This document shows, piece by piece, positions 1-64,000 of a stretch of DNA of 64,000 bases. Made by a program: the position numbers and the translations under genes. The stretch lies in the NCBI GenBank assembly GCA_002794775.1, contig NBAY01000034.1:310001-374000 (forward strand), given 5' to 3'. Origin of the DNA: Porodaedalea pini (taxonomy: Eukaryota > Basidiomycota > Agaricomycetes > Hymenochaetales > Hymenochaetaceae). A model generated the notes under the pieces. That model searched no databases and had not been told where the DNA came from. It was given only the letters and a program-made list of their open reading frames with translations. Positions within the stretch are counted from its first letter, which is position 1; each line of letters opens with the position of its first letter.

Positions 1-290
1 CTGCACGCCTTGCTCGTCGGATCAGGAGACAGGATTCCACGGTACGTCTATTTCTTCGTCTTTCTTATCCATCTTCGTACTCATCGCCTTTCCATTGGCC
101 TTTCAGGAACTTGAAATATGTGTTCGAGCTCGCAAACATAGTTGCGGACTCCCGATATGTGCTTTACGAGGATTTCATCAGCGATGGCGTACAGCGATTG
201 GAAGACTATCTGCGTGCGGTGCGGCAGGCGGTGCTGCGCGGACTCGAGAATGGTGGTTCGGATCCTTTCCGGCCTTTACGTGCAGTCTAG
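1..290 (+). CDS. 3' end of an unidentified protein gene (partial)
   Basis: Two exons can be read: 1-41 and 107-290, joined across a GTACGT...TTTCAG intron (42-106) that splits an Arg codon. The joined frame is open and ends at TAG 288-290. The visible 74 or so residues are helical and charged, with a run of Leu/Ala/Val/Glu (for example YVFELANIVADSRYV near the middle) and a Pro/Arg tail. I do not recognise the family; the 5' end lies outside the window. Splice sites and an uninterrupted frame are direct evidence of a gene; function is unknown. Confidence 0.6.
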   Translation, partial: ARLARRIRRQDSTVRLFLRLSYPSSYSSPFHWPFRNLKYVFELANIVADSRYVLYEDFISDGVQRLEDYLRAVRQAVLRGLENGGSDPFRPLRAV

Positions 291-790
291 CTTGTATATG
301 TTTTTGCTTTTCCCTTTGCGAAAGAACTGCTTTTCCTTATTGATTTCTATATACGTATGAGCTGGTACTATGCTTTGTCTTAAAATCATTAGAACTCGGA
401 ATGCAAAGGTAAATGGCTATGGAGCTATAAGTTACTGTAATTCGTATTCTTAACGCCGCGTAGAGTCGGCAACGTAACAATACTACGTACAGTGGAGCCA
501 AAGCAGCTCGTTGATCATGAACTAGGTACTGGACTTTGCAAACGCGCCTCTATTCTTTGTCCAGCATTAATATTCTCGCTGTACTCGACATTTACAATGA
601 CGTAAGGATGGCAGGAAAAATGGTACCCTCTGCCAGACTTCCTATTGACTATATGCTAAGCCTCTCCACGTGAGGATATGAATTGGTTTAACATGTATAC
701 TGCGTATGCCAAGTTTAGGACACTTTCTAGAATACCCAACCATCATCATGGCGGCCACCACGTCAAGCCTGGAACAAAATGCACGTGGCG
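291..790. other. intergenic, convergent 3' regions
   Basis: Lies between the stop of the left-edge gene and the stop of the F-box gene on the other strand. It is AT-rich. I see no credible ORF, RNA gene or repeat; presumably the 3' UTRs of the two converging genes. Confidence 0.6.
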
Positions 791-2572
791 CTATGCAATG
801 ACGTTCGGCATTAACATGTTCTGTAAAAGCGCGTTGTCAGCCCTGGCCTGGGCGAGCTCTTCTTCCAACCGCCTGATATGATTCTCTCTGATGTCCGTTA
901 CCTCTCTGATGACCTTCATCGTTCTCCTAACCTCCGTCCAGTGCTTCAAAAGTTCCTTGGTCAAATCTATAATTTCATCTATCAGTTCGTCATCGATGAC
1001 AGAACAATTACGGTCCTCTACTTCCGGTACGGATATTTTCGCACTAAGAGCTGGAAGTAACGATGTCGGCGTGCTGGCGAAGACTGAACACAAAAAGAGT
1101 GCGGTGGAGAAGATTCTGGAAGCCGTAATGCCAGACGACCAGAAGTTCAGATGGTCAAGGCATAGGAATGAATCCGTCGGTTTCGCTTGTGGGACATCGC
1201 TTTCTGGGATATCTTCCATATTGACCATCAATGACAGGGATCGTAGCCTGGGGCAATGACGCGCAAGAATGGGAAGGGCGCGCAGTGTAAGTGAGGGACT
1301 TTCCCGTGGAAGGTTTAGGATTTCTAATGACGAGCTCCGATCTGATAAGAACGCCTCCAATTCCGGGTCCGTCACTGGAAACTTGTAGCGTAACACCAAT
1401 GTGAGCTCTCGCAAGCTTTGCATGGCGAAAATAGGCCCTATAAACAGGGATAAATCTCTGTCGTCCACGTCCCCCCGATATCCGGCACCTATTAACACTA
1501 GTGATTGAAGATCGGAACAATTCTGCGGAAGTTCATTGATGAATTGTTGCATTACAGACGGGCGTATTTCATCTACGCAGTGGACGAAGAGCGTCGTCAG
1601 ATTCTCAAATGCACTATGCATCGTCATCCAAATTGTGTTCACTTCTTGAGCGGAAATGGGCAGGCAGAGCTCGATGAGTTTGCGGAAACTACCATCAGGA
1701 AGATGGCGATGATGCATATGGCAGTCTCGAGCTTTGAATGAAGATCGACTAAAGCAAACGGATTGGAGGGAAGGAAGTATGGAGAGGACGGTAAACACTG
1801 CAGCCGTCATCACCTCTGCCGGTAGACTAATTTTTTTCAATGATGTTAGGCAAGAGATTGAGCGTTTGGAAATGGTATCGAATAGTGGCATGAAGGCATT
1901 GTCTACTAGAGTGCGAAGGACAAGCTCCTCGAGACCCGGAGAAAGTGCTACAACGTCCTCAAAGAAGTTCTGCAAGCCTTTCTCTAGATATGATAGCCTT
2001 GTAAAATCGAGAGATATCTGAAGACTCTTTAGACGGCCGAAAAAGGCTACGCCTCGACGGAGAATGCCGGTATCCCATGAGGCATCGAGTGATAGAGATG
2101 TAAGATTCGGGAGGATGAATGGTGTCCGCCGACGAATTGCTATTTCAACAAACAGGCCCTGACTGAATATAATTGAATCATCGTCTATGTCTAGGTCACC
2201 GCGATAATCCTTGGAGCAGCTTCCAAACGTCATGGATTTGACCCGCACTGCATATTTGTTGAATCGGTCCCAGTCTTCCTGTGAGGGAGCTTTCGCAAAA
2301 GCCAAACAATACTGAACAGAAAGACGCACATCAGATACAGAAACTACCAAATATACGCAGAGGCTTACCCGCCGCCCTTCAGATATAAGCTCCCCAAGAA
2401 GCTGCAGCAACGGAATTACGCTATCCAAGACACTCCATAAACAATCAAGGGCGACGGGCGACCAACTTTTGCAAACCACGGCGCATCTCGACTGACTCTG
2501 TTGGTTTGAATAGTTGAGGATAGTTGAGAGTAGCTCAGGGATTTCCAGAACTCTGTGGGTTACAGTGACCAT
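791..2572 (-). CDS. F-box/LRR-like protein, copy 1
   Basis: One open frame of 593 codons starting at ATG 2572. The first 45 residues carry an F-box-like motif (IPELLSTIL, then CKSWSPVALDCLW), followed by irregular leucine-rich repeats (LTSLSLD, LRELTLVL, LRSLSLMV). F-box proteins recruit substrates to SCF ubiquitin ligases through Skp1; the partner cannot be told. A likely 57-nt intron (2312-2368, GTAAGC...TTCAG) is a multiple of three and free of stops, so the protein is 574 aa if spliced or 593 if retained; the paralog at 27276-29035 has an intron at the same place. The last 70 residues form a predicted coiled coil (heptad Leu/Ile, LEEELAQARADNALLQNML) that the paralog lacks. A decayed cyclin fragment lies just upstream. 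Confidence 0.8.
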   Translation of the reverse strand: MVTVTHRVLEIPELLSTILNYSNQQSQSRCAVVCKSWSPVALDCLWSVLDSVIPLLQLLGELISEGRRVSLCVYLVVSVSDVRLSVQYCLAFAKAPSQEDWDRFNKYAVRVKSMTFGSCSKDYRGDLDIDDDSIIFSQGLFVEIAIRRRTPFILPNLTSLSLDASWDTGILRRGVAFFGRLKSLQISLDFTRLSYLEKGLQNFFEDVVALSPGLEELVLRTLVDNAFMPLFDTISKRSISCLTSLKKISLPAEVMTAAVFTVLSILPSLQSVCFSRSSFKARDCHMHHRHLPDGSFRKLIELCLPISAQEVNTIWMTMHSAFENLTTLFVHCVDEIRPSVMQQFINELPQNCSDLQSLVLIGAGYRGDVDDRDLSLFIGPIFAMQSLRELTLVLRYKFPVTDPELEAFLSDRSSSLEILNLPRESPSLTLRALPILARHCPRLRSLSLMVNMEDIPESDVPQAKPTDSFLCLDHLNFWSSGITASRIFSTALFLCSVFASTPTSLLPALSAKISVPEVEDRNCSVIDDELIDEIIDLTKELLKHWTEVRRTMKVIREVTDIRENHIRRLEEELAQARADNALLQNMLMPNVIA

Positions 2573-2959
2573 GAGTGAAAGTGCGAGTATGAATCACTGA
2601 GGAAAAGACTCAATATATGCGCATGCGAGCTACTGAAGCTTATCATTTTCAAACTCCGATGCACGTGAGAGAATATTCGCACGATTTCACCGTCTTATTC
2701 TTTCTCTACTTACTTTACTACAGTCTTAGCTGTTCGCCTGCGCGTTGGTCATAATGTTTGAACAGCAATATACATCGAGGATATTCAGGAGGCTGGAGAA
2801 GACAATTAATGGTTCCCAACTTTCATCTACAATTCGAAGTAACGCCAAATTCATTATGCTCTCCTCTGCAACATTATCAATACCTACTAGAAGTACGCAT
2901 ATCTAATACGTATGTACTCTCTCGTAAAGGAGCGCTCTTGATTGTCAGTTAAAGAAGGT

Positions 2960-3412
2960 CTACAGTCCTGATGTATGGCACCGACGCGTTTACGTACCGA
3001 GAGACGACCCATCCGAACAGATGCGTACACTTGTCTTACCCTGGACATGTTTCCCGTGCTGCTATGTATGGCTACGTCGAATACGATGAATGGAAAGACG
3101 ACTGGGGCCCGAATTTATACTCTTGAAGCAACTCAAGGAGTTATGCTGCCACTGAGACTGCTTCGGCTCGTCGTGCCCGTTACCTGCTATACTTATGCTC
3201 CTCTCCAGCTTCTCCAGTTCCAACCGGTAGGATTCTCCGCACGGCTCCTTTACCTTGTACATGGTTTTGCATATCAAGCTACGGTTTTCCATAGCATCTC
3301 TCCGCTGGCATTTGATGACAGCTCTCGCTCTTCACTGTCTTCAGGCGATGTAGCTAAAGTGTCCATCATGGTTCTTCTGCGGAAAGGAAAAACGCAAGAC
3401 AAAACAAGGTAA
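2960..3412 (+). pseudogene. decayed fragment of the cyclin-like gene
   Basis: Nucleotide stretches match the cyclin-like gene at 29532-31625 in the same order. The clearest is the block around 3140-3180, nearly identical to the segment at about 30240-30275 that encodes AATETASARRA; others match around 'gaatacgatgaatggaaagacgact' (3078-3103 area) and the segment encoding LLQKE (about 3372-3392 versus 30462-30482). Large deletions and frame changes separate the matches, so no protein is made. Its position next to F-box copy 1, as the live cyclin is next to F-box copy 2, shows it came with that block by duplication. Confidence 0.65.
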
Positions 3413-3971
3413 CCAAGAGGGCCGTCTTAAATTATCCAAGATTATGTTGTACCATCTGTATTCTTTTACTCCCGCATCCTCAAAAACTAAAGTTTATGAA
3501 TCGGAGCAAATGCAAGAAGATAGAGTACAACAGCAAATGCTGTGACGGATCTGAAGGTCACTTTTAACTCGTCTGCAAACATCGATATAAATATTATCAA
3601 TTTTGTCTACAATCATGTCTATGAAACATTGAATGTGTGAAAGCGGGATTTTCCCTTTGAGGTAAATATGCTTGTTTCGGACAAATTGATTGACGATGAT
3701 CGACGCGGGCTAGGGTGACCGTGGGATGATCGACGAACCAATGAGGACAGCGTCGCGGCCCAGCCGACGTTATCACCCCGCTTGTTCTCGCCCGCCATCT
3801 CGCTCGTTGTCCTTCACGAACCCGTTCCCTCCTTTTCCCTCCCGCCGCCTCGGCCACGACATTCCTTTCCCCAACTGCTTTCGTCAAAAATAAACAATAG
3901 AACATCGGTCAACTTATGGGTGTAGGTACCTTTCGGGTTGCGCATGCAGCAGCTGCCAAGAACAGCCGTGA
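3413..3971. other. intergenic / probable promoter and 5' exon region
   Basis: No convincing ORF. A pyrimidine-rich stretch at about 3800-3880 resembles a fungal core promoter. The first exon (signal peptide) of the downstream membrane protein is expected here but could not be fixed. Confidence 0.4.
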
Positions 3972-3989
3972 AAACAAGGTCAAACGAGA

Positions 3990-5796
3990 TTGTACGTGAA
4001 CAGCATCGTTCAGGTCGCATTCGAAAACTCACTATTAGACCCAGCTTGCTCGACGGGCGGCTTCATCACGTCGCCTACGTCCGGCCAGGAGGTCGATGTC
4101 AGTAACGATGTCATGTTCGCCTGGGACACCAGCTGCTTGAACGTCACTGGGGCCGACATCTATCTTTACGCACCTTATCAGGCCTCTACCCTGATTCAAA
4201 TGTTTCAGAATGTCGACTTCTCAAAGGGCAGTTACAACGTACGCTCTTCTATGCTGTTATCGAGACCTGCTTGTCCTTTTTAACCAATGTGACGTGTTGC
4301 AGACGACATTAAAGCCGAAATGGTGGAACTCGACTTCGTCGGTCAATCTTCAGCTTACCATTGTCGATACGGGTACACCAGCTTTCCTTGCTCAAGTCCC
4401 TCCTGGCCCGATCTGGACTGCCAAATACAATGTTTCCGAAGCGAGTTCACAGGCATCGGACATTGGAACAACGTCTTCTGGTGATACGAATATCACCCAA
4501 GTGAATAACCTGAAATCCGAGAACAGTGGAGGGCTTTCCAAGGGCGCTATCGCAGCAGCCGTGATCGTCCCCCTCCTTGTAATCGGCATTGCGCTTGCTG
4601 TTTACATCAAGCTCACTCGTAAACGCGAAGAGGCGCGTCGCAAGAGGTGGAGTGAGGCTGTGGATAAGCGCATGTCGGCCATTTCGGTGGACTGGAGGAG
4701 CATGAGCACAAGAGGTGCAGAGGCTGCTATCCGTGCGAGCATGGCCGACCCGAACAGGAGCTCTGTATGGTCTGGAGCCGGCAATGCCGGCGTTGGCGTC
4801 CCTCGCCCTTCCAGCGCGTATGCCGTTGAGGGTACACCATCTGACGATCACTCAGCACAGCCTGAAATGGCGCAAATCCGTCGCCCTGGCGTTGGTCCCC
4901 GTGGTCAGATTCCCTCTACAGCAGGAAGTGTGGGACGTGTTTCGCGTATTTCCTTCGCCGCCGACACACGCTTCTCGCGGTCCTCTACTGGAGATGGACT
5001 CGGTTCTCGTGGTCGTCCCTCTATTGAGTCTCGTCGTGCTGGGGTTCCATCCCGCGCATTCCATTCGGCTTTCATTCCGCCGGTTCCCATTCCGTCGCGT
5101 CTCTCCGAATATGTTCCTGATGTTGAGATGAACACTGGCTCGGATAGCGAAGACACCAATGGTGGCCTCATGAGTCCGAATCAGCGTAGCGGACCCCTTA
5201 ATCTCAGCGCAGATGACATCCGTGCACGCATGAACGGAGTTGAAGAACAGAACGAGTCGCGTCCGTCGCTTGATGCAATGATGCCAGCGCTTAGTATGAT
5301 GCGCACCGGAAACGGCTCGCAGGCAGATCTCCTCTTGGAGCGCGCTGAGCAGTCCCGATCGCCAGCCATACCCCTGCATGTGGAGACGTCCGAGCCCGCT
5401 CTGCCGCCCGCGGCGAAGTCGCCAATCATGGAGGCTATGCCGATGCAGCCTCAATCCGCAAGCGTGATGTCGCCTGACGAAATGCTCCGTGCATATGCGG
5501 AGCGCCGCCGCACGGGCGCGAGCGGTGTGACATCCCCGCCCGGAACGCCAGCGCCAGGGATTTCGTTTCCGATGCCTGTCGCCAACGCTGGATCCATCTT
5601 GAGCCCAGTCTCCACTATGAGGACACTCTATTCGCCATCTGGAGCTACTTTCGGTGCTGGATCTGATTCCGCGACGGATTCAGCTACTGGCTCTGCGTCG
5701 GAGTCCGGGACCAACCCGTTCAGGAAGAGCATGGCGCGTCGTAGTGCAGACACGCAGTATGACGACGAGGATGCGTACTTCGGCGCCTCGCAGTGA
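3990..5796 (+). CDS. single-pass membrane protein with Ser/Thr-rich ectodomain (5' end uncertain)
   Basis: Exons about 3990-4238 and 4303-5796 join in phase across a GTACGC...TTGCAG intron; TGA at 5794-5796 ends about 580 codons. The N-terminal part is a beta-rich, N-glycosylated ectodomain (CSTGGFITSP, FAWDTSC, NVT and NST sites) of the type seen in fungal Ser/Thr-rich cell-surface proteins. Then come a Ser/Thr stalk, one transmembrane helix at about 4540-4610 (AAAVIVPLLVIGIALAVY), a basic stop-transfer RKREEARRKR, and a roughly 390-residue disordered Ser/Pro-rich cytoplasmic tail. The frame has a stop at 3969-3971 and no ATG after it, so the signal-peptide exon must lie upstream and is unresolved. 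Probably a plasma-membrane sensor or wall-linked protein; this is inference from architecture. Confidence 0.7.
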
Positions 5797-7560
5797 GGAT
5801 GAGCAGCGAGCCTGTTGCAATATCCTCCATATCCACATTTTCTACGCTCTCACCCTTTTTCCCCAAACTGTTTGCCTGGTAGTCTATGTTTATTTATTTG
5901 AAGTGGCCATTCTCCGCGTCGAAATGCCAGAAGGGTCTCAACTTCGCTATCTTGGGATTCGGTGAATGATTTTTTATTCCATGTCCGCATTGCTTTTATG
6001 TTTTTTTGTGTTCTATTCCCTGGCTACGTCTATTAATTCCAGCCTTCTCTGCCTCCCAGCGCGCCCTTAGTGGCTGCACACTAGCCTGGCCTATGACCAT
6101 TTTACTTCCCTTTCTAGCCTCGGTCGTGCCTCAGCGATATCTCGGTCAGACCCGTTCGTCCTGACTTACGAGTGTCGTCTTCATTCCGCTGGCACCGACT
6201 CATTCTTTCACACCTCCAACGTCTCTGGCAGGCATGTCGTTGTATACCCTCATTGCCGATTTGTTCCTGCCTTCTTATTCCTTAGTCCATTGCTCCTTTC
6301 CCCCTCGTCTTCCGCCCCTCGTGACTCTCCCTTCGCCCATCTACTATCTGTGTTTGGTTGCTTGATTGCTCCCATGCCTTTCTTGAGCGCCTGGCTTTAC
6401 CCTTGTTCTTGTCCTTGTCCGGTTTTGTTTAGTGGTAAAGTTATGTTGTCGATACGGGGTTTGGTTTCTGTGCAAATTGCAGGAGCTACCCGGTGTCGGT
6501 GATATGGTACTGTTGTTGTATATATCTCGTATGCGGATTGAATGCATGTGAATGGAAATCATGCCGAATGGATGTTGATTTTGGAGATGTATAGTTGACC
6601 GTTGGGCAATGGTTGATATTCACGTTGGGCGATCTTGCGAACACGAACCTCCCTTCTTTCTCGGTGCTTGTAGTCTACTGGCTGCCTTATCACACTGAAC
6701 TTCCTGATACACATCAGTACTTCAGAGGACGCAAAAAAGGTGATCAAGAATTTTTGGAACTTGATTTGACTTCTACAAATACTGTATAGGAATAGTATCA
6801 TAACCCATGATTAAGCTTAATTCAAAGGGACTTCATAGGGAAAGAATGGTGTCCGCTATGTCTCGAAAGACGCACGGGATGATGATACATGAAGAAAGAT
6901 GAATATGCAAGATGTATATATTTTCGGGAAAGGACGGCGCATACTACAAAAGAAACTAATGATAACCTCCGCGCCTCCACTTCCATATAGAAAAGGATCT
7001 CCCCTCTCATATTTTGGGCACAGGCCTAGGTCTTCGAATGCAGCCGAGACCTCACGAGAACCACTTTCACTTAAATGACAGTATTGGTACTTTCACCTGT
7101 TTCTTGGGTTTCTTGGGTTTCCTTATCCTTGAATCACTTTTCTCCCAGACGGTAGTGAGTTATCTTGCTGTAGTCACTTCTCAATGAGAAGCTTACGAGT
7201 TCTCTGTCATCCTGTCAGGCAGTATCCCACTCAGTCAAGCCCTTCTAGGTATGCGGCGGTCTCATAGCCTTTGGAACTCTAGCACAATGATTACTCATAA
7301 TTAAATGGTCCGAGGCAAGTTGATTAGAACCAAAGATGTTCTTGTACTAAGAAGTCGAAAGAATATAGCCCTGGGCTGTTAACCGGAGACTTCACCTACC
7401 GGATGCTCGGACTTCAAGTCCTCAGGAAAGGGAAAGCCAAGCGCTCTGCGAAGACGGCATGGAAGTTATAAACCTTGTTGGATAAGGAAGATTGTTATCT
7501 AGCTTTTCTCTTGATTGCCAGCACGCGGCTTTCCTGCAGTCGCGGATATTTGGGACGAAC
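5797..7560. other. intergenic, no gene recognised
   Basis: Pyrimidine-rich near 6000-6450 (likely 3' UTR), then AT-rich. Short ORFs occur on both strands but none shows family features or paired splice sites. Confidence 0.5.
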
Positions 7561-7886
7561 ATGAAGCCCACAGTTACCAATTACATTGGGGAGTCCGCAG
7601 AGAGTCAAGGACTTGCTTGGATGGAGTACATGCGGCAGTTGTGCAGGAGTAAGTTAATTCCTATCCAATAATTCAATGATCTCTACGCTCACCATGTTAT
7701 CTAGCAAGGTTGCTTCACTCAGTTAAGCTTATTCCGGGGAGCCGAGAAAGTGCTTCGGAATCCCGCACATCGATGAAGGTATTTAACCTTTCATATTCAT
7801 TTATAATTGGTTTGACTCTCCTAGCTCTCTACTTTTCACTTCTCTGGGTCGGGTTCATTAGGGGTTGGCAGCAAGTACTAGCGTGA
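7561..7886 (+). CDS. possible small spliced gene, hypothetical (about 89 aa)
   Basis: ATG 7561 opens an 88-nt exon followed by a canonical GTAAGT donor (7649) and a TAG acceptor at 7702-7704, keeping an open frame to TGA 7884-7886. The product would be about 89 aa with a C-terminal hydrophobic helix (FIIGLTLLALYFSLLWVGF). An alternative second intron (7779-7824) would remove the helix and end at 7880. No family is recognised and no codon-use test was possible, so this could be chance; it is listed because splice signals and frame agree. Confidence 0.25.
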
Positions 7887-8541
7887 GGAAGATGAAGCCC
7901 AGATAAGCAGCATTGAGTTGCATGAGAATTCGGTCATCGATATCGCCAATGCATCCTTGATACGGTCTTTGAAGTACTGAAAGCGGGTCTAAGGGGCTCG
8001 CAAGTCGGATAAATAGGCTACAGGACGGCGCTTGGGACGTCGCAACACGTAACGAGCTGTGCAATACAAACGACAACGAGGCACTCACGAAGCCGGAGAG
8101 CCATTACATGAGACGGCAGTCCGAGGTGAGGAGAGCTGCAGCCAAACTTGTCGTCGCCGCTATCATCAGATCCGAGTGGTACAGCAGCAAACATGCGGCC
8201 ATCTTCTTTTCATAGAATGGATCACAGGAGAATCACGAGACTCGGACCGTACCGGGTCTCCCGAAAGCTCAGAGCTCAGTAAGACTCTAAGATAGAGGGA
8301 GCTCGCCCCTATGTCTTCCTGTAGTGGTCTGTGTAGGAACATGAGAAGGTGAAGGTGAAAATTGTGACGGAAAGTGACAGAAATGGATTGGAATTTAAGG
8401 TTCGCATTGCGTAATCCTGCCATATTTAGCCTTTACATTCCACCGCGGACCGAATGGTATAAGTTTCCCACAGTCCTGCCAGTACCTCATCCTTGAGTGC
8501 TTGCCCTTCGTCACCGCCCTCCTTGTTTTCCTCTCGCTATC
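7887..8541. other. intergenic, probable promoter of the histidine kinase gene
   Basis: No credible coding frame. The last 100 bases before ATG 8542 are pyrimidine-rich (cctcatcc, ccgccctcc, ctctcgct), typical of fungal transcription start regions. Confidence 0.4.
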
Positions 8542-11500
8542 ATGACCGCCAGAGGCAGCGGAGGGGACGCTGGTTTCAACGACCCCTTTTTATCTCACCT
8601 TGTCGCCGTTCTCTCTGTTTACGAACTTGGCCCCGGCTCGACCCCGATACCTCGGTACGATGGGGCAAACAATTGGCAGACGGAGGTCATTCTCCGCTCG
8701 CTCTCTGCAATGGCGCGAAGAATGTACTCCGCTGAGGAAGCGCTCAAGATAGCGAGAACGGACTCTGCGTGGGGAAGCAGTGCTGGACACGCCAAGAAGA
8801 GACGCAGTGTCGAGCTCGACGATCGTTCAGACTCCGACAACAGTAGCAGGACTCCGGATGCGAATGGTGTCAAGTTGGTTTATAATCGCGCCCCTTCGGC
8901 TTCCACTCTGACCGATAGCACGGTCAGTAGCAGCCATTCTAGTAATGGCCTTCGTCGCCAGTCGTCTCCCGACTCGACGACCACCGATTTTGATATGTGC
9001 GATGCCGATGCCGCGCACGCGAACTCGGAATCCCGCCGCCTCTCGGCAACGGCACGCGAGGTCCCGCAACCCGCACGCAAAGAAAGGAAGAAACGTACAA
9101 AGCCGTCTCCGATGAAGATCTCCCTCGAGGGGCTTAAGACGTCTATCGAACCGCAGAAGTTGTTTGAACGGGCTCTACCCGAGTCGACGTATTCACGCAG
9201 CGTTCCAGCAACATCGACCGCGGAGCACGTCATGTGTCCATCATGCGGACGTGCAGTCGCAGACGGATTCCCTCTTTCTCTTGGCACGGGCGGCATATTT
9301 GGCAGCAATGGCTCGCCCGGCGGCAGTCCGCTGGTCGTGCCCCCTGGCCCGCTTGCGACCGCTGCATTTGAAAGTGGCTTAAGTGCAGTAGAGGAGCTCA
9401 AGCTGTTAAAGACGCAGGTTCAGGACGTCTCACGTGTCTGTCAGGCAGTTGCCCGCGGCGATCTCTCACAGAAAATTACTGTGCCCGTACAGGGCGTCGT
9501 CATGATCCAGCTCAAGGATGTTATCAACACCATGGTGCGTGTCTTCAAATGTGTATCCTTATATTAGCGCTCATGATCTGCAGGTGGACAAACTTGGACA
9601 ATTCGCAAAGGAGGTCACTCGAGTCAGTCAGGAGGTCGGAACAGAAGGGTGCGCACAGCCTTCTTCATTCTTCTACGTTCTACGTAATCTGACGTGCATC
9701 CAGTAAACTCGGTGGCCAGGCGCTCGTGCTCGATGTAGAGGGCACATGGCGTGAGCTTACCGGTGTCGTCAACAATCTTGCCGCCAATCTCACGTCGCAG
9801 GTACGCTCGATCGCAAAGGTCACCAAGGCCGTTGCGCTCGGCGATCTCTCGAAACAAATAGAAGTGGATGCACGCGGCGAGATACTGGATCTCAAAAACA
9901 CGGTCAACGGCATGGTTATTCGACTTAGGGCACTAGCGGCGGAGGTAACGAGGGTAACGTTGGAAGTAGGCAGTCAGGGTAAATTGGGCGGGCAGGCGGT
10001 CGTTCCGGATGTAGAGGGAGTATGGGAGCAACTCACGGTCAACGTACGTCTACCTTCAAATATTATCACCACGCAGCTAAGCATACTGATGCTTCTCAGG
10101 TGAATCGAATGTGTTCGAATCTGACGAATCAAGTGCGGTCGATCGCTACGGTCACCACTGCTGTCGCTCAGGGTGACTTGACGCAGAAAGTCGAGATCCA
10201 GGTTGAGGGTGAGATGGCAACATTGAAGGAGACAGTCAACTCCATGGTGGACCAGCTCAGCACTTTCGCAAGTGAAGTCACGCGTGTTGCGCTTGAAGTC
10301 GGCACGCAGGGCATTCTTGGTGGGCAGGCTCGCGTCGAAGGCGTAAAGGGCACATGGGCAGATTTGACACGCAACGTAAACGTATGTTGTTTTTCGCAAG
10401 CTCTTACCTGTTACCTTTCACTCATCGCCTAATAAAAGAAAATGGCAAGCAATCTCACCAATCAAGTGCGCTCAATCTCGGAAGTTACGAAGGCTGTCGC
10501 GCATGGAAATTTGTCCAAGGTAGTCGACGTAGACGTGCAGGGCGAGATGCTGGATCTTAAGGAGACAGTAAACATGATGGTGGCTCAACTCTCTTCGCTC
10601 GCAAATGAGGTCATTCGCATGTCGATTGAAGTCGGAACTGACGGAAAGCTCGGTGGACAGGCCGTTGTATCAGATGTGCAGGGTGTATGGAAGGTCAGTG
10701 GCTTTTTGTTGTTGTTTGTATTGAAGATCAAACCAACCTATTTCATAGAGCCTCACGGATAATGTAAACTTGATGGCAATGAATCTCACGGACCAGGTGC
10801 GCTCGATTACAGAGGTGACGAAGGCCGTCGCAGGCGGCGACCTCTCGAAGAAGATTACCGTCAACGTGCGCGGCGAGATCCTGGACCTGAAGGAGACAGT
10901 AAACGGCATGACGGAGTCGTTGCGTGTATTCGCGGACGAAGTGACGCGACTAGCGCGTGAAGTCGGAACTGAGGGGCGACTTGGTGGTCAAGCACGCGTG
11001 ACGAACGTTGGTGGAACTTGGAAGGATCTTACTGATAACGTGAACGCGATGGCCGCTAACGTACGTGTACTTTCAATTTCTTCAGATCTGAGGCTTGACC
11101 GATGGCTTTTGCAGTTGACCTTACAAGTGCGGACGATTGCGGTCGCGACAACTGCCGTGGCGCAGGGCGACTTGACGCAGAAGATCAAAGGCGTAAGCGT
11201 GCAGGGCGAGATCTTGGACCTCGTCAACACCATCAACGGCATGATTGACCAGCTCGCCATGTTCTCGATTGAGGTCACAAAGGTCGCTAGAGAAGTGGGT
11301 ACAGAAGGCAAGTTAGGTGTGCAGGCGGAGGTCGGCAATGTTCAGGGTACATGGCAGGAGATCACGTGCGTCGACTTTTTCCTTCCTTGAGCAGACTTCG
11401 AGAACAGGCCACTGACGCTACTTTTCTATGTTTAATTCTGGGTGCTTCCTGTACTTACGGCTACCTTTCCGCGACAATTTTGCCTTCGTGATCGGCGATG

Positions 11501-13896
11501 ATCGGTGTGCGGAAATAGCATGGCTGTGAACACGATGGCAGGGAACTTGACGACACAAGTCCGTGGCTTCGCACAGATCAGTGCCGCGGCTATGGATGGC
11601 GATTTCACGCGTTTCATCACCGTCGAGGCCTCGGGAGAGATGGACTCACTCAAGACACAAATCAATCAGATGGTGTATAACTTGCGTGAGTCTATTCAGA
11701 AGAACACTGCTGCGCGTGAAGCGGCCGAGCTCGCGAATAGGAGCAAGTCCGAGTTCCTGGCGAACATGTCGCATGAAATTCGAACACCAATGAATGGTAT
11801 CATCGGTATGACGGAGCTCACGTTGGACAGTGACCTCAACAGGAGTCAGCGAGAGAGCTTGTTATTAGTGCACAGTTTGGCACGGTCGTTATTACTCATC
11901 ATTGACGACATTTTGGACATCTCGAAGAGTGAGCAGCTTCTCTTCTCCATTTTTATGATCTGGTTCTGCTTACTTATATCTTCTGAAGTCGAGGCCGGTC
12001 GTATGACGATGGAGCAGGTCTCGTATTCATTACGGCATACTGTGTTCGGAATCCTGAAGACTCTCGTCGTGCGAGCCTCGCAGAACAACCTCGACCTGAC
12101 GTACGATGTCGACCCTGACATTCCAGACCAGCTTATTGGTGACTCGCTACGCCTGCGGCAGGTCATCACGAACCTTGTAGGGAACGCCATTAAGTTTACG
12201 CCGAGCAAGGTCACGCGCAAGGGACATGTCGCGCTTTCTTGCCGGCTTGTTTCTATCGAGGTATCGACCGTGAAGCTTGAGTTCTGCGTCACGGACACTG
12301 GTATCGGCATTGCGAAGGATAAGCTCAACCTGATTTTCGACACGTTCTGCCAGGCAGATGGGTCAACGACAAGGGTAATGCGACCTATCTTACCTTTTAT
12401 TTAAATATGGTCTGAATGCTCGTGATCTAGGAATACGGTGGTACGGGTCTTGGACTATCAATCTCAAAGCGGCTCGTATCTCTTATGTCTGGGAACATGT
12501 GGGTCGAGAGTGAGCTCAGTAAGGGAAGCAAGTTCTTCTTCACGATCACGTCCCAGATCTCGCAGTCGTCAATCGAGAGCGTTCTCGCGAAGATGTCGCC
12601 GTTCGCGAAGAGAACAATTCTGTTTGTTGACACACTCGATGATCGGACGGGTGTCGCGGATCGCATATCGGAGCTTGGGCTGAAGCCTTACGTCGTCAAA
12701 GACGTCATGCAAGTCGCGGACAAAGAGCGCTGTCCGCATATTGACACTATACTCGTTGACTCACTGACTATGGCATGTCATCATTTGCGTATTGCGATTT
12801 TACGGTTGCTGAATCTTTTCCTTCAGACGGAGCAGATCCGGGAGTACGAGCATCTTCGGTATATCCCAATCGTCCTGCTCGCTCCGGTGCGTGCTTACCC
12901 TCATGCGTGCGTACTTGTATTGAGCACCTTTTTTTCTTTCCTCTTACAGTCAATACACAGATTGAACCGTGTGTATCCTTTATTTCTACTTTTCTCATAT
13001 TTCCACTAACTCTTGACTTTCTTTAGTCAAATGGTGTTTGGACAATAGCATTTCGTCGCAAGTAACGACGCCGGCAACGGCACAGGATCTGTCGGCTGCG
13101 CTGATCAGTGCATTAGAAAGCAACACGGTGTCGCCGGTGGCCGCGCCGAACGACGTGACTTTCGACATCCTGCTAGCAGAGGACAACCTGGTGAACCAAA
13201 AGCTGGCAGTGAAGATCCTCGAGAAGTACGGGCATGCGGTAGAGATCGCAGAGAACGGAAGCCTTGCTGTAGATTCTTATAAACTGCGCGTCGCGCAAGG
13301 GCGACCATTCGACATCGTGCTCGTACGCATTGCCGTCCTTATATGTGCATTTTTTTTCTCACTGAACGCTTCATGACTAATTGTCCTATAGATGGACGTA
13401 TCGATGCCGTTCATGGGAGGAATGGAGGCAACAGAGCTTATCCGTGCGTTCGAGCTACACGAGGGCCTCGACCGAACGCCTATCATTGCGCTCACTGCTC
13501 ACGCCAGTACGTCTTCGTCCCTTTTGATGTAGTCGACCTTCGTGCGCTTACATGACCTTATCAACAGTGATCGGCGACCGCGAACGGTGTCTCCAGGCCG
13601 GAATGGTGCGTAACGGCTTTATTCCTTCCGACTGTGTTTCATATTCATCTGATCCCATGCACTTTTTTTACCTTTTGTCCTTGCTCGTTTCGTTTTTCAG
13701 GACGACCATATTACGAGTGCGTGCCGTTATTTTTTTTTTTGTGCATTTTGGGATGCTCATTTTTTCTCACTTGTGGTTGCTAGAGCCACTGAGGCGCGGA
13801 GACCTGTTGAACGCAATCAACAAACTTGCAGGCGAGAAGGCGCAGAAGCACCGGCGGAAACACCGCGCTGCGATTGCAGAGCAGCTGCTCCGGTGA
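8542..13896 (+). CDS. nik1: group III hybrid histidine kinase (Nik1/Os-1 type)
   Basis: Seventeen exons in phase: 8542-9534, 9584-9648, 9704-10043, 10100-10381, 10439-10693, 10749-11060, 11115-11365, 11519-11928, 11989-12374, 12431-12772, 12827-12886, 12950-12968, 13027-13322, 13392-13506, 13568-13605, 13701-13716, 13784-13896; 1430 aa. After a disordered Ser-rich N-terminus, about seven HAMP-like repeats run from residue 288 (signature QVRSI..VT.AVA.GDL). Then come the H-box [12 protein letters not shown] (phosphorylated His near 917), N-box [10 protein letters not shown]-boxes DTGIGI and GGTGLGLS, and a receiver domain (AEDN; acceptor Asp1339 in MDVSMP; TKPL). No transmembrane segment, as usual for this cytoplasmic class. 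Homologs sense osmotic stress upstream of the HOG MAP kinase cascade and are the target of phenylpyrrole and dicarboximide fungicides. The intron 12773-12826 appears to be GC-AG; exons 12 and 16 are only 19 and 16 nt. ATG 8542 was preferred over an upstream in-frame GTG. Confidence 0.95.
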
Positions 13897-16405
13897 CTCG
13901 ACTGTTAGGCCTTTCTGTAGTCTCCCTCCTCTTGGACTGAGGAGGCATCTTGGTTTCTTCCATCTCCCATCCTTCTCGCATCACCCCCCTTCCTCCCTCA
14001 CGCACGATTTCAGTTTCCAAGCTCAAGTCCAAAGCTACAACATCGACTTCTGTCTTTTGTATCAGTTATATACACGCATGCATGGATCCGTCCGTCCGTC
14101 CGTCCGTTTCCTTCCGTCGTCGATGCGTGCTGCTCGTACGGGTGGATGGATGGGTCTCTGGATTATATGTACATGTACTTTTCATACGTTTTCTATCCGC
14201 TTTAGTAGCTTCCACGTTCTGCATCTTCCGACCGCTTAACTTCTTTCCCCTTCCTGCCCCTTCTACGGTTACGATTCCGATTCCGAAGCTTACGCGCGCT
14301 CCTCACGCCTTTCTCCCTCCCTCTTCCTCACCTATCGCCACCGTACCGGCATCCGTTATCCCTTCCTTTCTTCCGTACATGTTTTCTTCTCTTTTTCTCT
14401 CTTTCACACCCAATCTTGACTCTCCTCGTCCTCTTTCCACGTATAATATCTGCACCGACTCTATCTTCCTTCAGTTCCAGTTTTCCTGCCTGTGTATTTT
14501 TGTTGCGACGCCCGCTGCATGATGAATTACAGTAATTTCTGAGGCAATGTAAAGTTGCGAAAAATGGGATCGGTTACGCGTGCATAAGATATGCTCCGAG
14601 GAGGGATGACTATAATTTAGTATAAAGGGTCCTCATGCTTGATCGATATGCATTCGGAGCAGGGCAGAAAAGATAAAGGTCGCTATACATAGAAGATTTA
14701 CTACTGGTAGCAACGAGATAACGAGCGTGTGTTTAGTCTAGTTTCGCTTTCAAGTTTGAAGGCACTAGAAGTGAGGTGGTTGTAATTCAATTGATTTCAG
14801 AAACTGTAAATATGAATTGCCAGCTAAGCGAACGCGGATCGAAATGAATTGCTTTTTGTTGATGGAAGGATTGGAAGGTTCGGTCAATCGTGTGGGCCTT
14901 CGTAAGGGGATCCGGAGGAGAGGAGAGGAGCTGGGAAGTTGGAGATGAGGTCGGCGTGAACATGGAATAGCTTTTGCTGATGGAGTGATTAGTGGACTCG
15001 GATAGGTGTGCAAGCAGTAGGAGGAGGAGATGAAGTTGATGTGCACGCTTTATGAATACTAAACTCGAGGCAGCATCGTATTGGTAGGATACTAATAGAA
15101 AGCAGCTCCTTGGAAGCACGTGTGTAGTTTAATTGTGGTTATGAATAGGTACGTGAATTGTTTGCGTGCAAGGAAGAGGGTGGGATGAAACGGTCGTGTT
15201 CAGGGAGAAGAGAGGATTGGGTTCGGTTGTGGAGAGTTATGGTTGCACGCGTGCAAACGGAGGGATTTCGGGAGGAGTACAGCAGAACATTCTCGACACG
15301 CTTTCGAGACGTGCTGCAAGTTTGGCACAAATGCGCGCGTGTGTATCCCGCTGGCAGCCCATGAATGAGAAGATGTCTCCATGGCCATGAGGTGATGTTA
15401 ACGTTCTCTTCTCATGTTTTATTTATTTTATTTGGCGTCTAAACGGAACAGCCGCAGCCGAATGCGGTGTATGTTATCGGCGGGAGTACACTCCGCTTTT
15501 GGTATAAAAGACAAGCGGACGATCGAGCAGTCGCGCCCGGATGCCGAGATTTTTTTTTGATTATCTCGCTTACGGCCGCCTGCCGACGCCGAACCGCGTC
15601 TTTTCTTGATGTTGATCGACTTGACACGGTTGTTTTTGCTCTCGATTTTCTTATATTTCTCTCGTGTCGGAAGAAGAGGCGGGTTGTCAGCGACATGTCT
15701 CTTCCTCTTTCTCTCCCTGTTTTTGTCATTGAGCTGCGTGCGCTCCGTGCGCACTTAGATCACATCTAACTTGGAAGATAGAGTACCCCGACTCTGAGTG
15801 ACGGGTCTCCACAGTTCTCGTTCTCGTTACTTGTTATATCCTCTCCACCGACTTGCCGTTCTTCCGTCTTTTCAACCAACCACCAACCACCAACCACTGA
15901 GACTAGTACTAACCAGCCATCGACTCCCCTGCTCCCCGACCCACTCCGGGTCCAAGCCACAACCAAATTCCAAGGTCCAAGATCCAAGATCCATTCGGGG
16001 TCAGAAAGCCTGGACCTTTTTATCTTTGTTTCTTACAAACTGACTGCGCCGGCTCTTCTTCCCTTCTACTTACTTACATAGCGCGATAGACCACTAGGCT
16101 GAACCGGGAAACGAATCGAAACGGACGGAACGTTGACCACCACCACATTAATCTGTTCTCTTCCCGACTTCCCACTTCCCACTTCCTTCTGTCGTCTGTC
16201 TTCTGTCTTCCTTCCGCGTTGTGGTTTTCGTGTTGCCGCGACTTCTCCGACCTCCCCCACCCTCCTTGAACTCAAACTCTGACGGACGTGGATAACTAGT
16301 GCACGGATCGCGCTCGGGAATAGTACAAGTACTTATTGACCACCATCGCTCACTACCCACCACTATCAACGACTGAGGGTAACCACTGCTCGTGCTGCGC
16401 GTACG
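13897..16405. other. long intergenic region, divergent in composition
   Basis: The first 600 bases are pyrimidine-rich and likely the kinase 3' UTR. About 14500-15430 holds no supported ORF. The last 900 bases (C/T-rich, with short CAACCAC repeats near 15880) look like the 5' region of the next gene. Confidence 0.45.
14087..14107 (+). repeat. TCCG tetranucleotide microsatellite, 5 copies
   Basis: Five perfect TCCG units in the 3' region of the histidine kinase gene. Confidence 0.9.
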
Positions 16406-19400
16406 ATGTCCTCCCCAGAGGACCTTTCGCCGTCGGCGTCCGGTTCTGGTTCTGGTCCTGACTCGGGCTCGGGGAACACCTCGTCGAGCACGTCGGATCC
16501 GTCCACCCAGTCGAGCTCTCGCCAGAATTCGAACACAAACACGGACGCGAACGCAAATACGAACACAGGCGCAGAACGCCGCGCAGGCGGGATGTCCCAA
16601 TCGCACTCGCACTCCAATGCAAACATCAACGGAAGCGGAAACGGAGGCGGCGGCGGGACGAAGACGCCGCGGAAGAACGTACAATGGGCCGCGAGCACGA
16701 AGGGCGAGGGACCCATGAACGCCGCCGCACAGACGCACCTGCATACGCATTTGTTGGATGAGGAGGGCTTGGATGTGAGTACTGTGCTTTTGTATCTTCT
16801 TCTGTCTTCGGTTTCGGTTTCTTTTCCGTGTCTTTCTGTTCGTCTTCTTTCAAGGGAAGGGGTGTGGGTCGCAGGAGAGGTGATATGCGAGGTGGATGGG
16901 ATAGGATGGATGGGGATAAGGAGGCGCATATAGACAGGCGCCGCCGGCGCGCGGAACAGCGGATCATTCAATTTCGATCGGCAACGGTGTCTGCCCTCAT
17001 CCGCCTTACGAGCGCGATTGCTTTTAGACACAGCAGTGTCTTGCATCTGTGTTCTTGCGTTCTTGCATTGCAAGTCCCCTCTCTTGTCTCGTTGTTTCCA
17101 TGTCCGAGGAGCCTCGCGTTCTAGACTCGAGGCTCTGCATTTCTCGAACGCGTCGAGTGCATCGCTTGGGCGCCACCGAGCTGCTTATCGTTGGTTTCGG
17201 TTTCGGTCTTCTTGTCGTCGTTGTCCTTCGTTTCGCGTCATCGCCCTTCATCCCCCTTCGTTTTTATTTTCGTACCCTCGCTTGAGGTCCCTCTTTTTTT
17301 ATTATCTTTCTCTTTGCCTTCGTTTTCTTCTTCTTTTTACGCTAGAACAAAAGAAAGAGAAGAACGGATATCGCTGACCTATCTCTTTTTTTCTTTGGTT
17401 TTTCTCCCCCTCTTCTCGAAATGGCGTTCGCATTTCGCATACTTATCGGTTGGTGACTTCCGAATGCTCCACTTTGGATGTGGTTCTGGACTACCTTCAT
17501 ATCTCTACTGCGGCGACCTCCTCAAATACTCACTACTCACAACTCATTCGACTATACAACGAACCGCCATTCTCTCGACGTAACACTATCGCTTACCAAC
17601 ACTGTCACTGACGCCCGTGCTGGCCCGCGGTCGCCCTCATACACTACTATACTACGCATACGCATATTCGCATACAGCCCAAAGCATTCCAAACGCTCAC
17701 GCACGCGCTTGAGAGGCACCAGTCCGACTCGCTTGACGACCTGCCGTCCACCTCGCAATCCCACCCACACGCTCCCACCCACTCTCATTCTACTGTGCGA
17801 CGCGACTTTATCCCATCTACCTCCCATTCCCATCCCGGGAACGCGAATTATACGAACCAGAGTCAGGGTCAGGGATCGAGCTCGATCTCGAGACCGGAGC
17901 TCCAAACCCGCCGCTCCGACCCGCCTCGTCTTGCGTCGCTGCCGCCGAATCCATTCTCCAACGCGCACTCGTCTTCCAGCAGCAACAACCCGTTTGCGAA
18001 CGGTGGAGGGCTGAACGATATCTTCACGCCTACGACGCTTTCCCCGATCCACAGCGACGCGGGTACCGATACGGACGAGCCCACTCCGGAGAGGCACATG
18101 CCGGGGGAAGCGATCATCGAGAGCACGGAGACGTGCGGGCTGCCGCAGCCCCTTCCCGCCTCTGCTGCGAATAATGCAGGTGATGATGGAACGGGAGGGG
18201 GGAAAGGAGGAGGGCGGTTCTCGATTTTTCCCTTCAGGTCGAGCTCGGTGAATAAGGACGAAACGTCCTCCCTCCCGCTTGCGTCAATTTCTGGAGCAGG
18301 AGCAGGATCAAGAGCGGGAGGACGGATAGGGGAGGGCGCGCTGGGCACGCTTGATCCGGAGGAAGAAGATAAGAAGAGGCTGGAGAGGAGGGCGACGAAG
18401 CTTGTGAGAGCGCATGCGCGCGGGTTCCAGTTTCTCGCTGGGTTCAAGGGGAACAAGGCCCTTGCGCGGCTCGCGCCGGAGGACATCGATCCCGAAGCGC
18501 CGCTGCCCCGTCGTGCAACGCGCTTCTCGCGCTCCTCTCGTTCGCGTTCGCGTTCTGCCCACGCGAACGACAAATCTCAAGAGCGCGACCATCATCACCA
18601 CCACCACCACCATCAGCATCAGCATCGCCGCGAAACCTCCGACGAAGATGTGGAGAACACAGCGGCGCAAGCACGCACTCACCACGCGCCGCTCGCGCTG
18701 GGGAGCGGTGTGCTGAGCGCGCTGCTGGCGCTATATGACCGCCCGGCGGGCGGCTCAAGGAGTGGGTTCTCGACGCCTGGGGACCGGACGCCGAGTGGGG
18801 GGAGCGAGCCTGTTTCGCCGGAGGCGGAGAGCTCCTATGAGAGGAACGGAAGCGGGGGAGGCGGACATGGGCATTTTGGGATTGGGAGGAGGAGGGAGAA
18901 GGAACGAGAGCGAGAACGGGAGAAGGAGAAGGAAAGGGAAAGAGGGAAGGAGGAGAAAGGCGATTATTTTGGGAAACCCGCTCGGATGCGTCGGGAGCGG
19001 GAGCGGGAGCATGACCGTGAATCGAAGGCGCAGATACAGATGCAGGAGCTGCAGCGGATCAATACGCGCTTGAATGCAGGCGGCATGCTTGAAGGCGAGC
19101 AGGAGCGAGAACGAGACGACCAAAATCGCTATGAGGGAGTGAAGGAAGGGGAAAATGAAGTGGGACCAGACAGCGCGGAGCTGACGCCTCCTCACCCGCT
19201 ATACGCCCAGAAATCGGGTGCACCCTCGCTGCAGTCGCTTAGGATCAAGGAGCCGTTCCTCGAGCTTTCGCGCACGGTGTCCGGCGGGATCGAGCGCATG
19301 AAGGAAAAAGCAAGCCCCTCGCGACTCGCCGCCCTTCCTGTTCCGCGTGTCCTCGGTCTGGGAGGCGACTCCCTGCCGAGCGGTGCGCGCAACGCCGGCG

Positions 19401-21744
19401 GCGTGTTTGGGAGCCTCATCGCGAGCACGGGCAACATCAGCGGCGTCGCCGCCCCCGCACCGAGTCGCATCGCGCCGAATCCGAAGAAGCCAGGATACCA
19501 TTTGAGTCGGTACTCGTGGAGCGAGGACACGGAGACACAGTCGAAGAAGCCTGCGCTGAAGTCGGCGTTCCGCACGCCAGGACATAGTCCGACCTCGAGC
19601 GTCGCGGCGAGAAGCAGCGCGCCGGGGTTCCTGGGTCTCGGCGAGAGCGACTCGCCGTTGGCGATGCCGGGGATGTCGAAAAGCGCGCCGACGACGCCTG
19701 CAGGAGAGCGCCCGTCGAGCATCTCGGTTTCGGGAACGAGTCCGAGTCCGGGAAGTGATTCGTCGCCTGCGAGCGAGACGCCGCTCATGGCTCCCTCTGG
19801 AATTAACCTTGACTCACCCGCACCGGGCGCGACGGCGTTCCCTGGCATGGGCCATGCGTCCGCGAAGAGCCTGGACGGCACGACGCTTGCAGGAGCGGCG
19901 CCTGGACATGCCCGCTCGTACTCTGATAATACGCTGAGTTTGACGACAATCCCAACGCGCGGCAGTGTGGCGACGACGCTGAACGGCAACGCTACGGGCG
20001 GGAAAAAGAAGTGGGCGGGGATTCTGAAGGAGTTCCCGAAGTACGGCGCGGGCCCGGGGAGCGGGTGGACGACGAGCGAGACGCGGAGCCTTGCGGGGAC
20101 GCCGGACACTGCGAGCGAAGCGGGCAGCGGGGAGTACTGGGACGAGAAGCATCGGCGGTGGTCGAACGCCAACACGAGCGCGGAAGAAAAACGGAAGCGG
20201 AAGCGCAAGAAGGCTGAGATTTATATTACGCGGCACGTCGCGGAGATTATGCAGCGGCAGGAGTTCATACTGAAGCTCGCGCGCGCGTTCATGATGTTCG
20301 GCGCGCCGAGTCACCGACTGCCCGCGCAGATCCAGGCGACGGCGCGCGTGCTCGACATGGAGCTGAGCTGCATGTACCTGCCGGACGTAATGCTCATCTC
20401 GTTTGACGACGCCGCGACGAGCACGAGCAACATCAAGTTCATCCGCCAGGGCGCGGCACTGTCGCTTGGCAAGCTCCAGGAGGCGTATGATTTGTATTGG
20501 AAGGTTATACATGATGAGGTGGGCGTTGGCGAGGCGAGCAGGAGTTTGGACGTGTTGATGCGCGGCAGACCTCCGTATCCGCCGTGGCAGCTTGCGCTGT
20601 TTGGTGGATTTTGCTCTGCCGCGATTTGCGTGGTGAGCTTCAGCGGGAGTTTCATCGATGCGCTCATCGCGTTTCCGCTTGGAGTCCTCCTTGTTGTAGT
20701 CCAGATTTTGAGCGTGCGGAACGAATTGTATTCTAATGTCTTCGAGTATGTCATCTTTCTTTCCCTTTCTATGCCTTACCTGATCGTTTCGTTGCCTTTT
20801 AGGATCACGATCGCTACTCTGCTTAGTTTTCTGGCCGCCGTCTTCGCAGGGACACACCATTTCTGCTATTCTGCCGTCGCCTCAGGCTCCATCGTGCTTA
20901 TCCTACCTGGTTTTCTCGTCTTGAACGGCTCGCTCGAGCTCTCAAGTCGGAATATCGTCTCGGGCGCCGTACGGCTCTGCTATGCAATCATGTATGCCTT
21001 ATTCCTCGGCTTCGGCCTCTCCATCGGTGGAACGCTCTACGAGAAGTTCACGGGCAAGGCCGTCGCGGACCCAGAGGACTACACCTGTGGGAGCAGCCAC
21101 CACTCCGACGGGCCATGGTACCAGCGCACGCCGAGCGAGTACTGGGCGTTCCTCACCGTGCCGATGTTCTCGTTGTTTTTGAGCCTGCGGAACCAGGCGC
21201 CGTGGCGGAAGAAGGAGCTCCTTGTGACGGTGCTGATCTCGTGTATTGGCTGGACGTGCAACCATTTTTCGGCGCTCAAGTTCCCGAATCGGAGCGATGT
21301 GAGCTCGGCGATTGGGTATGTGCTTTTTTTCTTCCTCCTCCCAGCCCTCCTGGTTTGCTAATGGTCGAAATAACGTAGCGCATTTTCTGTGGGCTTCATC
21401 GCCAATTTGTACGGCCGGTTCTTCTCCGGGAACGCGTTCGTCATCATGGTGCGTCCCGTCTCTCCTTTCATTCCTCATAACTAACCGGTTTTTTACGACT
21501 TGTACGAAAACAGATCACAGGCATCCTCTTCCAACTACCCTCTGGCCTCGGGAATGGCGGGCTCATTACCTTCGCGTCGCAGAACAACAGCTCGGGGACA
21601 TCGACGTCGTACCTCTCCGGATTCAAAACCGCACTCCAGCTCATCTCGGTGTCGGTCGGGCTCACTGTCGGACTTGGGATCTCGCTCGTCGTTATCTTCC
21701 CCATACAGAGTCGGAAACGTGCTGGAGGGATTTTCAGCTTGTAG
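16406..21744 (+). CDS. Prm10-like ThrE-family membrane transporter (pheromone-regulated membrane protein 10)
   Basis: Five exons: 16406-16774, 17678-20745, 20803-21315, 21379-21448, 21514-21744; 1416 aa. The first two thirds are disordered, rich in Ser, Pro, Gly and Arg, with a poly-His run (codons at about 18592-18630) and an Arg/Glu/Lys stretch near 18890-18960. The C-terminal third is the ThrE/DUF1212 domain: it begins YITRHVAEIMQRQEFILKLA and GAPSHRLP, then about ten hydrophobic helices (for example LALFGGFCSAAICVVSF). Bacterial ThrE exports threonine/serine; yeast Prm10 is pheromone-induced, substrate unknown. Intron 1 is 903 nt, far longer than any other here. Intron 2 (20746-20802) is 57 nt and stop-free. 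The homologous C-terminus and conserved phase make the model strong; the true N-terminus is less sure. Confidence 0.88.
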
Positions 21745-22828
21745 TCTTTCTCGATTCGGACCGGGTCGTTTTTTTTTTGTCACTATTCGGATGTGTTTTT
21801 ATCCGCTTCCCCCCCACCCCTCTGTGCAAAAATGGGTGTGGCGACAGGCGGATACTATGCGACGTGCCTATTTCCCTGGACACTCTTCCCTCTCCTAATC
21901 CATTGTCATTCATGCACACCGCGCTTCTCCAAACTTCCCTCCTATTTCTCCCTTTGGTATTTTTGTCCTTGCATATGCCAACACCCATCTTTATTTCAGT
22001 TTCCGGCGCATTGTACAAAGAAAAAAGCTGTCTAGCGCTGTCCATCTTTCATTCATCCAGTAGATCTCGTAGAATAATAAGCAACATGTATATTAACAAT
22101 CTCACGACTACACACTCCACCTCATCACATTCTTTCTGTTCCTTCCCCATTATCCGTCGACGGAAATAGGTCTCCCTTATCTCTCTTTCTCACCATTCTG
22201 TGAATCTCCTCCCTTCCCACTCTCCATTCCATCATCTGAATCTATTCCCTCCATGCTACTGTCCAACTCCACACTGTCCTTCGTTCGTTTCTGGTTATAA
22301 TCTTGTAGATCTTTCCTTCTTTTCATCTCGGTCCGTTCCCCTAGCTGACCATGTCACTCATTTTCTTATCTTGCTCGTTAGATACATACTGTAGAGGTTC
22401 CACTTCATCATGACATAGACTTCTTTTCCATACATAGAAAAACAGACAGATCCAATTTCCTCCCTTCTATATTTACTCGTCGTCTAGCGGCCTGACGTCT
22501 CTCGAGCTGTGCTCGATGTGGTGCTGATCTTTCAAAATTGTATTACAAGCCGGCCACCATCCAGATATATACATTGGAATAATTTCATATTCTGTCCCTT
22601 CGTGACCCGTGCCGAGTGGTCGTAGTCGTGCAAACGCTTCTTGCCGATGATAGGATCCGTCTCTAAGAATACAGAGGCAGAATTGAAACTGGGACGCCCG
22701 AAGTTTGATTTACGGGCGGGGACTGAACCCCATTCTACCCTTCGACCTCTTCTACTTTCATCTATCATGGAGCTTCGCCCCGTCCTCCGCCTTCACCTCG
22801 GACGTCCCGGACCCTCGGCGACGACGCG
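21745..22828. other. intergenic between converging genes
   Basis: 3' UTR-like pyrimidine-rich sequence at 21745-22400, then mixed sequence up to the phospholipase D stop. Nothing else recognised; no tRNA-like B box found. Confidence 0.5.
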
Positions 22829-25800
22829 TTAGATGTAGACCGGCAAGGTGGGGTTGAGGCCATCCCAGTCGGCGTTGTATACAAGGTCCTTCTCATCGAT
22901 CAGGAAGTCCTATTGATGTGGGGAGAGTTAGGAAGACAGAAAACATGGAAGAAAGGAGAAGGGAGGGATGAAGATGAAGGCTCCACGCCACCGAGAGCGG
23001 CTTCGTGTGGGAAGCGGGACGTACCAGAGGACAGTCTACGATGGCACCGCGCACCTCCGAGAGGCGCTCTTTGACACGCTCGAGCGAGATGTCGGGTGCG
23101 ACGTGCCCAACCTTGACTTTCGGGACAAAGTTCTGTGCGAAATCGGGTTAACCAAATTCTAACAAGCACAAGGGGGATGAAGACGAGAAAAACGGAAGGA
23201 AGGACGTAAAGAATGGAAAGAAGAGAAGAACGCACGCCGTACGCCTTATAGTCGCGCACAAGGTTCGAGGGCACCGTACGGAAGATCTCCGTGAAAATAC
23301 CCCTGTTCTTCTTCGCAGTTTCGTCGAAGAGGCGGACTGTCTCATCCGCGAGAGGGTCGGCGACCAACGCGTCCTCCCTAGTTCCTGTATCGTCCTTGTT
23401 CTCGAAAGGTGCGGGTCGCATCATGGATGTGACATTCTCCTGCCGACTGTCGCACATTTGCGGAACGATAAGGCCGAGATGCTCTAAAAATTGCGTTACG
23501 CTTAGTTGCTTACGGAGAGAGGTAATTTTATAGAATAGACGCACCTTTGTACAGGTTACGACGCAAGGTTGCAGCGAACCGAGCAGCCATGTAAGGCTTG
23601 CCATCCATGGTTGTTTCGATCATGTCAGTGTCTTCGACGACAAGAGCGATTTCCGAATCGCCATCTCCCTGCACATAGGTTAGACGAGGGTGCATACGTT
23701 CAACAAGAACAAAGTCTACCTTCTGACTACGGTCGTTGATGTTTGCTGAACCCATCTATTGACAAGCAATATGTAAGTACCGGAAATGGATTCGTAGAGC
23801 CGGGTGTACTCACGATGACACGCCTATCATCGACAATCATGACCTTCGAGTGGATGTACAAGAGCTCCGACACATAACTGAAATGCAATTAGCACAAGCT
23901 CTTGGATCAAGGACAGCAGACTTACGCGCTGAGCTCTTCCTCTTCTGATCCCAACCACTTCTCATCGAGCAGGCTAGTCCTATCACTCAGCATATGCTGT
24001 GAGACTGTGTCTGCGACATCTGCATCACCACGCAGGTCGTCCGCGCCATGTTCGAAGCGCTCGATGATTTTGCGTGCCTCTTCCTCTGACTGCGGGAGCG
24101 GCACCTCCTCGGTCTTGACTTCAGTCTTGTCGCTGACTACGACACCCTCGCCGGTCGGTTCGGGTTTCTTAATGAATACCTTATCTTGCGTCTTGACTTC
24201 CGGGAAGGGTTGGCCAATCCACTGGCGCGCAAGAGCAACCTGCGCCTGATAGAACGAGATACCGCTCTTCTGCTCCATCTGGCTGATGAAGGAGGCTGAA
24301 GAAGTTCATAAGAGCTGGAAGAAGACTGATAAATTCGGATCAGACTCACGGTAAGGGGCATTAATCCTGTCATAAGAACGCAAGTGATAAAACTTGATGT
24401 AGAGCTCACTGCAAACCGTCAAGTTGAACATCACTTACAAAACCCTTATCACTAGAATAAACTCACGGATCGTAACCAGCATTGCGGATCGCCTCGTAAA
24501 TACTATCGCCGCCACGGTTCATAGTACGATACTATCCGAAAGAAATCCAGTCAGTCATCACGGCTCGAAAACGCTCGAAGGGACTAAGTAGCAGACCTGA
24601 GCTGCCATTATTGTCTTGATGGCAGTCTGGTCCTTGATATCACCCGCAAAGCCGGGAACCTCTGGGATGACGATGACGACCTGGAACTTCTTGCCGTCGC
24701 GCGCAGCCATAATGATACGGTCAACAAGAGCCTTTGCGATTAGGTTCTTCACAGGACCTTTGTCGACGGTATTTGAAATGCTACAAACTGGTCAGATGAG
24801 GTAAAACGTTTCGGAAGGAGCAAACTGACAAGAACTGGTTTTCTAACGATAAAGATAACTCAGCGAAAGCCGTCGACTGGTTTGAAACTCTTACCTATGT
24901 AGATGTAATGATTAGCCTCCATGATCAACTGGATGTCTGCACAGAGTTAGCTTTAGTAAAGTACAGAAACCAAGCCCGGTTTGATGCACTTACAGGCATT
25001 CTGGACGCTATGCTCAGTTAACACGCCGTGACTCCAATCGCTGACACTGCGCACGCATTGTACGCGGCATGAACCAGTGGGTGGACGCGGGTAGATATCC
25101 TGGTCCTCGCCATCATCCTCGCCCTCGGGGATGTGGAAGCGCTGACGGAAGCGGCGACCCATGGCGTGCCAGGCTTCACGGTGCGGGTGACCTGGTCATC
25201 ATTTGCTTGATATGGGTACTGCTCGTTGTTTGTTCATGAAGATGAACTCACGAACGACCGCCTCGTTGGGCGAAACTTCGATGTTGTGCGGGAGGGCAAG
25301 CCAGTCGTATCGACTGAGAGAAAATTAGTCTCTGCTAGTTTCAAGAATGAGGTAAAAGAACACTTACGTGCCGGTCATATACTAGTAAACAAAAAATCAT
25401 GGTCAGTGTGAAAGAGATTGGCACTTCAGTAGAAATGTCTTTGACCTTCCGCTTTTTAATCTCATTCCATCGCTCCACAAAATGCTGAACGATGTCGAGC
25501 ACAACATCGCCAGTGAGCGTCATATGGACCTATCAGTACATGAAAGACAAAGAATAAAGTTAATGAGCGGCTTCTCCAACACGCAGAAATACTGAGACAT
25601 ACGTCGTGCCACGGCATGCGCGCGGTCTCCATAATACTGATTGCATTCCCAGCGAAGCGATCAACGTGCTGGAAATCCAGCACACGCGCATTGTTGTAGT
25701 CCTGGCCCGGGAAAAGTGTCTTCGAGAAGTCGGTCGGGTGGACATCCGCAAGTGGGTGGGTGTGCGTGTCCCAACGGCCGAAGCACAAGTCAAGCCCGCC

Positions 25801-26862
25801 GATGCACGCACGATGGTTGTCGACGACGACAACCTGCGGTTCAATTCAGTTTGAAAAGCCTTTGACTGGGAATAATGTCGGAATCGGACGCTACCTTCTC
25901 GTGATGCGACCAGAACTCGACGTCGTCTGAAAGTTAGACAATAAGCAAAACGGTGATACAGTTGCATACCGTCTTACCTTTAGATCCAATGTGATCTGGG
26001 TGACGCATGCATGCAATATTGGGATGAAGCGCTTCCAAAGTTTCCTATGAGAATTTGATAAATTCAATGGTAATGGTTCATTTGGTATAGTCTTACCTTG
26101 GTATGGTGGGAGCTCATGGACATCGTTTGGGTGACCTACATCGGAATCATACTCAACACCGACAACCTAACGCATATCGTAGGCAAACGAAATAAACTAT
26201 ACCTCTTTATAGACAATTACGTATACCCTCACACCTTGCTCGGCCTTGCGTTTTAAGAGTCGGTCCAACCTCCACTCCGGGTAATACGCAGGTGGGCGAC
26301 GCAGATATAGCTCAGGCGTGAGCCACCAGTCCTACAGAATGCAAGTTCGTTACCGATGATGTGGCAAGGACTCTGCTTCATGCACTCACTAAAATGAAGA
26401 TGCACTCCTTCGCATTGTCAAGTATCTCCGATAACGCATACATGTAATCGTGACCGTCAACATGCCTAATCGAAAGCCATGTCAGATTCGAACGTTTTAG
26501 GACCATGAACACTCACCATTTGACGAAATTCTGCGCCCTTTCGCCCGCGAAGCTGTTGAAACGATGCGACGCGCAGATTTCTGCACGAACCTGATCCTGC
26601 TGCTTCTCGATCTCGTCATCGTGACGACCTGAGTGTTAAGATCTCGGTAGAACCTCATGGCACATTGAACTGGAACGATGTAGAAGCTTACGATCGGGAT
26701 TTACAATTCCTTTAGACCGATGATTAGATGCACGCGACCAACTATGAGCTAGCCACGCCCCACTGATATACAAGGATAGCCCAGCGACAGACCTTCAATA
26801 GTGTCCGAAGCGCGAACAACACCCTCATGTGCCTTCTCCGCCAAATGCTTGAAAAATGACAT
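22829..26862 (-). CDS. phospholipase D
   Basis: Twenty-five in-phase exons from ATG 26862 to TAA 22829 give 841 aa, the usual length of the fungal PLD form lacking PX and PH domains. 5'-to-3' on the minus strand: 26862-26793, 26709-26692, 26628-26517, 26465-26390, 26331-26203, 26135-26097, 26044-25978, 25926-25895, 25833-25603, 25529-25446, 25381-25368, 25313-25252, 25191-24994, 24936-24895, 24842-24830, 24780-24597, 24531-24467, 24408-24350, 24295-23926, 23877-23814, 23755-23720, 23668-23545, 23483-23236, 23132-23025, 22909-22829. Both catalytic HxKxxxxD motifs are present: HEKVVVVD (His179) followed by GGLD, and HSKVMIVD (His631) followed by GSANINDRS. The enzyme hydrolyses phosphatidylcholine to phosphatidic acid and choline in membrane traffic and signalling. 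Exons of 13, 14 and 18 nt are micro-exons. The 51-nt intron 23669-23719 is stop-free and in frame. Confidence 0.95.
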
Positions 26863-27275
26863 CGTAATTCGTCGTCGCCGAAAGGCTCTAAGCTGACGGC
26901 AGAGATGGTGACAGTTGAGAACAACACGCGGACGCCGAGTGAGACCTTGACCTCATCCCAGCCAAGCCTCGGCAAGGCGATCTCATCTCTTTCTGAGCAT
27001 TTTACACAGCCATCAGGGACCATTAAATAAACCTTTTGGCATTTCATAATTATGCACCCGTTTTTCTTCCTGACAATATTGATGTCATTGTTAAGTAATG
27101 TATCATTCCAACACAGACTCATGATCGATTCGGTTATCTATTTATTATTATTTTATTTAAATGGGCTGGTAACAGCCACTTAGTTCAGTCGGAGGCTGAA
27201 AATATATTTAGATCAGGTAGACGTCAGAAAAGTCTCGACCGACAATTTATACAAACAAACGTAATGTTCCTTTTC
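26863..27275. other. intergenic, PLD promoter and F-box 3' region
   Basis: Holds the 5' region of phospholipase D and the 3' end of F-box copy 2. A minus-strand ORF overlapping the PLD first exon is not supported. Confidence 0.5.
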
Positions 27276-29035
27276 TCAAGGTCTAATCCGAATTTCTTTG
27301 ATTTCTATCACCTCTTTGACGATTTTCATGACCCTTCTAACCTCTAACCAGCGCTTTGAATATTCCTTGGCCGCTAAAGATCCCTCAGCATCCTCACTTT
27401 CCCTGTATTTCCCGACCTCTGGGACGCATAAGTCCGCGGTAAGCAAGGGGAGAGTCCATGCTGACGTGCTAGCAAAGAGCGCGCACAAATAATGTGTAAT
27501 TGAGGATATATTGGAATCCGTGATTGCAGACATCCCGAAGTTCAGGCGTTCAAGGCACGGGAATAAGTTCGCCGCCTCTGCATGGAAGTCTGTGCTGTCT
27601 GGAATGTCTTCCGTATCAACGCAGAGTGACAAAGCGCGTAGTCTCGGGAAGAAGCGTGCAAGAATGGGGAGAATACGAAACGTGGGTGATCTGGATGGTC
27701 CGAAGCCGGGACCAAACAAAAAATGAAGGACTTCAAGAGGCGGACCATTGTTTGATAAAAGCGCCTCCAATTCCGAGTCTGTCACTGACGCCCCTGATAA
27801 GTCCAATGTGAGCTTTCGCAAGTTGGGCATGACAAAAATCGGCCTAAGAGACAAGACTTCATCGTCCGGTCCTACAGCACCGGTTATCACTAGAGATTGA
27901 AGATCTTGACAGTACTGGCCGCAGTGGGAAATCCCAACGAAGATGTCCTGCGCTACTGCCCAAGGGCTTGTGCGATAGTTGACATCAAAGAAGAGTGTCG
28001 TCAAATTTTTGAATGTGTTCTGTAGTTCGGTCCAGACCATGCTCGTGTAACCGTTACGAGAGGAAATAGGTAGCCAGAGCTCGTCGAGCTCAGGGAAACT
28101 AGCAACAGGAAGCTTATGATAAACATAATGTGCTCCTCCCCGAGTATCGAATGGCTGACTGAAGCGAACAGATCGAAGGGAGGGGAGCACGGAAAGAGCG
28201 TTAAGCACTGCAGGTGATATCGCTCTTCCTGGTAAACTGATCCTCGTCAAAGATGTCAAGCAAGAGATCGAACGTTCAAAAATTTCCTCGAGGTCTGTGA
28301 TGAAGGATCCAACTGATTGGATGCAGAGGTCGATCTCCTCGAGGCCTGAAGAAAGTACTGCAACGTCCTCGAAGAAGCTTCGCAGGTGGCGACGAGTGTC
28401 GGCTCCGTCATAGATATGAGTCACTTCAATTTCAAGGTTGAGCGACACATGAAGTCTTTTAAGATGTCCAAAAAAGACGATAGCGTGTGAAAGGAGGAGG
28501 ATATCCTGTGAAGCATCGATAGATAGTGAGGTGAGGTTCGGAATGACGAATGGCGTCCGCCGTCGAATCGCGATCGCCGCAAACAGGCTCCGGCTGAAAC
28601 CTGCCACATGCATATGGGTTAAAGCAAGGAATTTTCTATGATAATAGTCGGAGTAGCTGGAAAACGCCATGCGTTTGACCCGTGTGGCATACTTGTTAAA
28701 TCGTTCCCAGTCTTTCTGTAAAAGGGACCTCTGCGAAAACCCGACAGTCCTTCCATCCCTGTACATAAAGCGAGACTTAAGACGTTATAATGTCAAAAGT
28801 ACACAGTACAATATCATACCTGTCGGTCAGAGTCTCCCCTCACGTATTTTATCCCTCCAAGGAGCCGCAGCAGCGGGATCACGCTCTCCAGGACACTCCA
28901 TAAACAATCAAGGGCTATGGGTGACCAACGTTTACAAACTGTCCCGCATCTCGATTGACTCTGCTGGTCAGAAAAGCTAAGGATTGCGGAGAGCAGCTCT
29001 GAGACTGCCAGAGCTTTATGACTTGCCGTGGCCAT
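27276..29035 (-). CDS. F-box/LRR-like protein, copy 2
   Basis: Exons 29035-28820 and 28730-27276 join in phase (donor GTATGA, acceptor TTCGCAG) to give 556 aa. The N-terminus (SELLSAILSFSDQQSQSRC, then CKRWSPIALDCLW) is an F-box-like motif, nearly the same as copy 1, and the rest is leucine-rich repeat-like (LTSLSID, LRKLTLDL, LRALSLCV). An upstream AG (about 28766) would put the rest out of frame, so the TTCGCAG acceptor is preferred. It ends in IKEIRIRP without the coiled coil of copy 1. Its ATG faces the cyclin-like gene 497 bp away, suggesting shared regulatory DNA. Likely an SCF substrate adaptor; target unknown. Confidence 0.78.
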
Positions 29036-29531
29036 GAACGAGGTGTAAAGAGAGTAGTAGAGCGGCAACTAGACAGAGTTTCAAATTCAAATACGTATAT
29101 TTTCAAAACTCCGATGTAACGTGACGAGACTTCAACGGTCGCGATGTACGTCGATGCAAGAACGGCGCGTGGTCTCGCGGTCGGACCGCGTCGTCTCGCC
29201 GCCGTCTCCTTTCTCCTTCTCCTCAAACCACTATCCTCGCTTTCAGCTTTGGCTGCTGCTTCGCTTCCATCTTATCCACATTCTTCCTGTTCCCCATCTT
29301 GACCCATAGGATACTGCATCTGCTCCCAGCGTCTGAGGACGTGCTGCTAAAAGCCCGGGCCTAAGGAGGAACAACGAAACTTTAGGTTGACACAGGCACA
29401 GTGCGTCGGACTTTCATTGTCGAGACAATACCCGCTAATGCACTGCTTACTGGATCTATTCTATTTGTTGGCTAATTTTTCTCTGAAACACGCGCATATA
29501 TGCAGCCTTTCTGAAGAACTCGCCATCAACC
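29036..29531. promoter_or_regulatory. divergent promoter, F-box copy 2 / cyclin-like gene
   Basis: The 496 bases between two start codons on opposite strands must hold both promoters. C/T-rich tracts occur at about 29200-29300. The corresponding interval also exists in the duplicated block near 2573-2960, but decayed. Confidence 0.5.
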
Positions 29532-31625
29532 ATGAAAGCATCTGTACATTCTCCGCGCTGCGCTCATTATGCTCCCGAGATAGATGCTGCCGATATTTCC
29601 GACCACTCGCATTCACAAAAAGATGGCTCGACAGACAAGACACTCCCACCTACTACTGACCATGCTTCCCGTGCTGCCGTCAATCACTACTATTCCGAAC
29701 CGTCCTCGTCCTCGCCATCCATTTCGCCTAGAACCTTCACTTCACCACGAGCAGCTCTTGACACAGACACATTTACACAAGAATCTGAGCTCGTCCCTTT
29801 CTCGAGTACTCCAGATCTTGGCTCTCAAGCATCGTCTTCTTCGTCGAACACCGAGTACGACTCACAGGCCATCGTTACACCGCCAGAAGAGAAGTTCATT
29901 CGTACGCTCGATCGGAAGCTAGAAGCCCTCGTCAACGCTAAGAATCGTCAAGGAACCCATCCTCACACTCGTTGGTTGGATTGCGCTTATGATCCAAGTC
30001 AGGAGAACTCGCAGACATCGGAGTCGGTAGCAACCGCCGATGAGTATGATACGACGCCATCGTCAACTCGCTCCATCAACTCCCGACGTTCTTTAAAGCG
30101 AAAGCGACCTGAGCCTTGCATTCGTGACGTCTCCGTCGATATAGAGACAAGCGCTGGTGAAGACTCTGATATCGAATATGAGGACAAGACGACTCACCCT
30201 GATGTACCGGTCTCGAAGAGACTCAAAGAAACTTCTTTCAATTATGCCGCAACTGAGACTGCTTCAGCTCGCCGTGCTCATTCTCTATCGGCATGCTCCT
30301 CTCACACTCACAGCTCTCTTGCCCCAACTGAACGGGCTTCTCCGTCTCGTCCCTCTACTCCTGTCTATAAACCTCCGGCAGTCCCTATCATCGCACCACC
30401 AGCATTTGACGCTATTCCTCGCCCTCCACTGTCTCTAGATGACGGTGCTGAAGCACGTCTCACAGTTCTTCTGCAGAAAGAAAGGGCGCTTCGCCGGCGC
30501 GAAGGATTTGACAAAGGCATCAACGACATCTTTGACAGCTCGACCACGAAGGAGCAGGTGGACGTTCTCCTTGGAATCGACGAGGACTTCCGTAAGGAGG
30601 TTATAGCCTGGATGCTTCGGGTTTGTTTATCTCCTTCATCTCTTCACGAGCATTCACTGACGCTCTTCCAGATCACGCCCAGCAAGAAATTGGGTGTCGC
30701 CGAGTTGAGGAATCAATTGCGCACTTGTCCTGAGACACGATTCCACGCTATTCTGCTTTTCACTCGCTATTTCATGCGCGTCGGCGACGCAATGCCTATT
30801 GCCACGGAAAGAGAGACGCCGCTCATGAGGCTCGGGCGGCAGCGCATCACATGGGACGTGGCTATGAGCTGCTTAGCTCTCGCTGTCAAGGTAGAAGTCC
30901 TTCTTCTCTTATTCGTGTTCGACTCATTTCGCGCTGTAGTTCAATAGGGACTTCCTTTGTCCACTATCTCCAGTTTATGCTCGCGAGTTTCTCGTCCTTG
31001 CTCCCCATCCAATGTCGCACGACGACTTTGAGGTATGCACTGACATTGAATTCTACATTTTCTGCTCAGTCGACTCGATTCTTTCCAGATCTCCCAGAAG
31101 GATGTCCTCCAGGCACTTGACTACGAAATTCGTGACGTTACTCCAGCGCCTTTCATGCAGGAAATCTGGAATAGCCTCTCATCGATACGTAAACTGTTAT
31201 CCTTCGCCGATGGCTGGGAGGTCACTCAAGTGAATGCTTGGCATATTCTTAATGCAGCTGCATCTGGTAAGCAATAACTGTCTGTCACAGCACGCCTCTG
31301 ATACGCGTATTCCTTCAGCAAGCGAAATGCTCCAGTTCCCTATGTCACTGCTTACTGCTGCAGCACTTGTCGAGGGTGCGATGGTAGCACTCGTCGATCT
31401 CTATGAACAAGACGTAGATGAGTCTAGTGTCGAGAAGACAGCGACGGAGCAGGCGGACTCGGCGATTGCCGATACTATCAAGGACATCAGGGAACTTATG
31501 AAGATATCTTCGGTGAATCGCATCACATATTTTGACCTTATTTATTGCTCATCACGAGTATCGTGAAGATGGACATGAAGCGCTGCCGCAGATGGCTACA
31601 GAAAATCATAAGAGCTGCTCACTGA
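29532..31625 (+). CDS. cyclin-like protein
   Basis: Exons 29532-30620, 30672-30890, 30940-31032, 31089-31266, 31319-31512 and probably 31569-31625. The N-terminal 310 residues are Ser/Thr/Pro-rich and disordered, with a basic patch SLKRKRPEP. The cyclin fold follows: LLGIDEDFRKEVIAWML, then RYFMRVGDA, CLALAVKFNRDFLCPL and SQKDVLQALDYEI. Cyclins activate cyclin-dependent kinases; the CDK partner and cell-cycle phase are not readable. The intron 30621-30671 is 51 nt, stop-free and in frame. The 3' end is uncertain: reading through gives a stop at 31566, acceptor 31558 gives 31705, acceptor 31568 gives 31625. A decayed copy of its 5' part lies at 2960-3412. Confidence 0.78.
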
Positions 31626-32243
31626 TCGGAAACTGCCTCAACTATCGACTCCAACATATCTGCTACACCTCGCTCCTTAAAGACCAGTGCCACGGGTCAT
31701 TGTGACTGTCTTTATCGCTTTCTCGACTCGAATCCTACGACTCTAATCACCGATTTGGTCAACTCAGTTTATCATACCGTCCCGCTGTAATCGTTTTCAT
31801 CTACGTCGAGTCTCTGACTGCCGCAACTCATCCATCCTCTGTCATGTTTCACATCCCATTCACTCACGCTGCATCATAGATTCATACTCAAGTCCAATTC
31901 GGAACTGGAATACTCAGGTCCTACATTATCGAAATTCCAATAGATTATCACGCGGATGTACTCTGCGTAACTCACTGTAAACAAAATAGGCATAGCACGC
32001 TCATCGCTTATCATATGAATACAAGTAATTACGCGAGGACATGGTACTGAGATTCACTGTCAACATACTACTGATTTAGTTGATTCTAAATTTGACTCAC
32101 TGGTGGCATTCAGTCAACATAAAGAGATTCTTGAGACACAAGCTATATCAGCATTAATATGAGGGTCGGAAACTTTAAAAAATAGTATCCACTTCAAGCC
32201 TGTCGGAGTTCAAACCTCGGCAAGAACGACGCGCCAACAGCAC
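31626..32243. other. intergenic, 3' of cyclin gene up to LINE target site
   Basis: AT-rich with no supported ORF. Before the LINE inserted, this sequence would have been upstream DNA of GPI13. Confidence 0.55.
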
Positions 32244-32254
32244 GTGCCTCGCGT
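32244..32254 (+). repeat. target site duplication of the LINE, left copy
   Basis: GTGCCTCGCGT, repeated exactly at 45024-45034. The retroelement lies between, with its A-rich 3' end (TATAAAA on the minus strand) touching this copy, as target-primed reverse transcription would leave it. Confidence 0.88.
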
Positions 32255-32394
32255 TTTATAATCGCTGCTATCTGCTCCTAACAGACTACCAACCGCATGG
32301 AAACCAAAAGAAAACAGGAAGCTATGTACGTAGTGCGTGAATGAGGGTGTGGATTAGAAAGGATGATCAAGCTTGATAGAACAGGATGGTAAAA

Positions 32395-34788
32395 CTAAAG
32401 GTAAAAGGAGGGTGGTAATTCAGATAAGAGTGGCATGGAGTCCAGTGGGCGACGGAAGGAAAAGTATGCGAATTTGAGAAGGAGGAGAAAGTTGTTAGGG
32501 CGGAACCAATCAGAAAAGGATAAAGGTAGAGAACGTTGACGATAAAGGCCGTTTCGAATTAATGTGAAAAAAGGGCAACAATTAAGGATGTGACGGACAT
32601 CATGTTTAATGCACACTGGGTCCAGACAACGGGGTTTGAGGTTTCAAATTTGCAGATCGAGTGCGTTCAGCATTAAGCTGGCGGCACGGGATAGAACTGA
32701 TCGATGTATCTTTTTCCTTGGAGGGAGCTTCAGAAATGGGTGAAGACTGCACGTTGGGTGAAGGATAAATGAGGATGGCTCCATAATGGAGCAGTGCCCG
32801 CTGAGGTTGAGCATTTTGGCTTTCCAGTCTCGGAGAAGATTGAGCTGTACTTGCACCTTCAAGTTGGGTAACAAGTCCGGTATAGGTTCTCGTTCAGGTT
32901 TCGACACGGCATCTTTCGCGAGTTTATCAGCTTTGGAGTTGCCCAATACCCCCCGGTGGGAGGGGAGCCACTGGATGGTTATGTGTGAGGCTGTGTGGTG
33001 AAGGGCGAGAAATATCCTGCATAGGTGACAAAAGGTTATGATAAACTCCATGTGTCGGGAGTCATTCGAAAAGATAAGCTGGACACTGTTCAGCAAATCC
33101 ATAACAATATGAATGTGTATTGGTGTGAAGCATTTCGCAAGGAGGGAAGATATACGATGCATGGCTGCGATGAGCGCTTCCTGCTCTTCAAACAGAATGT
33201 TTGAACAAGAGTGCACTGCTGAAGAAAAGACAGCAAGTTCTCGGTGATCGTGTATAATTGTGAATCCATGGCCCCTGTTGTAGGAACCATCGGCATCGGG
33301 GATGATGGAGCCATCTGTGAAGATGAAATACTGATATGGAGGGGGGTGTAAAAAGAACGAATTGAAGTTGCGGATAGTGCGATGACATTGTAATGATGAG
33401 GGAATAGGAGTCATAATGAGGCGTGAATGAATTGGGGTGAAAGACGGATAGGAAGTAGATTTAGGAATCGAAATATCGGGAAGGAGCGACAACATTAAAT
33501 ATTGTTTTGAGATGGGGTTATGTTTGGAATGAGAAAAGTATGAAAGTAAGAATTTTTTAGAGAGCAAACAAATGAATAAATCAAGAGGTGGGCATGATAA
33601 AAAGGATTCGGCAATGGTCGGCTGGATGCTGTTATGGAAAACATAGTGAAGAAAGCAGTTTTGTGTTTTCTGAAGTATAGAAGAAATGAAAGGGGAATCA
33701 GGAAAAAGAACAGCGCCATAAATGGTGACAGAATGAATTAAACCAAAATATAAAAGACGGGTGTGTTGAAAGTAAGCGCCATTGGACTGATTAAAAAGAA
33801 ATTGACGTTGGTGTAGGGTGGAGAGTGCTTTGTTGGCATGAGATTCAAAATGAAGTTTGGGTGAGAGGTCATAAGAAAAAATTATGCCTAGCCAAGTAAG
33901 GTGGCACGAGGGACGAATAACGCAATTGTTGGGTAAGATTAAGGAAGCGTTGGAAGAAGAGGGTGAGTCTTTTAGAAACGAGCAAAAAGTATAGTCCGCA
34001 ACAGGGTGGTAGGGAAGGATGTGAAGAAGTTCAATAGCGTCTGGGTCAATGGACAAGCCAAGAGATTGGAATTGAAGGGAAAGAAAATGGAATTGGTTGT
34101 GAAGGCGAACTAAATTGGTTGAAATGCTGAGTGATCGTGAATAGAGAAGGTGGTCATCCATGTATGCTAGTAAAGGACGGTGTGGGCCGAATTTGAAGTT
34201 ATAGGCAGTAATAGCATCAGCTGCAGCGAAAATTGAAATGAGGGGAGATAATGGTGATCCTTGGGGAACACCATGGTTGGGTTTGATAAAAGGGGGAGAA
34301 AAGAAATTGTTGAAATGAAAAGAGATGGAGCGATCTTTTAACCAGCAAGAAAGAACGTGGATGATGTTAGGGTGAAGATTAGATTGGGTAAGTTTTGTAA
34401 GAAGGCGGTTATGAGAAATGTTATCAAAAAAGCCTTGAATGTCAACGGTAAGGATAGAAGTGATGAAATAGCGGTGTTGGTGTCTAATGGTTACGATCCG
34501 GTCGCCTCCACTAGTTGCAAAAGGTTGGGATAAAATGGTGGATAGTAAATCATAACAAGTCGTGAGGGAAGAACGATGTTTCTGACACCCATGTTGGGCA
34601 TCCAGGAGAAGATGGTTAATTTCAAAAAAAGGTTGCAAAATATTAAAAAGAACTCGTTCGAAAAGTTTGCCAAGGGTGTCAATCAGGAAAATAGGATGAT
34701 ATGCTCTTGGGACTGAAAAGTCAGAACGTTTGGGTTTTGGAATGAAGGTAACAAGGGAGGTTTTGAAAGGTAAAGGAAAGTAGCCAAG
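32395..34788 (-). pseudogene. LINE ORF2, 3' part: reverse transcriptase and RNase H
   Basis: Reads from the insert junction at 34788. Reverse transcriptase motifs: FIPKPKRSD, HGCQKHRSS, VDIQGFFDNI, HGVPQGSPLSP, and catalytic YMDD. RNase H follows: FIFTDGS, EEQEAL, IVMDLLNS and SHRGVLGNSKADKLAKDA. A TGA at 32644-32646 breaks the frame, but the same frame continues to 32395 and includes a Cys/His cluster (C..H....C near 32600) common at LINE ORF2 ends. TGA at the place of a probable CGA (Arg) suggests a C-to-T change. In the uninterrupted element this joined the endonuclease part at 41272. Confidence 0.93.
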
Positions 34789-34798
34789 CATCAGGAAA
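34789..34798 (+). repeat. left terminal inverted repeat
   Basis: CATCAGGAAA, exact reverse complement of 41262-41271; the next base pair differs (G versus A). Confidence 0.85.
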
Positions 34799-34802
34799 GT
34801 GG

Positions 34803-35170
34803 AAGTATCTTTACAGATCTTTACAGCTCTTTACACTACTATACACTGCTATATAGTGACCATAGTTCTGTAAAGCTCCATAGTACTCTATGATTACCCC
34901 CCCACTATGCAGCTCTGTAAAGCAACATATAGTTCAGAGCTCTGTATAGCTCCCCATAGTGCATATTTTCATATCTATATAGTAATGTATAGTAGAGTAT
35001 AGCTTCATATTCCATAGCAGTATAGTGTTCAGTAGTGTTATATAGCTGGGAATAGCTTCATAGTCCATAGTAGTATAGTGTCCAATAGCATTCTATAGCT
35101 GGTAATAGCTGGTAAAAGGCTGTAGCTCTGTAGTAGTAAAGCAGCACATAGTTGCTTAAAGCTGCACTAG
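34803..35170. repeat. left subterminal AT-rich repeat region
   Basis: Dense short motifs tatagt, ctttaca and catagt in both orientations, including two diverged units of about 65 bp at 34990-35110 (each with tagcttcata, ccatag.agtatagtgt). No ORF. Similar motifs occur at the other end of the insert. Confidence 0.7.
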
Positions 35171-35315
35171 CAGCAGGTAGTAACACCTCCTAGGGTAGCT
35201 CATGACCTTACACATTTGTTTAGATAGCGGGCAGATTGCAAAATTGATATATTATCATATGCAAAATACATTGGATATCTACTACCCTAGTGGTATAGCA
35301 CTTCCAACTGCCTAC

Positions 35316-36583
35316 TCATCTCCCTGACTTGTCCATGACCTCTGCCACACGAATAATTTGCCACCGTTCAGACCCGTACCCTGTGGATCGTCCAGGTCTT
35401 CGACCACATGTTGAACATCTCTGGCCGCGAGAAGCTTGGCCAAGGCAATGCGACGTCGCAGCTTGGATGCCACGGCCGGTCGTCGGAATGAAGCCTTCCA
35501 CGGTCGTCGTGTGAAGACCACCGGCGAACTTCTCCTTCTCGGACTTGACGCCGGGGATGACGGGTACGGCGAGCAGCTCCTCGTACACGCGACGATATAA
35601 GTCAAGAATTTCCCGTGTGAGATGAGCAGTGTGACCTTCCTGCCATAGGAATTCGCGCGTACGGAGGAACGGCTGGGGGCTCTTGAACTCCCAGCGCACA
35701 ACACTGTTCCACTGGTTGAGGTTCAGGGGCAGATCACGATAGCTCTTGATCCATTTGGCATAGTAGGGATACATGGCCGTTTCCGAGGTCGGACGGATTG
35801 CTATGGGCTCCGCAAGCTCGGAGCTCCCTCTCAGGACGTAGATGTCAACATCGAGTCGGAAATCGAAAAATTCGAACACGTACGCCCTGGTCACCCATGA
35901 CACTTCCGGAGAAAAGTCCTCAATGTCGTCCCTTTCACGCTCGAGCACCTTGAGATGCGAATGTTGGGAAGTCAGAATTCTGAACCATTCTGTGGCGAGT
36001 AAGAACCTGAGATGCAGATGCTTGTTTTTTTTTTAAATACCTTGGACTGCTTTCCAGATGCTGTATGACCAGGGATTAGGAATGTAGCATCCACTAACGC
36101 TGTAGTAGTCTAACATACCGGCCTTGATCAGCGCCTATGATACTTGTCAGCACTAAGTGAGGGATTACAGAACAATCAGCATACGTTCGTATACGATACC
36201 GGAAAGTCGACCTCTTTCTTCACGCCAAACGCAGCCTTCACGGCGCCGTCGTTTCTCCCTTCCTCTTTCGCTGCCTTTTCCTGGATGGCAATTGCAGACG
36301 TGGGCGGAGCAGGCGCCGCAGCATTGGTCTTGAGTGCCGCGAAGTCTACTTCGTGAAGCTTGATCTCTCCGGTTCCGAGAATGCGCAAGTATGAAGCAAT
36401 GTCGGTTCCAGAGAGGAAGACAGTAGAATTGGAGGCGAGCGCACGTACGGCGAAGGCGGAAGTCGATGATGCGAGCGATGCACCAAGGACCGTGACAACC
36501 TTCGGGAACGTGTTGGCATCGGTTTCGACGAGGAAGCGACATTCGCAGTGAACGGGTTGGTAGCAGCGCTGATACGGTGCACA
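35316..36583 (-). pseudogene. prolyl-tRNA synthetase fragment, copy A
   Basis: On the minus strand this reads the linker after the N-terminal domain (TDIASYLRILGTGEIKLHEV, VKKEVDFP) and then the class II catalytic core: [66 protein letters not shown] segment and [15 protein letters not shown]. Relics of introns are still present (a splice-like GTATTT...CTCAG near 36000-36050, and a degenerate intron near 35840-35885 whose acceptor is mutated), so it was copied as DNA, not as a retrocopy. About eight to ten residues normally between HLT and LDLYRR are missing in both copies A and B. Frameshift after LGQ. Fused upstream, in one frame, to an eIF4G piece. Confidence 0.88.
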
Positions 36584-36793
36584 CTCAAACAGGTCGGCAA
36601 CGAGTTTGGCATCAGCCTCCTTCGCCTCAATAGCAGACATGACAAGCTTCTCGACGAGAAGATATCGATGCTCTGAGGGAAGTGCAGAGAAATACTCTTC
36701 CGCATCGTCGAGATCGCGGATAGCGAAGAATTCCTTGCGGTCCTGGTCAGTCTTCTTTTCCGCTTGCTCCTTCGACATCGCCAATTTTCCCAT
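36176..36793 (-). other. open chimeric reading frame, eIF4G MA3 start fused to prolyl-tRNA synthetase linker
   Basis: A 205-codon ATG-initiated frame crosses the breakpoint between the two captured genes. Residues 1-70 are the start of an MA3 domain (FFAIRDLDDAEEYFSALPSE, KEADAKLVADLFE); from about residue 85 onward it is the synthetase linker (SSTSAFAVRAL, STVFLSGTDIASYL, FGVKKEVDFP). Open frame across the junction may be chance or selection; no transcript evidence is available. Confidence 0.5.
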
Positions 36794-37632
36794 AGTCCTT
36801 CTCGAGAATCTCGCCCTCCTCGCTGTCGTGAGTCTCAGCGGGACTATTCTCCGACTTCTCCTGCATGGGCTTCGAACGCGGAAGCAGGTTGAGTCTGGGA
36901 CGCTGAGCAGGTTGGACAGGTTCCACAGATGCGTTGTGGGTCAAGTCGACGCTCATTGTACGGCTTGACGGGCGACTTGGACGAGACGAGGATGCAGTAG
37001 GAGCCTCATTAGTGGCCTCAGCGGCCTGCAGCATCTGGAACATGTTCGTGTTCGAACTTGTCCTTGAAAGGCTCGCACTGTCGTGCTTGCTGTCTCCCTT
37101 CTTCGTGAGACGCTGGTCGGTCCGAAGTTCATGGTGCCACTGCCCTTGTGAATCTTGCCAGAGTTTGTCAGATCACCCGCCTCGTTTGCAGGCCTCGAAG
37201 GACCAGAGAAGACAACCCATCCGTCGGGACCCACTTGAACATTTCCGCCACGATCACGGCCACGGCGTGAACCGCCGCGAGACATGGCCGGCCGCGCTAA
37301 GTTATGTTGCTCCTGTTGTGCCTTCTCTTTCGCGGCCTGTATATTGGTAAGCACAAGTGAAATCGAGTAACAAAGCAAGAGCACGTACCGCCTCATGAAT
37401 CAGAGCGATCGTCGACGGAGCAGCGACCAAGTTGCGGGTAGTCCATTTCCTTTCCCGCAATTCAATCACATCCTGTCCAAGAAAGTCAGCTCAACGAAAG
37501 GCTAGGAAACAGAGGGTACGCACTTGTAACATGAACTGCATACAAGACGACACGTTGCTGCTCTTCGCAAGCTCCTTCATCCGACTGAAATAGACGTCCA
37601 TGTGTCCGCGAGCCTTAGAGGTATCGAGCGCC
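36584..37632 (-). pseudogene. captured eIF4G fragment (MIF4G end to MA3 start)
   Basis: Reading down the minus strand: the end of the MIF4G domain (ALDTSKARGHMDVYFSRM, SSCMQFMLQ, an intron, DVIELRERKWTTRN), then AKEKAQQEQHNLARPAMS, the RGG-rich and VGPDGWVVF linker, LPRSKPMQE, and the MA3 start with EEYFSALPSEHRYLLVEKL. This order is that of eIF4G, the scaffold of the cap-binding initiation complex. Introns remain between MIF4G segments (near 37465-37520 and 37340-37385). At least one frameshift (about 37050-37100) breaks the linker. Fragment begins and ends abruptly against prolyl-tRNA synthetase sequence. Confidence 0.87.
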
Positions 37633-37739
37633 TGACCAACAAGAGTTTACATCCGCAGGAGCCGCCGCATCGGTCTTGAGTTCCACAAAATCTACTTCGT
37701 GAAGCTTGGTCTCCCCGGTTTTGAGAACACGCAAGCGTG
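37633..37739 (-). pseudogene. prolyl-tRNA synthetase linker scrap (third copy)
   Basis: About 100 bases encode IASRLRVLKTGETKLHEVDF and ELKTDAAAP, the same linker segment as in copies A and B, joined on one side to the synthetase C-terminal part and on the other to eIF4G. Only this short piece is present. Confidence 0.75.
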
Positions 37740-39250
37740 AAGCAATGTCGGCACGACATCGTCCCATTGGTCACGACGCGCAGGCGAGACATGTACAATG
37801 CCTTCGCGTGCTCGAACATCTGCTGTTGGATAGTCTTGAGATGTGCAGACAAACCGAGGAATAAGGAATAATTGTATTTTCACACCTTCTGTTCCCAGTC
37901 GATGAACTTGTAGCCAGGAGTGTAGCCGTCCCATACATCCGCCTCCGCGTGGATACCGGCTTTCCTGAGCGTCTTCGCGAGCTCCTCACATCGGTCGTAT
38001 AGCTCCTACTCATTAGTGCGCACGGCGATACTGCAGGGGACAACGATTGCTTGGACGCGAGCGACGCGTGATGGAGAACAAGACCCTGGTTGTCGCCGCG
38101 AATCATGACTATGAATCCGATCGTGCGCGTGCTAAGGCCCCATGAGTTCTACCACGCAAATAATTAGCCACCGTTCGGACCCATACCCTGCGGATCGTCC
38201 AGGTCTTCGACCACATGTTGAACATCTCTGGCCGCGAGAAGCTTGGCCAAGGCAATGCGACGTCGCAGCTTGGATGCCACGGCCGGTCGTCGGAATGAAG
38301 CCTTCCACGGTCGTCGTGTGAAGACCACCGGCGAACTTCTCCTTCTCGGACTTGACGCCGGGGATGACGGGTACGGCGAGCAGCTCCTCGTACACGCGAC
38401 GATATAAGTCAAGAATTTCCCGTGTGAGATGAGCAGTGTGACCTTCCTGCCATAGGAATTCGCGCGTACGGAGGAACGGCTGGGGGCTCTTGAACTCCCA
38501 GCGCACAACACTGATCCACTGGTTGAGCTTGAGGGGTAGATCGCGATAGCTCTTGATCCATTTGGCGTGGTAGGGATACATGGCTGTTTTTGTAATCGGA
38601 CGGATTGCTATGGGCTCCTCAAGCTCGGAGCTCCCTCTGAAGACGCATGTCAACATCGAGCGGAAATCAAAAAAGTCGAACATGTACGCCCTGGTCACCC
38701 ACACCACTGCCGGAGAAAAGTCTTCAATGTGGTCCTTGTCACGCTCGATCACCTTTTGAGAGACGAACGTCGGGAAGTAAGCATTCTCTACACCCATCTC
38801 CCTGACTTCTCGCACTGAACCATTCTGTGGCGAGTAAGAACCTGATATACAGATGCCTGTTTTTTTAAATACCTTGGATTGCTTCCCAGATGCTGTATGA
38901 CCAGGGCTTAAGAATATAGCATCCACTAACACTGTAGTAGTCTAGCATATCGACCTTGATCAGCGCCTATAATACTTGTCAGCACAAAGTGAGGGATTAT
39001 AGAACAATCTGCACACCTTCGTAGTCCAACCCGGAAAGTCGATCTCTTTCTTCGCGCCAATAGCAATCTTCACCGCGCCGCCGATCCTCGCTTTTCATTG
39101 CCTTTTCCGGGGCGGCAATTGCAGACATAGGCGCAGCAGCATCGGTCTTGAGTTCCACAAGATCTAAAGCTTGGTCTCCCCGGTTTCGAGAGCACGCAAG
39201 TATGAAGCAATGTCAATTCCAGAGAGGAAGACAGTAGAATGGGAGGCGAC
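37740..39250 (-). pseudogene. prolyl-tRNA synthetase fragment, copy B (linker, catalytic core, anticodon-binding domain)
   Basis: Longest synthetase copy. From 39250 downward: STVFLSGIDIASYLRALET, an intron (about 38965-39015), [31 protein letters not shown], then [20 protein letters not shown], the catalytic core as in copy A, and after 38140 the C-terminal domain ([56 protein letters not shown]). Several frameshifts and stops make it non-functional; introns are kept. The stretch 38168-38770 is almost identical to 35353-35960 (offset about 2807 nt), showing duplication inside the element. Confidence 0.88.
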
Positions 39251-39335
39251 TGTGACGGTGGTGAAGTTTAGAAGTTGAAGTTGGCAATGGCACGCGTCAA
39301 AAACCAACATACACGTGACTGATTTCCCACACCTT

Positions 39336-39367
39336 CTGCTCGCACATGCGCGCGCATGTGCGAGCAG
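39336..39367. repeat. 32-nt perfect palindrome
   Basis: CTGCTCGCACATGCGC followed by its exact reverse complement, flanked by tcccac and gtggga that extend the stem with one gap. It lies between captured synthetase sequence and the fold-back element. Confidence 0.9.
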
Positions 39368-39495
39368 AGGCGTGGGAATTTGGACTTAGGTGAATTTCAC
39401 ACATCTCAATTTCGTAGTACCTACCTACAACTGCTCAGTGGCTCCTTCATCCTGAACCACACCTACCTCCTTAACAACCAATGTGTCAAGATTGG

Positions 39496-39498
39496 ATG
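39496..39498 (+). repeat. target duplication ATG, left of fold-back element
   Basis: ATG directly left of the fold-back; repeated at 40297-40299. Short, so could be chance, but both copies abut the exact palindrome ends. Confidence 0.6.
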
Positions 39499-40296
39499 CA
39501 CGGCAGGAAAATCCGGGGTTTTCCGTGAGGGAGGAGCATATCACAGAGTGTTTAGTGGGGCTCATATAATTTTGGCCGGAAAAGCCTTACATGGATTGTA
39601 AATTTTCAATCAATCAAAATGTGCAGAAATTATGCTTTATGTATCTAAAATTGATGGCCATCAAGAAAAGTATTTCTGAACTCAGTGTCTACAATCTACT
39701 TTGCCAAAGGATAAGATAATTCTGGGATTCTGAATCTCCATTGTCCATAAATAAAGAGAATGGTGGTTATTAGATTTAGAATCTGTAAAGTCTTGGACAC
39801 AAAGGAAAGAGGCTCATTGGATTTAAAATCCACATAGACTCCTTGCATGAATGGAAGATCTCTCTCGGATTTGGGATCTATGGATCACATGATTAGCATA
39901 TAATCAACTCAGCATAGATCCCAAATCTGAGAGAGATCTTCCATTCATGCAAGGAGTCTATGTGGATTTTAAATCCAATGAGCCTCTTTCCTTTGTGTCC
40001 AAGACTTTACAGATTCTAAATCTAATAACCACTATTCTCTTTATATACTGACGATGAAGATTCAGAATCCCAGAATTATCTTATCCTTTGGCAAAGTAGA
40101 TTGTAGACACTGAGTTCAGAAATACTTTTCTTGATGGCCATCAATTTTAGATACATAAAGCATAATTTCTGCAAAATTTGATTGATTGAGAATTTACAAT
40201 CCATGTAAGGCTTTTCTGACTGAAATTATATGAGCCCCACTAAACACTCTGTGATATGCTCCTCCCTCACGGAAAACCCCGGATTTTCCTGCCGTG
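39499..40296. mobile_element. 798-bp fold-back (MITE-like) element
   Basis: Two nearly identical inverted arms of exactly 384 nt (39499-39882 and 39913-40296) around a 30-nt loop (39883-39912), which itself contains a small stem TGATTA..TAATCA. Outer ends read CACGGCAGG...CCTGCCGTG. ATG flanks both sides. No coding capacity beyond mirror-image short ORFs. Nested inside the 6.48-kb element, so it came in later or was carried along. Confidence 0.9.
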
Positions 40297-40299
40297 ATG
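40297..40299 (+). repeat. target duplication ATG, right of fold-back element
   Basis: Matches 39496-39498. Confidence 0.6.
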
Positions 40300-40849
40300 C
40301 CAGACCAATAAGGAGAGCATCTCTGGAAAGCACAATGTTTACTTTGACTTGAAGGATAACTGTAACTATATTCCTCTTTCTCTTCCATTAATATTGTTTC
40401 ACTGTTTATCATTTGTCCTGGACCCATCACCCATCTATTTCAACTCCTTGAAATTCTTAGCTTCTCTATACTCAATCTCCACATGTTCACTTATACTAGT
40501 TGTACAGTTTTTCATTCTACATGTCTTTTTCTGTTTAGCTTGTTTTGATATCTTCTTTCTTACCTTCTGAACTTTCATTTGTGTTTACTGAGCCCATGAA
40601 TTGTGATGAATATATAGTATTTATTCATACTCTCTGCTGCATTTTTTAATTATTTGATTTTCAAATGAGTGATATAATGCAGGCTTGGGAGCAGCCAAAA
40701 ACGATCTCCTAACTGTAACTATTCTATGCAGATGTTTCTCTGATTAATAAATACAGATTATACATACAAGGCATGATTCAGTTGTGATCTCAGGTTGGTT
40801 TTCATACATGTTAAGATTCATTACTTAGTATCCTTATAGACACTTACTA
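40300..40849. other. non-coding part of the 6.48-kb insert
   Basis: AT-rich; short ORFs without family features. Nothing recognised. Confidence 0.5.
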
Positions 40850-41240
40850 TAAAATACTATTGCAGTTATATATGCCTATTGATACTATATAACTATATGC
40901 TATATAGCTTTATGTAACTATGAGAGGCTATGAGCTATATAAAACTATATGTACTATACAATACTCTATTACTATGTACTATGCAACTTATCATGACTAT
41001 GAGAGACTATGAGCTATGAGCTATATACCTTTATGTGACTATCAGAGGCTATCAGCTATATGAAACTATATATACTATATAGTAATCTATCACTATGCGC
41101 TATGCAACTTTACATGACTATGAGAGGCTATGAACTATATAAAACTATATGCACTATACAATACTCTATCACTATGTACTATGCAACTTTACATAACTAT
41201 GGCATGCTATATCCTACTATATGACTATATACTACTATAG
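40850..41240. repeat. right subterminal AT-rich tandem repeats
   Basis: Three imperfect units of about 80-120 bp sharing ctatgag.ggctatgagctatata, aactatat..actata and ctatgcaactt (starting near 40915, 40998 and 41115). No ORF. Counterpart of the region at 34803-35170. Confidence 0.75.
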
Positions 41241-41261
41241 CCAACTATGGGTTTTTGCTGT

Positions 41262-41271
41262 TTTCCTGATG
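41262..41271 (+). repeat. right terminal inverted repeat
   Basis: TTTCCTGATG, exact reverse complement of 34789-34798. Confidence 0.85.
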
Positions 41272-42707
41272 AATCTGCAAGCATAAAGAGAAGAGGTCCA
41301 CAAAAAATTGTCCACGGTGCTCGATGAGAAGCTCTAGGTGTCGGTACGAGATATGGTTGTTACCAGGACTTGTTTCGTGATTGATGCCTTGGAGTGCATC
41401 CTGGATGTCACACAACTCGATTGGGCGATAGTCGCGAAGGGTGGGGAGGGGAATAGCCTCTGGCGTCGACGTTAATGGGGGAAAAAATGTTTCGCAAAAG
41501 AGTGACACTTTATCACTTTCGGTGAGTGTGAATGACCCATTGGACATATGCAGCGTGCCAATAGGGATGTGGCGGCGTGCAGTACCTAGAAACTGATTGT
41601 GCCAAGCTGTGTGTGCGTTGGATTGTTGTAGACAAGCGTCAAAGAATGTGTTTTTGGCTCAAGTGATTTCAGTGTCTAGGAGTTGTCGAGTGTCAGGGTG
41701 AGGATTGCAGCAATATGACCGGTAGAGCTTGGAACATGTTTCGGACCACCAGGCATTGGGGCCGAAGTACAAATGAGGTTTTTGTTTGTGAAGGAAAATA
41801 AGAGCGAAGTCTGAAAAGGAAGATTGAAAAGTAAAAAGAAGGTCATCCAGTGCCTTGGGGATTGGATTCCTTCTAATGAGAAGGAAAATAGTTTAGAATC
41901 ACAGAACTCTGAAACAAAAGAGGGCAAGTCCTGGGAGCGAATTGAGCAGAGGGGTGTTTGAGGGGGAGATGCCAGAGCGTCAATCTTGAACGAAAAGTGG
42001 ATGGGAAGATGATCAGAAGAAATGTCTAGGGAAGGGTCAGAAATAGATATGTGATCAAAAAGGAGGGGAGCGAAGTCGTCTGATGCAATGATGAGGTCGA
42101 TAATGGATTTAGAAAGATTAGAACGATTAAAATAGGTATGTTGATTAGGAGGGTTACAAACAGATAAGCAATTGTTGTTGATCCAGTCAACGAGCAGAGC
42201 CGACTTTGAGAATTCAACGGATTGCGCTGGGAAAGACCAAAGGTCTGAATGTCTGTTAAAGTCCCCCAGGAAAATATTGGAGGGAAGGTGAAGCAAAGGA
42301 AGAGGATTCTCAAACTCGTGAAGACTCGGAGAATTGTAAATGTTCCAAAGTAAAAGAGAGGTTAGGTCTCCCCGAGCAATAGAAATGACGGTGATGTTTG
42401 GAGACAGGGAGTCAGGGTTATATAAGGAGACACGATGAATAATACGAGGGTGTACCAGAGTACAGCATCGTGGTTTAGCAGGTGAAGGAGAATAAAAAGC
42501 GGTATATGGGGTGGAATTACGAATTTGAAAAGATCGTGATCTGGTAGGGGACGTTTTGGATGGGGTAATCGATGAAATAGTTGGAATTTCCTGGAAGCAA
42601 ATGATGTCAGGAGAAGCGTGTGTGGAAGAAAAGGCGCATAGAAGATAGTTGAAGGTGGGTTCTGAATTGCGAATGTTAAGGGAAAAGACAGAAATTGCGT
42701 CAGTCAT
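41272..42707 (-). pseudogene. LINE ORF2, 5' part: apurinic-type endonuclease
   Basis: ATG 42707 begins just 7 bases after ORF1 ends. Endonuclease motifs: SLNIRN, IICFQEIP, FLGDFNRHSDLW and SSDHLPIHF. A frameshift at about 41885-41900 moves the rest to another frame (PIPKALDDLLFTF, FGPNAWWSETC), and TGA 41659-41661 interrupts EIT-AKNTFFDACL. Beyond it: HMSNGSFTL, SPGNNHISYRHLELL and DLFSLCLQI, which stops at the insert and continues at 34788. Endonuclease nicks target DNA for reverse transcription. Confidence 0.9.
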
Positions 42708-42713
42708 AAAGTA

Positions 42714-44949
42714 TTAGTAGGGAGAGCGATAATTGCGGCGAGCTGGACACTCTGAAGACCTGGCGCTGTGGTTACCCTGGCAATTGATGCAGAGGGCAAA
42801 GTGGTCGCATTGGAGGTTATTGGAGGTGGTACATGGAGCGCATTTAGCGACATGTACAGCCGTTCGGTGGGGTTCAGAACAAATAGCGCATTGTGCCACT
42901 GAGCGACATTTAGATGCGGGGTGGCCCAGGCGGTGACAGTTGTCGCATTGATTGATTGTTGGGCAGGCCTTCATTTCCTCGAGCCAGCGAATGACTCCAA
43001 ACATGGGAACAGATCGGTTGTTGTGGAGGAAAAAGTGGTCGAAACAGAGGTGAGAGTCATCCTTGAGGACAACAGATACATTACAATAGTCGTGTTGATT
43101 GAGATGCTCGATAGATGACATGAAGTGAGGGGGAAACATGAATTCGTAACCTTCGAATTGTGGGAGGGCAGATATCTCGTCAATGAGGTCTTTCTCCGAG
43201 TAGATGAGGTTCGTGTCTTTGTCATAGACTGGGACACCAGGTATAACCATCTTGAATTGAGGTGACGGCGTAAAAGCCTTAGCGCCCGAAATGTTAATAA
43301 TCCAGTTGAGCTGGGTAACGAGCGAGCTGTGTTGGGCATCAAAGTCAGAGCGAATGTTAGTAAAGGCGATGAGGAGGTTGCTGTTGGACGTGTATTCCAC
43401 GTTCAAAATAACAAGATGTTTAAAGAGCGGATTGCCCTTGAGACCTGCGTGAACCGCGTTTTTGACAGAAAGGTTAGAAGGGCGGACTGCGAGGTCGCCT
43501 AAAAGAGAGAAGAAAATTCATCGAACGTTACAAACACGGGTATTCACTGATCCGTTAGACCGGTTAATTGGAACAGTAGTAATTTCCCCATCAGGGTTCT
43601 GTTCAGTGGCCCGGACAACTTTGGTAGGAGTGGGTTTTGGTTTCTTCTGAGCAGCTTTGGCATAAGTGACGGTGGTGAAACCGTCCTGGTCTTTTCCAAC
43701 GGTTTCTACAGGTGGGTAGTAGACTTTAGTTTGAGATCCACGAGGGGCATTATGTGCTGAATGGGTGTAGCCATCAGGTGCGATGATCATGCCCTCCGAA
43801 GTCATGCGATATCCAGAACCAGGTACATGAGTTTTGGCGATAGCGGCAGCGTAATCTGTTTTTCCATTTTTCAGAGTCTGGACGCATTGTTTGACAATAG
43901 GCGCCGGGGGTGGAAATCTGGGATCATAAACAAAACGGGCACCAATCGGGTCGGGAAGGATTTTGACATCTTTGTCAGTGTTAGCGTTAGTAGGAGCTGT
44001 GCTGCGAACTGTGGGAGCTGGGGCATCTGAAAGCTGTTTTTCAATAGCGTTAGTTTTTTCCAAAATAGAGGATACAACTGCAGATAAGTGTTGAATAGAC
44101 CTAGACATGGCATGCATAGTGTCAGTAATTTCTTGGTCGCGAATGGTCTGGCTGTTAACATAAATATTTTCAAAAACATGTTTAAAGGACGGTGAGTGAA
44201 TGCGATAAGTAGAATGAAAAAGCTTCCAGGCTCTCGTTAGCTGAGTTCTGGAGGGTAGTTTCATCATCCAAGGCGTTGGATTTGTTAATCCAAGAGACAA
44301 GATTGGAACCAATGTTGGCGAGGATAGCCCCGGCACGGGCAGGTTCTTCGTACCAGGGGCGATCGGATGTCCACGAAGGTTGAGTAATGAGCGTGTTGAT
44401 CATGTTGATGGTGTCCTTAGTAAGGTCGGCAAAGGAGCGGTTAACCTTTTCGGCGATGGCCGGATCCTCCTGATCATCGATATCGTTCATGTCGTTGTCA
44501 ACCTGAGGGGCTTGACTAGGGTATTCGTCCGGGATGTACAGATCGTCATCCATATCATCGTTGTCTACACGGGCAGGAGGCGGGATTGACTTATGTTCCT
44601 CCTCGGAGTTCGACCGTTTAAGTGTGTTTTGCGACTCGATATCAGGTGTGGGGGGAAGGTCTCCTTGTTTACGAAGTTTGGCGGCATGTTCGTCCGCCTC
44701 GACATCGGGTGACCAATTGGCACGATTCGCTTGTACTTGAACACATACGGCATTGTTGTAGTTGTAGGTCTTGTCGCGACCACAAACGAGGCATAGCTTG
44801 GCGGTCCCGCTAACACACTGGCGACTGTGGAAGGGGAGATCCTGTTTACACTCCTCACACTTGGTGGGGTCCTTGGGATTAACAAGGGAACGAATAGACT
44901 TTGTCTTGTGAAGAGAGGCTTTTGCCCTGGTCAACATATGGTTGTCCAT
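42714..44949 (-). pseudogene. LINE ORF1 (gag-like, zinc-knuckle RNA-binding protein)
   Basis: ATG 44949. An N-terminal Cys cluster (CEECKQDLPFHSRQC, CLVCG) is followed by an acidic linker and a conserved middle. Reading shifts frame in the 44182-44336 overlap (continuing as TRAWKLFHSTYRIHSPSF). A TGA at 43518-43520 then follows RVCNVR; the same frame goes on (FFSLLGDLAVRPSNLSVKNA). Three zinc-knuckle-like motifs end the protein: CDNCHRLGHPASKC, CAICSEPHRTAVHVAKC and CINCQGNHSARSSEC. Such ORF1 proteins bind element RNA. One frameshift plus one nonsense codon make it defective. Confidence 0.9.
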
Positions 44950-45023
44950 AGCAGAGAGTAGAGACGAGAATGCGATAGCACAACAAGTTTCCCACGATGT
45001 ATGATGATGGTAGGAAGGAAAGA

Positions 45024-45034
45024 GTGCCTCGCGT
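45024..45034 (+). repeat. target site duplication of the LINE, right copy
   Basis: GTGCCTCGCGT, exact match to 32244-32254, adjoining the LINE 5' end. Confidence 0.88.
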
Positions 45035-45156
45035 CTTTCCTACCACGTCCACAGACCTGCACTTTCGACTAAAAACCTAAATTGCTCACTTCCCGGACTC
45101 AAGCTGACAGGCATTGCAAGCAAATATCGTTGCAGAACAGTCTCGGCGAAGCAACT

Positions 45157-48100
45157 ATGGTCTGGAGCTGGGAATGGAGGCCGAGAGGAACACGTCTGGC
45201 CGTCGCGGTCTTGTCCTGGGTATTCCTCGTCCATATGGCCGGATTGTATCTCTTCACGCGAGGTTTCCTGCTCACAAGAATGGCGTTGCCAGATATCAGT
45301 ACCTGTCCAAATGGAGAATGCACGCTGCCAGCGACTCACCAGCGCGTCGTGCTGCTCATAATCGATGCCCTCCGGTTTGACTTCGTCTCGCCTGACCCGC
45401 CCGCCCAGCGTTCCCCTTTTCACCACGACGTCCTTACGCTCCCGAGAGAACTTACAGCGCAGTACCCAGATCGTTCTTTTTTGTTCAACTCGTTTTCAGA
45501 CCCACCGACGACGACGCTCCAGCGCATTAAGGGAATTACGACTGGTTCCCTTCCGACTTTTGTCGACGTGGGGTCAAACTTTGCTGGCTATGCTATTGAG
45601 GAGGACTCTATCATAAATCAGCTGCATATGGCAAGGAAAAGGGTGCGTCTAAGCCTTTCAAATCAGAGGAGATTCAGTCTAGCCGCTTTTCATCACATGT
45701 GGACTGGTGAAGCGGGTAGAAGCAACATCTCTTTGACTGAGGTGGAATGTGCATTTTAAGTGTTGCGGGAGTCTCTGAATGACTGTCGGCTAGAATTGGA
45801 TCTTCTTCTCGACACCATGCCGCTTATAACTGCTGATATATCTCTAGACTGCATTCATGGGCGATGACACCTGGATGACTGTTTTCCCGACTCTTTTTGC
45901 ACCGAATATGACCCATCCATACGATTCCTTCAATGTCGAAGATTTGTACACAGTCGACGAGGGTGTAATCCGTCACCTTTTCCCGCTTCTAGAGGATAAG
46001 TCGCCTTCCTGGGATGCGATCGTTGGTCATTTTCTTGGTGTCGACCACGTTGGACACCGTGTTGGGCCCGACCATCCGGTAATGAAATCCAAACTGTCGC
46101 AAATGGACCGCGTGCTCCGCCGCGTCGTCGAGAATCTCGCAGATGACACGCTCCTCGTTGTGCTTGGCGACCACGGAATGGACAGAAAGGGCGACCACGG
46201 CGGAGACGATGTCTTCGAGACTTCTGCTGCTATGTGGATTTACAGCAAAGGTGTCTCTTTGCAGGATAGCGCCGCGGTGAAGTCTGTACCATCTGAACTT
46301 CTCGCGAAAGCCACGTATCCCGGGTCTTCGGTAGAGCACCGCTGGATCCAACAGATCGATATTGTACCGACTTTGTCCCTCCTGCTTGGACTCCCCATCC
46401 CTTTCAATAATCTTGGTTCTGTCATCCCAGAGCTATTCTCTAGGGCTTCAGTTCTCGATGAGGCTATTAAACTTAATGCAGTACAGATACGGCGTTATCT
46501 AAGTGCTTACCGCTCAAGCGCGTCTGAAGGCGAGCTTGACGCTCTGTGGCCTTCACTCGAGAACGCATGGGGAACTGTCGCTTCCAAGCCTGGCTTATCG
46601 GCTTATTTCAGCTACACACGTCACTCACTGGAAGCATGTCGCTCACTCTGGGCACAATTCAACGTTGGACAGATGAGCATTGGTTTAGGCGTGCTTGCTA
46701 TCTCTGTTACTACGGTAGTAGGTCTTTACGCTCGGTTAGGAGGCGTCTCGGACTGGGAGAATTGGGCCAGTAAGCGCGCCAACAAAGTCATGAGGGTATC
46801 TGTAATGAGCTTCGTTGCCAGTCCTCTCGTTTATCTCATTTTGGGGCAGTTCGTTCCCGAACTAGACTTGTTAGACCTCATGCTGGCGATCCCACCTTTC
46901 ACATCCAGCGGCGCGCTCCTGCTGGACTCGTTGCCTGCCTTCACTATACCCTCCATATATTCGTTCCCGGTAATTCTAATCTTACACGCTCTACTATTCT
47001 TTTCGAACTCCTTCACTTTCTGGGAAGATAGAGTTGTCCCGTTCTTCCTCATCAGCCTCCTGGTTCCAGCCATACGTGTGGGTCTCACAGCCGCAGATGA
47101 GCGCTTACGGCAACGTATCCTGTTCTTCTCGGCCATCTATGCCACATGCGTGCGTCTCATAGCGCTAAGCACCGTCTGCCGCGAGGAACAGCAACCGTAT
47201 TGTCACGTCACATTTTACGCGTCCTCTGCATTATCGTCTCCGCCTCGCCTCGTACTTTTGCTCGCCCTTCCCGTGTCTCTTGCACTGCCGTCGGTGCTAC
47301 GTCGATTCCTAGCTATTTCGGCATCGGATAAGGGCCTTGTTCCAAGGTTTCTATCCTTTGTCCTTCGCCCAGCCCTCGTCGCGGGCGCCATGAACTGGAT
47401 CCTCGAATGGATGGAGTCAACAGACCTTTTTGGGTCTCAGTGGTCGGCAGTCCTGCGCACTGCCCGTTCAATAATAGCGTGCTGCACATTTGGTGGAGTC
47501 CTGCTGGGCGGAACAGTCCTCTGGTGGCTTAACCCACTCTGTGTAGACATCCGTGTCTCCAAGCCTGCAGCGAGTGAGTCAGACGGAAATGCGAAACCCA
47601 AGGCAGTCGTAGTTGTTAATTCAAACGCGTACGGAGCCCCTTACTTGCTCTTTTGGAGCATTGCTTTCGCGCTCGTTTATCTCGCAACACAGCTCACGGG
47701 GCAAATTGTCCTCGCACTTTCCGCTATCGCACTTCTTGCGCATCTCGAAGTCTCTGATAGCGTCCGCGACGCGCAAGGACTGGACACGTTTTTCGCTGGA
47801 TCTAAATTGTCCGCGGCGCTCGAAGTTGAGAAGCGCGAGAGCCCTCCATTCTCTTTCGGTCAGCTTGCACCGCTGGCGTTACTTGGCGTGCATGCCTTCC
47901 ATGCTGCCGGGCATCAGGCGACGATCGCTTCGTTGCAATGGAAGACAGCATTCCTGTTTTCTAGCACGGTATCGCCAATGTCGCGCGTGTCTGTTGTGCT
48001 CAATACGGTGGGCCCGCAGGCCGTGCTAGCGCTCAGCGTGCCGCTCATAGCATGTTGGCAGATCGTTACTCCAACACCCGGTGCACATCTGGTATCGCAA

Positions 48101-48364
48101 GCACGAGTCTTGGGCGAGTCAGTCCGTGCGAGCGTCGGGATAATGCTCTATTATGCTGTGATGCTGTTAAGCAGCGCGGCAAGCGCAGCAATTCTGCGAC
48201 GGCACCTGATGGTGTGGAAGGTATTCGCTCCACGGTTTATGGCCGCTGCAATTGGGCTTGTCGCTGTAGACATTACAGTTCTTATAGGCGTTGGTCTTGG
48301 TGTGAGCAGGATGTTAGCTTTCGTGTCTCGTTTGCTGCAGCGGGGCGAGCGAAAAAGTACCTAA
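45157..48364 (+). CDS. GPI13: GPI ethanolamine phosphate transferase 3 (PIG-O/Gpi13 type)
   Basis: Exons 45157-45642 and 45848-48364 join in phase to 1000 aa, the family's usual length. After a signal-anchor helix (residues about 14-36, ending LYLFTRGFLLTRM) comes the alkaline phosphatase-like catalytic domain in the ER lumen: LLIIDALRFDFV, TTTLQRIKGITTGSLPTF, FMGDDTWMTVFP, HFLGVDHVGHRVGP and LGDHGMDRKGDHGG. The FTRGFLLTR and GDDTW motifs favour PIG-O/Gpi13 over Gpi7. About a dozen transmembrane helices follow. The enzyme adds ethanolamine phosphate to the third mannose of the GPI anchor, the group later joined to protein. The LINE sits 122 bp upstream of the ATG. The 205-nt intron is long for this region. 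Confidence 0.92.
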
Positions 48365-49131
48365 TTGCAGAAGACTTTCACTTTTAGACAACCTTAAAGG
48401 GCCTTTTTAGTTCGGAGAGGTCGGCAACTGGCTAGTGTTTATGATCCCGTTTGGAATTGACAGTGCTGAGGCAGAGTTCCGGACGAAAATAGCGTTGCTT
48501 ATCCTCAAAAGTTCAGATTATTAACCAGTACCCACCTGTCTGAGTTGTGAAGCCTTTCAGTGGTGCCTAGAAATACTTAATTTGCTGTATTAACAACAAT
48601 TTTATCTATCATGCATGAACTTCTTTGTCAAAAGGCTAGTTTTATCATGTAATAAAATGATTGAATATGTCCGATTCCAGTCCATCCTAATCATGCGAAC
48701 GGTAACAATGTCGGTGCAAAAGGGATGGCACGGAGAAGACGTGCAAACTAAGTATTTATGGCTGTCTTCTCAATCTTGAGTATAAATTGCGCTGACACTT
48801 GAAAGTGTTATCGCCTTGAGAACATCTGTCTCATCCTTGGCTTCATCCTTGTCATCTACAATTGTAGTCGGGCAGTTCGGACAAACTTGCAGCGAGGAGG
48901 GGCCTCATATCCCTGATTCCTTGTGGTATTTCTTGCGCACGACATCATTAGGCAACTCATTGCATTTGTATGCACTTCACAAGTCTTCCTTCCACAATTT
49001 GAATCATTGAGGTGTGTCGCTAGCATCAGAGAGATGAGTCGGGATGGCAAACGCTGCTCTTCGAATCTGTCGTATCCATATCCTATATAATATTACACGA
49101 ATAAAGACACGTACGAAGTTTGATGCATGAA
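48365..49131. other. intergenic between converging genes
   Basis: AT-rich, no supported ORF or RNA gene. Confidence 0.55.
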
Positions 49132-50788
49132 TCAGTTCTCATATCCTGCCTTTACTTCTGCCTCCTTTGCTACCTTCACAGCAGGTACTTCCGGCTTAGG
49201 CTGGTCCTTCAATTCGCCAGCGAGATCCTCATAGAAATCCCTTGTCAGGCCCGCCTTCTCCCGATCATCCATATTGAACGGTCCTTTAAGGTTCCCGGAA
49301 AAATGACGGCGAACCTCGTCGCGGAATGTGGCTACGGGGTCTACGCCCTGCTCAGCGCAGACGAACGTGAACCATCGGTGTCCGGCAGTCACATGAGAAA
49401 TTTCGTCTTGGTGGATAATGGTCAACGCAGCGACGCTCTCTTGATCCCCCTGCCGCGCGAAACGCGTGATTGTCGCCGGATTCACGTCGAGCCCGCGCGC
49501 TTCGTGCACGAGGTGGACAATCGCGAGCCGCGCGCGAAGCGAGCTGGCGGTTTCAGTTGCGGAGGACCAGAGTGCCGCGTGGATGGGGAGAGAGCCGTAG
49601 GGCGTGTCGAGGGCGTCGAGCCGCGCAAGAAGGAGCGAAAAGTGCTTTGCTTCGTCGAGCGCGATTTTAGTAAAGTCAGAGAAGAATTGATGTGGAAGGG
49701 TCGGATTCGTAGGACCAAAGCGGGCAATTGCATCCCAGCTAGTCGTGGATCAGCAAGCGGACTACCAAAGCTTAACTGTCATGACTCACGCAAGATCGAT
49801 TCTACAAGCCAATCAGCCAAATGGAAGATCATTGCAAGATGAAGAAATCACTTACGCCCACTGCTCGATATTCGCAAGCGCATGCAGCATCGCCGGCCTA
49901 CCCTTCCGTTTCACAGCTCGACCCGGATCAACAAACTTCATTATTTCCTCCCTTGGTGGCACGTCGGGAGGCTTCGGCGCGGACGCGCTACGGCCTATTG
50001 ACGTGAGCTTTCCAGAGCGGAAGAGGCCGACGGCATGCTTCGTCCTCTCCACCTTGAGCTGTGGATGCGATGTATTGAGTATGAGGACGGCCCACTGGAT
50101 GAGAGTTTTAGGTGGATTCTCCGGAGGCACAACGTCTTCTCTGAGCGTGATAAGATCTCGACCAGCTGAAGATGCAGGTCCGGATGATGCAGTCTTAGGG
50201 GCAGGTGGGTCGGCAAATTCTAGAAGTGGGTTCAGGGAGACGTGTATAACAGTGGTAGGTATGATCCACCTTCTGAAACAGGCCTAAATTCAACAAGACA
50301 CCAGCTCTTTCCTTCGTCAGGAGACTCGATCCATATCGAATCCGTTTCGAAAACAGAACCTTTTCTGATATCGGCTTTATACACGCAAGCTCTCAGCCCT
50401 GTATCGCTTTGCCCCGTTCGCATGTCAAAGTCATATCTGAGAATGTTGAGATTCTGTGTTTGCTTAGCCGTGGATAGTTTACCTATGCCAAGGGCAAACA
50501 GCAACCAAACCTGTCTCGCATTCTTCGATGTCCGCATGAGACATGTCTGCACCTAGGTGTGGGCATGCTGATTCCATGACATACAGCTGCTCGGCAATTG
50601 AAGATTTATCATCGGAGGTAGAATTTGTCGAGAGTCGAAAAAGAAGAAGCGAACGATAGACACCATCGCCAGAGCGCAGAGTCAGAAGATAACGTGTATG
50701 CGATAAAATCTTCGGGACGGGGACAATCCTGGGTCAATTTCAGTCAGGCTGTAAATATGACGATGGGGACGTACTCAATGAAGTCCAT
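49132..50788 (-). CDS. Rieske [2Fe-2S] domain fused to a DUF455 ferritin-like domain
   Basis: Six exons: 50788-50775, 50728-50483, 50436-50270, 50219-49856, 49801-49790 and 49738-49132; 469 aa, all phases consistent. Residues 1-150 form a Rieske domain with both cluster ligands pairs: C60-P-H62 (CPHLGADM) and C83-P-W-H86 (CPWHRYDFDMRTG). Residues from about 190 are DUF455: LDEAKHFSLLLARLD, YGSLPIH, LVHEARGLDVNP, RFARQGDQESV, and HQDEISHV; the Glu/His residues are those expected to bind a di-iron centre in this ferritin-like family. A Rieske cluster attached to a di-iron protein suggests an oxygenase or hydroxylase that carries its own electron donor (inference). Substrate unknown. Exons 1 and 5 are only 14 and 12 nt. 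Divergent from the TatD gene. Confidence 0.87.
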
Positions 50789-51178
50789 GGCTAGGAATTC
50801 TGACTTTGCAGATCGTACTAGCTAGAATTTGTTCTCGGGCCTAGGAGTCCAAATAAGTGAATTCGAGGCGTAGAAAATACTATTGCTCTTAGACGACGTT
50901 GGAGCAGTAGAAATGAAGCAACTCGATGTTCAAAATAGAGTTGAAACGAGGGTGAAGCACGACCCACGTGATCCGTTGTACGCCTCCGGCTTTCGAGATT
51001 GCGTACATTTTCTCCTCCTCAAGATCCTATCCAGACGACTCGCTGGATTCTTAGATATTTCATCCTGTTTCGACTACTGCAGCGTCTTAGTTTCTGGGAA
51101 TTCCCGCTTGTTTCTAGACAACCTTTCTCTTTGCGTGCATACACCACAAGTGCACTCTCAGCGGTCCGGCACTCAAGA
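50789..51178. promoter_or_regulatory. divergent promoter, Rieske-DUF455 / TatD genes
   Basis: 390 bases between opposing start codons. The TatD frame stays open upstream to about 50999 but has no ATG, so that part is read as 5' leader. Confidence 0.5.
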
Positions 51179-52449
51179 ATGGGCAAGAACAATAAGAAGC
51201 GCCCAGGAGCTCCCGATGAGTCCCAATTGTTTCTGACAACGACGGAAGCATCTGCAGAGCCTATTGTTGATACACATACTCATTTGTTCTCGACCTTCTC
51301 CGCATACCGTGGCAAATACACTGCGGGGAGATACGAATCAGTGTTCGACTTCGTACGTGGAGCCTACGAGGGCAGGAACGTTGAAGCACTGGTGGATGTG
51401 TACTGTGAAGCGCCGGTACAATCTATGTGGCGGGAGTTGGCAGATTCGGCCGTCACGCCGGAGTCGAGGAAGGAGAAATGGAACGGGATAGAGTATTGGT
51501 TCGTCATGGGTAAGTCATACGTCTGTTTTCAAAAATGATCGAAAGCTTGAGTGTGTCGTAACGCAGGTGTTCATCCGTAAGCCAACTCTTACGATCTATC
51601 GACTCTCGAATAACCTGGTCTCAGGCATGAGTCGAGGAACTACACCGACGCAGTAGAGGCTGATATGTTTGTCATGCATGTCTATCAAATGACTGCTCAT
51701 ATTGCTGATATTACCCAAGATTAGAAGCAATGACTCACCCTCGAAATGTTGGGTGGGGAGAAATAGGTCTTGACTACCACTACGACCTCTCGCCGCGTGA
51801 TGTTCAGCGGCGCGTCTTCATTCGACAGTTGGAGTGCGCCGTCCGTTTGGGGAAGCCGTTGACTATTCACACGCGTGAAGCGGAGGAAGACACGGAGCGT
51901 ATATTGAAAGAAGTTGTACCTAAAGACCACAAAGTGCGTATATACTTATGGGGACCTCGCGCAGAACATAAATAGCGTTGATATACTCTGTAGATCCACA
52001 TTCACTGCTTCACCGACTCCCCCAAATTCGCAAAGAGATTGTTAGATCACTTTCCCAATCTATACATCGGTATTACAGGTATGCTCTGTTTCTCTTACCA
52101 TAAAATCCAACTTCCTGACTTCGCTACAACTGAAGGTGTCATAACATACTCTACGAATCTCAATACGTCCAAAATCATCCAGGACCTATACACAGCGACC
52201 GAATCCGCATCGTCTAAGACACTGCGAATACTATTGGAGACAGATGCACCCTACATGGTCCCAGGCAACATCTACAAATCGTTACCGGAGCTCAAGAGCG
52301 GCGCTCGTTTTCCAATCTGTCACACGGCTATGGTCCCGTGGACGGCGGAATTCGTCGCGAGCGTCGCGAAGGAGGTGAACGCAGATTATGACCGGGAAAA
52401 CGTGATGCGCCAAGCGAGAGATAATGCGAAGAAGATGTATGGCGTGTAG
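51179..52449 (+). CDS. TatD-family metal-dependent hydrolase (Scn1-like)
   Basis: Six exons: 51179-51509, 51567-51576, 51625-51666, 51720-51933, 51994-52078 and 52136-52449; 331 aa. Metal ligands of the TatD amidohydrolase fold are all there: DTHTH (residues 31-35), WGEIGLDY, HTREAE, IHCFTD and LETDAPY. Members are magnesium-dependent 3'-5' exonucleases or related hydrolases; the long insertion after DTHTH resembles fission yeast Cut9-interacting Scn1. Exon 2 is a 10-nt micro-exon coding part of GVHP; without it the conserved GVHPH motif is lost. Intron 3 is bounded by GTTTGT and CAAG. ATG 51179 is the first ATG in frame. Confidence 0.92.
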
Positions 52450-52707
52450 GAAGGAAATGTAGACGAGATTAGAGGTTCGGTCGTCTGTTTGCCTTCTCTT
52501 TGAAAAAATTAAAATACATCATAGATTTCAATCAAACATACATGTCATGACATGCTGCATTAAATTCTATGTCAAATCTACTTAGAGCGTCCCGAAATCT
52601 AACGAACACCGAAAAAAAAGGAAGGATAAGTTATGGAGCAGTCGATGCTGACGAGTAACTAACTTTGCAGACTTGCTGCAAAGAAGGTCTATCCGAATTG
52701 CTTGCGT

Positions 52708-53905
52708 TTATTCCTCGCCGGTCGGGCTACTAGCAAAGCTATCCGTAGAGCTGGAGGTCGCAAAGCTGTCGCCGTTGCCAGTGGGCGAATCGCCGGTTCC
52801 AGTGCTGCTCGTTGGGCTGTCGGAGGAGCTACTAGCAAAGCCATCGGTAGGGCTACTAGAAAAGCCATCGGTAGGGCTACTAGAAAAGCCATCGGTAGGG
52901 CTACTAGAAAAGCCATCGGTAGGGCTGCTAGAAAAGCCATCGGTAGGGCTGCTAGAAAAGCCATCGGTAAGGCTGCTAGAAAAGCCGTCGTCGCTGCCAG
53001 TGGGTGAATCGCCGGTTCCCGTGCTGCTCAGTGGGCTGTCGGAGGGGCTATCAAAGACCTGTCCATTGGAACTATCAGTTGGGGAGCTGCCGGAGTCACT
53101 GTCGGTAGGAGTGCTGCCAAAGTCACTATCGGTAGGAGTGCTGCCAAAGTCAAAGTCACTATCGGTAGGAGTGCTTCCAAAGCCGCTATCGGTTGCACTG
53201 TCAGTCGGAGTGCTGCCAAAGGCACTGTCGGAGGCGCTATCAGTCGGACCACCGAAAGAGCTGTCAGAAGACAAGCTAGAGGAGCTCCTGTGAACACTCA
53301 TCAGCTTCAAGTTCTCGCGGGAATTCACGATTCCCACTCACGAATTAGTCGAGTTGATGACCCGCAGACCGAAGTCGCCGGCTTGCGACCCGTTGTTGGC
53401 GAAGCGAACTGCGCACTGCACGAGTCCGTTAGCCGGGCACAGGAAGTCTGCCTCTACGATGGATGGGGAGCCGCTCAGCGGCTGGCTGGTGGTTGGGTCC
53501 TGAAACCATCAGAGGTAAGTTCGAATATCTAACTATGTCTTTGTTGGAGAGAAAGGGACTTGAACGTACTGTGACCATAAGGGACTCGACGCTGTCCGCA
53601 TCACCCGTGTCACAGCCAGACGAGTCCGTGACTTGGCAAGTATAGCTGACCGCATACCATGGTGAGCCTTGTCGAAATATATTCAATAACGCGACTTACT
53701 TGGAATTAGCGGTGCAAGTAAAGAGCTCTATCGCCCAAGCCCCGGATAGTGGACCCTTGGTACCACAGCCGAGCTCGTTCGTGATCTCTTGCACCTGACG
53801 CTTCTCAGACTTGGGAGAAGCAACGCGTAGAATGGACGGTGAGGCCGAAGCGCTCCCGAGTAGGGCTGCGCCGGTAAAGCAGGCTGCGACAGTCTTAAGA
53901 TACAT
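52708..53905 (-). CDS. small secreted Cys-containing protein A, with long Ser-rich repeat tail
   Basis: Exons 53905-53700, 53645-53570, 53499-53342 and 53287-52708; 339 aa. A signal peptide (MYLKTVAACFTGAALLGSASA) is followed by a Lys-Arg processing-like site (SEKRQ), then the core shared with two neighbours: LGCG, C.AN, YTCQVTDSSGCDTGD, DFLCPANGLVQC and FGLRV. Unlike the neighbours it has a fourth exon with about 190 residues of Ser/Thr/Asp/Gly repeats, GSTPTDSD and DGFSSSPT, encoded by a 24-bp minisatellite. No GPI signal at the C-terminus. Likely a secreted wall or effector-type protein; function unknown. Confidence 0.8.
52829..52990. repeat. 24-bp coding minisatellite
   Basis: Six full units and a partial seventh of ctactagaaaagccatcggt+aggg (three central copies identical, two with ctgctag), encoding the octapeptide DGFSSSPT on the minus strand. 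Related 18-24 bp units continue at 53092-53180. Confidence 0.92.
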
Positions 53906-54405
53906 GAAGTCAATGGGCTCGGACTGGTATGCAGGCAAGTAGGGGGTCTGAAACGTACTGGATGGCTGAGTGATCCTGCTATAAATGCGTACTATGCATC
54001 TCCATGCCAATTCGAATAGTTTGTGGAATATGCAAAGAAGACAGAGAAGCCAAAAGCATAGGTGGTGAAGTAGCAAACAGAGGTATACAACTTTGCAGAA
54101 TGCACTCAGCTGGCTTGCATTCGTTCTCACGCAATGATATCTCACAGTTTAGTCGCATTTTGTTACTTTAATGAAGTAGGATGCCAATTGGAGCCTCTTT
54201 AAGAAGACGAACAGGTACATATCGAAAACAATGCGTAAGGAGAAAATAACACATAGACGCAGGGTCGCTTCATTCAAGCCTGTTAGTGAACAACCAGCCG
54301 TTCACCCATCTGCAAACTCGGGGAGCCGGCAATTAAATATTGCACAATTCGCATCGTACCTTTCAGCATATCAAGGGACTCGCTCCGATGCAGGCACATA
54401 TCAAC
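53906..54405. other. intergenic between secreted-protein genes A and B
   Basis: Upstream DNA of gene A and 3' region of gene B. The gene A frame stays open upstream to 54145, but the signal peptide fixes the start at 53905. Confidence 0.5.
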
Positions 54406-54954
54406 TCAATCACTACTTTGCACAATTCTTAAACCATAGTGATCGGCTTTGCTAGCGCCGTCCGACGTGAAGATGACAGAGCATGACACCATGCCTGTTG
54501 GAGGACAAGTGAAGGGGGCCTCGGAAACACTGGCGGAACCTGCAAGTGAACCAGCATCTGAAGGGTCCTGCAAGCCGGAGGAAGAGTATCGTAAGCATGC
54601 CACAAGTAAATTGTGTATGACTTAATAATAAAAAATGAGGAAACGCACTCTAACGACGAGTGATTTAATGTTACTGGGGTCTCCCTTGTCGCACCCCGAG
54701 CTATCTGTCACCTGACAGTTGTACCTAGCAGATTCCAATTAGCTACGAAGTACGACATTGCACATATCGGATAATGGGACATACGTTTGCCCTGGCACAC
54801 AGTTTGCGAACTCGACGGTCTGCGTGGAGCTGAGTGGTCCATATGCATCGCAGCCCATATTACGCTTCCAATAATTCCCAATCTCTGCTGGAGATGCATG
54901 CGACGGCAAAGCGAGCCATGCAATGAGAGAGAACAGTGCGACGGATTTGTGCAT
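54406..54954 (-). CDS. small secreted Cys-containing protein B
   Basis: Exons 54954-54785, 54724-54649 and 54567-54406; 135 aa. Signal peptide MHKSVALFSLIAWLALPSHA, then MGCDAYG, FANCVPGQ, YNCQVTDSSGCDKGDPSNIK, FTCPPTGMVSC and DHYGLRIV. It aligns end to end with protein C and with the core of protein A. Exon 2 is exactly 76 nt in all three, with the same phases. No known domain recognised. Six conserved cysteines suggest disulfide bonds outside the cell. Confidence 0.82.
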
Positions 54955-56129
54955 GGTAGAGTTGAGCTGAGATACCAGTATGCTGCGAACGGTGTTTCTT
55001 TCGAGTAAGGCAGGAAGTATTTGCGTACATTAATTAAGAATTGGGGCGCTTTCAAAGCAATTTCGAGACGGCTTCGTTTCGGCACTCATCTACGCCCTCC
55101 TTTGCACAGATTTCCGAACGCCGTGTGCGCTCAAACCTGCAATTTGCATGAAGCAAAGTTATCCCTTGAGGATCATGCCACGCGTTTGGCTCGAAGTCTT
55201 GTATTCACATCATCCGAGTCCAGCAGATAGTATCATTCGTGGAAATGGACCAAATGGAGGAGAAGGGAGGGGATGGGGAGCTCAGAAATGCTAGACAGTC
55301 GAGGAAGCGAGGGGAGACATACTGAGGTTCGTGATTCAAGAGGAATCGGAAAACAGTTCAAACCTGAACATCTATTGACGATAGTCGGTTTGAAAGTCGC
55401 ATTACTCGATATGCTCCTGGGAATTAGTCGAGAGGAGAATCGCTTCAATGCTTTGCAGCGGCACTTCACAACAGCAATCGACTCCCAACAGAAGCTATGA
55501 GTGTCTCTTTCGTATTATATGGGCGTGCAGCATGCTTATCTAAATTTTTCTAAGGTGAACTCAGTGTTATTAGTAGACTCCGTCGAAATCTTCCTGCGCT
55601 AATGCTCAATCTGCCATTGCTCTTGTTATTCATTTTGATCCGAAGAATAAAATCCGGACATACCTTCCGCGGCCTATCGGCATTTAGGCCTTCCTTGTTA
55701 TATCATTAGAGAATAGAAAGTTTGATCATGTAAATCAAGTTTCGGCGAGCTACACACTGCCAGCCCTGACTCAGAGGTAATGATATAGTCGCGGACTTCA
55801 AATTGTTCGAGCTCCGCTGAAATCTCAGCACGTCGACGCGCCTGCAGATCGTTGCACAGCCAGATAATCGATTGATAGCACACGCGCTAATCAGAACATC
55901 CATCCATCTGCCCCAGCGCCTCAACTGAGAGAGTATATCGTCTCAGGGTTTCTGTGCTCAGAGCATGCGTCATTACGGTGCTTGTATAAATGGTGCGTCT
56001 AGACATCCCCTGATTCGTGACTTACACGGTCGCGCTTGCTCTCACCCATGAAGTGTTTTCTGACTTGTCACATGCCGTGGACAGACCATGTTGGCAGCCG
56101 TTGCTAACATCTGAAATGTGTTAATGCAG
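54955..56129. other. intergenic, no supported gene
   Basis: Contains a 75-codon plus-strand ORF at 55273-55500 without family features or neighbours in phase. The rest is non-coding. Confidence 0.45.
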
Positions 56130-57240
56130 ACGGTCAGACGTAGCTGCCAAACAAGATTATCTACGAGATTCTTTCGCGACTCAACGAGTGAACAGTCCAC
56201 CACGCTCCTTGACTCCAGATAAAGACCGACTTCCAGCAGGCTTTATCTGTCGCATATCCCTGTACAGAAAAATAGAGCGAAGTGACCTCCTATCTTTTGT
56301 ACAGTAACGTTCTCTTCACAATCACGCGGGCTCTTGCTGTATTTTCGCTCACGCCTTTAAAGCGAAAGCACGTCCGGCCCTCTTTTTCACCCATGCTTAC
56401 CCCGGAACTGGCGATGAATGGGTTAACTTCAAAAATGGTGGTTTTTCGAATTAGTTTATTCGATCTATCCCAACATACGACCCAGACAGTGAAGAGACGA
56501 GTCCGCCCGTCTTCGCGCTCCCGAAGGCCCTGCTCATTCGCGAGCAAAGTCATAAGTTGAGGGCTCAGAAACTTGCCCGACTTGAGCTCCAGTCTTTCGG
56601 TTATTCTCCGGATATTTCAGCATGGCCCATCCTTTCCCTCCCTGTACTTGTGGTCCTCATCCTCAAAGACTACCACATGTCGCGTGTGGAAAGAGACTAA
56701 AGTGGTCCAATATGCCACGCATGAGAAGACTATACTTGTATCGTGCGACTTTATGGATGAGTATATCTCTGTGCTGCTGGTTTACACGCACTCGAGATAT
56801 CGGTGGCATCTATCTATATGATCTTTGGAAAAAAATCATATGCATAGGCAAGTCGCTGAAACTCCTAACCTTCGGACCGATGCGCATATCGAGGCTACCA
56901 TATGGTGGCGATCTCCTGGTATTCCTTTTACTAGCCATGCTATGCATCTCGGTTGTATGCTTTGTAGACATTGTCGGCGCCCTGGTATAGGCCAGTTGCA
57001 CTTCCTCCGCGACTCATGTGCACCGTCACGTTCGGAATACGGTAACATGCGAACACTAGCGTATATGTCGTTCAGGACTTCCTGATGAAGCTTGGCAAGA
57101 AGAAGGGCCGAGACTAAAAGGCATGTCTGCATCTGGAGTCTGTTCGAGTCAACGGCGCTCATCCAGAGAGACGAAGGATAGGCAGAAGCGGCTGTCCAAG
57201 TATGCCAAACCGGCTAGAATCAAGCTCTGAATATCTAGTA
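56130..57240 (+). pseudogene. decayed F-box gene copy, related to the gene at 59737
   Basis: Matches the downstream F-box gene over its whole length: LPNKIIYEILSRLNE (versus LPYEIVCGILSQLDE), LLYSNVLF, TPLKRKHVR, LKWSNMPRMRRLYLY, IGKSLKLLTFGP, PYGGDLLVF and VVCFVD. It has at least three in-frame stops in the first 60 codons and later frameshifts, so it is dead. It separates secreted-protein genes B and C. Confidence 0.85.
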
Positions 57241-57923
57241 CTAATATGCTGTCTTTTCTGCTCCATCCGAGTCTCCCTGCAGATATTTAGTCGTCAATAT
57301 CCACGAATAGTTGATAGAGTAGCTGTAATTTTGCTTGGGTGCCTCCTGCGACTGTCTTTTGATTGAAATAATTGCGGACGTCTCTCGGTGATTCCGAGGG
57401 CAATTAAGTAGCCCAATCATGTATTCACGAGCATGCCGACATTAACCGTCAGGGTAGATAGTGTACCTGCCTAGTATTTCTCTTCAGCGGTAAACAAGCT
57501 CGTAACGCTTTGGAGCTCTGACATGATGGTTCTTTAGGTGACGTGTTTGCATCAAAAAAACCCCCACGCTATATTTCCGAACAGACCGGATACGTTGGAA
57601 TTTGGAAAGGCAAAGGACCTGATTGACACGCAGAGATGGAATGCCGGACTCAAGGCGCCTATAGTGGGTCGAAAAACAGGTTTTGATATCTAGAGGGGCG
57701 AAGAGATACAAAGTGTGAAACCAATAAAGAGGGAAAGTATGTTTGCATAAGTTGCATCCGATGAGGTAGAATGGATATGCAGAATCAATCTAAACATATT
57801 TTCTAAGAAACCCAGTAGTGAAATTATACATGTATGCCCTGCGTGAGTGCCATTGGAGCTCATAAGTTAAGAGAGGTCAGATTCAGATCCTTAAGCATTT
57901 TTGGAATAGGCGTATTCAAGGAA
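57241..57923. other. intergenic, no supported gene
   Basis: AT-rich; short ORFs only. Confidence 0.5.
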
Positions 57924-58468
57924 CTACTGATTTATGAGCCTTATCCCATACTGATCAGTTTTGCTCTTCCCAGCATCTGTGAAGATGACCGAACACTGCG
58001 CTAGTTCCGTCGAAGGACAAGTGAAGCCTGCTTCCGAGACGCTCGACGAGCCACCGAGAGCTTGTCCTGTTGAAGATTCCTGTACAACATTATGCTTTTA
58101 GAAGGAGCAACTTCATTACATTCATATGAGAGCTGTGCCACTTACGGTTACTACGATGGATTGAATATTTGCAGGGTCTCCTTTGTTACAGCCGGAGGAG
58201 TCCGTCACCTGGCAAGCATAGCTAGGCACCCGAGTCATCGAAGCAGCAGCACATAAAGTTTAGTCAGGTACATTCAAAAGAGAATATGAATGCGCACGCA
58301 CGTAGAATTAGCAGTGCACTCGAGCATCGCGACTGTCGTGGCGGCGACTTTTTGTGCGCCACAACCTAAGTCTCGCTTCTGCACGAGCTTGCTGAGCTTT
58401 GGTGGAGATGCATTACTTGTGTTCACGAGCACCGTAGCAAGGAATAATGAGGCTGTAAAATAGCGCAT
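57924..58468 (-). CDS. small secreted Cys-containing protein C
   Basis: Exons 58468-58302, 58221-58146 and 58079-57924; 132 aa. Signal peptide MRYFTASLFLATVLVNTSNA, then QKRDLGCG, LECTANST, YACQVTDSSGCNKGDPANIQ, FTCPSTELAQC and QYGIRLI. Same exon structure (76-nt exon 2) and cysteine pattern as B. An acceptable KR site precedes the first cysteine, as in A. No homologous domain is recognised outside the trio. Confidence 0.82.
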
Positions 58469-59736
58469 GGGATTATGGTGTATGAGCAATGAATAATCTG
58501 CGTTTGGAACCGCTTGAGGAAGAAATAGTACTGAGTGCTGTATATGAAGCGCATTTGGTGGGCATTTATGAGCTCCGTGGTCAGTGCAAATGACCTGCGA
58601 ACTCAGTAGGTTTCGGCTTCTGTTCCACAAGCATATTGAAATTTGACGAGCGCCTCGTAGACAATTTGCGATAATACATGGAGACGCGTGAGCAAGGAGA
58701 CGGTAGATGTCCAATCAATCACGCAAAACTGGGGGCAGAGGAAATGTCAACCATGGCCTTTGCCCTACCCAAGAGACAAGTCCAATATGTAGGACTGTCT
58801 GAGAAGACGAATATAGATCATGAAGTCCCTTTTTGAGCATGAAGGTCGGAGGCATTTTGCTGCGTGTGAAGAGAAAGATTGCGAGAGTGACTATTCGAAA
58901 TTGACCGTAATTTGCATTCACAACAAGCCTCTCGAAGAGAAATGCCGAAAATCTGTCAGGCAACCGAGGCCTCCCAGAGAGGGTGCGAGAGCAGAGTGAT
59001 AAGTGGAATCTTTGGAGCCTGAAAAAAGCGCGCTCAATTGCTGGTAGCCTCGAACTGTCTCTTAAGCGAGCTGCTCTATCCATTCGTTTACTTGACGTGA
59101 GATACAGTATCTGTTTCTGGACAGAGCGTGCAGCAGACCGGGTCGATCGCAACTGAAGCGCAAGAAAAACGAAATCACTTAGCGCTGCCGCAAGTGGCGT
59201 GGGAATAAATGCCACCACTGGGCCATGCTCCCCTTGACTTAGCTCATTAATATTGTTAACTTAACCTTCATCTTCTCCAACTTCCAGAGCATCCCCTTAG
59301 GTCACGAAAGAACTCGTTTACCCAATGAGAATGGCGAAACGGGGACTTTACACGGCACATTTATTACTTTGCACACAGACAAGCTCAGTCCTGATTAATA
59401 TTTGGAACTCTTCCAAATCTCGACGGCCCGAAAGTTTCTAACGCTGATAACACGCGTCAAACACTGGTCATAGAAATGCGAAGGCCTGAGATATCCGGTC
59501 GTCACCAGCTCACATAATATTACTTTAGGGTGGCCTTGATGATAACACATCACCGATAAGGTAAGATGCGGTGCTACCTCAACGCAACGTGGTTCCGATT
59601 CATCCATGCATCTGCCACATGTTCTTTCTAGTGTCTTCAAAAGTGTACAATATCGGTTAGTCTTTCACTTCTAGCGCTGTACTGCCTTCTCACCCACAGT
59701 GGCTCCTTAATCACTCTTTCGCTCTTGCCGCCATCC
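58469..59736. other. intergenic, no supported gene
   Basis: A 167-codon minus-strand ORF at 58715-59218 lacks family features and splice context; treated as chance. The last 100 bases are the promoter of the F-box gene. Confidence 0.45.
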
Positions 59737-61272
59737 ATGAAGTATCTATCTGCTCGTCGGCTCCATTGGAGAAACCGTAATGCCAGCCAGCGCAACCAGT
59801 TGAAGGAGGATATCTCGGAAAATCCCACTTATCTACCGTACGAGATTGTCTGTGGTATTCTTTCGCAACTCGATGAGGAACGAACAGCCCATCACGCCCC
59901 TTGGTTCTTCACGAAAACAGTCCTCCAGCCGACCTTGTTTGTCGTATGCTTATTGGGCAGGAGATGGAATGAAGCAGCCTCCTGCCTTTTATACAGAGAC
60001 GTATTCGTCTCAGACACTAGATCTCTTACATCACTTTCGCTGACACTGGTAAAGCGAAAGCATCTTCGCTCGTATGTTCGTTCCGTCTTCTTCACCCGCG
60101 CCTACATGGGGTCTGGAGATGAATGGAGGAGTTTCGGAGAATGGTGGGACATCGAAAGGATTTATACCATTTGCCCTAACATGCGATCATGGACGGTGAA
60201 AGCACGGGTGACCCCCTCCTCGCGCCTCCCGAGAGCGCTCCTTAATCGGGAGCTACGCCATCATCTTCTGTTATGTCGCAAAATGGGCACCGGAAAGCTC
60301 ACGCGTCTCGAGCTCCAATCCTTCAATTGTTCACCAGACGTATCTTTCCCGCCGACACTCTCCCTTGTTGCACTCGAGGATCTCATTCTAAAGGACTTCA
60401 CGTATCAAGTCACTTCTGAAAGCCGGTTAAAATGGCCCGATATGCCTCGCCTTCGACGGCTGTGTCTTTATCAGTGCGATTTTATCGATGATAGCATTTC
60501 TCTACCTTGCGTTCAATCAGGAAACTCCGGTCTGCGCGCGCTCGAGATTATTGGCGGCTCGTATATGTCAGAAGATATCTGGGCGGAAATTACCCGCATC
60601 GGGGAGGCACTCGAGCTGCTTACGTTCGCGCCGGCACACGTCACGATGCGACCATACAATGGCGAGCTCTTGGGATTTCCTTCGTTGGTTATTCTACGAC
60701 TTGCTGTCGTTTGTTTCGTGAACAATTCTATGCCTTGGTATAGAGCTATCGAGCTTCCTCCGCGACTCTTACACCTCGTCACGTTCGAAACGCCGTACAA
60801 TACCTGCCCTAGCATCTCCGTTGTTCAGGACTGTGTTATAGAGATTATTAAGAGGAAGAGGCGAGGCAGGCAGGCATCACGGTGTATGTATCTAGAGACC
60901 ATACGCGTCAATGGGAAGGTTTCTAGATCGACAAAAGAAAGGCAGACGTGGATTGCTAAAGAAGCTGAGTCAGCCGGAATAAAATTCTCAACGTTTAGTT
61001 CGAGTGCGTCTTACTACTGCATTTCTCCATTACCTCGTACTGATATTGAACGGTTAAGATTCAAAAGTTGTCGATGGCTTGGCTGCGATTTGTCATCGGC
61101 TATCTCCTGTCTTGTGACAACACATGTACATCGTGATGCGTCATTATTGCGTGCTGCTTGCAGACGTATTCGCGAGAATCTGACAAATCCTTATGGCCGT
61201 GTGGAATCACTTCGGTCATCGAAGTCAGACTATACCACGACGAGGTCAATTTTGAACATCTCACTCGGCTGA
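59737..61272 (+). CDS. F-box protein (single exon)
   Basis: 511 codons from ATG 59737 to TGA 61270-61272 without introns. An F-box-like motif lies at about residues 30-90: YLPYEIVCGILSQLDE, then LLGRRWNEAASCLLYRDVFV. The remainder is leucine-rich (LTRLELQSF, LVALEDLIL, LRRLCLYQCDF, LRALEII, LELLTFAP) as in substrate-binding parts of fungal F-box proteins. It belongs to a different subfamily from the pair at 791 and 27276. A dead copy lies 2.5 kb upstream. The last 40 residues lose the LRR pattern, so the real 3' end could differ by splicing. Confidence 0.75.
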   Translation: MKYLSARRLHWRNRNASQRNQLKEDISENPTYLPYEIVCGILSQLDEERTAHHAPWFFTKTVLQPTLFVVCLLGRRWNEAASCLLYRDVFVSDTRSLTSLSLTLVKRKHLRSYVRSVFFTRAYMGSGDEWRSFGEWWDIERIYTICPNMRSWTVKARVTPSSRLPRALLNRELRHHLLLCRKMGTGKLTRLELQSFNCSPDVSFPPTLSLVALEDLILKDFTYQVTSESRLKWPDMPRLRRLCLYQCDFIDDSISLPCVQSGNSGLRALEIIGGSYMSEDIWAEITRIGEALELLTFAPAHVTMRPYNGELLGFPSLVILRLAVVCFVNNSMPWYRAIELPPRLLHLVTFETPYNTCPSISVVQDCVIEIIKRKRRGRQASRCMYLETIRVNGKVSRSTKERQTWIAKEAESAGIKFSTFSSSASYYCISPLPRTDIERLRFKSCRWLGCDLSSAISCLVTTHVHRDASLLRAACRRIRENLTNPYGRVESLRSSKSDYTTTRSILNISLG

Positions 61273-61775
61273 TCTGTACTCCTCGTGTCATTTTGTACCG
61301 AAGTCGAATTGCTTCAAAAATGAAGTATTGTATGTTGTATTAATTTTAAAAAAGTGCGCCATCCTCATCTTTAGAAAAAGGAAGGCCTGCATCTCCTGTG
61401 ATAACAATCCTGAGTTCGCAGTCTAGCGCGAGACGTGAATCGCTTGTTGGGTGGACAAACGACCGGAACTGCTGAGGCGTACCATGCTGGCTAATTTTTT
61501 AGTGTCATCGGGGAAAACAGACTTGAGTCCAACCTGCTGGGAAAATGCAGTATTCTGGAAGAGAGCACGAGGAAGAAAGAGCAAGAGCGCTGAGCAGATA
61601 ATCGCGTGGCGTACACGTGATTGATACAACGATAAGATAACGATGAAAACTTCGATTAACTCGAAATTTTGCGATCGCGATTCGTCTCCAACCACGAGCA
61701 CCCGGTCAGTACATCTGATAGAATGGGCACTCGATTCGACACTGACCTTTATCTGAATTGGCGCGCGCAGAAAAA
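61273..61775. other. intergenic, promoter of the Spe-Sdh gene
   Basis: No credible plus-strand ORF; a minus-strand ORF of 125 codons (61423-61800) overlaps the next gene's start and is not supported. Confidence 0.5.
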
Positions 61776-64000
61776 ATGGCTCCTCTGTCGCACCCTTCAA
61801 TCATCGGTACGCATCTTGAACAGACTATATGCGATTAGCTGACCACAAAAAGATGGTTGGTTCAGGGAGATCTCCTCGCAATGGCCAGGCCAGGCCATGA
61901 CCTTGAAGGTCAACAAAATTCTCCATGTTGAGAAATCCAAGTACCAGGATGTGCTCGTCTTCGAGTCTGCTACTTATGGCAACGTGCTCGTCCTGGACGG
62001 AGCTATCCAATGTACAGAACGCGACGAATTCTCGTATCAGGAGATGATCGCCCATCTACCACTTGCAAGCCATCCAAACCCGAAGAAGGTGCTTGTCATT
62101 GGAGGCGGTGATGGAGGTGTTGTTCGTGAGGTTCTGAGGCACGAATCGGTCGAGAACGTTGTTCTTTGCGACATCGACGAGGTACGTTGCACCGAATCTG
62201 GACGAGCTCTATTCTTAACTTTTGTGCAGGCAGTAGTCAGAGTATCAAAGCAATTCCTTCCTCACATGTCCTCCCTGCTCTCCGATCCACGTGTGACTGT
62301 CTTCATCGGTGACGGATTCAAGTTCCTTGCGGACAACACTGCGACTTACGACGCGATAATCACCGACTCTTCTGACCCTGTTGGCCCCGCCGCGTCACTC
62401 TTCCAAAAGCCGTACTTTCAGCTCATTTACGATGCACTTACTCCTGGCGGCCATGCTTGTTCGCAAGGCGAGTGTCTCTGGATCCACCTCCCGCTTATCC
62501 GCGAACTGCGCGACACGACCTCGACGATTTTCCCCACCGTCGAGTATGCGTTCACGACCATCCCGACATATCCATGTGGTCAGATCGGCTTCACTATGGC
62601 TGCGAAGCAGGCTGGTCGTGACCTCAAGACGCCGCTTCGTAAGGTGCCTGGCTGCAAGTACTATAACGCAGACGTGCACCGTGCGGCATTCGTGCTGCCC
62701 GAGTTCGGACGTGTGATGCTCGAGGAAAGTAAGAACATTACTCCAGTGCTAACGAAAACCATCGGGAACGACAAGAAGATCCTTCTACTTGGTAGTGGTT
62801 TCGTTGCTCGACCTGCAGCAGAGTACATTGTGCGCAACCGGGCCAATTCGCTCACGATTGCATGCCGTACACTCTCTTCTGCGCAAGCGCTCGCCGAGGG
62901 GCTCCCAAACACGTCCGCGATTTCATTAGATGTCAACGACACTGCGGCGCTCGAGTCGGCCGTTGCGGCTTACGACCTCGTGATCTCGCTCATTCCGTAC
63001 ACTCACCATGCGACTGTGATCAAGGCAGCGATCAAGGGCAAGACGCATGTCGTGACGACATCGTACGTGTCGCCCGCAATCCGGGAGCTCGACGCGGAAG
63101 CGAAGGCAGCGGGCATCGTCGTCATGAACGAGATTGGTCTTGACCCAGGCATTGACCACCTCTACGCTGTCAAGACAATTTCGGAGGTTCATGCGAAGGG
63201 TGGAAAGATCAAGCAGTTCCTGTCATATTGTGGCGGTTTGCCTGCGCCTGCGGCGGCGGATAATCCTTTGGGATACAAGTTTTCATGGTCCTCACGTGGT
63301 GTACTCCTTGCGTTGCTCAATTCTGCATCGTATTACTCTGAGGGCAAGAAGAAGGACGTCCCCGGCTCGGATTTGATGGGAGAGGCGCAGCCGTACTACA
63401 TCTCCCCGGCGTACGGATTTGTCGCGTACCCAAACCGCGATTCCACTCCCTTCCGCGAGTCCTACAACATTCCTGAGGCAGAGACGATCATCCGTGGCAC
63501 GCTGCGCTACCAAGGATTCCCTGAGTTCATCCAGGTGCTTGTGAAGCTCGGATGGCTTGACGCGACTGAAAAGGAATGGCTCAGCGAGGGCTTTTCATGG
63601 GCGGAGGTCACACAAAAGGCAACTGGCGCTAACGATGCGTCCGAAGTGTACGTATGCTAGTTTTCGCTACCTGTCGAGTGAGAACAAAGGGCTCACTACT
63701 TTGGGTCATATTGCTTATAGTTCGTTAATCGCGCGCATCGATGCATTGTGCGAATTCCCATCTGCTACCGAGCGTATGCGCATTGTCTCTGGTTTGCGGT
63801 GGATCGGGCTCTTCTCGCAGGAGAAGGTGTCGCCACGTGCGGGTAACCTGCTCGACACGCTCTGCGCGCAGCTCGAGAAGCTCATGCAATACGCGCCGGG
63901 TGAGCGTGATTTTATCATGCTTCAACACAAGTTCGTTGTCGAGTGGGCGGATGGCAAGCAGGTTTGGCGTTCATTCACTTCTAATCCACCGTGAAGACAC
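61776..64000 (+). CDS. spermidine synthase-saccharopine dehydrogenase fusion (partial at right edge)
   Basis: Exons 61776-61806, 61853-62181, 62230-63647 and 63721 to beyond 63960. Residues 1-290 are spermidine synthase: [51 protein letters not shown], and DSSDPVGPA with the aspartates that bind putrescine and the aminopropyl donor. From about 320 is saccharopine dehydrogenase (glutamate-forming): [15 protein letters not shown] (NADP-binding), [14 protein letters not shown] and [20 protein letters not shown]. The protein thus makes spermidine from putrescine and carries out the penultimate step of lysine synthesis by the aminoadipate route. This fusion is known from Basidiomycota. The 48-nt intron 62182-62229 is stop-free. 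A GTTTGG donor after WADGKQ (63961) implies a further intron and exon outside the window. Confidence 0.95.

Follow-up and report, generated by a model that had tools for sequence, protein, structure and literature searches.

A probable Pack-type element with Plavaka-like ends carrying prolyl-tRNA synthetase and eIF4G pieces in Porodaedalea pini

Capture of host genes by mobile elements is known from plants and from fungal transposons of other kinds (PMC8903248, PMC6710886, PMC4289320). In plants, Pack-TYPE elements such as Pack-CACTA and Pack-MULE are described as non-autonomous elements with terminal inverted repeats (TIRs) whose captured coding DNA in many cases comes from two or more loci (PMC8903248). 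Among fungi, a hAT element of Pseudocercospora fijiensis carries a single gene, for histone H3, and has copies inactivated by RIP (PMC6710886), and in Pleurotus ostreatus gene fragments have been captured by Helitrons, which are rolling-circle elements (PMC4289320). TIR motifs of the Plavaka superfamily are mentioned for Marasmius oreades in a supplement (PMC8290104). The PlavakaB families have published termini 5'-CATCA..TGATG-3', 2-3-bp target duplications and a transposase, some of them together with a TET/JBP gene; in the parts of the open-licence literature covered by our search, this is the only gene capture described for Plavaka (PMC12730594).

Here we describe a 6,483-bp insert at 34789-41271 of a 64,000-nucleotide stretch of Porodaedalea pini DNA (the window). 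We consider it, with a probability of roughly 0.92, to be a Pack-type DNA transposon that is non-autonomous and belongs to the Plavaka superfamily, with PlavakaB-like ends, a classification drawn from sequence comparison. In common with the plant Pack-TYPE elements (PMC8903248), it has TIRs and target duplications (imperfect in this copy), lacks a transposase and contains host coding DNA with its source elsewhere; unlike in plants, where other superfamilies are involved, the same capture is repeated in many elements. Like the Pleurotus Helitrons (PMC4289320), it is a fungal transposon with captured gene fragments, and it differs from the histone H3-carrying hAT (PMC6710886) in its superfamily, its two source genes and its chimeric joins. 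With PlavakaB (PMC12730594) it shares the CATCA..TGATG termini, the 2-bp duplications seen in its group and the Plavaka transposase of same-ended elements, whereas the window element itself has prolyl-tRNA synthetase (ProRS) and eIF4G cargo and no transposase.

Ends and target site of the insert

The ends of the insert and the parts of the LINE that it interrupts are as follows.

34789..34798, unstranded: left terminal inverted repeat CATCAGGAAA, 10 bp, perfect
41262..41271, unstranded: right terminal inverted repeat TTTCCTGATG, 10 bp, perfect
34789..35170, plus strand: left end with AT-rich subterminal repeats, also present in other elements, among them the Plavaka-coding element C40:267874-295768
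40850..41271, plus strand: right end with AT-rich subterminal repeats, common to other elements including that on C40
32644..34788, minus strand: LINE segment with reverse transcriptase/RNase H, on the 3' side of the insertion
41272..42707, minus strand: upstream LINE segment, with the endonuclease domain in 41679-42707

Both boundaries were exact, at 34789 and 41271, in agreement with the initial annotation, which had also reported the perfect 10-bp TIRs and the AT-rich subterminal repeats found here. The host of the insert is a decayed LINE, and three LINE paralogues (the three examined of 40 matches) were uninterrupted at the target site. Compared with these paralogues, the window has three additional bases flanking the insert, AAG before and AAT after it, which are probably traces of a target duplication, either an imperfect one of 3 bp or one of 2 bp that has mutated; the 2-bp flanks of this copy are AG and AA, with no 2-bp duplication. 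Once the site is joined, the reverse transcriptase frame continues without a stop for 129 codons upstream of it and spans 843 codons in total. The endonuclease part lies in another frame, and the earlier claim that removal of the insert restores the ORF2 frame therefore holds for the reverse transcriptase frame only. An assembly join, which had been named as a finding that would overturn the reading, is unlikely because other loci share the same termini and the three LINE paralogues run contiguously through the target site.

Captured gene pieces and their coding status

The interior of the insert contains pieces of two genes and a nested repeat. Source positions refer to the best-scoring intact-looking genes found elsewhere in the genome, ProRS on C57 and eIF4G on C33.

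35333..36520, minus strand: captured ProRS piece A (source C57, 931-2174 of reversed L040; 87.5% identical; tRNA-synt_2b domain)
36516..36578, minus strand: eIF4G patch of 63 bp between eIF4G and ProRS (source 210-273, 81% identical; 5-nt overlap with the ProRS piece)
36579..37641, minus strand: captured eIF4G piece (source C33, 994-2068 of L041; 91% identical; two introns retained)
37655..37751, minus strand: ProRS scrap (source 1046-1142)
37746..37851, minus strand: ProRS scrap (source 2615-2721)
37846..39247, minus strand: captured ProRS piece B (source 1015-2469; 88.5% identical; tRNA-synt_2b domain)
39499..40296, unstranded: nested, separate high-copy fold-back element of 798 bp with 384-nt arms

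Alignment to these parental genes confirmed the order and minus-strand orientation first described, to which we add the 63-bp eIF4G patch and the nested fold-back element. Overlaps of 5-6 nt were present at three of the five cargo joins. The eIF4G-to-ProRS join sits within one open frame on the minus strand (36176-36793, 205 aa), as it does in another element, T2_C135 (257 aa between stops). Together with the existence of some MIF4G copies that have no stop, these frames would be expected if some elements encoded a functional chimeric eIF4G-ProRS protein under selection and not passenger fragments. However, other copies have stops or deletions, and substitutions private to the copies, summed over six exon stretches, are spread over all codon positions (124, 98 and 127), with only a slight deficit at position 2 (98 of 349) in favour of such a protein. 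The cargo looks largely non-coding because these private changes are nearly even over codon positions, and the little sign of coding constraint makes passenger DNA most likely. Differences found only in the source genes, over the same six stretches, numbered 8, 11 and 71 by codon position; those of eIF4G take in the common stem of the elements, so that there may have been an early coding phase. Searching for the chimera elsewhere gave 18 database matches, each covering 56% of the chimeric query or less, and none of the three compared residue by residue truly crossed the chimeric join: one corresponded to the ProRS half and two to the eIF4G half, with weak extension beyond the join. Selection on the chimeric frame finds little support in the private changes by codon position, and we regard a functional chimeric protein as very unlikely.

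Five intron intervals were present, with mean identities of 78-92% and gap fractions no higher than 0.061, in the spanning alignments to which this comparison applies; two alignments begin no more than 5 nt from one intron border. The segments thus keep their introns, as initially stated, contrary to what a spliced source would give and to the absence of introns in a processed, mRNA-derived copy. Helitrons are not known to have TIRs or target duplications, whereas the ends of the window-type elements are TIRs with target duplications. It is therefore very improbable that the initial capture was made by a Helitron, for which the gene-capturing Helitrons reported in the basidiomycete Pleurotus offer a precedent (PMC4289320), or from reverse-transcribed mRNA, and that the cargo came to lie inside a TIR element only later.

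Related elements across the genome

Searches with the window ends matched 25 pieces in the genome for the left end and 38 for the right (the window itself included), and the possibility that no other locus has the same ends, raised at the outset, is thereby removed. The exact 10-mer occurred 478 times (235 + 243) in 53.27 Mb, against 85 times (40 + 45) for the backwards-read control; this excess suggests, as an estimate, about 200 same-ended elements. A 27-base degenerate pattern covering two left-end types gave 34 hits with at most one mismatch and none in the control. We recovered 26 elements with both ends, all terminating CATCAGGAAA..TTTCCTGATG and so with the PlavakaB termini, the motif itself being the selection criterion; the probable assignment to PlavakaB is based on these termini. 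Five loci (L021, L022, L023, L025 and L026) had no end pair under the search patterns and were left out of all counts. Identical 2-bp flanks, within the 2-3 bp of PlavakaB, were present in 21 of the 26 (18/23 and 3/3), compared with 61 of 506 for wrongly paired flanks. The exceptions were the window copy (AG/AA, or imperfect AAG/AAT), E10, T3_C66 and the Plavaka elements on C7 and C3.

Of the elements examined, 23 had no PF18759 match, and every one of these contained ProRS pieces (20/20 and 3/3); nine also contained eIF4G (9/20 and 0/3). Seven of the 23 were chosen by their ends alone and 16 were found via window-like ends or interior. ProRS cargo is not private to the window copy, a point absent from the first reading. 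Elements E7 and E54 are 99.2% identical over 5,352 bp and differ in their flanks, which suggests recent movement, and the occurrence of the same cargo joins at different sites indicates that the element was probably mobilised after capture. E53 and E30 have common flanks and were probably duplicated together with them. A rival account, in which the ProRS and eIF4G cargo is a pseudogene cluster or the product of ordinary segmental duplication and the inverted repeats had no part in its spread, would explain this pair and broken pieces with source genes elsewhere. It is scarcely credible, because the cargo lies between the same ends, with identical 2-bp flanks, at many sites that are unrelated to one another, and LINE paralogues lack the insert.

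No PF18759 match was found within the insert and no transposase domain in the three insert ORFs scanned, and we therefore regard the window element as non-autonomous; it does not itself encode the transposase of PlavakaB families. The initial annotation had proposed looking for a relative that shares the ends and codes for a transposase, and such elements were found. One is a 27,895-bp element (C40:267874-295768) with window-type ends (left 91% over 335 bp, right 78% over 227 bp). It is flanked by CA on either side and encodes a Plavaka transposase, detected as PF18759 on two overlapping frames (E 2.1e-50 and 1e-18); this gene has a stop inside the matched stretch, and a nested LTR element abuts its end. 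Another, C7:494687-500729, has CATCAGGAAA ends, the same 10 bp as the window, and matches PF18759 at 1.2e-76. The two transposases are only 28% identical, and the family target duplication is missing in two of the three transposase-coding elements (C7 and C3). With retained introns, source genes elsewhere, ends at many loci and such a relative, the Pack-type reading first put forward, of a TIR element with host gene pieces taken as DNA, is upheld. The superfamily name was lacking there.

Proposed mechanism and significance

We propose that a Plavaka transposase supplied in trans by a related element would recognise the element by its CATCAGGAAA ends and its subterminal repeats, cut it out and paste it in elsewhere, the transposases on C40 and C7 being only candidates for moving the window subfamily. 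Host DNA may have entered during repair or template switching, as the short overlaps at the joins would allow, with ProRS probably captured first and eIF4G inserted later into ProRS. The composite element would then have multiplied and decayed into several subfamilies.

These elements appear to form a large Pack-type group within Plavaka, tying gene capture by non-autonomous elements to a little-studied superfamily. We give even odds to a reading in which this is the first recognised Plavaka Pack-type system: capture of a near-complete ProRS gene would have started a non-autonomous lineage that today accounts for the majority of the approximately 200 same-ended elements in one genome, eIF4G would have been added later, the two translation genes would still be entering into new chimeras, and a side effect (e.g., small RNAs) may fall on the two essential source genes. 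The related elements form a ladder of ProRS only, ProRS with eIF4G, and reshuffled or repeated versions, and since the source genes survive, it can be worked out in which order the pieces were captured and how they were joined. Annotators should be aware that many ProRS-like and eIF4G-like matches in this genome are transposon cargo.

An HMG-box stretch (L034), considered as a third captured gene, was rejected and not counted as a capture because it belongs to an independent repeat of ~2.1 kb nested in that element; the repeat has at least 41 matching pieces among the matches listed, itself included (the best 40 of 141 candidates were scored). Genome-wide, we observed 87 class II core and 89 MIF4G matches, numbers that include true synthetases and other MIF4G genes.

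Insertion site and family of the insert

The insert (window 34789-41271, 6,483 bp) begins with CATCAGGAAA and ends with TTTCCTGATG, and lies in a LINE whose RT and RNase H domains are found on one side and the endonuclease domain on the other. The three paralogous LINE copies examined, of 40 matches, aligned straight through the target site and lacked the insert; relative to these, the window junction carries three extra bases (AAG preceding the insert, AAT following it). The initial annotation held that removal of the insert restores the LINE frame. This was borne out for the RT frame, open over the joined flanks for 843 codons (129 upstream of the join), but only for that frame, because the endonuclease part sits in a different one.

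Searching the genome with the two ends, as had been proposed, recovered other copies: the left 382 bp gave at least 25 and the right 422 bp at least 38 matches, counted as pieces and not as copies. CATCAGGAAA occurred 478 times genome-wide, compared to 85 times for the backwards-read control pattern, and half of this excess gives an estimate of ∼197 elements. A 27-base pattern covering two left-end types, with at most one mismatch, showed 34 genomic matches against 0 for the control. Both ends were recovered for 26 elements (23 and 3 more), while five loci where no end pair was recovered (L021, L022, L023, L025 and L026) were excluded from every count. Sequence comparison makes it very probable (about 0.92) that the insert is a non-autonomous Pack-type Plavaka element belonging to a large family.

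Elements of this kind are already known from plants and from other fungal transposons. The gene-capturing Pack-TYPE elements of plants are of the same kind (PMC8903248), a hAT element with histone H3 is a known gene-carrying case in ascomycete fungi (PMC6710886), and Pleurotus Helitrons are a known case of fungal gene capture (PMC4289320). What is new, as far as literature searches can tell, is the connection with Plavaka, together with the pair of translation genes and the number of copies.

Plavaka-coding relatives and target duplications

A genome search with PF18759, the Pfam Plavaka transposase profile, gave 64 matches, some within CATCAGGAAA pairs. The most telling of these is C40:267874-295768 (27,895 bp, CA at both flanks), whose ends are of the window type (left 91% over 335 bp, right 78% over 227 bp); the initial annotation had suggested looking for a transposase-coding relative with such ends, and this is one. 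The Plavaka domain begins in a first frame, which also has a C2H2-finger-like stretch (under the Pfam cut-off), and is completed in a second. One stop interrupts the matched stretch. Where the second frame ends, the first of two direct repeats begins; these are ∼5.8 kb apart and 98.6% alike, and probably mark an LTR retrotransposon. The C40 copy is probably non-functional. A second Plavaka element, C7:494687-500729 (6,043 bp), has the same 10-bp ends as the insert; the C7 and C40 transposases share 28% identity. One report gives CATCA..TGATG termini and 2–3-bp duplications for PlavakaB families, and TGT..ACA termini for PlavakaA families (PMC12730594).

Identical 2-bp flanks were observed in 18 of 23 elements, and in all three of a further set, compared to 61 of 506 wrongly paired flanks (control). 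Of the five without them, two are Plavaka elements (on C7 and C3); the others are the window copy, E10 and T3_C66. Two elements, E53 and E30 (loci L015 and L017), share a target and have flanks 95.9% and 97.5% identical, and are therefore not independent; element and flanks were probably duplicated as one unit. Recent movement is likely, since E7 (on C7) and E54 (on C54), which lie in different flanks, share 99.2% identity along 5,352 bp.

Captured pieces and the probable order of capture

The cargo of the window insert, in source-gene coordinates from source alignment, is as follows.

Order of captured pieces, minus-strand reading
1, minus strand, ProRS (prolyl-tRNA synthetase) 1015-2469
2, minus strand, ProRS 2615-2721
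3, minus strand, ProRS 1046-1142
4, minus strand, eIF4G 994-2068
5, minus strand, eIF4G 210-273 (63-bp patch)
6, minus strand, ProRS 931-2174

Identity to the source genes was 81–92%, the lowest value being that of the 63-bp patch. Five introns, with intervals defined from the source genes, are retained in the cargo alignments spanning them; alignments that break at an intron escape this test, and two alignments start no more than 5 nt from the same intron border. Alignment coordinates and inspection of the joins showed overlaps of 5–6 nt at three of five, suggesting template switching.

The best genome-wide ProRS-C match is C57:62471-62800, in a gene assessed by reading frames and family matches, and the best MIF4G match is C33:46164-46910, where a domain scan found frames carrying MIF4G and MA3 domains. 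The eIF4G source gene has a second strong MIF4G locus ∼30 kb away (C33:77030-77755, 155.5 bits, open frame of 461 aa), which may be either a paralogue or transposon cargo.

The 23 cargo elements were found by end similarity (13, including the window copy), interior similarity (3) and end pairing (7: L033-L036 and L045-L047, drawn from the CATCAGGAAA sites listed, the first part of the 478). Among elements lacking a PF18759 match, ProRS pieces were present in 20/20 and 3/3, and eIF4G pieces in 9/20 and 0/3; in the three Plavaka-coding elements, no match to either gene reached 150 bp. The join of eIF4G end 2068, patch and ProRS start 931 is identical in the window copy and two other elements, T3_C114 and T2_C135, despite differing outer ends, and so probably predates their split. 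In T3_C10_88, ProRS pieces spanning 511 to 2967 lie in source order, gapped, with no eIF4G, and in T3_C114 ProRS 507-679 and 931-1494 flank eIF4G. From these arrangements, we infer that ProRS was captured before eIF4G. Thirteen alike loci that pair a MIF4G 2-160 match with a nearby ProRS-C match (C28, C125, C58, C34:3815, C72, C95, C66:97509, C43:165580, C88, two on C44, C25:388631 and C42) are probably a young subfamily.

Coding constraint and other features

Substitutions private to single copies, counted in six exon stretches with 4 to 26 copies aligned in each (three later-recovered elements excluded), numbered 124, 98 and 127 at the first, second and third codon positions, compared to 8, 11 and 71 for differences confined to the source gene. 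The cargo thus looks largely unconstrained, with position 2 slightly depleted. Raw element-versus-source differences are skewed to position 3 (for MIF4G, for example, 97, 90 and 259), the pattern that a constrained source gene would produce. The eIF4G-ProRS join lies within one open frame in the window copy and T2_C135. A chimeric eIF4G-ProRS query gave 18 database matches, all with coverage of at most 56%, and each of the three compared in detail fits one half or the other.

The insert also contains a fold-back element, flanked by ATG on both sides:

Window 39499-40296, 798 bp, fold-back element with 384-nt arms (96% complementary) and CACGG..CCGTG ends

It has at least 121 matching pieces, both strands being counted per copy (best 40 of 191 candidates scored). 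On C32 and C22, a copy adjoins a ∼2.1-kb repeat with an HMG-box piece, which has at least 41 matching pieces and is also seen inside a ProRS/eIF4G-carrying element (L034:537-2659, at C1:817047-823716). Elsewhere in the window, a single open frame at 61897-63660 on the plus strand combines domains of spermidine synthase and of saccharopine dehydrogenase, a fusion known in basidiomycetes.
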